Shown in pieces: positions 1 to 64,000 of a stretch of DNA of 64,000 nucleotides. A program made the position numbers and the translations under genes. Source of the stretch: an uncultured Paracoccaceae bacterium (GTDB lineage: Bacteria; Pseudomonadota; Alphaproteobacteria; Rhodobacterales; Rhodobacteraceae). The notes below the pieces were generated by a model. It was given only the letters and a program-made list of their open reading frames with translations. It had not been told where the DNA came from and did not search any database. Numbering within the stretch: the stretch's first letter is position 1; the number at the start of each line of letters is the position of its first letter. The stretch covers positions 186,001 to 250,000 of the forward strand of contig CANMQO010000003.1 in the NCBI GenBank assembly GCA_947500055.1, read 5' to 3'.

Positions 1-200
1 AAAGGCCGGGCCGCGCGGCCTTTGCAGCCGGTGACACTGTTACCGGTTTCGCGAGCATTACCGCCTCCTATTCGTTGACAAGAACGGTCAGCGTCTTTGG
101 TCAGGCTGATTATGAGTCGCTGGGCGACAATGCAGACAGCCCGCTTGTCGATGAAGACGGCGTGTTTGGCGTCAAGCTTGGTGTCTTGATGCAGTTTTGA
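1..200 (+). CDS. MipA/OmpV-like outer membrane protein, C-terminal fragment (5' truncated by window edge)
   Basis: Open frame to TGA at 198-200 reads ...GDTVTGFASITASYSLTRTVSVFGQADYESLGDNADSPLVDEDGVFGVKLGVLMQF; beta-barrel-like end with GDxADSP motif typical of MipA/OmpV proteins. Confidence 0.5.
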   Translation, partial: RPGRAAFAAGDTVTGFASITASYSLTRTVSVFGQADYESLGDNADSPLVDEDGVFGVKLGVLMQF

Positions 201-330
201 CTTTCATCACTTTTGTGTTGGCCCGGCACGTTATCCCGATGACACGTGTCAGGCCAATGCAGGCAACAAAGCAGTCCGGACGGGGAATGTGCGACAGCGC
301 AAGACCGCGATTTCTGCGGTGACTTGCTTT

Positions 331-354
331 TCATTTAACAAAAGTGTTAAATGA
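331..354. promoter_or_regulatory. Perfect inverted repeat TCATTTAACA-aaag-TGTTAAATGA, probable operator of the adjacent ArsR-family gene
   Basis: 10-bp perfect arms read directly; ends 5 nt before the ArsR ATG at 360. Confidence 0.6.
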
Positions 355-359
355 TTTGA

Positions 360-680
360 ATGAGCCATATGCCATCCATCTTTGCCGCACTTAGCGACCC
401 TCATCGTCTCGACATCATCGAGACCCTGATGCGAGATGGTGAAACTTCCGCTGGTTCGATTTTTGACATGTTTGATATTTCCGGGCCGGCCGTATCCAGA
501 CATCTGTCAGTTTTGCATCAGGCCGGGCTTGTGAACCGCAAGGCAGTGGGCAAGCAGCGCCTGTATTCGGTTCGCCCCGAGGCAATCCGAAAAGTATCCG
601 ACTGGACGCTGGACCACCGCAGCTTCTGGGAAGCCAGCATTGACCGCATCGAAGCCGCCCTGAATGAGGATGAGAAATGA
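360..680 (+). CDS. ArsR-family winged-helix transcriptional regulator
   Basis: FAALSDPHRLDIIETLMRDGETSAGSIFDMFDISGPAVSRHLSVLHQAGLV is a typical ArsR HTH. Confidence 0.9.
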   Translation: MSHMPSIFAALSDPHRLDIIETLMRDGETSAGSIFDMFDISGPAVSRHLSVLHQAGLVNRKAVGKQRLYSVRPEAIRKVSDWTLDHRSFWEASIDRIEAALNEDEK

Positions 681-1117
681 CCGACGTTGTGACATTGGAG
701 CGTGTTCTGCCCGCCTCTGCCTCGCGGGTTTTTGAGATGATTAGCCAACCTCAGAACATGGTGCGCTGGTGGGGTCATGAAGGGATGATTGTTCCCGAGC
801 ATAATCTGAATTTCTCCAAACCCGGCCCTTGGTACTCTGTCATGGAATCGCCGGATGGCACGCGCCGCATGGTGTCTGGCGAAGTGACAGAGGTAGACCC
901 ACCACGGTTCATCGCGTTCACCTGGGCGTGGCATGACGGTGGGCCGGGCGGGCCCCGTGGCACGGAAACCCGCGTTACGATGGAAATCGACGAGATTGAT
1001 CAAAATCGCGCCAAGATGATTTTGTGCCACTATGACCTTGGAACAGATTCCGCGCGCGCCGGACACACCAAGGGGTGGCTATCGATATTCGAAAAACTTG
1101 AAACAGGGCTTGCATGA
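677..1117 (+). CDS. SRPBCC / AHSA1-domain protein
   Basis: RVLPASASRVFEMISQPQNMVRWWG...GEVTEVDPPRFIAFTW; overlaps ArsR stop by 4 nt, the classic ArsR-SRPBCC pairing. Confidence 0.85.
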   Translation: MTDVVTLERVLPASASRVFEMISQPQNMVRWWGHEGMIVPEHNLNFSKPGPWYSVMESPDGTRRMVSGEVTEVDPPRFIAFTWAWHDGGPGGPRGTETRVTMEIDEIDQNRAKMILCHYDLGTDSARAGHTKGWLSIFEKLETGLA

Positions 1118-1144
1118 TGCTGCCCGCAACTTGGAGGAACCAAA

Positions 1145-1459
1145 ATGCCTAATTACGTCTTTGCATACCATGGCGGCGGAATGCCGGAAACACCTGAGGA
1201 GGGCGCAAAAGTCATGGCTGCCTGGCAATCCTGGTACGGATCGATGGGCGACGCAGTGGTTGATGGCGGTGCCCCGGTCGGGATGTCGCAAACTGTGACT
1301 GCAACAGGTGTGACCGATAATGGTGGTGCCAACCCATTGTCAGGCTACACCGTCGTCAAGGCCGACACGATTGAAGCCGCCTGTGAACTGGCCAAGGGTT
1401 GCCCCATCCTTGATGGTGGAAACGGTACAGTCGAAGTCGCCCCAATCCACGAGATGTGA
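1145..1459 (+). CDS. YCII-related domain protein
   Basis: MPNYVFAYHGGGMPETPEEGAKVMAAWQSWYGSMGDAVVDGGAPVG...A.GCPILDGGNGTVEVAPIHEM, YCII/DGPF-like. Confidence 0.8.
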   Translation: MPNYVFAYHGGGMPETPEEGAKVMAAWQSWYGSMGDAVVDGGAPVGMSQTVTATGVTDNGGANPLSGYTVVKADTIEAACELAKGCPILDGGNGTVEVAPIHEM

Positions 1460-1474
1460 AGCGGTCACGTGACC

Positions 1475-1504
1475 TCTGGCCAGTACGATCATGCGCTGGC
1501 CAGA
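1475..1504. terminator. Inverted repeat TCTGGCCAG-N12-CTGGCCAGA between converging genes
   Basis: Read directly; between the + strand YCII gene and the - strand membrane protein gene; no clear T-tract. Confidence 0.35.
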
Positions 1505-1562
1505 TCGGTTCGCGGGCTTCACCAAGTCACCACCAATCCTGCATTCAGCAAGCCTAAAGACC

Positions 1563-2282
1563 TCACGTGTTTTGGCATTGTGCCGGCTCCGACGTCACGG
1601 GTGTCCAAAAGAGGGTTCGAAACAGCCAGAACAACATCAAAGAAATGATAATGAGTTCCGGCAATGAAAGGACGCCTGAATTTCTTATCACGTCCGGAAA
1701 GGCGGTCGCGCCGGGCCCCGTAAAGGCGGAGCCTGCTGCGATGAAAAACCCGATGCACATGCGAGACAAATGTTGTGCGATCCGGTGTTTTCTTGACAGG
1801 TCGGCGCAAAGGAACAGGCATAGATCCCCGATCATCGTGGCACCAGCCAGGATCGACAGAAATAGATAGTCGGCAGCCTGAAAACCAAACAGGCCAGTTT
1901 CCGGAAGCGACAGGGCGTAAAGACCCGCCGTGACCAGACCTGCGACATTAAGGAAGTTGACGACCCCGATTACAGCGAGCCAACGTCCATTGGCGTTTAG
2001 CCGCCGGCGTGCCGTCAACCAACCGCTCAGGATCAAAGTCACCCCGAGCACCCCCGCATGAAAGGTGATGTAGAATTCCGCAAACTTCATAAGCCCGAGA
2101 AGCGCGCCAAGGATTGACGACGACGCCATGCTGGCGGCAAAAAGGCGACCCGCGCTGACATGCAGGATGGCACCTTTGCGGGCTGCAAGCGCGACGGCAC
2201 CCATAAGAACAGCAAGCCCCCCAAAGGCGGCATGGGTGCCGGTTATAAACATATTGAGATCGACCATTGACGTTTCCTGCAT
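1563..2282 (-). CDS. Multi-pass membrane protein (DUF2306-like)
   Basis: Several hydrophobic segments; HVSAGRLFAASM motif. Confidence 0.55.
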   Translation of the reverse strand: MQETSMVDLNMFITGTHAAFGGLAVLMGAVALAARKGAILHVSAGRLFAASMASSSILGALLGLMKFAEFYITFHAGVLGVTLILSGWLTARRRLNANGRWLAVIGVVNFLNVAGLVTAGLYALSLPETGLFGFQAADYLFLSILAGATMIGDLCLFLCADLSRKHRIAQHLSRMCIGFFIAAGSAFTGPGATAFPDVIRNSGVLSLPELIIISLMLFWLFRTLFWTPVTSEPAQCQNT

Positions 2283-2348
2283 TTGTGCGCCGTAAGCGCG
2301 TTGACCACGATGATTGAAACATCGATTAGCCGCGAATTTGCGGGGCGT

Positions 2349-2372
2349 CGTCCGCGCAGGACGGCGCGGACG
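2349..2372. promoter_or_regulatory. GC-rich inverted repeat CGTCCGCGC-N6-GCGCGGACG in a divergent intergenic region
   Basis: Read directly; between divergently transcribed membrane protein and AraC-type regulator genes. Confidence 0.35.
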
Positions 2373-2392
2373 TTTATTCGACCGGTTTAGGT

Positions 2393-3577
2393 GTGGCCTG
2401 TGTTGATGCGGTCAGGGAAACCGGCATAGCATTGGGCATGCAATCTGACGGAACAATTGCCCTTTCTGCGGCGTGTCTGGGCATCGCCCTGGCGGGTGCA
2501 GCATCTGTTTTTCTACCCAATTCAAACGGGCGGGCGCGCCTTTTGCTTGCGGTCGTTTACGGTGCGTTTGCAATGATCGTCGCTGTGCCCTTGATCCGCA
2601 CATTCGCCCCTATGTTGCATGCCTTCCACCTGCCATTGGTTTTGCTGGCGCTCTTGATCCTGCCACCTGCAATCTATCATTACGTCGCCGCAAAATCGGC
2701 GGAGTTGCGGCCGCCACCCCCACGTTGGTACGACATCCTACTGCCTTTCGTCGGATGCATCGTTGCCGTTGGGTTCTGGTTGCTGCCTGCCAGCGCAAAG
2801 GAAGTCATGTTCATCGACGGGGCCTTGCCACCGGGCATCGCGCCTGCAGCGCTTGCATTGACCACCTTCGCCCTGATCATGTGTTGGTTAGTCGCCTCGT
2901 TGGGATATCTCATTGCGACATTTCGACGGCTTCGCGCATACCGGTCGCGGCTTAAGGCGTTGTACTCGAACACTGACTGGCGCGAATTGCGCTGGGTTGA
3001 CTGGTTGATCTTATTTCTTGTCGCATTGTGGACCGCCGCCGCCACCTCGCTTGCCAGTGACAATCTGGGGGAGGGACCGCTGATTTCCCGGAATGCTGTT
3101 TATATTCTGACCGCCTGCCTTTTGCTGTTTCTCATTATCTTTGCATCTCTGACGCCGCCCAGCGTTCATTCAGATGCCCCACCGCAAGAAAAATACGCGC
3201 GTTCTGCGTTGTCGCCCGACCAGGCGGCGCAGATTGCAGAGCGCATCCGGTTGGCGATGCAGAAGGACGCCCTGTATCTTGATCCCAATCTTTCACTGCA
3301 AAAACTGTCGCGTCATGTTGGTGCTCTCCCCAATCTGGTTTCGCAGACATTGAACGAGGAAATCGGCGCGACATTCTTTGACTATGTAGCGCGGTGGCGG
3401 ATCGAGGCATCAAAGCCACTTATTGCAGCAGGCGAAAGATCCGTGTTGTCGGTCGCATTGGAGGTCGGATTCAACTCACGCTCAACCTTCTACAAGGCAT
3501 TTCGACGTGAAACCGGTTTGACGCCGAAAGCCTATCGCGCATTACAGGACCATGGTGCAGACAGGAAGGCGGGCTGA
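2393..3577 (+). CDS. AraC-family regulator with N-terminal membrane-spanning region (start could be an internal ATG such as 2438)
   Basis: Hydrophobic N-terminal ~250 aa followed by C-terminal LSLQKLSRHVGALPNLVSQTLNEEIGATFFDYVARWRIEASKPLIAAGERSVLSVALEVGFNSRSTFYKAFRRETGLTPKAYR. Confidence 0.85.
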   Translation: MACVDAVRETGIALGMQSDGTIALSAACLGIALAGAASVFLPNSNGRARLLLAVVYGAFAMIVAVPLIRTFAPMLHAFHLPLVLLALLILPPAIYHYVAAKSAELRPPPPRWYDILLPFVGCIVAVGFWLLPASAKEVMFIDGALPPGIAPAALALTTFALIMCWLVASLGYLIATFRRLRAYRSRLKALYSNTDWRELRWVDWLILFLVALWTAAATSLASDNLGEGPLISRNAVYILTACLLLFLIIFASLTPPSVHSDAPPQEKYARSALSPDQAAQIAERIRLAMQKDALYLDPNLSLQKLSRHVGALPNLVSQTLNEEIGATFFDYVARWRIEASKPLIAAGERSVLSVALEVGFNSRSTFYKAFRRETGLTPKAYRALQDHGADRKAG

Positions 3578-3608
3578 GGCGGGTCACCCGACGCGGTCAA
3601 GTTTTGCC

Positions 3609-3658
3609 TTGACATGATACTATTTGGTTTCATATTTAAATGATACCAAATAGTATCA
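3609..3658 (+). promoter_or_regulatory. Promoter-like region with two palindromic operator-like sites (TGATACTATTTGGTTTCA and TGATACCAAATAGTATCA)
   Basis: TTGACA at 3609-3614; sites at 3615-3632 and 3641-3658, 26 bp apart start to start, just upstream of the CDS at 3672. Confidence 0.6.
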
Positions 3659-3671
3659 CAAAGGATCTAAT

Positions 3672-4097
3672 ATGAAACGTCTACTCGGAGCTTCGGGCAT
3701 TGCGTTCCTGCTTGCCGCCACATCTTTGAACGCGGAACAGATCAGACTGTTGAGTGCAGACGATTTTGCCTGGGAAACAACGGCAGAGGGCGTGGCGTTT
3801 GCCGCGTTGCAAGGCGGCCGGTTTGCTGAAGCATATCAAGCGCTGGTCAGGTTGCCCGCTGGCACCGTTAGCCCGCCACATGTGAAATCGGCCAACATGT
3901 ACGGGGTCATGCTGCAAGGTGAAATGATCCACTATGCGACCGGCGATAGCCCCGATGGCGCGCGCAGGATGGGGCCGGGTTCTTTCTACAGCATCTCCAG
4001 AGGGACAGAGCATGTTTCTGCCTGCGTCTCGGACGCCCCATGCGTGGCCTACCTCTATCAGGACGGTGCGTTTGATTTTCTGCCGGTGCCGCAATGA
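3672..4097 (+). CDS. Secreted cupin-domain protein (DUF4437-like)
   Basis: Signal-like N-terminus (LLGASGIAFLLAATSLNAEQ), then RLPAGTVSPPHVKSANMYGVMLQGEMIHY...LGPGSFY-like cupin pattern. Confidence 0.7.
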   Translation: MKRLLGASGIAFLLAATSLNAEQIRLLSADDFAWETTAEGVAFAALQGGRFAEAYQALVRLPAGTVSPPHVKSANMYGVMLQGEMIHYATGDSPDGARRMGPGSFYSISRGTEHVSACVSDAPCVAYLYQDGAFDFLPVPQ

Positions 4098-4414
4098 TGA
4101 ATTCTGAACAACTTGGCTTTCGTGCCCTCGCCGATCCGACCCGCCGCAATATTCTTGAGTTACTCGCAACCGAAGACATGACCATTGCCGAGGTCGCAGA
4201 GAATTTTGAGATGACGCGGGCTGCCGTAAAGAAACACCTCACGATTTTGAATGAAGGCGGTCTGATCTCTGTTCAGGTGGACGGCAGAACGCGGCGAAAC
4301 ACACTCAATGCTGATGGGCTAAGGCGCCTGTTCGATTGGTTCAGCTACTTTGACGCCTTCTGGGACAGCCGCCTCGACAAACTGAAATCCGAAATTGAAA
4401 AGGACATTCAATGA
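4094..4414 (+). CDS. ArsR-family transcriptional regulator (second module)
   Basis: FRALADPTRRNILELLATEDMTIAEVAENFEMTRAAVKKHLTILNEGGLIS. Confidence 0.9.
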   Translation: MMNSEQLGFRALADPTRRNILELLATEDMTIAEVAENFEMTRAAVKKHLTILNEGGLISVQVDGRTRRNTLNADGLRRLFDWFSYFDAFWDSRLDKLKSEIEKDIQ

Positions 4415-4824
4415 CACAGAATATTTTGCACAAATCCATCTATCTCAAAGCGACCCCTGCACAGGTCTGGGCCTACCTCACCGAGCCGGAAAAGCTGGGG
4501 ATTTGGTTCCATAAGCCCAATGCCACATTGGTTGAGGGTGAGTATGAAATGTTCGGTGTCGAAAGCGGCAACAAACTCATGTGGGGCGAAGTGCTTGTTG
4601 CTGAGCCGTATTCCCGCCTCGAATATACCTTCACGATTGCGCCCATGGGAGATCGGACCAGTACCGTGAAATGGAGCCTGAAGGAAGTTTCGGGCGGCAC
4701 AAACCTGTCATTGCGCCACGAAGGCTTGCCGCAAGGTGCAGAGGCGTTCGATCTGATGCTCGCGCTCGACAAGGGTTGGGACGATCATCTTGCCAGAATG
4801 CGGGAATCTGCGCACGCCAACTAA
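4411..4824 (+). CDS. SRPBCC / AHSA1-domain protein (second module)
   Basis: HKSIYLKATPAQVWAYLTEPEKLGIWFHKPNATLVEGEYEMF; overlaps ArsR stop by 4 nt. Confidence 0.85.
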   Translation: MTQNILHKSIYLKATPAQVWAYLTEPEKLGIWFHKPNATLVEGEYEMFGVESGNKLMWGEVLVAEPYSRLEYTFTIAPMGDRTSTVKWSLKEVSGGTNLSLRHEGLPQGAEAFDLMLALDKGWDDHLARMRESAHAN

Positions 4825-4830
4825 GTGCAA

Positions 4831-4863
4831 GCATGCCGATCTTCGCGAGTTGGGTCGGCATGC
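4831..4863 (+). terminator. Hairpin GCATGCCGATC-N11-GGTCGGCATGC after SRPBCC gene
   Basis: 11-bp stem (one G.T pair) 7 nt after the stop codon; no long T-tract. Confidence 0.45.
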
Positions 4864-5135
4864 CTGTCGGGCGATACGAGGGCGGTATCGCCAAGGGGTG
4901 AACTCAAGGAATTGATCTAGCGCTCACCGCAACGCGAAGAAATGCAGCCCGTGCCCGTTATCGGCCAGAATTTGCGACGCGTTCCGTTTTGGTTGGTGCA
5001 GGTTTGTCTTAGCAACGGTGTTTATCAGGCTGTCAGAGCAGCCCACAGAATATCTGGGCAGCGTGGATTGGTTCTGCTAAGAACTCGGAAACCCTACCCC
5101 TATTTGCAGGGCGGCGCGTTCCAAGTGGTATCAAT

Positions 5136-6146
5136 ATGTCGGCCGACACATATCTCATCTACACCACCATGAAGAACGAAGGCCCTTACATGTTGGAATG
5201 GGTGGCTTACTATCGGTCGCTGGGCTTCGATCAGATCCTAATCTACACAAACGACTGCGACGATGGCACCGATCTGATTGCAAAACGACTGACTGAAATG
5301 GGTCTGGCGACCCATGTTGACAACACCGTTGCCAAGGGCGGCAGTCCGCAAAACCAGATGCTGCGACGGGTGCGTCATCACAAGGCATTCAAAGCGGCAA
5401 CATGGGTGTTCAGTCTTGATGTCGACGAATACCTTAACATCCGCCTGCCTGACGCAAACATGCCCGCCTTGATTGCCAAACTGGAAGAAGTGGCGGAAGG
5501 TCCGCTTGACGTTGCATCATTCGGATGGAAGCTATTTGGTTGTGGTGGCATCACAAGCTTTGTGGACGCGCCTGTCACACAACAGTTCTTTCTTTGTGAT
5601 GATGAGCACCACCCCTATTCGGGTGTCGCACGTGGTTTCAAAAGCATCACGCGGAACAATGGCAAATTTCCCCGTTTTGGCCCGCATCGACCCAAAGGTG
5701 TCGCCGAAGAGCAGGAACAGCATGTGCGTTGGTCCGACGCTGGCGGCCGCCTGATGCCCTATGCGTCCGTGTCCTGGCGGGCCGACGCGGAGTTCCGGCA
5801 TGATTTTGCGAGGCTCCACCATTATGTCGTCCGCTCGGTTGACGGGTTTCTGGTCAAGCGCGATCGCGGCAAGACCAACCATATCGATAGTGATCAGGCC
5901 GAGATCTACTGGAACAACATGAATGCCAATGTGACAGAGGATCGCTCAATTCTACCGGCGGCCGAACGCGCCGAGCCATTACGCAAGGAACTGATGGCTG
6001 ATCCTGTATTGAGCGGGCTTCACGACCGGGCGGTCGCGTGGCATCGCGCGAAGATCTCAGAACTTCGTGCGCGCGAAGATTGGACAGCGTTCCGGCAATA
6101 CCTCAACGACAACATTTTGACCCGGCCACCGGGTAAACCCGGGTGA
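5136..6146 (+). CDS. Glycosyltransferase, family 2-like (Glyco_tranf_2_4 type)
   Basis: TYLIYTTMKNEGPYMLEWVAYYRSLGFDQILIYTNDCDDGTD...VFSLDVDEYLNIR. Confidence 0.85.
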   Translation: MSADTYLIYTTMKNEGPYMLEWVAYYRSLGFDQILIYTNDCDDGTDLIAKRLTEMGLATHVDNTVAKGGSPQNQMLRRVRHHKAFKAATWVFSLDVDEYLNIRLPDANMPALIAKLEEVAEGPLDVASFGWKLFGCGGITSFVDAPVTQQFFLCDDEHHPYSGVARGFKSITRNNGKFPRFGPHRPKGVAEEQEQHVRWSDAGGRLMPYASVSWRADAEFRHDFARLHHYVVRSVDGFLVKRDRGKTNHIDSDQAEIYWNNMNANVTEDRSILPAAERAEPLRKELMADPVLSGLHDRAVAWHRAKISELRAREDWTAFRQYLNDNILTRPPGKPG

Positions 6147-6153
6147 CCGTAGG

Positions 6154-6897
6154 ATGCTGATATATTGCGGTGACTCACACGCGCGTCCGTTTGAGAACAA
6201 CATTTTTGAACACAAGGAGCGCAATCCAATCTTGAAAGAAACACTCTTGGTTTGGAGGCCCGGCGCGACTGCCGGTGGCTTTGCCAGAGACAAAACTCGC
6301 AGGCGCCTCAAAGAAGCATTTGTCGTTGCCTTGGACAAAACAAAGGCAACTCATGCCTGCTTCAACCTTGGGCAAGTCGATGTTGACGTCGGCTACTATT
6401 ATACCTGCATGACAAAGCCCGCGCCTTCATTCGAAGATTGGGTTGCCGAACGGTATGAAAGCTACATCTCTTTTTGCCGCTCATTTGATCTTCATGTTGT
6501 GATCAAAGGGTTGAACCCATCATGTCTGATTTCCGATCAGCGTATTCAGTCTTACGTGCGTCGTAACACGATCAAATCGTTCAAGACGAAAGCGGAATAC
6601 CGTGATGCATATGCCAATGCCGTTCATCTGATGACAAAGCAATCACATGCAGAGCGAAATGTGCGCGCCAATGTCATTCTTCGCGATATCTGCACGCGTA
6701 CCCGGCTACCATTCTTTGATATTCGGGCGTTTTCTAGTGATGCACATTGCCCGGGTCTTGTCCGAAGTGACCTTGTTGCGCCGCGACTGGATGTTCATAT
6801 TTGCGATTCAGTTGCCACTCGGCGCGCCTACTACGATGGTCTTGTCAGCGCTTTGAACGCGGACCGCCATTTGGATCAAAACCATGAAACCGCGTAG
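6154..6897 (+). CDS. Hypothetical protein with N-terminal GDSH motif (possible SGNH-like)
   Basis: Starts MLIYCGDSHARPFENNIF; intact ORF in a glycan locus. Confidence 0.5.
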   Translation: MLIYCGDSHARPFENNIFEHKERNPILKETLLVWRPGATAGGFARDKTRRRLKEAFVVALDKTKATHACFNLGQVDVDVGYYYTCMTKPAPSFEDWVAERYESYISFCRSFDLHVVIKGLNPSCLISDQRIQSYVRRNTIKSFKTKAEYRDAYANAVHLMTKQSHAERNVRANVILRDICTRTRLPFFDIRAFSSDAHCPGLVRSDLVAPRLDVHICDSVATRRAYYDGLVSALNADRHLDQNHETA

Positions 6898-7822
6898 GAT
6901 TGTCTTTGCCTATCGCCGTGGGCAGATCAAGATGGGCGGAAAGTTCATGCGCGTCGACCAATTGAGCGATATTGCTCGGGCACATTTTCCTGAACATTAT
7001 GAGATCACGACGGAATTTGTCCCACGGGGGCGATATGAAACCCAAACCAATAAGTTTCTTCGGGCCTGCCGCGGCGCCGTTGTGATTTTCCACAAATCGG
7101 CAGCCTCAAATCTTGAGCCCGAGACACGGGCCAAGTTGCGCCCGGCAGCCGCGGGAATCTGTGTGGATCATTTGGACATTGTTGTAGGCCCGCTAGAGAA
7201 AGGCTTTATCGATGTTCACATCGCAGCGTCGCGTGCGGGTGAGGCCGAACTGGTGCGGAGCCTTCCTCGGCTTGCGGCGGTACCGGGCACACAAGTGCGC
7301 CATTTACGCCATCATGCTGATCCACGGTTGGGCAAGATCACGGCTGCGCGCCTCAAGTCGGTCAAGCCCGGCTACTTTGGGGCGGCAGGCAACGTCGATG
7401 ATCTTGGTGCGTTTCCCAAAAATACATTGATCCCCGAATACGATCCGGCCGATGTCGACGGGTTTCTTTCGGCTTTCTCCCAATCCAACCTGCATCTTTG
7501 CGTACGTACCCCTTATGCCAAAAGAAGCTATGGCGCGCTTTCGACCAAACCATTTACGAAGGGGTTTGGTGCCGCCATGGTAAAGGCAAATGTGTTGGTC
7601 AACCGGCAGGTCCATGATGCCATACATTATCTGGGCGACGACTACCCGTTCATGATACCGGAAAGTTCTGCAAATGCGATTGCGGAGGGGGTCAATAAGG
7701 CCGAAAGTGCCTTTGGCACGGATGAATGGAAACGAGGACTTGATCGGATGGCCGATATGGCTGCAAGGATAAGCCCAGCCGAAGTTGCGCGTGAACTCAA
7801 GCAAATCGTGGATTTGTTCTAA
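6884..7822 (+). CDS. Hypothetical, possible GT-B-like protein of the glycan locus
   Basis: Intact ORF overlapping the upstream gene by 14 nt; no clear motif recognised. Confidence 0.45.
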   Translation: MKPRRIVFAYRRGQIKMGGKFMRVDQLSDIARAHFPEHYEITTEFVPRGRYETQTNKFLRACRGAVVIFHKSAASNLEPETRAKLRPAAAGICVDHLDIVVGPLEKGFIDVHIAASRAGEAELVRSLPRLAAVPGTQVRHLRHHADPRLGKITAARLKSVKPGYFGAAGNVDDLGAFPKNTLIPEYDPADVDGFLSAFSQSNLHLCVRTPYAKRSYGALSTKPFTKGFGAAMVKANVLVNRQVHDAIHYLGDDYPFMIPESSANAIAEGVNKAESAFGTDEWKRGLDRMADMAARISPAEVARELKQIVDLF

Positions 7823-7824
7823 TA

Positions 7825-8847
7825 ATGGTGGTTTCTGACATTTCCGGACGTGAAAAATTTCTGATCGTAACAACGATGAAGAACGAAGGCCCGTTCATGA
7901 TTGACTGGGTGGCCTATAACCTGTCGATCGGGTTCGATGACGTCCTGATCTACACGAATGATTGTGCAGACGGCACGGATTTGATTGGTGACCGGCTTCA
8001 GCAACTGGGCTTTGCCCATCATGAGCGCAATCGTCTTGGTCCGCGTGCCACGCCCCAAAACAGAGCCCATAACCTGTCGATGAAGCATCCCAGCTTTCTT
8101 GCGGCCGATTGGGTCATCAGCCTTGATGTGGATGAATATATCAATATCCGACTGCCAGAGGGGGGCATTCAGGCGTTTGTAGATACATGCGGCCCATCGG
8201 ATGCGATTTCGATCTGCTGGAAAATGTTCGGCAATGGCGGGGTCGATGACTATGAGGACACCCCTATCCCGGAACTTCTGCTTAAAGCGACGCGAGAGGA
8301 TCATTTCCCGCATTACAAAACCCGGGCCTTCAAGACACTTTTCCGCAACAACGGCAAATTCAATCGCTTTCGTGCCCACCGCCCGCGCATCGACCCGGAT
8401 GCGGCGGCGAACCCTGATGCGCCATATGAAGGCATTGTCTGGCGTGATGCTGGCGGACAAACAACCGATGCGGCACAAGTCGAATGGAAACGGTGGCGCG
8501 GATTTAGTGATGAACACGCACGTATCCATCATTATGCCGTCCGCACAACAGATAGTTTTCTGGTCAAGCGTGATCGCGGCCGCACCAATCACGTGGGGCA
8601 GGATCAGGGCCTCGAATATTGGAACCAGTTGAACCACAATGATGTGACGGATGACAGTATCCTGCGCCATATGCCCCGGATGCATGCCATCAAGGATAAG
8701 ATGCTCGCTGATCCCCAGTTAAAGAAACTGCATGGGGATGCCTGTGCCTGGCACCGGCAGAAGGCCGCAGAACTCAAGGCGCGGCCAGAATGGGCCGATT
8801 TTGCCGCGACATTATATGCCACACCGCAGGAAGGTGGTGAAAAATGA
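7825..8847 (+). CDS. Glycosyltransferase, family 2-like, paralog of 5136..6146
   Basis: FLIVTTMKNEGPFMIDWVAYNLSIGFDDVLIYTNDCADGTD...VISLDVDEYINIRLPEG. Confidence 0.85.
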   Translation: MVVSDISGREKFLIVTTMKNEGPFMIDWVAYNLSIGFDDVLIYTNDCADGTDLIGDRLQQLGFAHHERNRLGPRATPQNRAHNLSMKHPSFLAADWVISLDVDEYINIRLPEGGIQAFVDTCGPSDAISICWKMFGNGGVDDYEDTPIPELLLKATREDHFPHYKTRAFKTLFRNNGKFNRFRAHRPRIDPDAAANPDAPYEGIVWRDAGGQTTDAAQVEWKRWRGFSDEHARIHHYAVRTTDSFLVKRDRGRTNHVGQDQGLEYWNQLNHNDVTDDSILRHMPRMHAIKDKMLADPQLKKLHGDACAWHRQKAAELKARPEWADFAATLYATPQEGGEK

Positions 8848-9461
8848 AGAAACCGATGACCAAAGAAGAGCGTCAAATCAAACAAGCAAACCAACGCGCG
8901 AAGAAGGATGCGCTGCGTCGTTCCATGCTGGAAAAGATGCCGAAGGCAGGCATCTGTATCGAGATCGGTGTATGGCGCGGCGAGTTTTCATCGATCCTGA
9001 TCGAGAAACTGGCACCCAAACATTTATATCTGATCGACCCTTGGGCGGTGCAAAATGACGATGCCGGTGGTGCATCGCTGGCCGGGGCGCAGGACGTTGA
9101 TAAAATGAATAGAATCCACAATCAGGTCGCCGCAAAATTTGCCGATGAAATCGCTGCGGGTTCCGTATCGATCATCAGAGATTTCTCGGTTCCGGCGCTA
9201 TCCGCGTTTGATGATGAATCGATTGATTTTGCCTATATCGACGGCGATCATTCGTTCGAAGGCGTGCTGTCCGATCTTGATGCGCTTTTGCCAAAGCTCA
9301 AGGTTGGTGGCGTCGCGATGTTGGACGACTACCATCAAAAGGGCTGGTGGGGTGACGGTGTTATCCGCGCGCTCAACGTGTTTGTGGGCAAGAACCCGGG
9401 CCAGTTCCGGTTCAAGGCGATTGAAGGCGCGCAAGTTGCCGTTCAAAAAATCAAAAACTGA
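8844..9461 (+). CDS. Class I SAM-dependent methyltransferase (Methyltransf_24 type)
   Basis: GICIEIGVWRGEFSSILIEKLAPKHLYLIDPW...IDFAYIDGDHSFEGVLSDLDALLPKLKVGGVAMLDDY. Confidence 0.85.
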   Translation: MKKPMTKEERQIKQANQRAKKDALRRSMLEKMPKAGICIEIGVWRGEFSSILIEKLAPKHLYLIDPWAVQNDDAGGASLAGAQDVDKMNRIHNQVAAKFADEIAAGSVSIIRDFSVPALSAFDDESIDFAYIDGDHSFEGVLSDLDALLPKLKVGGVAMLDDYHQKGWWGDGVIRALNVFVGKNPGQFRFKAIEGAQVAVQKIKN

Positions 9462-9488
9462 ACGCCCGAGCCATATCGAACAGCGCAG

Positions 9489-11537
9489 CTAGCTGGCTTT
9501 TCCAAGGATGCGTTGGCGTCTGTTCTTGTAGCGTTTCTGATTTGGGGCAATCTCGGTTGCTTGCTCAAGCGCTGCAATGGCTGCCTGTTTATCCTGCATA
9601 TCCAGGCAAAGGTCTGCATAGGATGAATGCAGTTCGGCCGTTGTTTCATCCATCTGCGTTGCGGCTTTCATGGCCGCCCGCGCTGATGTCAGATCGCCCG
9701 CCCGTTGATGGATCAAGCCGGTCAGGAAATGCCAGAAGGCATGATCGGGGCCAAGGGCCTTGCAATGTTCCATTTGCGCAAGAGCCCCGTCATAATCCCC
9801 ACGCAGCATGAGTATTTCAGCCTGCCGCTTATGAATTAGCGGATCATCCGCCACCTTATTGAGGGCTTGCGTATTGGTTTCCAGTGCAGCGTCAAGATCA
9901 CCCAACCGGGTCTCGATCAATGCGCGAAAGCTGAATGTGTCACGCTCACGTACATAGGTTTCATCTGTCATCAGCCTTGTGCGCAGTGCCTCAAGATCGG
10001 GTTTTGAACTCATCAGCCGCTTTGATTTACCGTCCATGGCAAACCACGGCCATTCAAGCGCAATCGTTGAAAGGTCCAGCGCGCGGCGGCGCAAAATCCT
10101 GTTTTGCTGAACCACGATATTCGTCTGCTGGTATCGGATCGGCAGATGTACAAGTGTATCCCGGTCAAATGGCAGGGTAGCGCCCGGTTTCAGCCGCCGC
10201 TGTCTGATCATCAGGGAGCCGATTACCGCGACATCCGGCAACATCGGTTTCTGCCAGAACGCGCGCAGAAACGACCGGTTTGCAAGGACCGGCCTGGTCA
10301 ATCTGGCCAGGATATAGGCCTGAATGGCCAGCGCAGAGATGTAATTTTCCTGCCATTGGTTAGGGTCTCTGAGGGCACGCCGCACATGTCGCAATGCTGG
10401 CTCCCATTGTTCAAGATAGATCCCGTTTGTTGCATGCATGAGTGGCAAGAATGCATTGTCAGCGCCCGCATCAAGGATACTTTGCCCGATGCCCCAGGCC
10501 TCCGCCTCTCTGTCGGTTTCCTGCAGGCGCCGCGCAACCTTGACGTAAATATGCGCGGCTTCGCTTGGGGTAATGAACTCCGAAATACCTCTGCGAAACC
10601 GGTCGGCGGCCTTGCTATAGGCCGCATCGCGTTCTTCGACGCTGAGAACCTCGTGAAAACACTTGCGCTCCCGCCCACTCAGGCGGGCCGCGGCACGGCT
10701 GAAGGCGCTGATCGGCGGTGCGATAATTTCAGATGCACGCGACATGGCAAACAGCTCCAGGAAATCGCGCTGCACAGGTTTGCAATCGCCAAGATCAACA
10801 AAATCATCAATGCTGCTGACTTGCGGATGTGCGGTCGTGAAACGGGCGATGCTTTCGGGTTGATCTGAAAACACGAGCGCGTCAGCATCGGGGTTCTTTT
10901 CCAGATAGGCCGAATAAAGCTCGTCCGGTTCGATCTTGGCGGGCCATTCCTTATGTTTCCAGGGGGCTTCATTCAGAATATCGCCGCGCCGAATATGGTA
11001 GGCCGTTACCTTGCGCCCGCCCTGATCCATTTTCGCAATGATTTGCCCAATATGCTTCTGCACGACAGGGTTAAAACCAATGCGCAGGATAAACCCCCGG
11101 AACCGCTCTGTCAGATCTTCGTCCTGTTCCCAGGGAAAGCGTAGAATTTCAAACCCTTCGTCCAAAAGAACATGGCCACCACGCGCAAGATGGGCATTCA
11201 GCCTGTCAGGGTTCTTATCCTTGTGAAAGGTCCAAACGGGCTTGGTCTTACTGTCAAGGGCTTCGAACGTATCATTGTCGATGAAGTGCCGATCGATGAA
11301 AGACCGATCAAACAGGTCCGACGGGGTATCAAGCTTTGGCGCCATGGCGCCACGTGGAAACCAGTTGATGCAAAAATCGGCGTCATAATCTTCGGCCAAT
11401 CGGATGCTGTTAAGCAACACCAACAAACGCGCGCCTAGCTGATCCTTTCTCAGGCCAATGAAGCGGCTCTGGCCGGGTGACTTGATACTCAACGCCATTC
11501 TACTGACACTTTGGTGCGCGCAATCATGCATGTCCAA
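9489..11537 (-). CDS. Fucosyltransferase-like N-terminal domain fused to C-terminal TPR repeats
   Basis: GLRKDQLGARLLVLLNSIRLAEDYDADFCINWFP and VTAYHIRRGDI motifs; C-terminal TPR-like repeats (GDLDAALETNTQALNKVADDPLIHKRQAEILMLRGDYDGALAQMEHCKALGPDHAFWHFLTGLIHQRAGD). Confidence 0.6.
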   Translation of the reverse strand: MDMHDCAHQSVSRMALSIKSPGQSRFIGLRKDQLGARLLVLLNSIRLAEDYDADFCINWFPRGAMAPKLDTPSDLFDRSFIDRHFIDNDTFEALDSKTKPVWTFHKDKNPDRLNAHLARGGHVLLDEGFEILRFPWEQDEDLTERFRGFILRIGFNPVVQKHIGQIIAKMDQGGRKVTAYHIRRGDILNEAPWKHKEWPAKIEPDELYSAYLEKNPDADALVFSDQPESIARFTTAHPQVSSIDDFVDLGDCKPVQRDFLELFAMSRASEIIAPPISAFSRAAARLSGRERKCFHEVLSVEERDAAYSKAADRFRRGISEFITPSEAAHIYVKVARRLQETDREAEAWGIGQSILDAGADNAFLPLMHATNGIYLEQWEPALRHVRRALRDPNQWQENYISALAIQAYILARLTRPVLANRSFLRAFWQKPMLPDVAVIGSLMIRQRRLKPGATLPFDRDTLVHLPIRYQQTNIVVQQNRILRRRALDLSTIALEWPWFAMDGKSKRLMSSKPDLEALRTRLMTDETYVRERDTFSFRALIETRLGDLDAALETNTQALNKVADDPLIHKRQAEILMLRGDYDGALAQMEHCKALGPDHAFWHFLTGLIHQRAGDLTSARAAMKAATQMDETTAELHSSYADLCLDMQDKQAAIAALEQATEIAPNQKRYKNRRQRILGKAS

Positions 11538-11549
11538 GGAGTTCCCCAG

Positions 11550-12308
11550 TTAGGCATGGAGCCAGCGCTTGGGTAACATAAGGGCCGGTTTCCGAATGTC
11601 GTGCCGACGATCCAGCGCATGTGGCAATTTTGATACTGGCCGCAATCCTATCGCGCGATCACGGCGTAGAAGTGTAGCTTCTACAACGCGTGGGATGTCC
11701 TGCCCATCAACCCGAACGGTGCCGGAAACGTTGTTTGGGTGCAGGTGAACCGTCACAAAATCCTTATGAAGTTTCTTGATGGCCTTAATGGCCTTATTGT
11801 AGAACCTTGGTTTCGTTAGAATGGAAGGCAGATGGTGCCATTCAATCACGATCATCCGAAAACGTCGGAGTAACTCCTGCGGAGCCGCGCCAAGAGTGAC
11901 GTATTCCGCGCCTTCTATATCGATTTGCAACAACAAATCGGCGCTTGGATCTGGATCAGTTTCGGCCACCCACGAAGCAAGGCTCATGAACTCGTTTTCA
12001 TCTTTGTCTCCTAAGAACTTTGGTACAAACTGCGCACCGGGGACATCAACTGGGAGGTGCTTAACCGAGGCATCCGCCATAAACGACGGAATGTTGCGCT
12101 TGGCCATATCCAACTCAAAACTGACTTGCTGTGATACACCGGGGGAATAACACGCTGCGATATCGCGCAAATCATCAGGCAAAAGATAACCACCATCGCC
12201 AAAGCTTCCCATGCGGATGAGTGGTGTATTTGTTTGGTAAGGACGCATGAATTCGTCAATGATCGACGTACATAGATCGGGGTTAGGTGGCAGGCTTTTT
12301 TGATCCAT
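11550..12308 (-). CDS. FkbM-like SAM-dependent methyltransferase family protein
   Basis: RMGSFGDGGYLLPDDL ... DLLLQIDIEGAEYVTL ... RMIVIEWHHL. Confidence 0.65.
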   Translation of the reverse strand: MDQKSLPPNPDLCTSIIDEFMRPYQTNTPLIRMGSFGDGGYLLPDDLRDIAACYSPGVSQQVSFELDMAKRNIPSFMADASVKHLPVDVPGAQFVPKFLGDKDENEFMSLASWVAETDPDPSADLLLQIDIEGAEYVTLGAAPQELLRRFRMIVIEWHHLPSILTKPRFYNKAIKAIKKLHKDFVTVHLHPNNVSGTVRVDGQDIPRVVEATLLRRDRAIGLRPVSKLPHALDRRHDIRKPALMLPKRWLHA

Positions 12309-12939
12309 GGCTGTCCCTAAATTTCAATATGGCTGTGTGATGGCCTGTCGAAATCAAGGCGTGCATACGCCAAGTTTTGAGGCCGCGTGGTGATCACCCA
12401 TTCTTAGAAGGGCGCTTCGGTGACATCTTCGCTGCTTTTGCTTCCTTTATTGTGTTAGTGAGCCGATCCCCATGTTTGGCCTTTCGCTGTTGTATGTCCA
12501 GAGCCGGTGCGTATCGCATTATCGCCAACTTCTTCAATTGCTACAAAATATGCCGTCCATGGCATTCAGCGGGACCAATTCGAGCGTAGCGTTCCACGTA
12601 AACGTTCTGGGGTCTTGCCTAGTTGGAATTTGATCAGTGCATTCCTTGCCATTGGGTTCATGTATGATGTTATGATGTGTCCCGTTCTTGCATCTCCAAG
12701 ATTATCCTTACGTTTGATCAGCGGGATCCCTTACGGCATCGTCCGCCACAACCGGGGCGGTCTCTGTAAACTCTCATATTTGCAAAACTGCAGCAAATGA
12801 CAGTGAGGGATGAGCGGCGCAAGATTGACGCTAGTGGTTACATGCCAAATCACCTAAACAGTGTGACATACAGCAAGGTGGTTCAGCACAACGATGCCAT
12901 CCTTCGCAAACATGCCATGTCTGATCCGGTTACGCAAAA

Positions 12940-13959
12940 ATGAAAAAAATCCTGATTACTGGAACAGCCGGCTTCATTGGCTTTCACCTCGCGCAAAAGC
13001 TGCTGGATCAAGGGCTGATCGTGCATGGGTATGATGGGATGACGGATTATTATGACGTTACCCTGAAAAAAGAACGCCATAATATCCTGTCTTCCAATGA
13101 CCGTTTCAGCAAAACCATTGCGATGCTTGAGGATGCGGAAGTTTTTGCAAAAACGGCCGGCGATTTCGAACCAGACGTGATCATACACCTGGCCGCGCAG
13201 GCCGGGGTGCGGTATTCGCTTGAAGAGCCCCGATCCTATATTGAATCGAATGTCATTGGCACATTCAATGTGATGGAGGCCGCACGCGAATTGGGCGTTC
13301 AGCATCTGTTAATGGCATCCACATCATCGATCTACGGGGCGAACACGCAGATGCCCTATGCCGAGACCCACAAAGCCGATAACCCCATGACGATCTATGC
13401 CGCCACCAAGAAGGCGAATGAGGCGATGGGGCATTCCTATGCACATCTTTATCATCTGCCCACAACCATGTTTCGCTTCTTTACGGTTTACGGACCATGG
13501 GGGCGCCCGGATATGGCGTTGTTCAAGTTCACCAAGGGCATCATCGATGGCACGCCGATTGATATCTACAATCATGGTGAGATGTATCGGGATTTCACCT
13601 ATATTGACGATTTGGTGCTGGCGATTTCCGACCTTATCAAGGTACCGCCCACGCGGGTCGATGACCCCGACCAGATTGCGCCCGGCGATAGTCTTTCTCC
13701 GGTTGCGCCGTTTCGGATTGTGAACATCGGGAACAATGACAAAGTGCGCCTGTTGGATTTTGTGGAAACCATCGAAGCCGCAATAGGTAAGAAAGCACAA
13801 AAGCGCTTCCTTGACATGCAAAAGGGTGAAGTATTCGCGACCTGGGCAGATGCGACATTGCTTGAGGCGCTGACGGGTAAACGGCCCCAGACGCGGTTTG
13901 AGGACGGTGTCTCAAAATTTGTCCAATGGTATCAAGAATATTACGCCACGCCCAAATAG
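12940..13959 (+). CDS. NAD-dependent epimerase (UDP-glucuronate 4-epimerase-like)
   Basis: ILITGTAGFIGFHLAQKLLDQG..VHGYDGMTDYYDVTLKKERH; SSIYGANTQMPYAE; YAATKKANE; FRFFTVYGPWGRPDMALFKFTK. Confidence 0.9.
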   Translation: MKKILITGTAGFIGFHLAQKLLDQGLIVHGYDGMTDYYDVTLKKERHNILSSNDRFSKTIAMLEDAEVFAKTAGDFEPDVIIHLAAQAGVRYSLEEPRSYIESNVIGTFNVMEAARELGVQHLLMASTSSIYGANTQMPYAETHKADNPMTIYAATKKANEAMGHSYAHLYHLPTTMFRFFTVYGPWGRPDMALFKFTKGIIDGTPIDIYNHGEMYRDFTYIDDLVLAISDLIKVPPTRVDDPDQIAPGDSLSPVAPFRIVNIGNNDKVRLLDFVETIEAAIGKKAQKRFLDMQKGEVFATWADATLLEALTGKRPQTRFEDGVSKFVQWYQEYYATPK

Positions 13960-14043
13960 ATTGGACAAGTCTTCATCCTGTTCGATGTTCGCGAAAGAGA
14001 GTAAGTAAGGATAGTTTCTCAGGACTGTGAAAGAGGCAAATCA

Positions 14044-15165
14044 TTGACAAAACGCGCGCTGATCACCGGGGTCACCGGACAGGATGGGTCATACCTGGCG
14101 GAGCTTCTGCTGGAAAAAGGCTATGAGGTGCACGGTATCAAGCGGCGTGCGTCGCTTTTCAACACGGCGCGCGTGGATCATATTTATGAAGACCCGCACA
14201 CCGACAATAATCGGTTTAAGCTGCATTATGGCGATCTGACCGACAGTTCCAATCTGACCCGTATCATTTCCGAAGTTGCGCCTGATGAGGTGTATAATCT
14301 TGGCGCACAATCCCATGTGGCGGTATCATTTGAGGCGCCGGAATATACTGCGGATGTGGACGCTATGGGCACCCTGCGTCTGCTTGAGGCGATACGTTTC
14401 CTGAAGCTCGAAAAGAAGACGAAATTCTATCAGGCCTCGACATCCGAACTTTACGGGAAGGTCCGTGAGACACCGCAAACAGAAACCACCCCGTTTCACC
14501 CGCGCAGCCCCTATGGCGTGGCCAAGTTGTACGCCTTCTGGATCGCAGTAAATTACCGCGAATCCTATGATATGTTTGCCTGTAATGGCATCTTGTTTAA
14601 CCACGAAAGCCCGCGCCGCGGCGAAACCTTTGTAACCCGTAAAATCACCCGCGGATTGGCGAATATCGCCATGGGGCTGGAGGATTGTCTTTATATGGGT
14701 AACATTGATGCGTTGCGCGATTGGGGCCATGCCAAGGATTATGTCCGCATGCAATGGTTGATGCTGCAACAGGACCAGCCAGAGGATTATGTGATCGCGA
14801 CGGGCAAACAGTATTCTGTGCGCGAATTCATAACATGGTCAGCCCGCGAACTGGGTATAGAGTTGGAGTTCAATGGCACAGGTGTCGAGGAAACTGCCAC
14901 CGTTGCTTCGATCTCCGGGGACAAGGCCCCAGCCCTGAATGTCGGCGATGTCATCATCCGGATCGACACCCGTTATTTCCGCCCTGCCGAGGTTGAAACC
15001 CTTCTGGGTGATCCATCGAAGGCCAAGGCCAAACTCGGCTGGGAGCCAGAGATCACCGCGCAGGAAATGTGTGCCGAGATGGTTCTGGAGGATCACAAAT
15101 CGGCCCAGCGCGCTGCATTGCTCAAACAGCACGGGCTGGAATTGCCTGTCAGCGTTGAAAGCTAG
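14044..15165 (+). CDS. gmd: GDP-mannose 4,6-dehydratase (TTG start)
   Basis: [113 protein letters not shown]. Confidence 0.97.
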
Positions 15166-15168
15166 GCA

Positions 15169-16137
15169 ATGCGCATTTACGTTGCAGGGCATCGTGGCAT
15201 GGTGGGGGGTGCAATTCTGCGCCGCCTTCGCGCGCAGGGTGAGCATGATTTGATCACCGCGACCAGTACGGAACTTGATCTTACAGACCAGGCAGCGGTG
15301 CGAAAATTCATGCAGAGCCAGAAACCTGACGCCGTGATTTTGGCTGCCGCCAAGGTAGGCGGGATCGTCGCCAATAACACCTACCCTGCACAGTTCATCT
15401 ACGAAAACCTGATGATCGAATGCAACGTCATTCACCAGGCTTTCGCAGCGGGCTGTCAGAAGCTTCTGCAATTGGGTTCGTCCTGCATCTACCCCCGAGA
15501 AGTGACCCAACCGATGGCCGAAAATGCGCTTCTGACCGGCATTCTGGAGCCAACGAATGAGCCCTATGCGGTGGCAAAGATCGCCGGGATCAAACTATGC
15601 GAAAGCTATAACCGGCAATATGGCACCGACTACCGTTCCGTGATGCCAACCAACCTTTATGGCGTGGGTGACAACTTTCATCCCGAGAACTCCCACGTAT
15701 TGCCCGCGATGATCAGGCGATTTCACAATGCGGTGCAGGACGGTGCGGATGAGGTTGTGATCTGGGGCACCGGCACCCCGCGACGCGAGTTTCTGAATGT
15801 CGAAGATATGGCGGACGCGTCGCTATTTGTGATGAACCTTGACCGGGTCACCTATGATGCGAATACCGACCCGATGTTGTCCCACATAAACGTTGGCACG
15901 GGTACAGATGTGTCAGTCCTTGAAGCCGCCCAGATGATTGCCGACGTGACCGGCTTTGAAGGTCGGATCACCTGCGACACGACAAAACCCGATGGCGCGA
16001 TGCGCAAGCTGATGGATGTCAGTCGCCTTACGGCGATGGGCTGGAGCGCACGCATCGGTCTGCGAGAGGGGCTGGCGCAAACCTATATCTGGTATCTGGA
16101 ACAACTGGCATCCGGTGCGGTGGTGAGGGAAAAATAG
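15169..16137 (+). CDS. fcl: GDP-L-fucose synthase
   Basis: [82 protein letters not shown]. Confidence 0.97.
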
Positions 16138-16240
16138 GGTTCCTCCTATTTCGCGTTGATGCGCCACATGGCCGATGAATTAGGTCAGGGCCACCGGGCT
16201 GGCCGCAAACGGGTTCGGGACGGTCGAACCGCAAAACCCG

Positions 16241-16289
16241 CCGATTTCACGGTCGGCAAAGTGTCGGCAGAACGTCGGACTTGCGTCGG
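16241..16289. repeat. Array of four GTCGG cores at exact 11-bp spacing
   Basis: GTCGG begins at 16252, 16263, 16274 and 16285; preceded by CCGATTTCACG; noncoding, upstream of the ABC operon. Confidence 0.75.
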
Positions 16290-16421
16290 GCAGCTTGTTG
16301 TCATCTCTGCCCCGCCGATTCTGCAGGTTCAAAATGGGCTGGCACCGCCCATCCATCTATCGCCTTGCCAAGCTACGAATTTTAGCAAATGTTACCGGCA
16401 CAACGAAATTGGGAGACCACA

Positions 16422-18002
16422 ATGAAAGTATCGACAGTCGCGGCGATGGCCGCACTGCTGGCCTCGACAGCAATGGTTGCGCAGGCTGAAACACTGCGTT
16501 GGGCGCGTTCCGGTGATGCGCTGACGCTTGACCCTCATGCGCAAAATGAAGGACCGACACACACGATTCGTCACCAGATGTATGAACCACTGATCATTCG
16601 TGACGTCACGGGCGCATTTGAACCCGCGCTTGCCACGGATTGGGCCCCGAAAGAGGGTGATCCGAATGTTTGGGTCTTCAATCTGCGTGAAGGCGTGAAG
16701 TTCCACGATGGCGCTGACTTCACCGCCGAAGACGTCGTGTTCAGCTTTGAACGTGCCAAGCAGGACAACTCTGACATGAAAGAGCTGATCGGCTCGATCA
16801 CCGAGGTGCGTGCGGTTGATGATTTCACGATCGAGATGGTCACCGACGGCCCGAACCCGATCCTGCCCAGCAACCTGACCAACCTCTTTATCATGGACAA
16901 GGGCTGGACCGAGGCGAACAACACCGTCAACGTGCAGGATTTTGAAGGTGGCGAGATCACATTTGCCACCACCAATGCCAACGGCACTGGCCCTTACGTC
17001 CTGACCAGCCGCGAGCCTGACGTGAAAACCGTCATGACCCGGAATGAGGATTACTGGGGCCGCGATCAGTTCCCGATGGAAGTGTCCGAAATCGTCTATA
17101 CGCCGATCCAGAACGCCGCGACCCGTGTCGCTGCCCTGCTGTCGGGTGAGATTGATTTCCTGCAGGACATGCCGGTGCAGGATTTGTCCCGCGTGGCCGA
17201 GGCTGATGGCCTTGCCGTCAAGACCGCGCCGCAAAACCGGGTGATCTTTTTCGGGATGAACCAGGGTGCTGACGATATCGAGGCAGACAACATCGATGGT
17301 GCCAACCCGCTCGCCGATGTGCGCGTGCGTCAGGCGATGTCGATGGCAATCAACCGCGATGCGATCAAGCAGGTTGTGATGCGTGGTCAGTCAGAGCCCG
17401 CTGGCATGATTGCCCCGCCATTTGTGAATGGCTGGACCGCTGATATGGATGGCGAATCCGGTACGGATATCGATGCGGCCAAGGGGCTGATGGCTGACGC
17501 AGGCTATGCTGACGGATTTTCGATCCGGCTGGATTGCCCCAATGACCGTTATGTCAATGACGAAGCGATCTGTCAGGCCGCAGTCGGCATGCTGGGTCAG
17601 ATTGGTGTGACGGTGAACCTGGATGCCAAGCCAAAGGCGCAGCACTTCCCGCTGATCACCGACGGCAAGACCGATTTCTACATGCTGGGTTGGGGTGTGC
17701 CGACTTACGATTCCGAGTATATCTTCAACTTCCTTGTGCATGGTCGTGAGGCGGATATCGGCACCTGGAATGGCACCGGTTTCGACAATGATGACCTTGA
17801 TGCAAAAATCGCATCGCTGGCATCGAACACTGATCTGGACGCACGGAATGCCGATATCGCGTCGATCTGGCGTGTGGTGCAGGATGAGCAGCTTTACATC
17901 CCGATCCACCACCAGGTGCTGAACTGGGCAATGACCGATGCCGTTGGCATCGATGTTGATCCCGAAGATCAGCCAAAGGTCAAATACTTCACAATGAACT
18001 AA
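16422..18002 (+). CDS. ABC transporter substrate-binding protein (SBP family 5, peptide/nickel type)
   Basis: ORF track opens at 16389; ATG at 16422 with signal peptide MKVSTVAAMAALLASTAMVAQAETLRWARSGDALTLDPHAQNEG. Confidence 0.92.
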   Translation: MKVSTVAAMAALLASTAMVAQAETLRWARSGDALTLDPHAQNEGPTHTIRHQMYEPLIIRDVTGAFEPALATDWAPKEGDPNVWVFNLREGVKFHDGADFTAEDVVFSFERAKQDNSDMKELIGSITEVRAVDDFTIEMVTDGPNPILPSNLTNLFIMDKGWTEANNTVNVQDFEGGEITFATTNANGTGPYVLTSREPDVKTVMTRNEDYWGRDQFPMEVSEIVYTPIQNAATRVAALLSGEIDFLQDMPVQDLSRVAEADGLAVKTAPQNRVIFFGMNQGADDIEADNIDGANPLADVRVRQAMSMAINRDAIKQVVMRGQSEPAGMIAPPFVNGWTADMDGESGTDIDAAKGLMADAGYADGFSIRLDCPNDRYVNDEAICQAAVGMLGQIGVTVNLDAKPKAQHFPLITDGKTDFYMLGWGVPTYDSEYIFNFLVHGREADIGTWNGTGFDNDDLDAKIASLASNTDLDARNADIASIWRVVQDEQLYIPIHHQVLNWAMTDAVGIDVDPEDQPKVKYFTMN

Positions 18003-18009
18003 GACAATG

Positions 18010-18037
18010 GGCGGCGCGCCAGTATCGGCGCGCCGCC
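18010..18037 (+). promoter_or_regulatory. Strong intercistronic hairpin GGCGGCGCGCC-AGTATC-GGCGCGCCGCC
   Basis: Perfect 11-bp stem between two substrate-binding protein genes. Confidence 0.75.
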
Positions 18038-18059
18038 TGATTTATCGGGGGGAAATATC

Positions 18060-19625
18060 ATGCTACGCACTATCCGTTACGCCGCGATTGCGGCTGCCCT
18101 TGGGTCGGCTGCACAGGCTGCCGAGTTTACATGGGCCGAAACCACAGATCCGCAAACCATGGACCCGCATGCCGTGAATTCAGCTCCGGTTCTGGGTTTT
18201 CTGAACAATGTCTATGAAGGTCTTGTCCGCCGCGGCAAGGATATGAGCGTTGAACCCGCCCTTGCCACCGCGTGGGAGCCGATTGGCGCAGGCGAAGGCT
18301 GGCGATTTACCCTTCGCGAAGGTGTCACCTTCCACGATGGTGCCGACTTCACAGCCGAGGATGTGCTGTTTTCCTATCAGCGCGCGTCGGATGAGGCGTC
18401 AGATACCCGCAGCTGGTTTGCTGCCGTGTCCGAAGTGAACGTTGTTGATGACTACACCATCGACATCATGACATCCGCCCCCAACCCGATTTTCCCAAGC
18501 TCCATCGCAAACTGGATGATCATGGATAGTGGCTGGGCCGAGGCGAATAATGCCACACTGCCCGACAAGGAAAGCGGCAACTACGCCACGTTGAACACCA
18601 ATGGCACGGGTGCCTTCCGCGTCACCGCCCGCGAACCCGGCCTGCGCACAGTGCTGGAACCGTTCGACGGCTGGTGGGGTGAGGCGGAACATAATGTCAC
18701 CCGCGCCGAACTGACCCCGATCCAGAACCCCGCCACCGCCTTGGCCGCCCTGCTGTCCGGTGATGTTGATTACATCAACCCCGTTCCCATTCAGGATGTC
18801 GCCCGTCTGGCCGAAAACCCCGATGTCAATGTCATTCAGGGGATCGAGGCGCGGGTTATCATGCTGGGTTTCCCGCATGAGGCGGACGGGCTGAAGTATT
18901 CCGCAGAAACGACGGATGCCAACCCCTTTGCCGACCCGCGCGTCCGGCAGGCGGTGGCCCATGCCGTCAATGTACCGGCCATTCTGCAAACCATCATGCG
19001 CGGCAATGCCGAAGAGGTTAGCCAATTGGTCAGCCCCGCAATGAACGGCTTTTCCACCTCTCTGGCGGATCGTCCCGCCTATGACCCCGATCAGGCCCGC
19101 GCCTTGCTGGCAGAGGCCGGTTATCCCGATGGGTTCTCCTTCGGGCTGAAATGCCCCAATGACCGTTATCTGAATGACGAATCCGTTTGTCAGGCGGTCA
19201 CCGGCATGCTGGCACAGGTTGGTATGCGTGCCACGCTGGACGCGATGCCGGTGCAGAATTACTGGCCAGAGCTGCGCGCGGATAATTACGACATGTACCT
19301 GCTGGGCTGGTCGCCTGGCACATTTGACGCAGAACACCCAATCCGTTTCCTTGCCGCCACCCCAAATGAAGAAAAGAAGCTTGGCAGCTGGAATTTTGGC
19401 GGTTATTCGAACGCTCGGGTTGATGAATTGCTGCCCATGGTCCAGTCAGAGATCGACGCAGACAAGCGGCAAGGCATGATCGATGAGATCACCAAAATCC
19501 TTCAGGATGAGGTGGCTTATGTCCCGCTTTATGTGCAGCCTCTGGTTTGGGGCACCCGCAGCAATATCGACCTGACGCAGCGGCCGGATAACTTCTTTAT
19601 CCTGCGCTGGGTGACGGTGAACTAA
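18060..19625 (+). CDS. ABC transporter substrate-binding protein, paralog of the preceding gene
   Basis: Signal peptide; FTWAETTDPQTMDPHAVNSAPVLGFLNNVYEGLVRRGKDMSVEPALATAWEP. Confidence 0.92.
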   Translation: MLRTIRYAAIAAALGSAAQAAEFTWAETTDPQTMDPHAVNSAPVLGFLNNVYEGLVRRGKDMSVEPALATAWEPIGAGEGWRFTLREGVTFHDGADFTAEDVLFSYQRASDEASDTRSWFAAVSEVNVVDDYTIDIMTSAPNPIFPSSIANWMIMDSGWAEANNATLPDKESGNYATLNTNGTGAFRVTAREPGLRTVLEPFDGWWGEAEHNVTRAELTPIQNPATALAALLSGDVDYINPVPIQDVARLAENPDVNVIQGIEARVIMLGFPHEADGLKYSAETTDANPFADPRVRQAVAHAVNVPAILQTIMRGNAEEVSQLVSPAMNGFSTSLADRPAYDPDQARALLAEAGYPDGFSFGLKCPNDRYLNDESVCQAVTGMLAQVGMRATLDAMPVQNYWPELRADNYDMYLLGWSPGTFDAEHPIRFLAATPNEEKKLGSWNFGGYSNARVDELLPMVQSEIDADKRQGMIDEITKILQDEVAYVPLYVQPLVWGTRSNIDLTQRPDNFFILRWVTVN

Positions 19626-19648
19626 GAAACGACGCAGGGAAATAGTCA

Positions 19649-20629
19649 ATGCTGGCATATCTGATACGACGCATCGGGCAGTCGGCATTGGTTTTATTAA
19701 TCGTCGGGCTTGTCGCCTTTGCGATGTTCCGCTTTGTTGGCGACCCCATCGACAACATGCTGGGGCAGGAACGCACGCAGGAAGATATCGACCGGCTGCG
19801 CGGGCAGCTGGGCCTTGATCAGCCCTTTGCGGTGCAATATTTCCGCTTTCTGGAAAACGCGGCCCAAGGCAATTTCGGGGTCAGCTACAGGCAAGGCCGT
19901 CCGGTCTCCGATATCCTGCTGGAACGCGCGCCAGCCACGTTGGAACTAGCAGCTGTCTCAGGGTTTCTGGCCATTGCGATGGGTATCGCCTTGGGCGTCT
20001 TTACCGCCATCCGACGAAACGGGTTTACAGCCAATTTCATCATGTCCGCATCCCTGATCGGGGTGTCCTTACCGACCTTTCTGATCGGGATATTGCTGAT
20101 CTATATCTTTTCAGTCGAACTGGGCTGGCTACCCAGTTTCGGCAGGGGCGAAACCGTGAGGATCGGCAATTGGACCACGGGTTTCCTGACCGAAACCGGC
20201 TTGAAGGCGCTTGTTCTGCCATCAATCACCTTGGGCCTGTATCAGATGACGCTGATCATGCGGCTGGTCCGGTCGGAAATGCTGGAGGTTCTGCGGCAGG
20301 ATTACATCCGCTTTGCCCGTGCGCGGGGCCTGCGCGACCGGGTTGTCAATTTCCGCCATGCGTTGAAAAACACCATGATGCCGGTGATCACCGTCATTGG
20401 TTTGCAGCTGGGATCGATCATCGCCTTTGCCATCATTACCGAAACGGTGTTCCAGTGGCCGGGCGTCGGTCTGCTGTTCATCAACGCCATTCAATTTGTC
20501 GATATCCCGGTCATGGCCGCCTATCTGATGCTGATTTCGGTGATGTTCGTGGGCATCAACCTGATCGTTGATATCCTTTATTTCCTGATTGACCCGCGCC
20601 TGCGCGCCGACCGGGCCGGAGCCCATTGA
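19649..20629 (+). CDS. ABC transporter permease (DppB/OppB-like)
   Basis: MLAYLIRRIGQSALVLLIVGLVAFAMFRFVGDPIDNML... with EAA-type loop. Confidence 0.93.
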   Translation: MLAYLIRRIGQSALVLLIVGLVAFAMFRFVGDPIDNMLGQERTQEDIDRLRGQLGLDQPFAVQYFRFLENAAQGNFGVSYRQGRPVSDILLERAPATLELAAVSGFLAIAMGIALGVFTAIRRNGFTANFIMSASLIGVSLPTFLIGILLIYIFSVELGWLPSFGRGETVRIGNWTTGFLTETGLKALVLPSITLGLYQMTLIMRLVRSEMLEVLRQDYIRFARARGLRDRVVNFRHALKNTMMPVITVIGLQLGSIIAFAIITETVFQWPGVGLLFINAIQFVDIPVMAAYLMLISVMFVGINLIVDILYFLIDPRLRADRAGAH

Positions 20630-21585
20630 TGACCGACACACCTGTCCCAAAAACTGCACCCGTCCGCGACAAATCCCGCTTCGCTGTCGCGATGGAAAGC
20701 GATTTTATCTACGCGTTCAAACGCTCGCCCGTGGCGATTATCTCGACCATCGTCGTCTTGACCCTTGTTCTGTCGGCAGTGTTCGCGCCGCTGATTGCCA
20801 CGACAAACCCGTTTGATCCCGCATCGCTGAACCTGATGAACGGGTTTACCGCCCCGATGGAGCCCAACGCCTTTACCGGTGACACATTCCTGTTAGGCAC
20901 CGATGACCAGGGCCGCGATGTGTTTTCCACAATCCTTTACGGCATGCGGATTTCGCTATTCGTTGGGGTGGCAGCCGTGCTGTTTGCCATGGTGTTGGGC
21001 ATCACGCTGGGTCTGATTTCAGGTTATTTCGGTGGCTGGACCGAAACCATCATCATGCGCACCGCTGATGTGCAGCTGACCTTTCCATCCATCCTTGTGG
21101 CAATGCTGATCTTTGGTATCGCCAAGGGGATCACCCCCGTCGAATACCGCGACCAGATGGCGATCTGGGTATTGATCCTGGCAATTGGTCTGTCCGATTG
21201 GGTACAGTTCGCCCGCGTCGTGCGCAGTGCCACGCTGGTCGAGAAAAGCAAGGATTACGTTGCCGCCGCGCGGCTGATCGGACGCAAGCCCGGTGCGATC
21301 ATGCTGCGCCATATCCTGCCCAATGTGCTGTCGCCGGTTCTGGTGATCGCAACCATTTCGCTCGCGCTGGCGATTATCGCCGAAGCGACGCTGAGCTTTC
21401 TGGGTGTGGGCGCGCCCCCGACCCAGCCATCGCTGGGCACGCTGATCCGCATCGGCCAAGGTTTCCTGTTCTCGGGTGAATGGTGGATCCTGCTATTCCC
21501 TGCCGTCACACTGCTGGCCCTCGCGCTGAGTGTGAACCTGCTGGGCGACTGGCTGCGCGACGCGCTGAACCCAAGGCTACGCTAA
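20629..21585 (+). CDS. ABC transporter permease (DppC/OppC-like)
   Basis: FLLGTDDQGRDVFSTILYGMRISLFVGVAAVLFAMVLGITLGLISGYFGGW; ATG at 20629. Confidence 0.93.
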   Translation: MTDTPVPKTAPVRDKSRFAVAMESDFIYAFKRSPVAIISTIVVLTLVLSAVFAPLIATTNPFDPASLNLMNGFTAPMEPNAFTGDTFLLGTDDQGRDVFSTILYGMRISLFVGVAAVLFAMVLGITLGLISGYFGGWTETIIMRTADVQLTFPSILVAMLIFGIAKGITPVEYRDQMAIWVLILAIGLSDWVQFARVVRSATLVEKSKDYVAAARLIGRKPGAIMLRHILPNVLSPVLVIATISLALAIIAEATLSFLGVGAPPTQPSLGTLIRIGQGFLFSGEWWILLFPAVTLLALALSVNLLGDWLRDALNPRLR

Positions 21586-22559
21586 TGACTGAACCCGTTT
21601 TGTCGATCCGCGACCTGTCGGTCGAAATTCCCACGCGCAAGGGCATCGTTTGCCCGGTTGATAGCGTCAGCTATGATATCGCGCCGGGTGAAATCCTGGG
21701 CGTCGTTGGCGAAAGTGGCGCGGGCAAATCCATGGCAGGTAATGCCGTCATTGGCTTGTTGAACCCGCCTGCCCGTATCGCCAAGGGCGAGATTTGGTTG
21801 AACGGCACCCGCATTGACCAGCTGTCCGGGGACGCGATGCGCCGGCTGCGGGGCAAGGAAATCGGCATGGTGTTTCAGGACCCGCTGACATCACTGAACC
21901 CGCTGTTGCAGATCGGCGATCAGTTGACCGAAACCATGCTGACCCATCTGGATATCAGCCGGTCAGAAGCAGAAAAGCGTGCCATTGCGGCGCTGCAAGA
22001 GGTCGGCATCCCCGGCGCCGCCGACCGGCTGAACAGCTATCCACATGAATTTTCCGGCGGGATGCGCCAACGCGTTGTTATCGCGCTGGCCCTATGCGCC
22101 GAACCATCGCTGATCATTGCCGATGAACCGACAACCGCGCTGGATGTATCGGTGCAGGCGCAGATCGTTGCCTTGCTGAAAAAGCTTTGCCGTGAACGCG
22201 GCACAGCAATCATGCTGATCACCCATGATATGGGCGTCATTGCCGAAGCCGCCGACCGTGTGGCGGTGATGTATGCGGGTCGTCTGGCCGAGCTTGGCCC
22301 GGTGCGCGAGATCCTGACCAGCCCCAGCCACCCCTATACGGATGGTTTGATGGCCTCCACCCCGCTGGCATCGCGGGGCAAATCCCGGTTGCATCAAATC
22401 CCCGGATCAATGCCCCGCCTGAATGCGATACCGGATGGCTGTGCGTTTAACCCGCGCTGCCCCTATGCCGCTGACAAATGCCGTCACGATCCCGGCCCGC
22501 AAGGCGTTGAGGGCCGTGCCGCCTGCTGGTTCCCCATTGTTCGCGAAAGGACCGCGTAA
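21585..22559 (+). CDS. ABC transporter ATP-binding protein (DppD-like)
   Basis: VVGESGAGKSMAGNAVIGLL; ...FSGGMRQRVVIALALCAEPSLIIADEPTTALDVSVQAQI; ATG at 21585 overlaps the permease stop. Confidence 0.93.
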   Translation: MTEPVLSIRDLSVEIPTRKGIVCPVDSVSYDIAPGEILGVVGESGAGKSMAGNAVIGLLNPPARIAKGEIWLNGTRIDQLSGDAMRRLRGKEIGMVFQDPLTSLNPLLQIGDQLTETMLTHLDISRSEAEKRAIAALQEVGIPGAADRLNSYPHEFSGGMRQRVVIALALCAEPSLIIADEPTTALDVSVQAQIVALLKKLCRERGTAIMLITHDMGVIAEAADRVAVMYAGRLAELGPVREILTSPSHPYTDGLMASTPLASRGKSRLHQIPGSMPRLNAIPDGCAFNPRCPYAADKCRHDPGPQGVEGRAACWFPIVRERTA

Positions 22560-23521
22560 TGGATTTGGTCAAGGTCAAAAACCTGAGCCGCACTTTTGAC
22601 GTCTCAAAACCCTGGCTGAACCGGGTGATCGAACGCCAGCCAAAGCTGTTTTTGAAAGCTGTGTCAGAGGTTGATTTTGATATCGCCGAACGCAGCACCT
22701 ATGCGCTGGTGGGCGAAAGCGGCTCGGGCAAGTCGACGATTGGCCGGATGCTGGTGGGTCTGCTGACCCCGTCAGGTGGCAATGTGGAAATTGAAGGCGT
22801 TGATCTGGCCAATGAAACGGATGCCGCCAAAGTGGCCGCCGTTCGTGCCGATATTCAGATGATCTTTCAGGATCCTTATGCGTCCCTGAACCCGCGCTGG
22901 CGGGTGCGCGACATCATCGTGGAGCCCGTGCTGGCGCGCGGGGGTGAGACGAAAGGTCTGGCGGAGCGCCTGCTGGAACAGGTGGGTCTGTCTGCCGAAG
23001 ATGCGGGCAAGTTCCCGCATGAGTTTTCCGGTGGTCAGCGCCAGCGGATTTGCATCGCCCGGGCCTTGTCATCCGAACCGCGACTGATTGTCTGCGATGA
23101 GCCGACATCAGCGCTGGATGTATCCGTACAGGCGCAGGTTCTAAACCTGATGAGCGATCTGAAGGACAGTTTCGGCCTGACCTATCTGTTGATCAGTCAT
23201 GACCTGACCGTGGTGCAGCATATGGCGGACCGGATCGGCGTGCTTTATCTAGGTCGACTGGTGGAAGAGGCTGACCCTGATACGCTGTTTTCCGACCCCA
23301 AGCATCCCTACACGCAGATGCTGCTGGAGGCCGCGCCCCGTCTGGATGCTTTTGGCCGCGAGGTTGTGCCGCCCGAGGGCGAAATCCCCAACCCGATTGA
23401 TCCGCCAACAGGCTGCGCCTTTCACCCGCGCTGTCCGCTGGCGGTGGATCGCTGCCGGGCAGAACGCCCGGAACTGCGTGAAGTCGGGACCAGCCGGGCA
23501 GCGTGCCATTTGGCGGAATAA
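22559..23521 (+). CDS. ABC transporter ATP-binding protein (DppF-like)
   Basis: LVGESGSGKSTIGRMLVGLL; FSGGQRQRICIARALSSEPRLIVCDEPTSALDVSVQAQV. Confidence 0.94.
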   Translation: MDLVKVKNLSRTFDVSKPWLNRVIERQPKLFLKAVSEVDFDIAERSTYALVGESGSGKSTIGRMLVGLLTPSGGNVEIEGVDLANETDAAKVAAVRADIQMIFQDPYASLNPRWRVRDIIVEPVLARGGETKGLAERLLEQVGLSAEDAGKFPHEFSGGQRQRICIARALSSEPRLIVCDEPTSALDVSVQAQVLNLMSDLKDSFGLTYLLISHDLTVVQHMADRIGVLYLGRLVEEADPDTLFSDPKHPYTQMLLEAAPRLDAFGREVVPPEGEIPNPIDPPTGCAFHPRCPLAVDRCRAERPELREVGTSRAACHLAE

Positions 23522-23530
23522 TCCGATTGC

Positions 23531-23547
23531 GGTGGGTTTCACCCACC
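23531..23547. terminator. Bidirectional terminator-like palindrome GGTGGGT-TTC-ACCCACC
   Basis: Between convergent genes ending at 23521 (+) and 23548 (-). Confidence 0.65.
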
Positions 23548-24390
23548 CTACATCAGGTCTTGCACGTGGTTCAGGTTGGCCCTGATCTCTGGAATGTCGG
23601 GCGCGATGGCCCGTGCCCGAAGTAGCGCCCTGCGCGCGCCACGCAGGTCCCCTTGCCCGTAGCGTGCGTTGCCCAGCCCGAATTGCCAGAGCCAGTTTTC
23701 CGGCCACCGCGCCGACCCGGTTTCATAAAGCGTTTCCGCCGCATGGTATTGCTCCACCCGTTCAAGCGCCGCTGCCGCGTTGAGGATCGCCGTTTCAGGT
23801 GCCGTTGCGGGCAGATCGTCAGGTGGCAGCACCACGAGACCCCAGAAATCCCCCCGTCGCCATGTCCGTTCGAACAAGGCAAAGGGCATGACCATTTGAT
23901 CCAATTGCCCGGAATTCAGGTAAACCTCATCCTTTTGCAGATCGTAGCCGGTCACGACGCCGTAGTGCCACACGGGCGCGATGCCCAACCCGAGGTTCTG
24001 GAAGACAATCACCGGATGGCCTGCATTCACTTCGCCAAGCAGCCCGTCAAAACTGTTTATTTCCACGGCCAACTGCCCCTTGCGGCGGGCGCTGCCGATC
24101 ATATCGGCAAGATAGGTTCCGCCTGCCCCCGGACTGAAGGCAAGCGCGGCAATATCCGCCTGTGTGACGTCATGCCCGGACCATTGCATCACCATGGCGA
24201 CGGATGTTGGTCCGCAATAAAACGCTTCTTGCTGAATCAGCGGCACGCCGGGGACAGATGCGCGGGTGGGCACATCAACCGTAAGGCGTTCATCGGGATC
24301 AAATGGTGCGGCGCAAGCTGTCAGCCAGCCCAGCGCCAATATCAGGATTAACGCACGCAACGGGTAAAGTTGAAGATCCGCGTCAGGCAC
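23548..24390 (-). CDS. PA2778-family C39-like cysteine peptidase lipoprotein with TPR region
   Basis: Lipobox-like LGWLTACAAP; VPLIQQEAFYCGPTSVAMVMQWSGHDVTQADIAAL; HYGVVTGYD; C-terminal TPR-like segment. Confidence 0.8.
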   Translation of the reverse strand: MPDADLQLYPLRALILILALGWLTACAAPFDPDERLTVDVPTRASVPGVPLIQQEAFYCGPTSVAMVMQWSGHDVTQADIAALAFSPGAGGTYLADMIGSARRKGQLAVEINSFDGLLGEVNAGHPVIVFQNLGLGIAPVWHYGVVTGYDLQKDEVYLNSGQLDQMVMPFALFERTWRRGDFWGLVVLPPDDLPATAPETAILNAAAALERVEQYHAAETLYETGSARWPENWLWQFGLGNARYGQGDLRGARRALLRARAIAPDIPEIRANLNHVQDLM

Positions 24391-24749
24391 AGGATATCCG
24401 TCACCAGAAGGATCACAAAGATGGTGAAGAGCGTGCCGACGATATCGGCCCCGGCGTTATCCTTTTCCATCTGCACCATGATGCTGGCGACCTCTGCATC
24501 TGTGAGGGCGGCCAGCCGGGCCTCTGCCTCGGCCGGGTCCACACCAAGGCGTACCATCTCAGACTGGACATCATCGCGTTGAAGCTCTTCCATCAGGAAT
24601 GCCCGGTCCTGATGCTGCGTATATTTCGATATTGCAGCATCGGTGCCCAGCATCTCGGCCTGCGCCATGGTGACCGCCGTGGTGGCCAGAACCAGTTGTG
24701 CAGAGAGCACGACAGCGATGCCTGTTTTGGTCAGGTTGAATAGGCCCAT
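24348..24749 (-). CDS. PA2779-family protein
   Basis: MGLFNLTKTGIAVVLSAQLVLATTAVTMAQAEMLGTDAAISKYTQHQDRAFLMEELQRDDVQSEMVRLGVDPAEAEARLAALTDAEVASI; adjacent to PA2778-like gene. Confidence 0.8.
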   Translation of the reverse strand: MGLFNLTKTGIAVVLSAQLVLATTAVTMAQAEMLGTDAAISKYTQHQDRAFLMEELQRDDVQSEMVRLGVDPAEAEARLAALTDAEVASIMVQMEKDNAGADIVGTLFTIFVILLVTDILCLTRIFNFTRCVR

Positions 24750-24877
24750 GGGTAAATTCCTTCCTTTTGACGACCCAAAGGCCGCCTGTTGCCCCGTTAG
24801 GGTCAGTTTTGAGGAATTTAGCGGATGCTGCAAGCGTTTGGCCGCATTTGGTTTTCAGGTCGGCGAAAACCAGATCA

Positions 24878-25195
24878 TCAAACGAAGGCACCCAGATTGT
24901 TGATGATCAGAATACGCAGGATTTCCAGCCCAATCAGCACCACAATCGGCGACAGATCAATCCCGCCCAGATCGGGCATGAACCGGCGCACCCGGCTGTA
25001 GATCGGCTCAAGGATCCGTTGCAGCATGTACCAGACCTGCCCCACAAATTCCTGTCGGACATTCAAGACCTCGAACCGGATCAGCCAGCTCATGATGAAA
25101 TGGGCGATCACGAAGAAGCGGACAACGCCGATGATTAGCAACAGAATTTGGATAATGGATACCATGGTCGCGCCTTTTATTTTGTCCCGTATCAC
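24878..25195 (-). CDS. YggT family membrane protein
   Basis: IIQILLLIIGVVRFFVIAHFIMSWLIRFEVLNVRQEFVGQVWYMLQRILEPIYSRVRRFMPDLGGIDLSPIVVLIGLEIL. Confidence 0.92.
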   Translation of the reverse strand: MIRDKIKGATMVSIIQILLLIIGVVRFFVIAHFIMSWLIRFEVLNVRQEFVGQVWYMLQRILEPIYSRVRRFMPDLGGIDLSPIVVLIGLEILRILIINNLGAFV

Positions 25196-25303
25196 CTAGG
25201 TGTTCTGGCCCATCGCGGCAAGCCCCCGGCTTGCCGCAAGGTCAAAGTTGACGTTCGCGTCAATCACCCCCATCTGGCCAAAGAACCTATGAAAGGCGTC
25301 CAG

Positions 25304-25846
25304 ATGTATCCGCTGATCCGACTGGCCAAGGAAATTCTTTTGTCGCGCAAGGCCGAACGGCTGTCCTTGCTGGACACACATGTATCGCATCACCGTTGCT
25401 GGCCGCAGGATATCGACCTGTTCATGGAGATGAATAACGGCCGCATCCTGACAATCCTTGATCTTGGCCGTACTGCGCTGGCCTATCGCGTCGGGCTGAT
25501 GGACGTGCTGAAACAGCAGCGTTGGGGTTTGACCATGGCGGGTGTTTCCGTTCGCTATCGCAAACGTATCCGCCCGTTCGTGAAATTTCGCGTCGTCAGC
25601 AAGGCTGTCGGCTGGGATGACAAATTCATGTATCTGGATCAGTCGATCTGGATTGGTGAGGAATGCGCGGTGCAGGCGCTTTACCGCTCTGCCCTGACCG
25701 ACAAAAACGGCCTTGTACGACCCGATCGCCTGTTGGAAGTCATTACGGTTGAAGAACCGCAGCCACCGCTTCCGGACTGGGTGCAAAACTGGGTTGATGC
25801 TGATGCAACGCGGCCATGGCCGCCAATGGATCATAGCAAGCCGTAA
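25304..25846 (+). CDS. Acyl-CoA thioesterase-like protein (4HBT/Them6-like)
   Basis: HRCWPQDIDLFMEMNNGRILTILDLGRTALAYRVGLMDVLKQQRWG; ATG chosen at 25304 inside the longer ORF. Confidence 0.75.
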   Translation: MYPLIRLAKEILLSRKAERLSLLDTHVSHHRCWPQDIDLFMEMNNGRILTILDLGRTALAYRVGLMDVLKQQRWGLTMAGVSVRYRKRIRPFVKFRVVSKAVGWDDKFMYLDQSIWIGEECAVQALYRSALTDKNGLVRPDRLLEVITVEEPQPPLPDWVQNWVDADATRPWPPMDHSKP

Positions 25847-25912
25847 AGCACCGCTTGCCATCCCCCGCCTTCCCAGTGTTTGATCGGTTCAAAGAAAAGC
25901 AGGGACAGGCAG

Positions 25913-27286
25913 ATGGCAGTCAGCAAGAAACGGGTTTGGGGCTGGATGGCCTTTGATTGGGCGGCGCAGCCGTTCTACACGCTTGGCCTGACATTTATCT
26001 TTGGGCCCTATTTTGCGGTCGTGGCTGCCGAATATTACCTTGGTACAGGTCTGGAGCAAGACGCTGCCAAGGCACAGGCGCAGTCAATCTGGTCCGCCGG
26101 TCAAACCGTCGCCGGTTTAGTCATTGCGTTCAGCGCGCCCTTCCTGGGCGCGTTTGCCGACAATTCCGGGCGCAAGGTCCCTTGGATCATCTTCTTTTCT
26201 ATCATTTATGTCGCCACCACCGCCATGTTGTGGGGACTTACCCCGGACGGCGCACAGCTTTTTCTGATGCTGATCATCTTTTATATTGGCTTTGTCGCTG
26301 CAGAAAGCGCGCTGAATTTCGTGAACGCCATTTTGCCGTCACTTGGCAACGAGCATGAGATTGGCCGCATTTCCGGGTCGGGCGCCGCGTTTGGTTACTG
26401 GGGCGGTGTGTTGGGCCTTGTCATCATGTTGGCCTTCTTTGCAGAAACCGATGAGGGCGTGACCCGGCTGGGCATGAGCCCACCTTTCGGACTGGACCCC
26501 GCGCAAATGGAAGGCACCCGGTTTGTCGGGCCATTTATCGCGATCTGGTATGTGGTTTTTATCATCCCGTTCTTTCTATGGGTGCGCGATGACCCCAGGA
26601 TTATCGGGAAATCGACCAAGATCGGGGCCGTCACCGCGGATCTGATGCAAACGCTCAAATCAGTGCTTGAGCGCAAAAGCCTGCTCAATTTTCTTGTTGG
26701 TTCCATGTTCTATCGCGATGCGCTGAACGCACTTTATGCGTTTGGTGGTGTCTATGCGGCCCTTGTTCTTGACTGGCAAACCACGGAAATTGGCCTGTTT
26801 GGCATCATCGCGGCCATCGCTGCCGCGATCACGACATGGCTTTCGGGTCTGGCCGACCAGCGCTTTGGCCCGAAACCCGTTATCCGGGCAACAGTCTGGG
26901 TGCTCATTGTCGTATCGGCCATCATCGTGGGTATGTCGCGCGAAAGCATCTTTGGCGTTCCATTGGCCGAAGGATCACAACTGCCCGACATCATCTTCTA
27001 TATCTGCGGGATGTGTATCGGCGGCGCAGGTGGCGCAGTCTATACATCGTCGCGCTCCATGATGGTCCGCCATACCCATCCTGACCGCCCGGCGGAGGCT
27101 TTTGGCCTGTTTGCCCTATCTGGCAAGGCCACCGCATTTCTGGCCCCGGCGTCGATCAGCCTGTTCACTTATATGACCGGCAACGTCCAATTGGGCTTTT
27201 TGCCTGTGATCATCCTTTTCCTGATGGGCCTTTTCTTGTTACGATGGGTCAATAAAGACGGAGATCGCGCAGAATGGTCCGCTTAA
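25913..27286 (+). CDS. MFS transporter, UMF1/Atg22-like
   Basis: KRVWGWMAFDWAAQPFYTLGLTFIFGPYFA; ~12 TM pattern; ATG at 25913. Confidence 0.85.
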   Translation: MAVSKKRVWGWMAFDWAAQPFYTLGLTFIFGPYFAVVAAEYYLGTGLEQDAAKAQAQSIWSAGQTVAGLVIAFSAPFLGAFADNSGRKVPWIIFFSIIYVATTAMLWGLTPDGAQLFLMLIIFYIGFVAAESALNFVNAILPSLGNEHEIGRISGSGAAFGYWGGVLGLVIMLAFFAETDEGVTRLGMSPPFGLDPAQMEGTRFVGPFIAIWYVVFIIPFFLWVRDDPRIIGKSTKIGAVTADLMQTLKSVLERKSLLNFLVGSMFYRDALNALYAFGGVYAALVLDWQTTEIGLFGIIAAIAAAITTWLSGLADQRFGPKPVIRATVWVLIVVSAIIVGMSRESIFGVPLAEGSQLPDIIFYICGMCIGGAGGAVYTSSRSMMVRHTHPDRPAEAFGLFALSGKATAFLAPASISLFTYMTGNVQLGFLPVIILFLMGLFLLRWVNKDGDRAEWSA

Positions 27287-28179
27287 TCGCAGCAGTATGT
27301 ATTACCCTGGGGCTGGCAGCCTGCCAGTCGGAAACATCCGCCCCGGATATCAGCATTGCCAGCCAGAACGCCAATGACACCCGTGTCGCCAAGACGTTGT
27401 TCGGGGCGATGCCAACCGGTTCCGCCCAACGCCCCGAGGCCGTCGGCGGCTATGCAAGAGGCTGTCAGGCGGGAGCGGCCCAATTACCTGAAACCGGCCC
27501 GACATGGCAGGCGATGCGCCTGTCGCGCAACCGGAACTGGGCGCAGCCCGAAACGGTTGATTTCGTTCAGGATCTCAGCCGGTTTGCCGCCACCCAACCG
27601 GGGTGGGAAGGGCTTTATGTCGGGGATATGTCCCAGCCGCGCGGCGGCCCGATGCTGACCGGGCATCGTAGCCACCAGACCGGCCTGGATGCCGATATCT
27701 GGATGCTGCCACCCAAGCGGCTCGATCTGACAGTGGCCGAACGCGAAAACATCTCGTCCATCTCGATGCGACGCAGCAGTGGCGCGTTTACCAATGACCA
27801 GTGGACCCCGCAGCACGAAGCCATTTTGCGCGCCGCCGCATCTGATCCGCGCGTCGCGCGTATCTTTGTGTTTCCCGGCGCCAAGGTCGCGATGTGTAAT
27901 TCCGCAACAGGTGATCGCAGCTGGCTCAGCAAGATCAGGCCATGGTGGGGCCATCATTATCATTTCCATGTGCGGTTGAATTGTCCTGCTGGCGATGCTG
28001 GCTGTACCGATCAGGCACCGCCCCCGCCCGGTGATGGCTGTGCCGAGGCGCAGGGTTGGGTTGACCGCATCCTCAACCCACCCCCGCCGGACCCCAATGC
28101 ACCGCCACCAAAGCCGCGCGCGGAATTGACCATGGCCAATCTGCCCGGCCAATGTCTGGGTGTGCTGAACGCCGACTAG
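27274..28179 (+). CDS. mepA: Penicillin-insensitive murein endopeptidase
   Basis: AKTLFGAMPTGS; GPMLTGHRSHQTGLDADIWMLP; WWGHHYHFHVRLNCPAGDAGC. Confidence 0.93.
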   Translation: MVRLIAAVCITLGLAACQSETSAPDISIASQNANDTRVAKTLFGAMPTGSAQRPEAVGGYARGCQAGAAQLPETGPTWQAMRLSRNRNWAQPETVDFVQDLSRFAATQPGWEGLYVGDMSQPRGGPMLTGHRSHQTGLDADIWMLPPKRLDLTVAERENISSISMRRSSGAFTNDQWTPQHEAILRAAASDPRVARIFVFPGAKVAMCNSATGDRSWLSKIRPWWGHHYHFHVRLNCPAGDAGCTDQAPPPPGDGCAEAQGWVDRILNPPPPDPNAPPPKPRAELTMANLPGQCLGVLNAD

Positions 28180-29031
28180 GTGCGTTTTCTTCTGTCATTG
28201 ATTGCCCTGCTTTGGGCTGGCTCTGCTGGCGCGGAGGCGACTTTGCTGGGCAGCTATTCCTGGGACCGGGACGAGCGGGATTTTGGCGGTTTTTCCGGCC
28301 TGGAAGTCACCGACGATGGCAATCATTTCACCGCGCTTTCAGATCGCGGCAGCATCGTCAGTGGCGATTTCATCCGCACGAACGGGCTGATCACCGGAGT
28401 TCAGGCCGGACCGATCATCGTGCTGCGCGACAGCGCCGGACATCGATTTGCACGACACAAGAATGATACCGAGGGCCTGGCCATTGCGCCTGACGGGACC
28501 ATCACCATTTCATTTGAGCGCACGCACAGTCTGCGCATTCTGGACCCGGTTGGCGGGATTACGTCGCGCGCCATCCTACATCCGCATGCCGACAAGATCC
28601 CGCAGAACGCATCGCTTGAAGCGCTGGCTGTTGGCGCTGATGGTGCGCTTTATACGCTGCCGGAACGGTCAGGCAGGGCAAACTGGCCATTTGAAGTGAT
28701 GCGCTGGAAAGACGGTGGATGGACATTTGCCTTTGACATCCCCCGGCGGGGGGCGTTTCTGCCCGTTGGTGCGGATATTGGTCCAGATGGGCTGTTCTAT
28801 CTTTTGGAACGGGATTTCATGGGGATCGGTTTCCGCAACAGGGTGCGCCGGTTTGATCTGGGTGGTGGGGCTGAGGCACATGTCCTGCAGACAAGCGTTG
28901 GCAGCCACGACAATCTGGAAGGGATCAGCGTTTGGCACGACGGGACGGACCTGCGCCTGACCTTGATTTCCGATGATAACTTTCAGCCCCTTCAGGAAAC
29001 CTTGTTTGTTGAATACCGATTGACGGAGTGA
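28180..29031 (+). CDS. Esterase-like activity of phytase family protein (GTG start)
   Basis: Signal peptide then GGFSGLEVTDDGNHFTALSDRG...NLEGISVWHDGTDLRLTLISDDNF. Confidence 0.8.
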   Translation: MRFLLSLIALLWAGSAGAEATLLGSYSWDRDERDFGGFSGLEVTDDGNHFTALSDRGSIVSGDFIRTNGLITGVQAGPIIVLRDSAGHRFARHKNDTEGLAIAPDGTITISFERTHSLRILDPVGGITSRAILHPHADKIPQNASLEALAVGADGALYTLPERSGRANWPFEVMRWKDGGWTFAFDIPRRGAFLPVGADIGPDGLFYLLERDFMGIGFRNRVRRFDLGGGAEAHVLQTSVGSHDNLEGISVWHDGTDLRLTLISDDNFQPLQETLFVEYRLTE

Positions 29032-29106
29032 TCTCGGGGCGTTATTTGCCCCTGTCCCCGACGACCGGGGGCCAAGTGCCGCACCCTTGTCAAAACGGAA
29101 ACTCTG

Positions 29107-29748
29107 ATGACACGTATCCTTCCCGGCGTCCTCGCCATGGCCACCATTGTTGTGGCGTCCAACATTCTCGTGCAATTCCTGATCCTCGACGGTCTTCTGA
29201 CCTGGGGGGCGTTCACTTATCCGCTGGCCTTTCTGGTCACCGATATCATGAACCGGGTTTACGGGGCACCTGCTGCGCGCAAGGTCGTATTCGCAGGTCT
29301 GATCGTGGGGATCATCTGTAGCCTGATCGGTTCGCAAATCATGTTGCAGGGCGACGGCTTTGTGTACCCGGCCGTTGCATTGCGTATCGCAATTGCATCA
29401 GCCACGGCGTTTCTGGTGGCGCAACTACTTGATATTGCGGTATTTAACCGTTTGCGCGATGGATCATGGTGGACCGCGCCGCTTGGCAGCACGTTGATCA
29501 GTTCAACCGTGGATACTGCGATCTTTTTCTCAATCGCATTCGCCGCCATGTTCAACGGGTTCAGTGCCGCTGCCGCGGACGAGGTGATCTGGGCGCAGGA
29601 CAGTATGCCATTTCTGACAACCGGACCAATGGCGCCATTATGGGTGTCTTTGGCAGTGGCCGATTGGGGGGTGAAGTTGTCAATCGCATTGATCGCCCTG
29701 GTTCCGTTCCGCATCATTGTGGGACGGATGCAGCGCAAGACCGCATAA
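29107..29748 (+). CDS. Queuosine precursor transporter (VUT/YhhQ family)
   Basis: MATIVVASNILVQF...WGAFTYPLAFLVTDIMNRVYGAPAARKVVFAGL. Confidence 0.9.
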   Translation: MTRILPGVLAMATIVVASNILVQFLILDGLLTWGAFTYPLAFLVTDIMNRVYGAPAARKVVFAGLIVGIICSLIGSQIMLQGDGFVYPAVALRIAIASATAFLVAQLLDIAVFNRLRDGSWWTAPLGSTLISSTVDTAIFFSIAFAAMFNGFSAAAADEVIWAQDSMPFLTTGPMAPLWVSLAVADWGVKLSIALIALVPFRIIVGRMQRKTA

Positions 29749-29822
29749 ACACGAAATGTACGATATTTTTACTTGAAATATACCAAATCTGTGCCAACCT
29801 TCCTTTCAGGCGAAACATTTTG

Positions 29823-29838
29823 AAAGGAGGTGATCCAG
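29823..29838 (+). promoter_or_regulatory. Extended Shine-Dalgarno-like element AAAGGAGGTGATCCAG
   Basis: 16 nt complementary to the canonical 16S rRNA 3' tail (CUGGAUCACCUCCUUU); immediately precedes/overlaps GTG at 29838. Confidence 0.85.
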
Positions 29839-29894
29839 TGCATCATGAGGTATTGGAGAAGTGTGTCGGGACAACTTATGGGGGTCGCAGCTAA
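29838..29894 (+). CDS. Putative mini-ORF VHHEVLEKCVGTTYGGRS (GTG start)
   Basis: 7 nt from GGAGG to GTG, optimal spacing; ends TAA 29892-29894. Confidence 0.4.
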   Translation: MHHEVLEKCVGTTYGGRS

Positions 29895-29910
29895 GGCAGC
29901 CCTTGGCTGA
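29845..29910 (+). CDS. Putative overlapping mini-ORF MRYWRSVSGQLMGVAAKAALG (ATG start, +1 frame)
   Basis: ATG 7 nt downstream of the GTG, ends TGA at 29908-29910; peptide is plausibly amphipathic/basic. Confidence 0.4.
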   Translation: MRYWRSVSGQLMGVAAKAALG

Positions 29911-29960
29911 GAAGACCATAAGGTGGGCAACCTAACCGACCCGCCTCCGTAATTCAGGAA

Positions 29961-29994
29961 AGGGCCATCCCATCGCCGGGGTGGCCCTTTTTCT
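29961..29994 (+). terminator. Rho-independent terminator AGGGCCATCC-N8-GGGTGGCCCT-TTTTCTTT
   Basis: 10-bp stem (one T.G) followed by T-rich run. Confidence 0.85.
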
Positions 29995-30051
29995 TTGCGT
30001 GGCTCCTTGTTTTCGATCCATTGCCATTGCCGAGAACAAACACGACCGACC

Positions 30052-30101
30052 CCGATTTTGACGGTCGGCGTTGCGTCGGCTATGCGTCGGCATAACGTCG
30101 G
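30052..30101. repeat. Second array of four GTCGG cores at exact 11-bp spacing
   Basis: GTCGG begins at 30064, 30075, 30086 and 30097; preceded by CCGATTTTGACG; ends 14 nt before the arfB GTG. Confidence 0.75.
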
Positions 30102-30114
30102 ACCCTTTTGCACG

Positions 30115-30537
30115 GTGATAGAATTGCGCATTAACGATCAGATCGAGATTGCCGATTGGGAGCTGACCGAAAGCTTTACCCGATCGTCCGGCCCGGGCGG
30201 GCAGAACGTGAACAAAGTGTCCACGGCTGTTGAACTGCGTTTCGAGGCCGCGCGTTCGCCCAATCTGCCAGCCGCGGTCAAGGCCCGGCTGAAACGGTTG
30301 GCCGGGCGTCGGTGGACGCAGGAAGGCGCGCTGATCCTCTTTGTGCAAGACACCCGCAGTCAGGCCCGCAACCGGGAGATCGCCCGCGAAAGACTGGCCG
30401 AACTGATCGCAAAGGCCTGCGAGAAACCCAAACGCCGAGTGCCGACACGGCCCACCAAGGGATCGATCCGCAGGCGCCTGGATGCCAAGAAAGCACGGGG
30501 CGAAGTGAAAGCACTACGCGGCAAGGTGGAGGACTAG
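30115..30537 (+). CDS. arfB: Alternative ribosome-rescue aminoacyl-tRNA hydrolase (GTG start)
   Basis: SFTRSSGPGGQNVNKVSTAVELRF (GGQ motif) with basic C-terminal tail KGSIRRRLDAKKARGEVKALRGK. Confidence 0.95.
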   Translation: MIELRINDQIEIADWELTESFTRSSGPGGQNVNKVSTAVELRFEAARSPNLPAAVKARLKRLAGRRWTQEGALILFVQDTRSQARNREIARERLAELIAKACEKPKRRVPTRPTKGSIRRRLDAKKARGEVKALRGKVED

Positions 30538-30766
30538 AGGCTGTACCCACTGGGGACGAAGGGCAACATGCAAACGTCTGCCGGAGCATGCGGTCGTCAC
30601 CCCACTATGGAGCCTCAAGCAATTCGACCCCACGTCGACGACATAACCAGAACAGCGCTCAACCATGCTCCGCCAAGATCAACGCTGAACGCTCTTGACC
30701 CGATTTTGCAATGCAGCCAAGGTCCGCTTTTATCATAGTGTCTGGTGCCGCAGAAAAGGGGAAATC

Positions 30767-31975
30767 ATGGGAGTCGAAAAACAAGCTACAAATAGTGGTT
30801 TTTTAGATATCCGGATCGAACCACCTGAAAAGGGCCCACATCATTATAAGATTTGCCTGCGCATTAGTGAGCAATGCTCGCCTAAAGAATCGAAAACCAT
30901 CGGCATCGAGAACTCCAGTTTTGAGCTTCCACATCATGAACTGTGGGATAGTTTTTTTCCACTAATGTACATCTCACGCAATGGCGGCCCATTATTTGGA
31001 AAACCGATTACCAGAGCTCGTGTCACGAGCGAGTTTCCTCTACATAGACAGGTCGTGGATTTTTTCTGCGCAAGGGCAGCCAACTTTGGCCTCGAAATGC
31101 AAATCGACAGTCCGACTTTTGACAGAAACTACGATGTTTCAACCAATGGCGATGCTTTGCTGTTTGGTGGAGGTAAAGACAGTCGATTGCTTCTCGGTAC
31201 GCTGAGGGACCTCGGCTACGATCCATACATCGTAAGCGCTAAAGGCTTGACTTATGCCAATGACTTACCCGAGGCCCTGAACTTCGAAACTTACGATTTT
31301 TCGATGCCTAACCGCATCTTACCGGCATTGATGCTGAACCCCGAACGCATTTGGCATGGTAGCGGATTAGGCGAGGTCCATTTTCATTCGCCCTGGCAGC
31401 AATATTTCGACATATCCGCGCAATCAGCCTTGGATGAAACGTCTCGTCTGCTGCAATCTTTAGGCTTTGACATCTCCTTTTGGGCACCCCAGAGCGTATT
31501 GCCCTACAACATAACGCAGAAAATTCTTGCGGAGCGCTATCCGGAGATCTTTGCAGGTCAGATTAGCGTAACTCCGCAGGCGGCCAGCGAAAAAAATCTG
31601 CACCTTTCGTTGATCAAACTGTATCATAATCAGGATATTGATGGGCATTGCACCCCGATCCTGTTCGAAAAATTATTGCGTGGCTTCGTTGACAAGATGC
31701 ATGATCCTAAACAAAACGGTTATGGCCACAATGATAACCGCGAGATCATAAACCGCGAAATGAAGGCCATTATCTACCGCCTGAGCCATCAGGGCAATAG
31801 GATACCAAGAGACCTCGAAATACCATCTATGTGGGATGAGCCGTGGATTGACTACATTCACCTCTCCGTTAATTCGAGAATAGATAAGCGGTTTTTGAAT
31901 ATCTACAAATCATATGCCGACCCATGGCAGGACGACTTTCCTGGCCTTCCAGATAGTTTAGTCTTGCAACCATAA
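30767..31975 (+). CDS. Hypothetical PP-loop-like (ATP pyrophosphatase-like) protein
   Basis: GDALLFGGGKDSRLLLGTLRDLGYDPYIVSAKG resembles a PP-loop (GGGKDS); ATG at 30767 preceded by AAGGGG; lower-GC stretch than neighbours. Confidence 0.55.
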   Translation: MGVEKQATNSGFLDIRIEPPEKGPHHYKICLRISEQCSPKESKTIGIENSSFELPHHELWDSFFPLMYISRNGGPLFGKPITRARVTSEFPLHRQVVDFFCARAANFGLEMQIDSPTFDRNYDVSTNGDALLFGGGKDSRLLLGTLRDLGYDPYIVSAKGLTYANDLPEALNFETYDFSMPNRILPALMLNPERIWHGSGLGEVHFHSPWQQYFDISAQSALDETSRLLQSLGFDISFWAPQSVLPYNITQKILAERYPEIFAGQISVTPQAASEKNLHLSLIKLYHNQDIDGHCTPILFEKLLRGFVDKMHDPKQNGYGHNDNREIINREMKAIIYRLSHQGNRIPRDLEIPSMWDEPWIDYIHLSVNSRIDKRFLNIYKSYADPWQDDFPGLPDSLVLQP

Positions 31976-32411
31976 GTCCAAGACCGCAACCACAGAGATA
32001 GCTCTTGTCCGCGCAGCTGCCATTTGGCAAGCCGTATTTGGCCGTTGTCTCACCAGCAATTGACCTCTCGGATCGTCAGGGCTTGTTAACGATCTTGCGA
32101 TCCTCCCTCTGTCCCGCATTCTTGGTCGATGCCGGTCCCGAAGTTTCCTGCGTTTAATGGATTTGTGCCCAAGCAGAATAAATCACCACGCTGATGCGTA
32201 ACCGTTGTGAAAGCGGGAAATGGCGATGGTATTGGCAATCTCTTACATGACGCCCGGTGCGCGGGTCGCGCCCGTCAATCTGATGCCTATTGCCCTGCAG
32301 ACTGGCGCCGGATCGCCGATCCGTCAAAATCAATGCATTGATGCTCAGGCCAATATCGCGAATAGTGGCGCAGGGCGGCCCGGCCGCCTGATGCAATCAA
32401 CCGCGATGGCC

Positions 32412-32918
32412 ATGACACCTGACCAGTTCAAATCCGAGATGATCAGCCTGCTGCCGCGATTGCGCCGGTTTGCGATGTCGCTGACCCGTTCCGGTCCGGA
32501 TGCAGATGATCTGTTGCAGGATGCCTGCGCGACCGCCTTGCAGAAATGGCAGCAATACGATCCGGCCCAACCGCTGGACCGGTGGATGTTTCGCGTGGTG
32601 CGCAACCTGTGGATCAGCGAAGTCCGCAAGCGCAATGTGCGTCAGGGCGCGGGTCAGGTCCCTGCCGAAGAGGCGACCGAACTGCGGGTGGAAAGCCAAC
32701 CCGATGAAGTGCTGGCGGCCAAGGAAGTGAGACGCAAGGTTGATGATCTTGATCCTGATCTTGCCCAGCCCTTGATGCTGGTCTGTGCCGAGGGCTACAG
32801 CTATCGTGAAGCGTCAGAACTTTTGAGTATTCCGATCGGTACGGTGATGAGTCGCATCCACAGAGCGCGCAAACAACTTGTATCCTCTTTGTCGCAAGAG
32901 GAGGGCGCGTTGTCATGA
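32412..32918 (+). CDS. RNA polymerase sigma-70 family, ECF-type sigma factor
   Basis: LLPRLRRFAMSLTRSGPDADDLLQDACATALQKWQQYDPAQPLDRWMFRVVRNLWISEVRKR; region 4 YSYREASELLSIPIGTVMSRIHRARKQL. Confidence 0.93.
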   Translation: MTPDQFKSEMISLLPRLRRFAMSLTRSGPDADDLLQDACATALQKWQQYDPAQPLDRWMFRVVRNLWISEVRKRNVRQGAGQVPAEEATELRVESQPDEVLAAKEVRRKVDDLDPDLAQPLMLVCAEGYSYREASELLSIPIGTVMSRIHRARKQLVSSLSQEEGALS

Positions 32919-33700
32919 CCGAGTTTTCCCAACAGCTAAGCGCCTATCTGGATGGCGAACTGGATGCCGCAACCGCGGCAGAGGTTGAGGCGCGGCTGGC
33001 CTCCGATACCGCAGCGCAAGCCGAATTGGATGCGCTGATCCAGGCCGATGGTGTCGCGCAGGCGGATTTCGCCGCGCAGCTTGACGATCCGGTCCCCTTT
33101 GCGCTTGCTCAATCGATCCAGAACACGCCGCTGCCCGCACGTCCGGCCAATAGCCCCGCCGCGCCCGCATCTCGCCCGATCTGGGGCACGCTGGCTGCCA
33201 GTTTGCTTGTCTTTGTCATTGGCGGTGCGGGTGGCTATCTGCTCAAGGACCAGTTGACCCCGCCCGTTCAGACCGCCGGTTGGTTGGCGGACATTGCCGA
33301 CTACCATGCTGTTTATGCCGCCGAGCGCCGCCACCTGGTCGAGGTCGGCGCCGAGGAATCCGAACATATCGAAACCTGGCTCGGCAATGTTGTCGGCGCC
33401 AGTTTTCATATCCCGGACCTGTCCGAATTCGGGCTGACATTCGAAGGTGGCAGGTTGCTTGTGGCCAATGGCAAACCGGTGGCCCAGCTGATGTATCTGC
33501 TACCCGACGGCAACGTGGTGGCGCTTTGCCTGCAAAGCAGCAATCGTGATAGCCAGGGCGCCCCTGCTTTCCGCAATCAGACCATCAACGGGTTCGATTT
33601 TGTGTCATGGTCAGCGGATGGGGCGGACTACGTGGTTGTCGGCCCCGAGGGCCTGCCGGACCTTGCAGCGATTGCATCAGCGGCATCCGTCGATATCTAG
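32915..33700 (+). CDS. Membrane-anchored anti-sigma factor
   Basis: LSAYLDGELDAATAAEVEARLASD; one TM segment LAASLLVFVIGGAGGYLL; overlaps sigma gene by 4 nt. Confidence 0.88.
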   Translation: MTEFSQQLSAYLDGELDAATAAEVEARLASDTAAQAELDALIQADGVAQADFAAQLDDPVPFALAQSIQNTPLPARPANSPAAPASRPIWGTLAASLLVFVIGGAGGYLLKDQLTPPVQTAGWLADIADYHAVYAAERRHLVEVGAEESEHIETWLGNVVGASFHIPDLSEFGLTFEGGRLLVANGKPVAQLMYLLPDGNVVALCLQSSNRDSQGAPAFRNQTINGFDFVSWSADGADYVVVGPEGLPDLAAIASAASVDI

Positions 33701-33702
33701 GG

Positions 33703-35103
33703 TCAGGCCAGACTCGGCAGCCACAGCACAATCATCGGGAACGCCACAAGAAGTGCGATTGTGATCCCGTCGGCGATGAAGAACGGTGTCACCCCTTTGA
33801 ACACGTCCTGCACGCTCAGATCATCCCGGACCCCGGCCACGACAAAACAGTTCAGCCCAATCGGCGGCGTGATCAGACAGAACTCTGCCATCTTGACCAC
33901 CAGGATCCCGAACCAGATCGCGCACATCGGTCCTGACATGCCAAAGGTACTGTCGGCGGCGGATACGGCCTCCCCCCCGTTGAGCGCCATGACCGCCGGG
34001 TAGACCACCGGCAGGGTCAACAGCAACATGCCAATCGCATCCATGAACATCCCCAGCACCGCATAGGCCAGCAGGATGCACACAAGGATCAGCATTGGCG
34101 ACATTGTCAACGATGTGATCCAGTCGGCAAAGACCCCCGGCAGGTCCGCAAAACCCAGAAAGCGCACATAGATCAGCACACCCCAGATGATCGTAAAGAT
34201 CATCACGCTGAGCTTTGCCGTTTCCAGCAATGCATCGCGCAGCTGGGACCAGCGCATGCCCTGATAAAGCGCCATCAGGAACACCACAAACGCGCCAATG
34301 GCCCCGCCTTCGGTTGGCGTGCCCCAGGCATCGCCGCCGAACGGGTTATAGACAAACAGGATGATCGTCATGACGACAAAGACAATGGGCAGTGCAGGCG
34401 GCAGGGAAGCGAAGCGTTCCCGCCATGTGAACCCGGTCACCGGCGGCCCGAACCCTTTGATCGTGACCGCCATGCCAATGATCAAGAGCGCATAGATCAG
34501 CGCGGAAAAAGCCCCCGGGATGAATCCGGCCAAGAGCAACTTGCCCACATCCTGTTCCACGATGATCGCATAGATCACGAGGATCGCCGATGGCGGGATG
34601 AGGGAGGCCAGCGTACCCCCGGCTGCAACGACCCCGGCGGCGAACCGTTTGTCGTATCCGATCTTGAGCATTTCAGGGATTGCGATGCGTGCAAAGACGG
34701 CAGAGGTCGCGACAGACGCGCCGGACACGGCCGCAAATCCCGCCGTGGCAAATACCGTGGATACGGCCAGCCCGCCGGGCACCCAGGCCAGCCAGCGCTT
34801 TGCCGCTTCAAACAAGGCTTTGGTCAGCCCGGCATAATAGGCCAGATAACCGATCAGGATAAAGGTCGGGATCAGGCTGAGCGCCTGTGACGATATCTTT
34901 GAATGCGGCACCTGGCCGGCGGTCTTGACAGCGACAGACAAGGCCCACGCGAAATCCGCCGGATCGTAATCCTTCTTTTCCCAGAAAATCCAGATCAGGC
35001 CGACCAGTCCGGCCAGCCCGGCAGCAAAGGCCACCCGCATTCCGAAAACCACCAGAAACAGCATGCCGCCGGAGACGATCAATCCAATATCGGTCGGTTC
35101 CAT
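33703..35103 (-). CDS. TRAP transporter large permease (DctM-like)
   Basis: Multi-pass; GMLFLVVFGMRVAFAAGLAGLVGL; FAAVSGASVATSAVFARIAIPEMLKIGYDKRFAAGVVAAGGTLASLIPPSA. Confidence 0.95.
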   Translation of the reverse strand: MEPTDIGLIVSGGMLFLVVFGMRVAFAAGLAGLVGLIWIFWEKKDYDPADFAWALSVAVKTAGQVPHSKISSQALSLIPTFILIGYLAYYAGLTKALFEAAKRWLAWVPGGLAVSTVFATAGFAAVSGASVATSAVFARIAIPEMLKIGYDKRFAAGVVAAGGTLASLIPPSAILVIYAIIVEQDVGKLLLAGFIPGAFSALIYALLIIGMAVTIKGFGPPVTGFTWRERFASLPPALPIVFVVMTIILFVYNPFGGDAWGTPTEGGAIGAFVVFLMALYQGMRWSQLRDALLETAKLSVMIFTIIWGVLIYVRFLGFADLPGVFADWITSLTMSPMLILVCILLAYAVLGMFMDAIGMLLLTLPVVYPAVMALNGGEAVSAADSTFGMSGPMCAIWFGILVVKMAEFCLITPPIGLNCFVVAGVRDDLSVQDVFKGVTPFFIADGITIALLVAFPMIVLWLPSLA

Positions 35104-35105
35104 GA

Positions 35106-35750
35106 TCAGCGCCCCTCGACTTTTTCATTGGCCGAGACATGTTCAGCCTCCATCGCGGCCTGTGTTGCGGCATCCACGACCAACGGGACGGCAACCGGGC
35201 GCGGCGCATTCTGCACAAAGGCCCGGATATAGGCCCAGAGTTGCAGGATCAGCCGCAGGCACAGCACCCCAAAGGCCACCGGCACAAGCAGTTTGGCGGG
35301 CCAGATTGGCAGGGCAATATCCATGGAACTGTCCCGGCTCCACATCGGGGAACCAAAATCAAAGCTGCGCTGGAAATGCGCCCAGCTGCCCCAGACAAGC
35401 AGCAGCATCAGGATCAGGATCGCCAGCGTCGTGATAATCTCAACCAGATAGAGCGCCCGACCTTTCAGGGCACCCACAACCATATCCATGCGGATATGGC
35501 CGCCTTCGCGCTGCGTGAAAGAAACGCCCATAAACGCGATCAGCGGCATGGCCTGTTCGATCCAGTCGACATAGCCCGGCAAGGGTTGATTGAAGAAATT
35601 GCGTCCGCTGACAGAGACAACCGCCAGCAGCATCAACCCGAATACCGCCAGACCGCTAAGCAGTGCCAGCTTCAGTTCAGCCCGTAACAGCAGATGATCT
35701 ATTTTGCTCAGACGGCTGTCATCCGACAGCACAAGCGATGCGCCCGCCAT
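35106..35750 (-). CDS. TRAP transporter small permease (DctQ-like)
   Basis: DWIEQAMPLIAFMGVSFTQREGGHIRMDMVV; ~4 TM. Confidence 0.9.
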   Translation of the reverse strand: MAGASLVLSDDSRLSKIDHLLLRAELKLALLSGLAVFGLMLLAVVSVSGRNFFNQPLPGYVDWIEQAMPLIAFMGVSFTQREGGHIRMDMVVGALKGRALYLVEIITTLAILILMLLLVWGSWAHFQRSFDFGSPMWSRDSSMDIALPIWPAKLLVPVAFGVLCLRLILQLWAYIRAFVQNAPRPVAVPLVVDAATQAAMEAEHVSANEKVEGR

Positions 35751-35819
35751 GCCAAAAGTCCTCTATTCATGCCAGAAAACAGTTTGCGCGGCCCGTTACC
35801 CGGACCGCGCAGATTTGGC

Positions 35820-36833
35820 TTAGGATCCGCCTTCGGCGATCATGCCTGTGACAAGATCATAAAGTTCTTGCGCGGGCAGGCCTTTGGCCGTGTTATCGGC
35901 GATCCATGCGGCAGCGGCGGGTGCTGCGGCGGCCTCTTTGAACGCGGCGAGTTCGTCATCGCTGAACGAGACTTCTGTGATCCCGCGTTCCGCCAAAGCA
36001 GGACCCCACGCTGTCATCGTGTTAGAATTGTAGAATTCCACATAGTGGTCCAACGCTTCGTCCACGGAACCCAGCAGTGCGGCGCGGTGTTCATCGGATA
36101 ACCCGTCCAGCGCGTCGGTATTCACTACGACAGGGCAGTTCACCGTGCCGGGGTTCAGGTTTGTCGTCCACCATGTGGCGTTTTCAATCGTGCCGAATGA
36201 CATATGCGCATGGGGGGCAAAGGCCACGGCCTTGACCACACCGCTATCCATCGCCTGACGCACTTCGGTTGCGGACATGGATGTGGGCACGGCGCCAACG
36301 GTTTCCATCGCAGCGCCGATCCCACCCGTGGCGCGCACGCTGAGGCCCTCGAAATCGGCAAGGGTCGCCGGTGCATCGCCGACACCGGCAAGGTTATATT
36401 GCGGCAACGGCGAGGGCATCAGCAAGGTCGCGTTCCAGCGGGCCAGGTCCTCCTGGGTGGCGGGGTGCTGATAGACCGCCATGGAAATCTCGACCTCTTG
36501 TTCCAGCGATGACACCCCGAGGAATGGCAGTTCAAGAACGGTAATCGATGGGTTCTTATCGGCGTGATAACCGGCACAGAACTGCGCCATTTCAAACGCG
36601 CCGATGGAAATCCCGTCAAGGTTTTCGCGGTTATTGGACAGGCCGCCATAGCTGATATTGAGGGTGAATTCGCCACCTGTCTTGTCGGCGACCAGTTCGG
36701 CCAGTTTTTCAACATGTTCGGTAAAGGCACGGCGTTTGCCCCAGACAGAGACATTCCATTCCTCGGCCATCCCTTCGGTGGCAAAGGCAAGGGTCAATGT
36801 GGCAATTGCAGTGCGGCTGAGTAGCTTGCGCAT
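35820..36833 (-). CDS. TRAP transporter substrate-binding protein (DctP-like)
   Basis: Signal peptide; FTEHVEKLAELVADKTGGEFTLNISYGGLSNNRENLDGISIGAFEMAQF. Confidence 0.93.
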   Translation of the reverse strand: MRKLLSRTAIATLTLAFATEGMAEEWNVSVWGKRRAFTEHVEKLAELVADKTGGEFTLNISYGGLSNNRENLDGISIGAFEMAQFCAGYHADKNPSITVLELPFLGVSSLEQEVEISMAVYQHPATQEDLARWNATLLMPSPLPQYNLAGVGDAPATLADFEGLSVRATGGIGAAMETVGAVPTSMSATEVRQAMDSGVVKAVAFAPHAHMSFGTIENATWWTTNLNPGTVNCPVVVNTDALDGLSDEHRAALLGSVDEALDHYVEFYNSNTMTAWGPALAERGITEVSFSDDELAAFKEAAAAPAAAAWIADNTAKGLPAQELYDLVTGMIAEGGS

Positions 36834-36928
36834 GGTCTTCCTCCCAAAAAATGCATGCAGATATGATGGGGTGTATCATTCAACGAAAACGGGCGGGTGT
36901 ATATGAGCAAAATCGCCGAGGTCGTGCG

Positions 36929-36999
36929 GGCTGCCCTGCGGATTTCCGCAAGCGTGTAGCACTCTCTTGCAACTTGCATACGGAACGCGCAGGGCAGCC
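36929..36999. promoter_or_regulatory. Long dyad (12-bp outer arms GGCTGCCCTGCG/CGCAGGGCAGCC plus 5-bp inner arms TTCCG/CGGAA) upstream of TRAP operon
   Basis: Arms at 36929-36940 and 36988-36999; inner arms 36944-36948 and 36981-36985 share almost the same centre; 96-166 nt upstream of the TRAP SBP start. Confidence 0.6.
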
Positions 37000-37050
37000 A
37001 CTGACCCTGGGTGGGGGTGAAGCCCCCTCCCGTGGGGAGGGTCGGGGGCA

Positions 37051-37070
37051 GCCCGGCCTATCGGCCGGGC
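37051..37070 (-). terminator. GC-rich hairpin GCCCGGCC-N4-GGCCGGGC downstream of the response regulator gene
   Basis: 8-bp perfect stem, 21 nt beyond the stop of the - strand response regulator gene. Confidence 0.45.
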
Positions 37071-37090
37071 GGAAGTGCGGCTATGAAACC

Positions 37091-38431
37091 CTACAACAAT
37101 GTGTCCTTTTCCAGCCCCAGCTTGACGATCTTTTCATTCAGGGTCCGGCGTCCGATGCCCAGCGCAGTGGCGGCGTCTTCCATACGGCCCTCATGCGCCT
37201 TAATGGCCTTGCCGATCATCGCGCGTTCGAATGCGGCGACTGCCTCGCGCAACGTTGTCGGCATCACCTCTGCCGGGCGGTCACCGGCCACCGCCTCGGC
37301 CACGCTGCCACCGCCGCGCCGAGCCGCCAGAATCCGCCGCTCGGCGACATTGCGCAGCTCGCGCACATTGCCCGGCCAGTCATGGGCCAGCAACACCGCC
37401 ATGTCATCCGGTTCGATAACGGGTGGCGGAACTTCGTAAACCCGCCCGAATTTTTCCAGAAAATGCGCCATCAGGATTTTCAGATCATCCTGCCGCTGGC
37501 GCAGGGCCGGCAGGGTCAGCACAACCGTGTTGATCCGAAACAGCAGGTCGGACCGCAACCGCCCATCGGCAATTGCCGTCTGCACATCCTGATTGGTGGC
37601 GCTGATGACCCGCAAGCGCACCGGCACCGGTGTTGTCGCACCCACGGGCAGCACCTTTTTGTCCTCAATCACCCGCAGCAATTTGGCCTGAACCGGCAGG
37701 GGGCAGGCGCATAACTCATCCAGAAATAACGTCCCGCCAGAGGTCGCCTGTAACAGCCCGCCAGCGCCACTTTCGGTTCCGAACATCTCTGCCGCGAAGG
37801 TATCAGGTGACAATCCGGCACAGTTCAGCGCCAGAAATGGGCGGTCAGGCTTGCCGCCCAGATCATGCAGGGCGCGGGCGACCAGTTCCTTGCCTGTGCC
37901 CGTCTCACCAAGGATCATCACCGGGGCCGTGGTGGGGGCGATGTCGATAATCTCTTGCCGCAGATCGCGGATATCAGGCGTTTGGCCCAGCAGAATGCGA
38001 TCAAGCCCGGAAAGGGCCAGCAACCTTTCCTGCAAACGGGCATTGCTGCGCTGCATCCGGCTGCGTTCAGCCGCATTGCGCAGGATGGTGAGCAACCGTC
38101 GCGGTTCATAGGGTTTTTCAACAAAGCTGTAGGCGCCGCCCTGAATCGCCTCCACCGCCATGGGGATGTCACCATGGGCAGAGATCAGGACCAGCGGCGG
38201 GGCGGTCGCGCTGTCCAGACTGGCCAGCAATTCCATACCGGACATGCCCGGCATGCGTACATCCGACAGGATCACATCGGGCATGGATTTGCCCAACTGG
38301 CCCGCCACCTCGCTGGCGCGCGACAAGGCCTGCACATCCCAATCGGCGGCCTGCAACAGATCAATCAGCGATTTGCGCATGCCCTTGTCATCATCGACGA
38401 CCAGAATACTGAATTGATGTGTCTCGGTCAT
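37091..38431 (-). CDS. dctD: Sigma-54-dependent response regulator (DctD-like)
   Basis: Receiver VVDDDKGMRKSLIDLLQ; AAA+ ILGETGTGKELVARALHDLGG and ESGAGGLLQATSGGTLFLDEL in place of GAFTGA region; Fis-type C-terminus. Note atypical GAFTGA segment (GTESGAGGLLQ). Confidence 0.9.
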   Translation of the reverse strand: MTETHQFSILVVDDDKGMRKSLIDLLQAADWDVQALSRASEVAGQLGKSMPDVILSDVRMPGMSGMELLASLDSATAPPLVLISAHGDIPMAVEAIQGGAYSFVEKPYEPRRLLTILRNAAERSRMQRSNARLQERLLALSGLDRILLGQTPDIRDLRQEIIDIAPTTAPVMILGETGTGKELVARALHDLGGKPDRPFLALNCAGLSPDTFAAEMFGTESGAGGLLQATSGGTLFLDELCACPLPVQAKLLRVIEDKKVLPVGATTPVPVRLRVISATNQDVQTAIADGRLRSDLLFRINTVVLTLPALRQRQDDLKILMAHFLEKFGRVYEVPPPVIEPDDMAVLLAHDWPGNVRELRNVAERRILAARRGGGSVAEAVAGDRPAEVMPTTLREAVAAFERAMIGKAIKAHEGRMEDAATALGIGRRTLNEKIVKLGLEKDTLL

Positions 38432-40176
38432 TCGGCTGCCTCCTGAAGGGCTGCCAATGATGGAAAGCTGACCCTGAAAATTGCCCCGCCATCCGGCCGG
38501 TTATCCGCCGTCATCACCCCGCCCAGATCACTGACGATACTGGCAGAGATCGCAAGTCCCAGCCCCATGCCCTGCCCGCTTTCGCGGGTTGTCACGAAAG
38601 GTTCCTGCAATTCGGCCAATGTCGCCTGCCCCAGCCCGTGCCCGTTATCAGCACACGCCACCCAGACATCCGCATCCGACTGACCAAGGGTAATCGTGAC
38701 AGTTGGATCGGTGGTGCCTTCCACGGCATCGGCGGCATTGCGCAGGATATTGGTCAGTACCTGTTCAAGATGCAGCCGGATGCCCCGCATCATGATCGGG
38801 TCACGCCCGGCCTGCAGGTCACAGGTAATGCCAATGGCGTCAAAGTTCGGCTGCACAAGGGTTAGCGCAGTTTGCACGGCATCGCGCAAGTCAAGTTCCA
38901 CAAAAGGTTCCGGTGCGGATCGGGCAAAGAATTTCAGCTGCCGGGTGATCCCCTCCATCCGGTCAACCAGACTGCTGACATCCTGGGTGAGCGTCGGGTT
39001 CGGCTTTGCTGTCATCTCTGCGGCGGTGAGGTGGTTACGCATGGCGGCAATGGGCTGGCCCAGTTCATGGGTGACAGAGGCGGCAAGCTGGCCAAGTGCG
39101 GCCAAACGGCTCGCGCGCTCCAACTCGTTCTGGGTGCGTTGCAAGCGGCGTTCTGCGCGGCGCCTGTCCTCTATCTCAACCGCCAGCCGGGCATTGGCCT
39201 GCCGCAGCTGCGCCTCTTCCTTTTCTGATCTGGCAAGGGCCGCGCTGACCCGCCGCGCCCGCTGCACCTGAAACAGGATCAGCGCCAGCCCGGCGATGAA
39301 CCCGACCAAGGCGGTCACCAGCCAGCTTTGCGCGACGGCACGGTCATCGCTGGTGAAGTAATGCAGCGCCCAACCCTGGGGCAGTTCATTACTGATCAGA
39401 TGCAGCAGTTCGGCCCCGCCGATGCGGGCCCGCTGGTCATCATACGGCGTCCAATCCAGCAGAGTCAGATCCTGCCCCGGGAATTGGCGGGCGTCGATGA
39501 TCCGGTTGCGTTGCGCATCCGTCAGCGCGGTCAAGGTCCGATACCGCCATGCCTGATCAGAGGCGAGCAGGACAACACCATCCCGATTGGCCAGCAAAAC
39601 CTGTTCGCCGGAGCTGCGCCAACTTTCCTCCAATGTCGAAAAATCGATCTTGATGGCGATGACCCCGATTGTGTCGCCAGCAGCGTCGCGCACCGGATCG
39701 GCGATGAAATAGCCGGGCTGCCCGGTCGTGGCACCAATGGCGTAGAACCGGCCCTGCCCGCCCCGCAATGCATCGCTGAAATAGGGTCGAAAGGCGTAAT
39801 TCTGGCCAACAAAGCTGCCCGGTGCGGCGTGGTTCGAGGCCGCGATGGTCTGCCCTGCCACATCCATCAGATAAATCGCATCCAACCCCGCCCGGTCAGC
39901 AAACGCCGCGAGCCGTGCGTTCAATGCCGCCGTCCCTGCCCCGCCGGCCGTGTCTATGACAAAAGGGTCGCGCGCCAGCACATAAGGCAGATGCGCGAAC
40001 CGTTCGAATTCCGCCGCGACCGAGCTTTGATAAAGCGACAGCCGCCCTTCGGCCTTGGACAATTCTTCGGACTGGAAATAGCCATAGGCGCCTTTGAAAA
40101 CACCAAAAGCGATCAGCACGGTGACGAGCAAAGGCAGGATATAGGACAAAAGGCGCATCAGGATTGATTGCCGCAA
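38428..40176 (-). CDS. dctB: Sensor histidine kinase (DctB-like)
   Basis: Two TM segments around a periplasmic region; LAALGQLAASVTHELGQPIAAMRNHLTAAE; HATPase VACADNGHGLGQATLAELQEPFVTTRESGQGMGLGLAIS. Confidence 0.92.
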   Translation of the reverse strand: MRQSILMRLLSYILPLLVTVLIAFGVFKGAYGYFQSEELSKAEGRLSLYQSSVAAEFERFAHLPYVLARDPFVIDTAGGAGTAALNARLAAFADRAGLDAIYLMDVAGQTIAASNHAAPGSFVGQNYAFRPYFSDALRGGQGRFYAIGATTGQPGYFIADPVRDAAGDTIGVIAIKIDFSTLEESWRSSGEQVLLANRDGVVLLASDQAWRYRTLTALTDAQRNRIIDARQFPGQDLTLLDWTPYDDQRARIGGAELLHLISNELPQGWALHYFTSDDRAVAQSWLVTALVGFIAGLALILFQVQRARRVSAALARSEKEEAQLRQANARLAVEIEDRRRAERRLQRTQNELERASRLAALGQLAASVTHELGQPIAAMRNHLTAAEMTAKPNPTLTQDVSSLVDRMEGITRQLKFFARSAPEPFVELDLRDAVQTALTLVQPNFDAIGITCDLQAGRDPIMMRGIRLHLEQVLTNILRNAADAVEGTTDPTVTITLGQSDADVWVACADNGHGLGQATLAELQEPFVTTRESGQGMGLGLAISASIVSDLGGVMTADNRPDGGAIFRVSFPSLAALQEAAE

Positions 40177-40196
40177 TCCGTCTGCATGGCAAGTGT

Positions 40197-41186
40197 CTAC
40201 AGCTTTTTGAGCAACCCATCCTGCGCCGACTGCGTGGCCGCATCCGCCAGGATTTGTGCCTTCAGCCCGTCGTGACCGCTGGGTGTCATCTGGCCACCCG
40301 TGGCGATCACATCCACGAAATGTTCCATCTCTGCCCGGTAGGCAGCGGCGTAGCGTTCGAGGAAAAACGGCTCTGTCGCGGCACGTCGGAAACCGGCGTC
40401 ATTGGCCAGCTCAACCGTATTTTGCAGCTGGTTTTCGGCGCGTAGCAGACCCTTTTGCCCATGCACCTCAATCCGTTGGTCATAGCCATAGGTGGCGCGG
40501 CGGGAATTGGAAATCTGGCAAAGCTTGCCGCTTGCGGTCTTCAACGTGACTGTGGCGGTATCGAAATCGCCTGCCTTACCAATTGCGGGGTCCACAAGAC
40601 ACGATCCGGCGGCGTGTAGTTCAACCGGGTCCTCGCCCAGAAGGAACCGCGCCATGTCCAGATCGTGGATCATCATGTCCCGGAAAATCCCGCCAGAGGT
40701 TTTGATATAGCCCAAGGGCGGCGGGGACGGGTCGCGCGACAGGATCGTGACCAGTTCGACATTGCCAATGACCCCATCCGCAATCTGGCGCTGCAAATGG
40801 GCAAAGCTGGGGTCGAACCGCCGGTTGAAGGCCGTCATGAAGGGCACGCCCGCCTTGTCCACAGCCGCCAGACATTCCCTGATCCGGTCCACGGACAGAT
40901 CAACAGGCTTTTCGCAAAAGATCGCTTTGCCATTAGCAGCGGCCTGATGGATCAGATCGTAATGGGTGGTTGTGGGGGTGCCGATAACAACCGCGTCGAT
41001 GTCAGGATCATGCAGTAAGTCGTCGCTGGTCATGACCCTTGCATTCAAGGTCAGCGCCAGCGCCTCTGCCGCCGCTGGCATGGCGTCGGAAACGGCGGCG
41101 GCACGTGCCGTCGTCATCCCCCGCAATGTCGCGCCATGCACCTGCCCGATCCGGCCACAGCCCAGAAGTCCGATATTCAGCATCAT
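40197..41186 (-). CDS. iolG: Inositol 2-dehydrogenase (Gfo/Idh/MocA family)
   Basis: NIGLLGCGRIGQVHGATLRGM; CEKPVDLSVDRI; FNRRFDPSFAHLQRQIADGVIG; iol gene context. Confidence 0.88.
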   Translation of the reverse strand: MMLNIGLLGCGRIGQVHGATLRGMTTARAAAVSDAMPAAAEALALTLNARVMTSDDLLHDPDIDAVVIGTPTTTHYDLIHQAAANGKAIFCEKPVDLSVDRIRECLAAVDKAGVPFMTAFNRRFDPSFAHLQRQIADGVIGNVELVTILSRDPSPPPLGYIKTSGGIFRDMMIHDLDMARFLLGEDPVELHAAGSCLVDPAIGKAGDFDTATVTLKTASGKLCQISNSRRATYGYDQRIEVHGQKGLLRAENQLQNTVELANDAGFRRAATEPFFLERYAAAYRAEMEHFVDVIATGGQMTPSGHDGLKAQILADAATQSAQDGLLKKL

Positions 41187-41187
41187 G

Positions 41188-42015
41188 TCAGCCTTTCAAC
41201 GCTGCCAGAACCTGCCGGGCCGCGGCCACGGTGGGTTCATGGGTTTCTTTGAGGATGGTCACCCGGTCGAACCGGTCCGGGTCGGCATTCACCGCCGCGC
41301 GCATGGCCGCCCCAAAGGCCATGCGTAGTTCAGTTCCGATGTTGAACTTGCAGATATTGGTCGTCCGGGCGAGGCGCTGGCGCTGCTCGACCGGCACGCC
41401 GGAGCCGCCATGGATCACCAGCGGCACACCGGTCAGGGCCTGAATGGCGGCGATCCGGGCCTCATCCAACCCACCTTCCTTGTCCTGTTGCAGATGGACG
41501 TTCCCGACCGAGATCGCCATGGCGTCGACGCCAGTCTCCGCCGCGAATTGTGCCGCTTCAGTAGGGTCCGTGCCTGCTGAACTTTCGCCATCTGCATAAC
41601 CGACAAACCCGATCTCGCCCTCGCAGGAAATCCCGGCGGCATGCGCCATATCGGCAATAGCTTTGGTTTCGGCGATGTTATCGGCCAATGACTTGCGCGA
41701 CCCGTCGAACATCAGGGAGGTGAAGCCGCTATCCAGTGCTTCCTTGCATTCCTCAAACGTATAGCCGTGGTCAAGATGTGCCACCACCGGCACGCTGGCC
41801 GCTTCGGCCAGATGCCGGAACATCTGTCCCAGAACGGGCAGCGGCGTATGCGCACGGCAGGACGGCCCTGCTTGCAGGATGACGGGGCAGTTTTCCGCCT
41901 CTGCCGCGGCTACGAAAGCGCGCATATCTTCCCAGCCGAGGGTGACAAGCCCGCCCACGGCATGACCCTGTTTCAGGGCCGGTTGCAGGACATCCGCAAG
42001 TGTAACAAGTGGCAT
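41188..42015 (-). CDS. Class II ketose-bisphosphate aldolase (IolJ-like)
   Basis: VAHLDHGYTFEECKEALDSGFTSLMFDGSRKSLADNIAETK; HGGSGVPVEQRQRLARTTNICKFNIGTELR. Confidence 0.88.
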   Translation of the reverse strand: MPLVTLADVLQPALKQGHAVGGLVTLGWEDMRAFVAAAEAENCPVILQAGPSCRAHTPLPVLGQMFRHLAEAASVPVVAHLDHGYTFEECKEALDSGFTSLMFDGSRKSLADNIAETKAIADMAHAAGISCEGEIGFVGYADGESSAGTDPTEAAQFAAETGVDAMAISVGNVHLQQDKEGGLDEARIAAIQALTGVPLVIHGGSGVPVEQRQRLARTTNICKFNIGTELRMAFGAAMRAAVNADPDRFDRVTILKETHEPTVAAARQVLAALKG

Positions 42016-42036
42016 GGCTATTTCTCCGTCGCGCGC

Positions 42037-42100
42037 GCCCCGGATCTGATCCGGGGCCTCCATCTGTGGTGTCCAAGAGGTCCCGGGTCAGGCCCGGGAC
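42037..42100. repeat. Two adjacent REP-like palindromes (GCCCCGGATC-T-GATCCGGGGC and GTCCCGGG-TCAGG-CCCGGGAC)
   Basis: 42037-42057 and 42080-42100, between aldolase and iolB. Confidence 0.7.
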
Positions 42101-42104
42101 GGGG

Positions 42105-42947
42105 TCACTTGAACTTGGCGATCATATCCTTGATCCCCGGAATCGTTTCGACCTGATAGGCATGGCTGGGCTGGAAATACTGGATCAGTGACCGCTGCGA
42201 GAGCCCACCAAGGATGGTGAAGTAATACATCTGGTAGCCGGGCAGCACGGCGCAGGGGTGATAACCGCTATCGAGGCAAATCGTGGAGCCATCGACGATG
42301 TGATAGGCGTCGCCCGCCTTGCCATCCTCGCGTTGCAGCATCTGCACGCCTGAGCCATGGTTCGGTTTGAACCGGAAATTATAGGTCTCATCATGGCGCG
42401 TTTCGTCAGGCAGACGGTCCGTGTCGTGTTTGTGGCTTGGGAAACCTGACCAGCCGCCTTCGCCCACGGTGAAAAGCTCAGACACCAGCAACCGGCCAAC
42501 CTTGTCATGATATTTGGTGCCAAGGATATGTTTGATCTTGCGGTGGGTTTTCGTGTCGTCGGACCCGTATTGCACGAGGTCAAGTTCGTCAGACCGCACT
42601 GCAAACGCGTCCAGCACCTTGTCATAGCGTGCGCCGCAGACAAACACCTCTGCCTCATCGGATTGGCAGACCATCGTTGCCTTGGCCGCCGTGGGGACAT
42701 AGACACCTTCGGGTTCGCCATCCCAGACATCTTCGACCCGCTGACCCAGCGCATCGGCCTTGAACCCTTCGACATCGATATCAACCGTACCGGTGGCGGG
42801 CACAATGCAGGTTTCATACCCCGGCACCGCATATTCGAATGCCTCGCCCTTTTTCAGCTTCACGATGTTGAAATAGTTCAGCGGCACGGTGGGATCATCC
42901 ACATCCACGATGGGTTTGTTCTGATTGTCGAACGGGGGGATATGCAT
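42105..42947 (-). CDS. iolB: 5-deoxy-glucuronate isomerase
   Basis: YNFRFKPNHGSGVQMLQREDGKAGDAYHIVDGSTICLDSGYHPCAVLPGYQMYYFTILGG. Confidence 0.93.
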   Translation of the reverse strand: MHIPPFDNQNKPIVDVDDPTVPLNYFNIVKLKKGEAFEYAVPGYETCIVPATGTVDIDVEGFKADALGQRVEDVWDGEPEGVYVPTAAKATMVCQSDEAEVFVCGARYDKVLDAFAVRSDELDLVQYGSDDTKTHRKIKHILGTKYHDKVGRLLVSELFTVGEGGWSGFPSHKHDTDRLPDETRHDETYNFRFKPNHGSGVQMLQREDGKAGDAYHIVDGSTICLDSGYHPCAVLPGYQMYYFTILGGLSQRSLIQYFQPSHAYQVETIPGIKDMIAKFK

Positions 42948-42959
42948 GTGGGTTCTCCT

Positions 42960-43937
42960 TCAGGTGGGACCGGGGTGGTCAGCCAGGAATTGGTCAAGTT
43001 CGACTGTGTCTGCCATGGCGGGTGCGCAGCCGGGTTTGGATACTGTAATGGAGGCGCAGGCCGATCCGCGCAAGATCGCAGCTTCCAGATCATGCCCGGC
43101 GGCAAGTGACGTCATCAGCCCGGCCATGAAACTGTCACCCGCACCGGTCGGTTTCAGCGCGTTGACAGGGTAGATCCCGGTATGGATTTGAACCCCATCC
43201 GAGAAGGTGATCGCCCCCTTATGGCCCATTTTATAGACGACAATTGACGCGCTGGTTTCTGACAGCGCGCGCGCCTTATCAAGCCCCTTATCGATATGCC
43301 CGGCCATGAAGCCGAATTCCTCATCATTGCCGACGATCATATCGCTTTCTGCTGCGGCCCGGCTCAGCACTTCTTCGGCCACTTGGGGGGATGGCCATGA
43401 ATAGGGCCGGTAATCCACGTCGAAGATAATCGGCAGGCCAGCGGCTTTCGCCAGTCCAAACGCCTTGAACGTCGCGCTTCGGGACGGCTCGGCGGCAAAC
43501 ACCGTGCCGGCGGTGATCAGCGCGCCGTAGCGGCTGTAGTCCACTGCAGCGACATCCGCCTCATCCATCTGAAAATCGGCGGCCCCGTTGCGGTAGATCA
43601 CCGATTGATGATCTTCCACCCGGCTTTCATAGACAGCCAGTGAATTGCGGTATTCACCGCCGACCGGGGTCACATGGGTGGTATCGACGCCGTAATGTTT
43701 CAGCTGGTTCACGCAATACCGCCCGATACTGTCATCGCTGACCCGTGTGACCAGCGCGGCCTTGCCACCCAGCTTGCAAATCCCCGCCCCGATATTGGCC
43801 GAGGATCCGCCAAGGCTGGCAGTGAACATCAGCCCGTCCTCTGTCTTGGTGCCCGGGGGGTCAGGGAAAAAATCCATGCCCGCCCTGCCCACAATGACAA
43901 AGTTATTGGCCTTGATGCCATCCAGCAGATGTTTCAT
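42960..43937 (-). CDS. iolC: 5-dehydro-2-deoxygluconokinase (PfkB family)
   Basis: NFVIVGRAGMDFFPDPPGTKTEDGLMFTASLGGSSANIGAGICKLGGKAALVTRVSDD; NALKPTGAGDSFMAGLM; ATG at 43937. Confidence 0.93.
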   Translation of the reverse strand: MKHLLDGIKANNFVIVGRAGMDFFPDPPGTKTEDGLMFTASLGGSSANIGAGICKLGGKAALVTRVSDDSIGRYCVNQLKHYGVDTTHVTPVGGEYRNSLAVYESRVEDHQSVIYRNGAADFQMDEADVAAVDYSRYGALITAGTVFAAEPSRSATFKAFGLAKAAGLPIIFDVDYRPYSWPSPQVAEEVLSRAAAESDMIVGNDEEFGFMAGHIDKGLDKARALSETSASIVVYKMGHKGAITFSDGVQIHTGIYPVNALKPTGAGDSFMAGLMTSLAAGHDLEAAILRGSACASITVSKPGCAPAMADTVELDQFLADHPGPT

Positions 43938-43965
43938 GCCCGCCCCTCGCAACAGAAATCCGGCA

Positions 43966-45876
43966 TCAGACACCCTTGCGCTGTTTGCTGCGGCTGCTTT
44001 CCCAATCCTTATGGGCATCAGTGACCTTGGCACTACCCGACATATGCGGTGTGCCGACCTCCCACCAGGCATGGCCTTCGGTTGTCCAGCCTTCGTAAGC
44101 GTCCACCTTCATGCAGATGACATAGGTACGGTCCGCCGCCTTGGCCCGGGCAAAGGCGTCAGCCAACCCGGCAGGGTTATCCACTGTTTCGGCGAGTGCG
44201 CCGAGCGATCTTGCATGCGCCTCAAAATCGACCCCCACCTGATGCGTTGCCGTGGGCGTATCCGCGATCAGGTTGTTAAAGCTTTCATTGCCGGTGTTGT
44301 TTTGCAGCTTATTGATGACCGCAAACCCGCCATTGTCGAGCACGAGGATGATCATCTTTTTCTCGGTCAGGACCGATGAATAGATATCCGAATTCATCAA
44401 CAGGTAAGACCCGTCACCGGTGAAGACGATTGTATCCTTGTCCGGCTCCTTTTCTGACTGGGCGATGCGCGCGCCCCAGCCGCCCGCGATTTCATACCCC
44501 ATGCAGGAAAAGCCGAATTCGACATCAACCGTTCCGATATCAAGGGTGCGCCAGTTGGCGGTGACTTCGGCGGGTAGGCCACCCGCCGCCGCGACAACCC
44601 GGTCACGCGGATCGCAAGCCGCGTTCACCACACCGATGGCCTGCGCATAAGACGCGGGGCCATTGCCGACCCGCGTGTTTTCGGCCACGTATTCCTGCCA
44701 TTTCGCCCGTTCTGCCTGCGCATCACTGACCCAAGCCGCTGGGGCCTGATGGGTGCCCAGCGCATCATCCAGCGCATTCAACCCCAGCTTGGCATCACCC
44801 ACGACTGTCATCGACATATGTTTCGCTGCATCATGGCGCGCCGCATTCAGCCCGATGATCTGGGCGTCATGGGCAAAGGCCGTCCATGATCCGGTGGTGA
44901 AATCCTGCAACCTTGTGCCCACGGCCAGGATCACATCTGCCCGTTCGGCGATCCAATTGGCGCAATCGGACCCGGTCACCCCAATCGGCCCGGTATTCAG
45001 CGGATGGGTATCCAGCAGATTGGCCCGGCCTGCGATGGTTTCAACAACCGGGATCTGATGCGCCTCGGCAAAGCGGGTGAGTTCATCTACGGCACCGGAA
45101 TATTGCACGCCACCGCCTGCGATGATGATCGGGCGTTTGGCGGATTTCAGCAGTGCGGCGGCATCCGCGACCTCAGCCACATCAGAGGACTGGCGGCGGA
45201 TGCGATGGACCTTTTCGGCAAAGAAGCTTTCGGGGTAATCATATGTCCAGCCCTGCACATCCTGTGGCAGGCCAATAAACGCAGGCCCGCAATCGGCGGG
45301 GTCCAGCATGGTGTTCAGCGCCGCTGGCAAGGATTGAATGATCTGGGCGGGATGCGTGATCCGATCCCAGAAACGGGTAACGGCCTTGAACGCATCGTTT
45401 ACGCCAAAAGTCGGGTCACCGTAATGTTCCAATTGCTGCAACACAGGGTCCGGTAGGCGGGTGATAAACGTATCACCACAGAGCATCAGCATCGGCAGGC
45501 GGTTGGCATGGGCAAGCGCCGCAGCGGTCAGCAGGTTTGCCGTGCCCGGCCCGGCAGAGGCGGTACAGAACATGAACCGGCGACGCAAATGGGCCTTGGC
45601 ATAGGCGGCAGCGGCAAATCCCATCCCCTGTTCATTCTGGCCACGATAAAGGGGCAGCGCATCCTGCGCACTATAAAGCGCCTCACCCAGACAGGTCACG
45701 TTGCCATGGCCAAAGATGCCAAAGCCACCCCCACACAGGCGGGTTTTGACCCCGTCAATCTCGATATATTGCGCCGCAAGATAGCGCACGATGGCTTGCG
45801 CCACCGTCAAAGTTACGGTTGACTGTCCCAAGACATTCTCCCCCTTAGGCAGGTCAGAATTGATGGCGCACAACAT
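43966..45876 (-). CDS. iolD: 3D-(3,5/4)-trihydroxycyclohexane-1,2-dione hydrolase (ThDP-dependent); start uncertain, ATG 45876 or a downstream TTG
   Basis: VTLTVAQAIVRYLAAQYIEIDG; GHGNVTCLGEAL; FTGDGSYLLMNSDIYSSVLTEKKMIILVLDNGGFAVINKLQ. Confidence 0.94.
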   Translation of the reverse strand: MLCAINSDLPKGENVLGQSTVTLTVAQAIVRYLAAQYIEIDGVKTRLCGGGFGIFGHGNVTCLGEALYSAQDALPLYRGQNEQGMGFAAAAYAKAHLRRRFMFCTASAGPGTANLLTAAALAHANRLPMLMLCGDTFITRLPDPVLQQLEHYGDPTFGVNDAFKAVTRFWDRITHPAQIIQSLPAALNTMLDPADCGPAFIGLPQDVQGWTYDYPESFFAEKVHRIRRQSSDVAEVADAAALLKSAKRPIIIAGGGVQYSGAVDELTRFAEAHQIPVVETIAGRANLLDTHPLNTGPIGVTGSDCANWIAERADVILAVGTRLQDFTTGSWTAFAHDAQIIGLNAARHDAAKHMSMTVVGDAKLGLNALDDALGTHQAPAAWVSDAQAERAKWQEYVAENTRVGNGPASYAQAIGVVNAACDPRDRVVAAAGGLPAEVTANWRTLDIGTVDVEFGFSCMGYEIAGGWGARIAQSEKEPDKDTIVFTGDGSYLLMNSDIYSSVLTEKKMIILVLDNGGFAVINKLQNNTGNESFNNLIADTPTATHQVGVDFEAHARSLGALAETVDNPAGLADAFARAKAADRTYVICMKVDAYEGWTTEGHAWWEVGTPHMSGSAKVTDAHKDWESSRSKQRKGV

Positions 45877-45914
45877 TTCCAGTTGACCGCCACTGCAAAA
45901 CAAGGATACCCATT

Positions 45915-45930
45915 TTGCAACCGGTTGCAA
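45915..45930. promoter_or_regulatory. Perfect 16-bp palindrome TTGCAACCGGTTGCAA, LacI-family-type operator
   Basis: In the divergent region between iolD and the Gfo/Idh gene at 45956. Confidence 0.75.
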
Positions 45931-45955
45931 TTGGTTTTTTGGGAGGACCCGCACT

Positions 45956-47056
45956 ATGACGGAAATTCGGATCGGCATCATCGGTGGCGGCTATATGGGC
46001 AAGGCGCATGCAGTGGCTTTTGGGTCGGTTGGTGCCGTCTTTGACACTGCCCTGCGGCCCAAACTGGAGATGGTTTGTGCGACGTCAGATGAATCGGCTG
46101 AACGTTACCGCAAGACATATGGATTCGCTCGGGCGACCAGTGATTGGCAAACCCTTGTAAACGATCCCGATGTTGACGCCGTGGTCATTGCGTCGCCCCA
46201 GGCAACGCACCGGGCGATTGCCGAGGCCGCATTCGCCCTTGGCAAGCCGGTCCTTTGCGAAAAACCGCTTGGCGCAACGCTGGATGACAGCCGGGCAATG
46301 CTGGCCGCAGCAGAGGCATCCGGTGCTGTCCATATGGTCGGTTTCAACTATATCCGCACGCCCGCATCCCAATACGCCCGGAAACTGATCGCCGATGGTC
46401 GCATCGGCACGCTGACATGGTTTCGCGGCGAAATGACCGAGGATTTCTTTGCCGATCCCGCCATCGGTGGCTGGCGCGGGCAAGGAGCGGCCAATGGCTG
46501 CATGGGAGACCTCGCCCCGCATATGATCAACGCGGCAAGGGCGCTGATCGGGCCGATCACATCACTTTGCGCATCGGTTGAAACGGTGCATGCCGAACGG
46601 GCAGGCGAGGCTGTGACCAATGACGATCAGGCGCAGATGATGTGCCGGTTCGAAAACGGGGTGCAGGGGCATATGTTCTTCAGCCGCGTCGCGACCGGGC
46701 GCAAGATGGGCTATGCCTATGAAATCCACGGGACCAAGGGGCATATCCGGTTTGATCAGGAAGATCAGAATGCCCTGCATCTTTACACAACCGAAGGGCC
46801 CGAGGCCGAACGCGGCTTTCGCAAGATCCTGACCGGACCGGAACACCCCGATTACGTCGAATTCTGTCAGGGGCCGGGGCATGGCACCGGCTATCAGGAT
46901 CAGATCATCATCGAGGCGAAGGACTTCCTGACCGCCATCGCCGAAAAACGGAACATCTGGCCGACATTTGCCGAAGGCATGGAGGTCAACCGCATCGTCG
47001 CCGCCGTCATGGATTCCAGTGCGCAGGGCACCTGGGTCAACGTCGCCGATTACTGA
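45956..47056 (+). CDS. Gfo/Idh/MocA family oxidoreductase
   Basis: IRIGIIGGGYMGKAHAVAFGSVG; VLCEKPLGATLDDSRAMLAAAEASG. Confidence 0.93.
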   Translation: MTEIRIGIIGGGYMGKAHAVAFGSVGAVFDTALRPKLEMVCATSDESAERYRKTYGFARATSDWQTLVNDPDVDAVVIASPQATHRAIAEAAFALGKPVLCEKPLGATLDDSRAMLAAAEASGAVHMVGFNYIRTPASQYARKLIADGRIGTLTWFRGEMTEDFFADPAIGGWRGQGAANGCMGDLAPHMINAARALIGPITSLCASVETVHAERAGEAVTNDDQAQMMCRFENGVQGHMFFSRVATGRKMGYAYEIHGTKGHIRFDQEDQNALHLYTTEGPEAERGFRKILTGPEHPDYVEFCQGPGHGTGYQDQIIIEAKDFLTAIAEKRNIWPTFAEGMEVNRIVAAVMDSSAQGTWVNVADY

Positions 47057-47070
47057 CAAAGGACAAAGAA

Positions 47071-47967
47071 ATGATCAAAATAGGCAATGCGCCCTGTTCA
47101 TGGGGCGTTGAGTTTGCAGATGACCCGCGCAACCCAAGCTGGCGCAAAGTGCTGCAGGAAAACGCGGATGCCGGTTACACGGGGATCGAGCTTGGTCCCG
47201 TTGGGTTCATGCCCGAAGACCCCGCGATCCTTGGTGACGCGCTGGAAGAATACGGCCAGGAACTGGTTGGCGGGGTCGTGTTCCGCCCCTTCCACGATGC
47301 CGTAAAATGGGATGAGGTGATGGATGCCTCTGTGCGCACCTGCAAGGCACTTCAGGCGCATGGCGCGCAGCATCTAGTGCTGATCGACAGCATTTCGCCC
47401 CGCCGCGCGCCCACAGCGGGCCGTGCTGACGAGGCTGAACAGATGGATGACGCCGAATGGGCCGGATTTCGTGACCGGATCGCCACAGTCGCCAAGATGG
47501 GGGCGGAGGAATACGGGTTGACCGTCGGCATTCACGCCCATGCGGCGGGGTTTATGGATTTTGAGCCTGAACTGGAACGTCTGTTGACGGAAGTCGATCA
47601 AAACATCCTGAAAATCTGCTTTGACACCGGGCATCATTCCTATGCGGGGTTTGATCCAGTGGCGTTTATGAAGCGGCATATCAGCCGGATCAGCTATATG
47701 CATTTCAAGGATATTGACCCCAAGGTAAAGGCGCACGTCGTCGCTAACCGCACCGATTTCTACGATGCCTGCGGGCAGGGGATTTTCTGCAACCTTGGCG
47801 ACGGCGATGTTGATTTCCCCGCCGTGCGGCAGGTGCTGTTGGATGCGGGTTTCGAGGGCTGGTGTACCGTGGAACAGGATTGCGACCCGGCCGGCGACAC
47901 ATCGCCGATTGATGACGCACGGCTGAACCGCGCCTATCTGCAATCCATCGGTTTTGAAGGGAACTGA
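47071..47967 (+). CDS. iolE: Myo-inosose-2 dehydratase
   Basis: KIGNAPCSWGVEFADDPRNPSWRKVLQENADAGYTGIELGPVGFMPEDP; FDTGHHSYAGFDPVAFMKRHISRISYMHFKDIDP. Confidence 0.95.
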   Translation: MIKIGNAPCSWGVEFADDPRNPSWRKVLQENADAGYTGIELGPVGFMPEDPAILGDALEEYGQELVGGVVFRPFHDAVKWDEVMDASVRTCKALQAHGAQHLVLIDSISPRRAPTAGRADEAEQMDDAEWAGFRDRIATVAKMGAEEYGLTVGIHAHAAGFMDFEPELERLLTEVDQNILKICFDTGHHSYAGFDPVAFMKRHISRISYMHFKDIDPKVKAHVVANRTDFYDACGQGIFCNLGDGDVDFPAVRQVLLDAGFEGWCTVEQDCDPAGDTSPIDDARLNRAYLQSIGFEGN

Positions 47968-47970
47968 GCC

Positions 47971-49125
47971 ATGGCAAAATTGAACTGGGGCATGATTGGT
48001 GGCGGCGAAGGCAGCCAGATCGGACCTGCGCACCGGCTGGGCGCCGGGCTGGACGGCCTGTTTACCTTTGCCGCTGGTGCGCTCGACCACCGCGCGGCGG
48101 AAGGGATCGATTATGGCCAGCGGCTGGGACTGGGCGACCGGGCCTATGGCAGTTGGCAGGACATGCTGGCTGGTGAGCGGGGGCGCGACGACCGGGTTGA
48201 TCTGGTCACCGTGGCCACGCCCAACGCCACGCATTTCGAGATTAGCAAGGCGTTCCTTGAGGCCGGGTTTAACGTGCTTTGTGAAAAGCCGATGACGATG
48301 ACCGTCGAAGAGGGCGAAGAGATTGTTAAGATCGCACGGCAGACCGGCAATATCTGTGCGGTGAATTATGGCTATACCGGCTATTCGCTGGTGCGGCATA
48401 TGAAGGCCATGATCGCCCGTGGCGATATCGGCAAGGTGCGGCTGGTGAATGCCGAGTTTGCCCATGGTCACCATGCCGACGCGGCAGATGCCGACAACCC
48501 CCGCGTGCGCTGGCGCTATGACCCCGCGCAGGCCGGGGTCTCAGCCCAATTCGCTGATTGTGGGATACATGCCCTGCACATGGCCAGCTTTGTCACCGGG
48601 CAGGAGGTTGAAAAACTGTCGGCCGATACGGTGTCCTGCATCGATGTGCGGGTGCTGGAAGATGACGCCATGGTCAATTTCCGCATGGATGGCGGCGCCG
48701 TCGGGCGGCTGTGGACATCCTCCATCGCCATTGGGCGACAGCACGGGCTGGGCATTCAGGTCTTTGGCGAAACCGGCGGGCTGCGCTGGTCACAGGAACA
48801 GCCCAACCAGCTTTATTACATGCCGCTGGGCGAACGTTTGCAGGTCATCGAACGGGGCGAGGCGAACCTGTCGCCCGAGGCGGACCGCACCACACGGGTG
48901 ACCATCGGCCATGCCGAGGGGATGCCACTGGCCTTTGCCAATATCTACACCGATCTGGCCGAGGCGATCACCGCGCGCAAAGAAGGGCGCAAGATGGATC
49001 CGGCGGCGAACCTCTATCCAAGGGCAGAGGATGGGCTGCGGTCCATGGCTGCGGTCTATGCGGTGGCCGAGTCCGGCAAGCAGAACGGAACATGGCTGGA
49101 CGCGCGGCCACCATCGATGCGGTGA
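47971..49125 (+). CDS. Gfo/Idh/MocA family oxidoreductase
   Basis: LNWGMIGGGEGSQIGPAHRLGAGLDG; NVLCEKPMTMTVEEGEEIVKIARQTGNI. Confidence 0.93.
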   Translation: MAKLNWGMIGGGEGSQIGPAHRLGAGLDGLFTFAAGALDHRAAEGIDYGQRLGLGDRAYGSWQDMLAGERGRDDRVDLVTVATPNATHFEISKAFLEAGFNVLCEKPMTMTVEEGEEIVKIARQTGNICAVNYGYTGYSLVRHMKAMIARGDIGKVRLVNAEFAHGHHADAADADNPRVRWRYDPAQAGVSAQFADCGIHALHMASFVTGQEVEKLSADTVSCIDVRVLEDDAMVNFRMDGGAVGRLWTSSIAIGRQHGLGIQVFGETGGLRWSQEQPNQLYYMPLGERLQVIERGEANLSPEADRTTRVTIGHAEGMPLAFANIYTDLAEAITARKEGRKMDPAANLYPRAEDGLRSMAAVYAVAESGKQNGTWLDARPPSMR

Positions 49126-49138
49126 TATCCAAACGTGA

Positions 49139-49166
49139 CGTAAGATGGGTTTAAACCCATCTTACG
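49139..49166. terminator. Perfect 28-bp palindrome CGTAAGATGGGTTTAAACCCATCTTACG
   Basis: Starts 14 nt after the Gfo/Idh stop; perfect arms with no spacer. Confidence 0.75.
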
Positions 49167-49261
49167 CGACGCCAACGCGCAACCATGAATTGAACTTGAA
49201 TACCCGGCCAATTCTGTCATGCAATGCGCATGCAGCATTTTGGAATACGGTCGGAGGCTTC

Positions 49262-50878
49262 ATGATGCGTTCCATCATATCAGGTGTCATTCTACTGGTC
49301 AGTGCCACATTCGCGCAGGCGGCTGTCAGCCCCGACGCGTTGCGGCAACTTGCCTATGAAGGTAAATATGCCGACGTTGATGCAGTCATGCGTGAAGCCC
49401 ACCAGCAAAGCCTGTCGGGAGAGATCAGCTACGACGACTTGCGCGGGCTTGTCTTTGTTCTGACGCGCACCCATCCCGACATGGTGGATTTCCGTCACAA
49501 ATGGCTGGAAGCCATACCCGACTCCCCCTACGCCCTGACCGCGCAGGCTTGGTACACCCATAACGAAGCCTATAACATGCGCGGCACCGCGCTGGCGCGC
49601 GACGTACCGCGTGAAGCCATTTGGGAGTTCTCTCGCCTGAAGAACGAAGCACATAGGTTGATGCTGCGTGCATATGATTTGGCCCCTGATTTCGCGCCAG
49701 CATCTGACGGCGCCATCCGAATGCTCAAAAAGAGGGGTATCCTGTGGCAATGGCAACTGGACCGGATTGTTGCAGCTGTGATGGCGGACACGCCAAATTT
49801 CGGAACGCTTCAACGTGCGTCCACACATTCTGACCGCAGATGGGGTGGCGTCGGGCCTGCATTGAACGATGACCTTTGTGATCGTTACTTCGACAAGATC
49901 CCGGAATATCCTGATTTGACGAAGGATGCTTGCACCGTGAGCCTGATGGCACTGAATGGTCAACTCGACGAGCGCTCGAATTTCGTCGCCGACGTTCTCG
50001 ACCGGGAAGACCACGAAGTTCTTGCATATGCGCGTGTACGCCGGGCTTTGGAGCGTAAGACCGACGAGGACCGCCAGATCGTGATGCAGTACCTGGACAA
50101 TGTGAGCTTTGACACGCCCTGGTTTCATAGCGATCTTGAGGTCGCTCAACTCTTCTCAAGCAACTGGACTTTCATACAGGACGAAGAGAGCATTGCATTT
50201 CGCCAAAGACTGCAAAACCGGCTGCATGAAGAAGTACATGCCCAGCTGGTCCATGATCCATTTACTGTCGAGCTGTTACGAATCGCTGCCTGGGACTACA
50301 ATTTGATTTCCGATCTTCGTCTGTTCCACAACTATGAACATTTCACATACTGGCTACGGATCGCAGTGGCGCAGCCGTATGACCTGTCAAACTGGATGAA
50401 GGCAGGCATTGCGCAGGGGAGGCTGATGGACGGACCCTCGCTCAATATACTTGATACCGGCTATCATAATGCCGTCGCATATTCGGATCATAACGTCTTC
50501 ATGATCACAAACTTCCTCCAAGCAAAGCTGAGCCAATACGATCTCTTTCTTGAGCTTGGCGAAGGCCATGTTGTCAATGACCGTCGCTTGCCATCCGAAG
50601 AGGTGTTCATGACCGAGGTCGGATGCACGCTGGCAACATTGATAAGACTATTCAGGGACGCAGCAGCAATCGCACCAGAAGAACATCGCAACTCTCTCGA
50701 CGGCACAAGGATAGGTTTGAACATCGATCAGGTCGAAAATGACCTCAAAGCATCGGGTTATTGCGACCACATCTGGGAAACATCCATGGAAGATCTTCGG
50801 CTGGAACCCATCGAAATTGATCGGAGATCGCTTCTCAACATCGAAGAAAAGGTGTTTCCCGCCTATCGGCTCCCATAA
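49262..50878 (+). CDS. Secreted DUF4034-like protein
   Basis: Signal peptide MMRSIISGVILLVSATFAQAA; LVFVLTRTHPDMVDFRHKWLEAIPDSPYALTAQAWYTHNEAYNMRGTALARDVPREAIWEFSRLKNEAHRLMLRAYDLAPDFAPA. Confidence 0.65.
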   Translation: MMRSIISGVILLVSATFAQAAVSPDALRQLAYEGKYADVDAVMREAHQQSLSGEISYDDLRGLVFVLTRTHPDMVDFRHKWLEAIPDSPYALTAQAWYTHNEAYNMRGTALARDVPREAIWEFSRLKNEAHRLMLRAYDLAPDFAPASDGAIRMLKKRGILWQWQLDRIVAAVMADTPNFGTLQRASTHSDRRWGGVGPALNDDLCDRYFDKIPEYPDLTKDACTVSLMALNGQLDERSNFVADVLDREDHEVLAYARVRRALERKTDEDRQIVMQYLDNVSFDTPWFHSDLEVAQLFSSNWTFIQDEESIAFRQRLQNRLHEEVHAQLVHDPFTVELLRIAAWDYNLISDLRLFHNYEHFTYWLRIAVAQPYDLSNWMKAGIAQGRLMDGPSLNILDTGYHNAVAYSDHNVFMITNFLQAKLSQYDLFLELGEGHVVNDRRLPSEEVFMTEVGCTLATLIRLFRDAAAIAPEEHRNSLDGTRIGLNIDQVENDLKASGYCDHIWETSMEDLRLEPIEIDRRSLLNIEEKVFPAYRLP

Positions 50879-51026
50879 TTGCGGCGTCCATCCTATGCAG
50901 CCGGCCATGCACCAATCGTGAACACATGCAGGCAAAATTTTCCCACCAGAATGTCTTTATGTGCTGTACTGATGCCCATTGTGGATGAAATGGATTCATC
51001 CATGTGAAGCGATAGCGTGACCAGCC

Positions 51027-51932
51027 ATGTCCAGACGCCACTATAACCTGCCACCCCTGACAACGCTGTCAGCATTTGAAGCAGCCGCACGGCACCTGAG
51101 CTTCAAGAACGCCGCGCAGGAACTGTCTGTGACGCCCGGCGCCGTCAGCCACCAGATCAAAGCACTGGAAGGCGACCTTGGCGCGGCCCTGTTTCAGCGT
51201 CATCATCGTGGCGTTGTATTGACGCCAGAGGGACAGGCCCTCTTTGAAACGCTGGCCTCTTGCTTTGGACGCATTTCCAAACGGTTGGGAACAATCCGGC
51301 AAAGCCAGACGGTCGAAAGGATCACGGTCGGGTCGACAACGGCCGTTGCCGCCTTGTGGTTATCGCCAGCGATCATTCGGTTTTGGCGCGACTACCCCGA
51401 TCTGAACATCAATCAGATGTCGCAGGACGGGCCGTTTACGGCCCGCGCAGACCTCGATTTCATTATCCGATATGGGCGCGACCGGAATGCGACACTCACC
51501 CATACGCCGCTGTATCGTGATGCGTTGGTGCCGGTTGGCACGCCCGAGATGGCAAAGTCACTGACCGGCATTTCACTTGATGATCTGGCCCAAAAACGCC
51601 TGATCCACCTGGAGAGCGATGGGCAGAACTGGACGACATGGTCGGACTGGTTTCAAAAACTGGGATATACCGGCGATCTTGCCGCGGGGTCCAGCGTCAC
51701 CAGCTATTCCGTGGCGCTGCAACTGGCACAAAAAGGGGCCGGATTGGCCCTTGGCTGGCAGCGATTGGTGCAGCCTCTGGTGAAGGCGGGAAAACTGGCC
51801 GCAATCGGGCCGCACACCCTGCCCGCACCGCATCAGTTCTACCTTGTCGAATTCTCGGACGGCGCACTTTCTGCAAGTGCCAGCCAGTTGAAAGACTGGA
51901 TATTGGCCGAAGTACATGCGGGATCAGTTTAG
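51027..51932 (+). CDS. LysR-family regulator (GcvA-like)
   Basis: LPPLTTLSAFEAAARHLSFKNAAQELSVTPGAVSHQIKALEGDLGAALFQRHHRGVVLTPEGQALF. Confidence 0.93.
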   Translation: MSRRHYNLPPLTTLSAFEAAARHLSFKNAAQELSVTPGAVSHQIKALEGDLGAALFQRHHRGVVLTPEGQALFETLASCFGRISKRLGTIRQSQTVERITVGSTTAVAALWLSPAIIRFWRDYPDLNINQMSQDGPFTARADLDFIIRYGRDRNATLTHTPLYRDALVPVGTPEMAKSLTGISLDDLAQKRLIHLESDGQNWTTWSDWFQKLGYTGDLAAGSSVTSYSVALQLAQKGAGLALGWQRLVQPLVKAGKLAAIGPHTLPAPHQFYLVEFSDGALSASASQLKDWILAEVHAGSV

Positions 51933-52028
51933 TTCAGCTCACCCAGGATTGAACCTTTCTGATATTGCGCCGACCCGACGGCTGGCCCCACAGTTGGTGT
52001 GAACGCCACGATCACGAGGGGGGATCCG

Positions 52029-53183
52029 ATGAACAAGCACAGCACGCTCTCGACTGTCCTGACAGATGTCGAAACCGCAAACGGACTGCCAAACGAACAC
52101 TATATTGATCCGGCGATCTTTGCCGAAGAACGGCAATCGGTTCTTTTTGCAAACTGGTCGGGGATTGGGTTCGGAAAGGACGTCCCGGAGCCCGGCGATG
52201 CAAAGCCGGTTGAATTTCTGGGCATGCCTTTGTTGGTAGTGCGGGACAGGGATGGATCCATCGGGGTTTTCCAGAATACCTGCCGCCATCGCGGCATGAT
52301 CCTGATCGACAAACCACAAAAGATCCGTGGCGCGATCCGCTGCCCCTATCATAGCTGGTGTTATGGCTGGGATGGCAAGCTGCGGGCGACCCCGCATGTG
52401 GGCGGCCCCGGTCAGAATACCCATGATGACATTCAGATGGACAAGCTGGGCCTGTTCCGCGTGCGGTCCTATGTCTGGCGTGACGTGATTTTTGTGAATG
52501 TGGACGGCAATGCACCCGCCTTTGAAGACGCGCATGGGTCATTGATGGCACGTTGGGCAGAGTTTGATCGGCCGATCCATCATGGCGGCGAAAATTCATC
52601 CTTCACACTGGATGTGAAGACCAACTGGAAACTGGCGGTTGAGAATTATTGCGAAAGCTATCACCTGCCATGGGTGCATCCGGGCCTGAACAGTTATTCC
52701 CGGCTAGAGGATCACTACAATATCGAGGTTCGCGATGAATATTCCGGCCAGGGGACGTTGGTTTATCGCCAGTTGAAAGGTCAGGACAACGAAACCTTTC
52801 CCGATTTTGAAGGTTTAAGCCCCCAGTGGGACGAGGGGGCGGAATATGTGGCCCTTTATCCCAACGTCCTGTTTGGCGTGCAACGCGACCACAGCTTTGC
52901 CATCGTGCTTGAGCCCGTCGATTGCAGCAACACCGTCGAACATATTGAGCTTTATTACGCAAAGAGTGTCGAGGACACGCCTGGGCATGACGGGTTGCGC
53001 ATGACCAATGCCCAGCTTTGGAAAACCGTCTTTGAAGAAGACATATTTGTCGTTGAAGGTATGCAGAAAGGCCGTCATGGGGCCTTGTTTGATGGCGGTC
53101 GCTTCTCGCCTGTGATGGATGGGCCGACCCATAATTTCCATCACTGGGTCGCCAGTCAGATCGAGAAAGGGCGCGCGGGGTAA
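52029..53183 (+). CDS. Rieske non-heme iron oxygenase alpha subunit (quaternary-amine/aromatic-type)
   Basis: NTCRHRGMILIDKPQKIRGAIRCPYHSWCYGWDGKLRATPH Rieske motif; NWKLAVENYCESYHLPWVHPGL mononuclear iron motif. Confidence 0.92.
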   Translation: MNKHSTLSTVLTDVETANGLPNEHYIDPAIFAEERQSVLFANWSGIGFGKDVPEPGDAKPVEFLGMPLLVVRDRDGSIGVFQNTCRHRGMILIDKPQKIRGAIRCPYHSWCYGWDGKLRATPHVGGPGQNTHDDIQMDKLGLFRVRSYVWRDVIFVNVDGNAPAFEDAHGSLMARWAEFDRPIHHGGENSSFTLDVKTNWKLAVENYCESYHLPWVHPGLNSYSRLEDHYNIEVRDEYSGQGTLVYRQLKGQDNETFPDFEGLSPQWDEGAEYVALYPNVLFGVQRDHSFAIVLEPVDCSNTVEHIELYYAKSVEDTPGHDGLRMTNAQLWKTVFEEDIFVVEGMQKGRHGALFDGGRFSPVMDGPTHNFHHWVASQIEKGRAG

Positions 53184-53187
53184 CGCC

Positions 53188-53445
53188 GTGGAAAATGGGC
53201 GGGTTACCGATACGGATAGGCTTGATCAGGCGTTGCTGGCTGCGCATGCCGCGCAGGATCTGTCAGCGCTTGTGCATCTTTATACAGCCGCCGCAGATAC
53301 CGCCGCATCGCGGCAGGATCATGACGCTGCTTGCTTTTATCTGACCCATGCTTTCGTCTTTGCACTGGAGGCCGGCGCGCCGGAAGCGCCTGTCTTGAAC
53401 AAACGCCTGGCCGATCAGGGCCGGGCGCATCTTATTGATTTCTGA
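53188..53445 (+). CDS. Small (~85 aa) hypothetical protein between Rieske oxygenase and DMGDH-like gene (GTG start)
   Basis: Intact ORF in-line with flanking genes: VENGRVTDTDRLDQALLAAHAAQDLSALVHLYTAAADTAASRQDHDAACFYLTHAFVFALEAGAPEAPVLNKRLADQGRAHLIDF. Confidence 0.7.
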   Translation: MENGRVTDTDRLDQALLAAHAAQDLSALVHLYTAAADTAASRQDHDAACFYLTHAFVFALEAGAPEAPVLNKRLADQGRAHLIDF

Positions 53446-53480
53446 CGGCCCATCGGCGCGTCCAAGACCAGGAATATCTC

Positions 53481-55901
53481 ATGCGGGCACAAGCACAGGC
53501 AGTTGTCATCGGTGGCGGCGTTATCGGCTGCTCAATCCTTTATCACCTGACCAAACTGGGCTGGTCAGATGTTGTATTGCTGGAGCGCGATGAATTGACC
53601 AGCGGGTCCACCTGGCACGCCGCCGCCAATATCCACGGACTGCATGACAGCACGAATATCAGCCGGATCCAGCATTATACCATGACCCTTTACAAAGAGC
53701 TGGAGGCCGAAACCGGCCAGAGCTGCGGTGTTTTCCAGCCCGGATCGCTGTATCTGGCACAGACAGAGGAACGCGAACATCAGCTACGCCTGCAGGCAGC
53801 CAAGGCCAAGCTTTACGGCATGAATTTCTATGAAATCAGCATTGCTGAGGCTCAGGAACTGAACCCGATGGTCAACTATGATGGCATCCGCTGCGTCATG
53901 TATGAACCCGATGGGGGCAATGTGGATCCATCCGGCGTGACCAATGCCTATGCTGTTGGTGCCCGGCAACGCGGGGCGGAAATTCATCGGTTCACGCCTG
54001 TTACCGCAACCGAACAGCAACCCGATGGCAGTTGGGTTGTGAAAACCCCGAACGGCGATATTGCGACACCTTGGGTGATCAACGCTGCCGGTCTTTGGGG
54101 GCGCGAAGTCGCCGCACTTGCCGGGATCACCCTGCCCCTGCAGCCGACAGAGCATCAGTATTTTGTCACCGAAACCATGTCTGCTGTGGCAGAGGCCGGG
54201 CGCAGGTTGCCCTCGGTCAGTGACCGCGACGGCGAATATTATCTGCGGCAAGAGGGGCAAGGCCTGCTGGTCGGTGCCTATGAAAAGGATATGAAATTCT
54301 GGGCAGAGGATGGCACACCACTCGATTTCGCCCATGATCTGTTCCCCGATGATCTGGAACGGATCGAAGAGAACATGATGAACGCGATCGAGCGTGTGCC
54401 CGCCGTGGGCGAGGCTGGAATCAAGCGGGTGATCAACGGCCCGATGATCTGGTCGCCTGATGCCAATGTGTTGATGGGGCCGGTGCCCGAATTGGATGGG
54501 TATTTCTGCTGCAACGGGATCATCCCCGGCTTTTCTCAATCAGGCGGTATGGGGCTGATGGCGGCGCAATGGATTATCGAGGGCGAGACGCAATATGACA
54601 TGTTCTCATGGGATATGGCCCGGTTTGGGGATTGGGCAACACCGGCCTTTACCAAGGCCAAAGTACAGGACCAATATGCGCATCGCTTTGCCATCCATTT
54701 TCCGAATGAAGAACGCAGTGCGGGCCGCCCCGCGCTGACCCGGCCCATCTATGAAACGCAAAAGGCGATGGGTGCTGTCTTTGGCCTGAACGCCGGATGG
54801 GAACATCCGCTTTGGTTCGCCGATCAACCGGGCGCGTCAGATACCAACGGGTTCACCCGGCAAAACTGGTGGGGGCCGGTCGGCGCGGAATGCCGGATGC
54901 TGCGCGATCATGCAGGGATCATAGACATCTCCAACTTTGCCAAATACCGGTGCAAGGGGCCGGGGGCGGCGGATTGGCTGAACGCTGTCTTTGCCAACAC
55001 CATGCCCAAATCGGTGGGGCGGTCCTGCCTGACGCCGCTGATCTCTAGACGCGGGGGGATTGCGGGGGATTTCACCGTGACCCGCACGGCGCAGGACGAA
55101 TTCTGGATTATCGGCTCCGGTATGGCCGAACGGTATCACAAACGGTTCTTCAAACAGGTTCCCTTGCCCGATGGAACTGTTTTCGAAAGCCAGACCAAGG
55201 CGATCTGCGGCTTTAACGTGGCCGGGCCAAAGTCACGCGACCTGTTGCAGCGGCTGACCAACACGTCACTGGACAACGCCGATTTCCCCTTCATGCGGTC
55301 CGTGATGATCGAACTCGCGGGCGTGCAGGTCTTGGCACTGCGGGTGTCATTCACCGGCGATCTGGGCTGGGAACTGCATTGCAGAACCGAGGATCAGGCC
55401 CGACTTTATGCGGCCCTGATCGCAGCGGGCAAGGATTTCGGCACCGGTCCGGTGGGAAGCCGCGCGTTGATGTCCTTGCGTATTGAAAAGGGTTACGGAT
55501 CGTGGTCCCGCGAATATAGCCCCGAATATTGGCCGCAAGAGGTCGGGCTGGACCGGCTGTGCAAGATGGACAAGGATTTCCTGAACAAAGGCGCGGCCCG
55601 ATCCGTGTTGGACCAAACAGCGCGGGAACAACTGGTGCTGTTGCATCTGGACGCGGCGGACACTGACGCATCAAACGCGGACGCGACCGGGGGCGAGCCG
55701 ATTTTCAAGCACGGGCAAGGCATAGGGCGGGTCACGTCAGGGGCTTACGGCTACAGCGTCGGCATGTCGCTTGCCCTTGGCTACGTCAAGGACGCAACGC
55801 CCGGCGACCGGGTTGATGTCATGGTGCTTGGCCGCCCGCACGGGGCGACCATCCTGCATGAACCACCCTTTGATGCGGATGGGCGGATCCTCAGAGGTTA
55901 G
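53481..55901 (+). CDS. FAD-dependent oxidoreductase fused to GcvT domain (dimethylglycine/sarcosine dehydrogenase-like)
   Basis: VVIGGGVIGCSILYHLTKLGWSDVVLLERDELTSGSTWHAAANIHGLHDSTNISRIQ; C-terminal GcvT fold with LRVSFTGDLGWELHC. Confidence 0.93.
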   Translation: MRAQAQAVVIGGGVIGCSILYHLTKLGWSDVVLLERDELTSGSTWHAAANIHGLHDSTNISRIQHYTMTLYKELEAETGQSCGVFQPGSLYLAQTEEREHQLRLQAAKAKLYGMNFYEISIAEAQELNPMVNYDGIRCVMYEPDGGNVDPSGVTNAYAVGARQRGAEIHRFTPVTATEQQPDGSWVVKTPNGDIATPWVINAAGLWGREVAALAGITLPLQPTEHQYFVTETMSAVAEAGRRLPSVSDRDGEYYLRQEGQGLLVGAYEKDMKFWAEDGTPLDFAHDLFPDDLERIEENMMNAIERVPAVGEAGIKRVINGPMIWSPDANVLMGPVPELDGYFCCNGIIPGFSQSGGMGLMAAQWIIEGETQYDMFSWDMARFGDWATPAFTKAKVQDQYAHRFAIHFPNEERSAGRPALTRPIYETQKAMGAVFGLNAGWEHPLWFADQPGASDTNGFTRQNWWGPVGAECRMLRDHAGIIDISNFAKYRCKGPGAADWLNAVFANTMPKSVGRSCLTPLISRRGGIAGDFTVTRTAQDEFWIIGSGMAERYHKRFFKQVPLPDGTVFESQTKAICGFNVAGPKSRDLLQRLTNTSLDNADFPFMRSVMIELAGVQVLALRVSFTGDLGWELHCRTEDQARLYAALIAAGKDFGTGPVGSRALMSLRIEKGYGSWSREYSPEYWPQEVGLDRLCKMDKDFLNKGAARSVLDQTAREQLVLLHLDAADTDASNADATGGEPIFKHGQGIGRVTSGAYGYSVGMSLALGYVKDATPGDRVDVMVLGRPHGATILHEPPFDADGRILRG

Positions 55902-58900
55902 GCAGTGGCGAGCGTCTGCCCTGTTGGCAGTGCCCGCTTGGCCCGCTTTTCACCGAGCATCAGCATCGCAGGGGTCACCAACAGGGTCAGGATCGTCGCA
56001 AAGATCAACCCACCAGCAATCGCGCTGGACAGCTCTGTCCACCATTGGGTTGACGGGGCACCATAGACAATCTCGCGGGTGAAAAAGTTGATATTCAGCC
56101 CAATCACCATCGGCATCAGCCCAAGCGCCGTGGTGACCGAGGTCAACACCACGGGGCGCAGACGCTGGGCACCGGTGCGCAAGGCGGACTCAAGCGGGGA
56201 CAGCCCCGCCGCCTTGAGATTGTTATAGGTGTCGATCAACACAATGTTGTTGTTCACGACAATCCCAGCCAACGCGATCACACCGATGCCGCCCATGACC
56301 ACACCAAACGGGCGACCCGTGATCATCAGCCCAAGCAAGACACCGGCAATCGAAAACACGATCGCCGACATGACCACAAAGGCTTGCCAGAAACTGTTGA
56401 ACTGCGTCAGCAGGATCAGGAACATCAGGCCAATGGCCGATACAAAGGCACCCATCAGGAATGTCATCGCCTCTTGCTGTTCTTCCGCCTCGCCACCGAA
56501 ATCGACCCGGGCGGATGGCGGCAGATCAAGTTTCTCAATCGCGGCCTGCAAGGCGACGATTTGATCGTTGACCAGCACATCAGCCGCCACGTCAGCAGTG
56601 ATCGAGACAACCCGCGCCTGATCAATCCGGGTGATGATCCCGCTGCGCGGGGCCGGTTCAAAGGACACAAAATTCGAAATCGGCACCAGCCCGGCATTGG
56701 TCGGCACACGCAGGGATTCCAACTCAGCCAGCGTCCGGTCAACGGCCGGGAAGCGCACAACAATATCAACTTCGCCATCCGCATCCTCTGGCCGGTAGTC
56801 GGCGACCGTGATGCCGCGGGTCAGCAACTGCACCGCCTGCCCCAACGTGGCGACATCGGCACCGCTGCGCGCGGCCTCGGACCGGTCAACGGTAATCTGC
56901 CACTCAACACCGGGCGAGGGCCGGGTTTCAACAATGTCGATAAAGCCGCCCAAACGCTCCATCGCCCCGATGATCATCGCGACACCGGCCTCTTGATCGG
57001 CTGTGGTCTTGGCCAACAGATCAAGATTGATCGGCTTGCCACCACCCGGGCCGCCGGAATCCGTTTGCACCTGCACGTCAATACCCGGAATCGTCGCGAC
57101 GTCGGCACGGATGTCCTCGGCGATCTGGGCAACAGGTCGGCGGGTATCCCATTCAGCCAATTCCAACTGCAACGCGCCAATCACATCACCGCCTTCGTTA
57201 CTGCCGCCAGAGCGAGCATAGATGCTGGCGATTTCAGTGTAGTCGGCCAGTTTTTCCTCAACTTCACGCACCAGTGCGTCCTGTTCGTAGACCGAGAAAT
57301 TATCCTTCGCCCGCACCTCAACCTGTGCGTATTCGGGCTCCACGTCGGGAAAGAAGGTCAACCCATTGCCGAAATGGCCGTAGGCAACAAAGGACGCAAC
57401 CAAAGCCATCACAGCAAAGCTGAGCGTGATCCAGGGCCGCAGGATCGACCATTCGAGCAGCCTGACATAGCCCCCCATGAAGCCGGTCATGTGCCGCGGG
57501 TCGCCGCGTTCAGAGGCATATAGCTGGGCCTTCGCCTTGGCCGTCTGTTTCTGACGCTTGCCGATCAAACCACCCATAACGGGGATGAAAACCAGCGCCA
57601 TGAACAGGGATGCGGCCAATGTTATTATCACGGTGATCGGCAGGAACTTCATGAATTCGCCAACCACACCTTCCCAGAAGAGTAGCGGAAAGAACACGCA
57701 GAGGGTTGTCGCGGTGGAAGCAATGATCGGCCATGCCATGCGTTTGGCCGCCATGGCATATGCGGTTTTGGAATCGTGGCCCTCGTGCAAGTAACGGTCA
57801 GCCAGTTCGACCGTCACAATCGCCCCGTCCACCAGCATCCCCACCACAAGGATCAGGGAAAACAGCACCACGATATTCATCGTGAAGCCAAGAAAATAGA
57901 GCCCCGCAACCCCCGTCAAAAACGCCCCGGGAATGGCGAGCCCAACCAATAGCGATGACCGCAGGCCAAGCGCATAGACCACCACGATCATCACGAGGAT
58001 AATCGCGGCGATCACATTCGCCTCCAGATCGGTCAGCATCGATTTGACCTGCTCGCTCTCATCCAGCGTATAGCTGACCTGCACGCTTTCCGGCCAATCG
58101 GCACGTGCGGTCTCGATCACCTCCCGGACCTGCGCCACGGTTTCAATGATATTGGCACCAACGCGTTTCTTGATTTCCAGTGCCAATGCGGGCTGGCCAT
58201 CAATCCGGGCAAATCCGGTCGGGTCTTCGAATGTACGGCGGATGGTGGCGACGTCGGCAAAGGTCACAACCGTCTGGCCACGCACCAGAACCGGCAATTC
58301 CATCACGTCTTGCAGGTTCTCGATCAACCCGGGGACCTTTAGCACCAGACGACCCGCTTCGCTTTCGATGGCACCAGCGGCGATCAGTTGGTTGTTGCGG
58401 GTGATTGAACCGATCAATTCGTCAAACGTGATATTGTAGGTCTCGAACACCGTTGGATCGATCAACACTTCCATCAGCTCTGTGCGTTTACCGCCAACAT
58501 CCACCTCAAGGACACCAGAAACCGCCTCAATATCGTCCTTGAGGTCATCGGCCAGCGAATTCAGCGTGCGTTCCGGCACTTGCCCGGACAGGATCACGTT
58601 CAGGATGGGAAACAGGGCGGTGTTGATCTCGGTCACCGTCAGACGGGCATCCTGCGGCAGGTCGTTTTCGGCCTTATCGGCACCTTCGCGCACCTTATCG
58701 AGCGCTGCATCAGCGTCAAAACCCGGCTCGAACTCCAACTCAACCGATGCGTGGCCTTCGCTGGCGCGCGCCGTCATGGTTTTCAGGCCGGTCAGGGATG
58801 CAAACTCCGTTTCCATCGGACCGACAAGCACATCCTCGGCATCCTCGGGTGAAATGCCATCCAGACTGGTCGAGACATAAATGATCGGGATCGGAATCTC

Positions 58901-59017
58901 CGGATTACTTTCCTTTGGGATTCCCGCATATGACAGCGCGCCGACGGCCAGCAGAAAGACCAGCACAAGCTGAACAACCTTGCTGCGGCTGAAAGCGGCA
59001 TCAATCAAGCCAATCAT
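55898..59017 (-). CDS. RND family efflux transporter permease
   Basis: ~1039 aa, GIPKESNPEIPIPIIYVSTSLDGISPEDAEDVLVGPMETE; 12-TM RND architecture. Confidence 0.95.
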   Translation of the reverse strand: MIGLIDAAFSRSKVVQLVLVFLLAVGALSYAGIPKESNPEIPIPIIYVSTSLDGISPEDAEDVLVGPMETEFASLTGLKTMTARASEGHASVELEFEPGFDADAALDKVREGADKAENDLPQDARLTVTEINTALFPILNVILSGQVPERTLNSLADDLKDDIEAVSGVLEVDVGGKRTELMEVLIDPTVFETYNITFDELIGSITRNNQLIAAGAIESEAGRLVLKVPGLIENLQDVMELPVLVRGQTVVTFADVATIRRTFEDPTGFARIDGQPALALEIKKRVGANIIETVAQVREVIETARADWPESVQVSYTLDESEQVKSMLTDLEANVIAAIILVMIVVVYALGLRSSLLVGLAIPGAFLTGVAGLYFLGFTMNIVVLFSLILVVGMLVDGAIVTVELADRYLHEGHDSKTAYAMAAKRMAWPIIASTATTLCVFFPLLFWEGVVGEFMKFLPITVIITLAASLFMALVFIPVMGGLIGKRQKQTAKAKAQLYASERGDPRHMTGFMGGYVRLLEWSILRPWITLSFAVMALVASFVAYGHFGNGLTFFPDVEPEYAQVEVRAKDNFSVYEQDALVREVEEKLADYTEIASIYARSGGSNEGGDVIGALQLELAEWDTRRPVAQIAEDIRADVATIPGIDVQVQTDSGGPGGGKPINLDLLAKTTADQEAGVAMIIGAMERLGGFIDIVETRPSPGVEWQITVDRSEAARSGADVATLGQAVQLLTRGITVADYRPEDADGEVDIVVRFPAVDRTLAELESLRVPTNAGLVPISNFVSFEPAPRSGIITRIDQARVVSITADVAADVLVNDQIVALQAAIEKLDLPPSARVDFGGEAEEQQEAMTFLMGAFVSAIGLMFLILLTQFNSFWQAFVVMSAIVFSIAGVLLGLMITGRPFGVVMGGIGVIALAGIVVNNNIVLIDTYNNLKAAGLSPLESALRTGAQRLRPVVLTSVTTALGLMPMVIGLNINFFTREIVYGAPSTQWWTELSSAIAGGLIFATILTLLVTPAMLMLGEKRAKRALPTGQTLATA

Positions 59018-60156
59018 TGGGTCACCGCCACGGCTTCTTCGGTTGCGACGGGGCGTGGATCAACGGTGTCGCCCGCACTTACGAAACCCTGGCCGACGGT
59101 AATGATCTGCGCCTCTTCGCCCAGACCCGTCACCCAAATACCATCCGTCTGCGCACGCACGATGACAATCGGACGAAACGCCACGACATTTCCATCTTCA
59201 ACGGTCTTGATACCAAGATCGCCATTGGTGCCCAGCGACAGGATCGCAGGTGAAATGAAATGCCCCCGCGCCTGACCGGTGGGGATCGCCACGCGCGCAC
59301 TCAAACCTGCGGGCATCTCGCTATTCGGATTTTCGACGGCGATTTCGACACGAAACGTGCGGGTCTGGCTGTCGGCGTTGCTGCCGATGAACCCAACTTT
59401 GCCCATTCGTGTTTCGCCGGTGATAAATGACACTTCGGCCATCTGCCCCTTTGACAGGCGCGACAGGGTCTGCTGCGGGACCTGCACGACCACACTCAGC
59501 GGATCGTTGTCCAACACCTCGGCAACCATGTCGCCATCATTTACGAACTCACCCTCATCAAGGGTCATTTCATTCAGTCGGCCCGCAAACGGGGCCGTAA
59601 TGACGGTATTGTCCAACTGTTCCTGGGCAGCCGTGACCGATGCCTCGGCTGCGGCTTTGGCTGCGCGGGCCTGACTGACCTGCGCCTCGGTGCCAATACC
59701 GCGTTCCTGCAGCGCCTCGGCCCGGGCCAAATCAGCAGCGGCCTGCGCGAACTGCGCCTCGGCCTGCGCCAATTGAGCTTCAATGGTTTCCGCGTCCAGA
59801 CGACCAATTTCCTGCCCGGCCTCGACCAAATCACCCCGTTTGACGGACACCGCGATAATCTGACCAGACGCCTTGGCACTGATTTCCGTGGCGCGGTCGG
59901 GGGTCGATTGCCCCTCTGCCGTCAAAACAAGGCCAACATCCTGCGCGGTGGACTGCACGACAGCAACTGCAATCGCACGCGCTGGCGGCTCTGCGGGGGT
60001 GTCATCCTCTGGCTCTGTTGGCATAACATAGCCACTGCCCATCCAGCCCACCAACGCGAGCGCCAGCAAGATTGCGATCCATTTGGACCGCCCTGCTTTT
60101 TTGTCACCGTCAAACTTCAATTGTCCGGTAAGATCAGGGGCGGTATCTTTTGCCAT
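59014..60156 (-). CDS. RND efflux periplasmic adaptor subunit
   Basis: EISAKASGQIIAVSVKRGDLVEAGQEIGRLDAETIEAQLAQAEAQFAQAAADLARAEAL; overlaps the permease start by 4 nt. Confidence 0.93.
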   Translation of the reverse strand: MAKDTAPDLTGQLKFDGDKKAGRSKWIAILLALALVGWMGSGYVMPTEPEDDTPAEPPARAIAVAVVQSTAQDVGLVLTAEGQSTPDRATEISAKASGQIIAVSVKRGDLVEAGQEIGRLDAETIEAQLAQAEAQFAQAAADLARAEALQERGIGTEAQVSQARAAKAAAEASVTAAQEQLDNTVITAPFAGRLNEMTLDEGEFVNDGDMVAEVLDNDPLSVVVQVPQQTLSRLSKGQMAEVSFITGETRMGKVGFIGSNADSQTRTFRVEIAVENPNSEMPAGLSARVAIPTGQARGHFISPAILSLGTNGDLGIKTVEDGNVVAFRPIVIVRAQTDGIWVTGLGEEAQIITVGQGFVSAGDTVDPRPVATEEAVAVTQ

Positions 60157-60299
60157 AACAGCATCCTTCGAAACGTCGTGAGTTCAAAATTCCGTTACTC
60201 GAATGTTAACAGCCGATACATAGTGGCGCTCTTGCGACGATACCAGATCAACATGACGATTATTCGCGAAAAATTTTTGACAGCCCGGATTGGCGGCTT

Positions 60300-61193
60300 T
60301 CACCGGCCGCGCGCCGGCTGCCTGCGGCGTTCGCGCGTTGCGGGGGCATAGTGGTCCTGCAGAATCCGCAGAAATTTACGATAGGCGGCCCTGTGACGGT
60401 TCCGCAAGTTAACGCCTGCAAATACCGGCTGCGTAATGGTTGGCGCATCCTTCACATATTGACAGGTGCCAGCATCAACCAATGCAGCTGCGGAATGGCG
60501 CAAGACATAAGCCGCGCCAGACAGTGATTTCAAGAACCCTTCCACCGCCGCATTCTGACCTATCGACAGCGATACCTTTGTCAGGCCTGGCAACAGGGCC
60601 GCATGGGTATGGGCGAATGCCGGTGAATAATTCGCCAGGATGTAATTCTCGGCGGTCACATCAGCCAACCGATCCACATCCGTTGACACCATCACGTAAG
60701 TCACCTCACCCAAAGGCTCAAAATGAATATCTTGGTGGGTCTGCGGCGAATACAAGACCGCCACATCCTGCGCACCCGACGCCAGATCAGCACACATCTG
60801 CGTTGAATAATCGGCTTCGACATAGATGACGGTATCGGGCAATGCACCGCGGAACTTGCCAATCAGCGCATCGATCTGCAACCCGATCAAATCATGCTGG
60901 ACGCCAATGCGCATCGTCACCCCGGCCATGCCCGTATCGCGAACCGCATGCAGTGCGGTCACCCATGCATGGCGCAAGCTGCGGGCATGAGGCTCAAACC
61001 GCAGCCCCTCTGTGGTCAGTGCCGTTCCCGAGCGCGAACGACGAAAAAGCGGCCGCCCAACCGTCTTTTCCAATGATCCGATGCGGCCAGAGACGGTGGA
61101 TTGGGTCACGCCCAGCCGGTCAGCCGTGCGATTGAAACTTTGTGTTTCGCACAAATCCAGAAAGGTCTCGATCAATTCTATCTGCATGGGCAT
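60300..61193 (-). CDS. LysR-family regulator
   Basis: IELIETFLDLCETQSFNRTADRLGVTQSTVSGRIGSLEKTVGRPLFRRSRSGTALTTEG. Confidence 0.93.
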   Translation of the reverse strand: MPMQIELIETFLDLCETQSFNRTADRLGVTQSTVSGRIGSLEKTVGRPLFRRSRSGTALTTEGLRFEPHARSLRHAWVTALHAVRDTGMAGVTMRIGVQHDLIGLQIDALIGKFRGALPDTVIYVEADYSTQMCADLASGAQDVAVLYSPQTHQDIHFEPLGEVTYVMVSTDVDRLADVTAENYILANYSPAFAHTHAALLPGLTKVSLSIGQNAAVEGFLKSLSGAAYVLRHSAAALVDAGTCQYVKDAPTITQPVFAGVNLRNRHRAAYRKFLRILQDHYAPATRERRRQPARGR

Positions 61194-61198
61194 ATGCC

Positions 61199-61217
61199 TA
61201 ATCGGAAATTCCGATTA
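61199..61217. promoter_or_regulatory. Perfect 9-1-9 palindrome TAATCGGAA-A-TTCCGATTA, probable LysR binding site
   Basis: In the divergent region between LysR (-) and MttB-like gene (+), 5 nt from the LysR start. Confidence 0.7.
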
Positions 61218-61290
61218 ATTCTATTGCTAACTGCGAATTGATCCCTGCGATTTCCACAATAATACTGCCCCAAGGACCAGGGAGAATCCG

Positions 61291-62826
61291 ATGACAGCAT
61301 CAGCCAGAAAATCACGCAGCGGCGGGCGGGCAGCGCGGGTTGCCCTGCGTAACGCCCCATTGGCCGAAGATTTGCGCCCGGTGCGCGCCGGGTTGGAGGG
61401 CGGGCAATACAAGCCGCTGACCGATGCCGATGTGATGCGCATTCATGAGGCGGCGCTGAATGCATTGGAGCAAATCGGCCTGTCACAGGCCCCGCCTTCA
61501 GGGGTTGAGGCGATGACCAGGGCTGGTGCAATCCTCGGCGATGATGGCAGGTTGCGCTTTCCCCGCGCATTGGTCGAGGACATGCTGGCCAAGGCCGCGC
61601 GCAACATCACCCTGCACGGGCGCGACCCGAAACATGATCTGCACCTCTCGGGGCACAAGGTACATTTTGGCACGGCCGGGGCTGCGGTTCACATCGTCGA
61701 TCTGGCAACCAACACCTATCGCGACAGCACGGCACAGGATTTGCATGACGCCGCCAGGATCACCGATGCGCTCGACAACGTGCATTTCTTCCAGCGGGCG
61801 ATGGTCGCGCGGGATGTCACCGATAACCTCGAAATGGATCTGAACACGGTTTATGCCTGCTGCGCAGGCACGACCAAACATGTCGGCACATCCTTCAGCG
61901 AACCGGATCACGTCGCACCATGCATGGAACTGATCCACCGGATCGCCGGGGGCGAAGCCGCCTATCGGGCACGCCCTTTCATCTCGAACTCGAACTGCTT
62001 TGTCGTACCGCCGATGAAATTCGCCGAGGAAAGCTGCATCGCCATGGAACACTGCATCCGTGCAGGCATGCCCGTGTTGTTGCTATCGGCTGGGCAGGCG
62101 GGGGCCACAGCGCCAGCGCCGATCGCCCTGGCCATTGTGCAGGCCGTGGCGGAATGTCTGGCAGGGGTTGTGTATGTCAACGCTGTGTCGCCCGGACATC
62201 CGGCGATCTTTGGCACATGGCCGTTTGTCTCCGACCTGCGCACCGGCGCGATGTCAGGCGGATCAGCCGAGCAGGCCTTGCTGACGGCGGGTTGTTCACA
62301 GATGCACAAATTCTACGGTCTGCCCGGCGGTGCCGCTGCGGGCATATCCGACAGTAAACTGCCGGATATGCAGGCCGGCTGGGAACAGGGGATCACCAAT
62401 GTTCTGGCCGGGCTATCGGGACTGAACATGGTTTATGAATCCGTTGGCATGCATGCTTCCCTGCTTGGGTTTTGTCTGGAATCGCTGGTGCTCGGCGATG
62501 ATATCCTCGGGCAGGTCATGCGTTGCGTGCGCGGGATCGACGTGACCGAGGACAGCACCTCGATCGAGGCGATGAAGGCGGTCTGCCTTGGTGGGCCGGG
62601 GCATTATCTGGGGTCAGATCAAACACTGAATCTGATGCAGACCGAATATATCTATCCAACACTTGGCAACCGGATGAGCCCCAAGGAATGGGGCGAGGCG
62701 GATAGACCGATGTTGCTCGACAAGGCGATTGAGCGCAAAAATGAGATCCTCGCCAACGCGAAAATCCAGATTGATCCAGCGCTCGATGCGGAAATCCGGG
62801 CCGACTACAACATCTATTTCAACTAA
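61291..62826 (+). CDS. MttB-superfamily (trimethylamine methyltransferase family) protein, no in-frame amber codon
   Basis: LTDADVMRIHEAALNALEQIGL; LSGHKVHFGTAGAAVHIVDLATNTYRDST; DLHDAARITDALDNVHFF; uninterrupted 511 aa reading frame. Confidence 0.88.
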   Translation: MTASARKSRSGGRAARVALRNAPLAEDLRPVRAGLEGGQYKPLTDADVMRIHEAALNALEQIGLSQAPPSGVEAMTRAGAILGDDGRLRFPRALVEDMLAKAARNITLHGRDPKHDLHLSGHKVHFGTAGAAVHIVDLATNTYRDSTAQDLHDAARITDALDNVHFFQRAMVARDVTDNLEMDLNTVYACCAGTTKHVGTSFSEPDHVAPCMELIHRIAGGEAAYRARPFISNSNCFVVPPMKFAEESCIAMEHCIRAGMPVLLLSAGQAGATAPAPIALAIVQAVAECLAGVVYVNAVSPGHPAIFGTWPFVSDLRTGAMSGGSAEQALLTAGCSQMHKFYGLPGGAAAGISDSKLPDMQAGWEQGITNVLAGLSGLNMVYESVGMHASLLGFCLESLVLGDDILGQVMRCVRGIDVTEDSTSIEAMKAVCLGGPGHYLGSDQTLNLMQTEYIYPTLGNRMSPKEWGEADRPMLLDKAIERKNEILANAKIQIDPALDAEIRADYNIYFN

Positions 62827-62835
62827 GGAAACGCC

Positions 62836-63735
62836 ATGCATTACGGTTACATCGGGCTGGGCAATCTGGGCATCAATTGCGCGGGCTGCCTGCGCAAATC
62901 AGGGTTGGATGTCACAGCGACGGACCTGAACAAATCGCTCGCTGAGCCGATCCAGTCGTTGGGGTGCAATTGGGCTGACGATGCGATCGGCGTCGCCAAG
63001 GCCGCCGATCACGTGATCACCTGCCTGCCTTCACCAGCAGTGACCGCCAAAGTGCTTGACGAAATCCTGCCCCATATGAAACCGGGCGCGCATTGGATCG
63101 AAATGTCAACATTGGGTCGGGACGACGTCCTGGAAATGGCACAGAAGGCCAGCGCGCATGGCGTGCGCATGATGGAACTGCCGGTCACCGGCGGGGTCCA
63201 TCTGGCCGCCCAGGGCAAAATCACCATGCTGGCTGGCGGTGACAAGGATATGTTTGATCTACACCTGCCCGCCATGCAGGCGATGGGTGATCAGGTCTTT
63301 CACATGGGGCCGCTCGGGTCTGCCGCGATCATCAAGGTGATCACCAACATGCTGGCCTTTATCCACCTCAAAGCCTGCGGCGAGGCGCTGATGCTGGCCA
63401 AGCGGGGCGGGCTGAATCTCGGGCAGGCATGGCACGCAATCAAGGCGTCATCAGGCAATTCCTTTGTGCATGAAACCGAAGGGGCGCTGGTGCTGAATGG
63501 GTCCTATGATATCGGGTTCAACATGGATCTGGTGCTGAAGGATCTCGGGTTCGCGATGGATTTCGGCAAGGAGTTCGAAGTGCCGCTCGATCTGGCCAGT
63601 GCGACACGGCAAAGCTACGTCGCAGCCCGGGCGGCTTATGGCGGGACCGCGGAATCACCTATGGTGGTCAAACTGCTGGAAGACCTTTTGCAAACAGACC
63701 TGCGCGCCGAAGGGTTCCCCGCCAAATTGGAATAG
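62836..63735 (+). CDS. NAD(P)-dependent beta-hydroxyacid dehydrogenase (3-hydroxyisobutyrate dehydrogenase-like)
   Basis: HYGYIGLGNLGINCAGCLRKSGLDVTATDLN; ELPVTGGVHLAAQGKITMLAGGD. Confidence 0.9.
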   Translation: MHYGYIGLGNLGINCAGCLRKSGLDVTATDLNKSLAEPIQSLGCNWADDAIGVAKAADHVITCLPSPAVTAKVLDEILPHMKPGAHWIEMSTLGRDDVLEMAQKASAHGVRMMELPVTGGVHLAAQGKITMLAGGDKDMFDLHLPAMQAMGDQVFHMGPLGSAAIIKVITNMLAFIHLKACGEALMLAKRGGLNLGQAWHAIKASSGNSFVHETEGALVLNGSYDIGFNMDLVLKDLGFAMDFGKEFEVPLDLASATRQSYVAARAAYGGTAESPMVVKLLEDLLQTDLRAEGFPAKLE

Positions 63736-63741
63736 CGCGCG

Positions 63742-64000
63742 TCAGCACGCCGCAAAAAACTCACGCCATGCGGCGATCACCAGGTCCGGGCATTCCTCGG
63801 CCAGAAAATGGCCGCCGGGCAGCGCCCAACCTTCCACTTGCGCCGCCCGCTCGCGCCACAAGGCCAAGCTGTCAAAATGGGCTTCAATCGCGCCATCCTT
63901 GCCCCACAGGGTCAGAAGCGGCATCTGCAATAGCGTGGGGTCAGCATCGTCATGGGCGATATCAATGGTCGCCGCTGCGCGATAGTCCTCGCAGGCGCAA
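63742..64000 (-). CDS. Alpha/beta hydrolase (haloacetate dehalogenase-like), C-terminal fragment truncated by window edge
   Basis: CACEDYRAAATIDIAHDDADPTLLQMPLLTLWGKDGAIEAHFDSLALWRERAAQVEGWALPGGHFLAEECPDLVIAAWREFF. Confidence 0.8.
   Translation of the reverse strand, partial: CACEDYRAAATIDIAHDDADPTLLQMPLLTLWGKDGAIEAHFDSLALWRERAAQVEGWALPGGHFLAEECPDLVIAAWREFFAAC

Follow-up and report, generated by a model that had tools for sequence, protein, structure and literature searches.

The stretch of DNA analysed here (the window) is 64,000 nucleotides long and spans positions 186001–250000 of contig C3 in a 3.97-Mb genome (G000). Directly ahead of its arfB gene stand four GTCGG cores at a constant distance from each other, raising the question of whether the repeat is a regulatory site for arfB or part of something larger. 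The features concerned are:

30064–30101, + strand: GTCGG array of four cores at an 11-bp period (GTCGGCGTTGC GTCGGCTATGC GTCGGCATAAC GTCGG), from reading of the sequence
30053–30063, + strand: CGATTTTGACG, the 11 bp ahead of the first core (compare CGATTTCACG ahead of the array at 16252)
30102–30117, + strand: ACCCTTTTGCACGGTG, which fits the ACCCct..gCaCGGTG motif 3′ of many G000 arrays, from a position-anchored consensus of 66 arrays
30124–30537, + strand: arfB (RF-1/GGQ domain), with its probable start, from a Pfam RF-1 match (4e-22) and the starts of orthologues
16252–16289, + strand: second four-core array in the window, of the same family as the arfB array

The array ahead of arfB

Direct reading confirmed the cores described in an earlier note, at 30064, 30075, 30086 and 30097 on the + strand with a period of exactly 11 bp. 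The same note placed the arfB start at GTG 30115, 14 nt past the array, which is probably wrong. This GTG overlaps the ACCC....GCaCGGTG motif found 3′ of many arrays, and most ArfB orthologues align from codon 3 or 4, starting where TTG 30124 stands (MRIND or similar). On these grounds the GTG is probably not the start codon, and TTG 30124 is the likelier one.

A family of arrays in phase

The arfB array is one of about 70 near-identical arrays in G000 and is not a feature of arfB. Within the window, the three-core pattern with up to one mismatch gave four matches in two places (16252–16289 and 30064–30101), against 0.03 expected from dinucleotide shuffles. A GDP-fucose-synthase-like gene, ending at 16137, lies on one side of the array at 16252–16289, and a gene for the substrate-binding protein of a peptide ABC transporter on the other. 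Genome-wide, the four-core pattern matched exactly 60 times, or 68 times when one mismatch was allowed, and the three-core pattern gave 127 overlapping matches; a control pattern read backwards gave no match in G000.

The phase is most clearly seen in the distances between pairs of GTCGG words over 1.37 Mb of G000. There were 209 pairs at 11 bp and 135 at 22 bp, with each of the other distances from 5 to 24 bp represented 1–15 times (6 at 10 bp). In the same 1.37 Mb, 58 arrays had four perfect units, eight had three and one had five.

Genes were called with an ad hoc, home-made codon-usage gene finder. None of 67 arrays lay within a predicted gene, compared with 78.7% of random 38-mers (P ∼1e-45). 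This control was used instead of coding-potential scoring on either side of the arrays, which was too insensitive (it called coding at only 28% of random positions). Chance and, as the earlier note had held, coding periodicity are both rejected: the arrays are far more frequent than shuffled sequence or the backward control would predict, and they lie between genes rather than mainly inside them.

Spacing and polarity along the chromosome

Gaps between arrays were over-dispersed. The minimum gap in G000 was 9.3 kb, with one gap below 10 kb where 11.6 were expected; in G015, the genome of a sister species, there was one against 10.8 expected. G022, whose arrays use GTACA cores and whose chromosome is a single 3.9-Mb contig, has 57 arrays with a gap CV of 0.66 (p=0.0004) and two gaps below 10 kb (7.6 expected). 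The exception in G022 is an inverted pair of arrays 1.1 kb apart (C1:407997/409125). In G012 the over-dispersion was weaker, and gaps of 5–9 kb occur.

The arrays also have a polarity. In G000 the strand that reads GTCGG is more often the G-rich one (r=0.47, p=6e-5) and is unrelated to gene strand. The same tendency was seen in G015 (54 of 70 arrays, p=2e-8), which is not independent of G000 since the two have sites in common, in one contig of G012 (p=0.008), and in G272, a genome from another genus (p=0.04, a test in which some loci entered more than once). For G022, 35 of 57 arrays agreed with GC skew, which is not significant over the whole chromosome. Neighbour-run statistics on array orientation were not significant, so that the polarity rests on GC skew. 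The G-rich strand that carries GTCGG is presumably the leading strand.

Conservation and dialects among relatives

G000 and G015 share 51 orthologous array loci, and the four-unit array is kept at 47 of these. Between the two genomes the cores are 97.3% identical, the spacers 78.4% and the adjoining 40 nt 63–65%. The middle spacer is the most variable and changes in concert, being commonly CGATGC in G000 and CCAGAC in G015. Where units have been gained or lost, this has occurred in whole 11-bp steps with the phase kept.

Across 249 Rhodobacteraceae genera, about ten or more three-core matches were found in roughly a dozen, and each array-rich genus has its own spacer style (e.g. TATYRC). Matching arrays among the relatives listed were in Rhodobacteraceae, and the matches listed include Salinihabitans flavidus, Shimia, Pseudooceanicola, Roseovarius, Celeribacter halophilus and Candidatus Rhodobacter lobularis. 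G272 surfaced unexpectedly through the backward control, and its arrays have GGCTG cores at the 11-bp period. Two of these arrays (among loci L257–L286) have TTATCCACA, a DnaA-box-like sequence, immediately ahead of the first core.

The core word differs between relatives at the same locus. At the arfB site within the genus, GTCGG arrays are present in G000, G012 and two further genomes, one of which (G023) has six units, and GTACA/GTATG arrays are present in ten genomes including G022. G014 has a GTGCA form there; no array was found at this site in G015 or G026. Dialect switching at orthologous sites was also seen at locus L178 (in four genomes) and at locus L180 (in one). Four-core GTAYR patterns gave 10–27 raw matches in each of nine genomes including G022 and G309, counts that are affected by GTAC being self-reverse-complementary, so that some arrays match on both strands; some of the G309 matches may differ in nature. 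The same pattern gave no match in G000, G015, G026 or any control, and one in G012. GTAYR arrays were seen in about a dozen relatives that lack exact GTCGG arrays. In GTACA genomes (loci L407–L436) the final unit is often GTACGTAC.

On a MutS tree the GTAC label requires at least two changes, and G022 (GTAC) falls close to genomes rich in GTCGG, in a group whose branching is poorly resolved. Within most genomes, arrays of all settings, whether solitary or part of the longer element described below, have one common dialect, and the arrays are kept at orthologous sites. Many genus-mates had few or no arrays under the cores tested. Other dialects may therefore have been missed, and the function is either dispensable or present in dialects yet to be seen. 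Nothing relevant on a repeat of this kind was found in the open-access literature on Rhodobacteraceae, Rhodobacterales or Roseobacter.

A candidate chromosome-binding protein

The finding of different core words at matching sites suggests a chromosome-binding protein whose recognition sequence has altered between relatives. Because the dialect is common to solitary and longer-element arrays, we infer one trans-acting, sequence-specific factor; an 11-bp period places the cores on the same face of the helix, which makes it likely that an oligomer touches the DNA once per turn, as cooperative direct-repeat binders such as Apl do (PMC7498355). Each turn would be contacted by one subunit (or repeat), and four would hence cooperate. 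The earlier note had proposed that an oligomeric factor binds tandem sites on one face of the helix, and this part gains indirect support from the invariant phase, the gain and loss of whole units, and the retention of cores while spacers drift.

Our preferred reading is that the arrays are some 70 sites for a single oligomeric DNA-binding protein with a chromosome-scale task, followed in dialect by its sites and supplied with new ones by a longer element; we regard this as evenly poised between right and wrong. Against it count the weak polarity in G272 and over the whole of G022, the short gaps in G012 and the close pair in G022, the arrays' lack of visible terminus depletion, and the genus-mates with few or no arrays. 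What the data show directly is the genome-wide family with its phase, its placement between genes and its over-dispersion, the retention of arrays at orthologous loci, the different dialects at shared loci, and an element that is present or absent at one locus; the binder, its oligomeric state, its co-evolution with the sites and the chromosome-level role all belong to what we infer. The distribution of the arrays makes a chromosome-scale role more likely than local regulation of arfB. The protein's task would most likely be nucleoid organisation, segregation or division control, as with the scattered Noc and SlmA sites. If the specificity of the binder shifted in a lineage, the arrays of that genome would follow, giving dialects such as GTCGG, GTACA/GTATG and GGCTG. 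The fuller proposal, of a chromosome-organising system in Rhodobacteraceae in which an oligomer reads spaced, polar 11-bp arrays, the code switches between species and a mobile element seeds the sites, is put forward tentatively, as a scheme with somewhat more against it than for it.

If the binder is real, these genomes would hold a natural series of specificity switches, with dozens of sites per genome following a changed protein, and the co-evolution of protein and DNA could be tested directly using array DNA from sister species. Scattered, spaced and directional sites would also be a candidate entry to chromosome organisation or segregation in these bacteria, in which no nucleoid occlusion protein of the Noc or SlmA type is known to us.

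A composite element around many arrays

About 40 of the G000 arrays sit in a longer conserved composite element of about 150–230 bp. Its 5′ part reads GCAACGTTCGGTGG...(variable)...CGAATCATnnGTTAAyGC..TTT...AAA..gC, followed by the array, and 3′ of the array comes ACCCctn.gCaCGGTG...cGgTTAAtGcaGCGcgCGGTGnAA..GTgAAtgc.gcGTTAAggtTT. As to terminal inverted repeats, we saw a weak GTTAACGC...GCGTTAAG similarity only, judged by eye. The remaining copies, including both window arrays, are essentially solitary.

Several observations on single copies may be recorded here. The composite elements of G034 (L289, L298, L305, L311) have arrays that mix GTCGG, GTACA and GTATG units, like intermediates. An array just 3′ of a gltD-like gene is kept in two other genomes, one with 82% protein identity; of the arrays at this locus (L169 9998–10051, L099 and L079), those at L169 and L099 carry an extra GTCGG after them.

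The composite element behaves like an insertion. An element of ∼205 nt lies 3′ of mutS, between two convergent stop codons, in G000, G026 and G015, which form one supported group on the MutS tree. In several relatives (G018, G030, G023, G004, G002 and others) the element is absent and the stops nearly abut, as expected if it had been inserted. Under the preferred reading, such insertion, often beside stop codons, would seed new sites for the binder.

The same evidence opens the main alternative, a REP- or MITE-like mobile repeat, in which a transposase or recombinase reading the 11-bp array would spread the composite element. Replication-linked insertion would then produce the strand bias, target immunity the spacing, and a change of enzyme the change of dialect. 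The gain at mutS fits this alternative, and so do the dispersed, intergenic copies; a strand bias and a minimum spacing are what fork-linked, immune transposition would be expected to give. The likeness to REP, BIME and MITE families extends to enrichment at 3′ ends, copy number that varies between species, and insertion-like presence or absence at one locus. However, the arrays have no dominant palindrome, and those families differ from them in respect of the conserved direct-repeat core and the genome-wide change of dialect. Solitary arrays long kept at arfB and 3′ of gltD, in the dialect of their genome, do not fit a mobile repeat. The cores are, moreover, much better conserved than their surroundings, and the sequence compared among G000, G015, G026 and G012 showed neither a target-site duplication nor a clean empty site. 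We consider a mobile repeat unlikely, with perhaps one chance in several. Even if this alternative is right, the host would be retaining solitary sites of the repeat family.

Origins outside the chromosome were also considered. A plasmid-borne element was rejected, the composite element having no match in 72,556 plasmid records. When a C was required ahead of every core after the first, the four-core pattern matched eight stretches in a viral collection; most of these look like unrelated simple repeats, and a phage origin was rejected. One match (L462) is a TATnnC-dialect array of Rhodobacteraceae type, perhaps host DNA.

Neighbouring genes and local readings of the array

The earlier note saw the array as the site of a regulator ahead of arfB, which found no support when the neighbours of the arrays were tabulated. 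The 67 arrays lay between codirectional genes in 39 cases, convergent genes in 19 and divergent genes in 9, whereas 5000 random intergenic 38-mers were codirectional in 2713 (54%), convergent in 886 (18%) and divergent in 1401 (28%). The arrays are thus over-represented at convergent gene ends and under-represented in divergent promoter regions. Only 29 of 67 have a gene in the same direction on their 3′ side. The genome-wide search with tabulation of downstream genes that the earlier note had called for gave neighbours without a common theme: the genes, among them those for ZnuA (zinc uptake), RimP, ketopantoate hydroxymethyltransferase, peptidyl-tRNA hydrolase and an aminotransferase, are unrelated, and no common function was found. 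Among 30 array-adjacent genes searched for a clue to autoregulation there was one Fur-family gene and one BrnA antitoxin gene, with no pattern.

These data bear on the possibility that the arrays are operators, on which a global regulator would control adjacent genes such as arfB. Direct repeats at 11 bp are a usual mark of cooperative regulators, and some arrays, that of arfB included, directly precede a start codon. Against this stand the scarcity of divergent settings, the enrichment at convergent ends, the missing functional theme and an orientation independent of gene strand, and we judge operators improbable. MraZ, named in the earlier note as an analogy, fails as the factor. The mraZ gene was present in all 10 genomes tested, two of which (G028 and G016) have no exact GTCGG or GTAYR four-core array, and mraZ itself has no array: in G000 it lies at C4:57091 and the closest array, at C4:83963, is some 26 kb away. 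An arfB-specific operator or an MraZ site was rejected on gene context together with the mraZ tests.

Phased AT and GC segments might instead position gyrase or another topoisomerase, a role that has been suggested for extragenic repeats lying at the ends of genes. Such a topology site would suit the preference for gene ends and a conserved element of ∼140 bp in which GC-rich core and A-rich spacer alternate every 11 bp, but the core words are exact and the dialects differ by genome, which implies that bases are read specifically and not bendability alone, and we think this highly improbable. We give hardly any credence to an RNA-level element, in which the array transcript would fold, with its outer cores (1 and 4) and its inner cores (2 and 3) paired, or bind an RNA-binding protein: a hairpin is predicted for the window array (z = −2.2), but it is a wobble hairpin with 0 of 11 pairs covarying (covariation term zero), both array directions relative to genes occur, a nested hairpin is incompatible with arrays of three, five or six units, and Rfam models gave no match to the arrays.

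Comparison with known systems

Direct-repeat arrays with cooperative binding are known from the ParR–parC (type II partition) centromeres, which have an 11-bp period in plasmid R1. These form a single plasmid locus beside parMR, whereas the arrays described here are chromosome-wide. The DNA uptake sequences of Neisseriaceae are a genome-wide short motif with lineage dialects; they consist of very many single short motifs, in contrast to about 70 arrays of four units that keep a distance from each other. A KOPS-like skew to the leading strand is strong in two genomes (G000 and G015) and less marked in G012 and G272; over G022 as a whole it is not significant.

MraZ operators have a short core two or three times at 10 bp, (AAAGTGKN3)3 in Mollicutes, and HsdC operators have one repeated at 11 bp (PMC5282649). 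Both resemble the arrays in having a short core in tandem, and HsdC shares the period. The 10-bp period of MraZ differs from that of the arrays (209 pairs at 11 bp, 6 at 10 bp), and MraZ and HsdC sites occur in one or a few promoters while the arrays occupy dozens of sites with no promoter bias. Apl, the recombination directionality factor of phage 186, binds direct repeats spaced by about one turn of the helix in a highly cooperative manner with spreading, presumably with one monomer per site (PMC7498355). It binds at a single attachment site and a single switch region, rather than at dozens of chromosomal loci.

The number and scatter of the arrays resemble those of Noc and SlmA sites, which are functionally similar to each other and lie as tens of discrete sites around the chromosome. 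Noc, a single sequence-specific oligomerising protein, has about 70 such sites (NBS) in Bacillus subtilis (PMC4331003), and the specificity of ParB and Noc can be switched by four residues (PMC7383237). NBS are palindromic, whereas the arrays are directional direct repeats. NBS are also absent from the terminus region; in G022, where ori and ter were placed roughly by sampled GC skew, the 57 arrays leave no unusually large gap and no terminus depletion was seen.

Other features of the window

Two further features of the window were recorded. Positions 62344–62443 match the Rfam model PYLIS_3 (mttB) with 54 bits; this is probably an mttB homologue rather than a sign of pyrrolysine use. Within 29820–29960 is AAAGGAGGTGATCCA, which would pair over its full length with the 3′ end of a typical 16S rRNA. 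It is followed by a possible 18-codon frame (MHHEVLEKCVGTTYGGRS) and a terminator-like hairpin, and the downstream region can be recognised ahead of arfB, as a conserved sequence, in many members of the genus.
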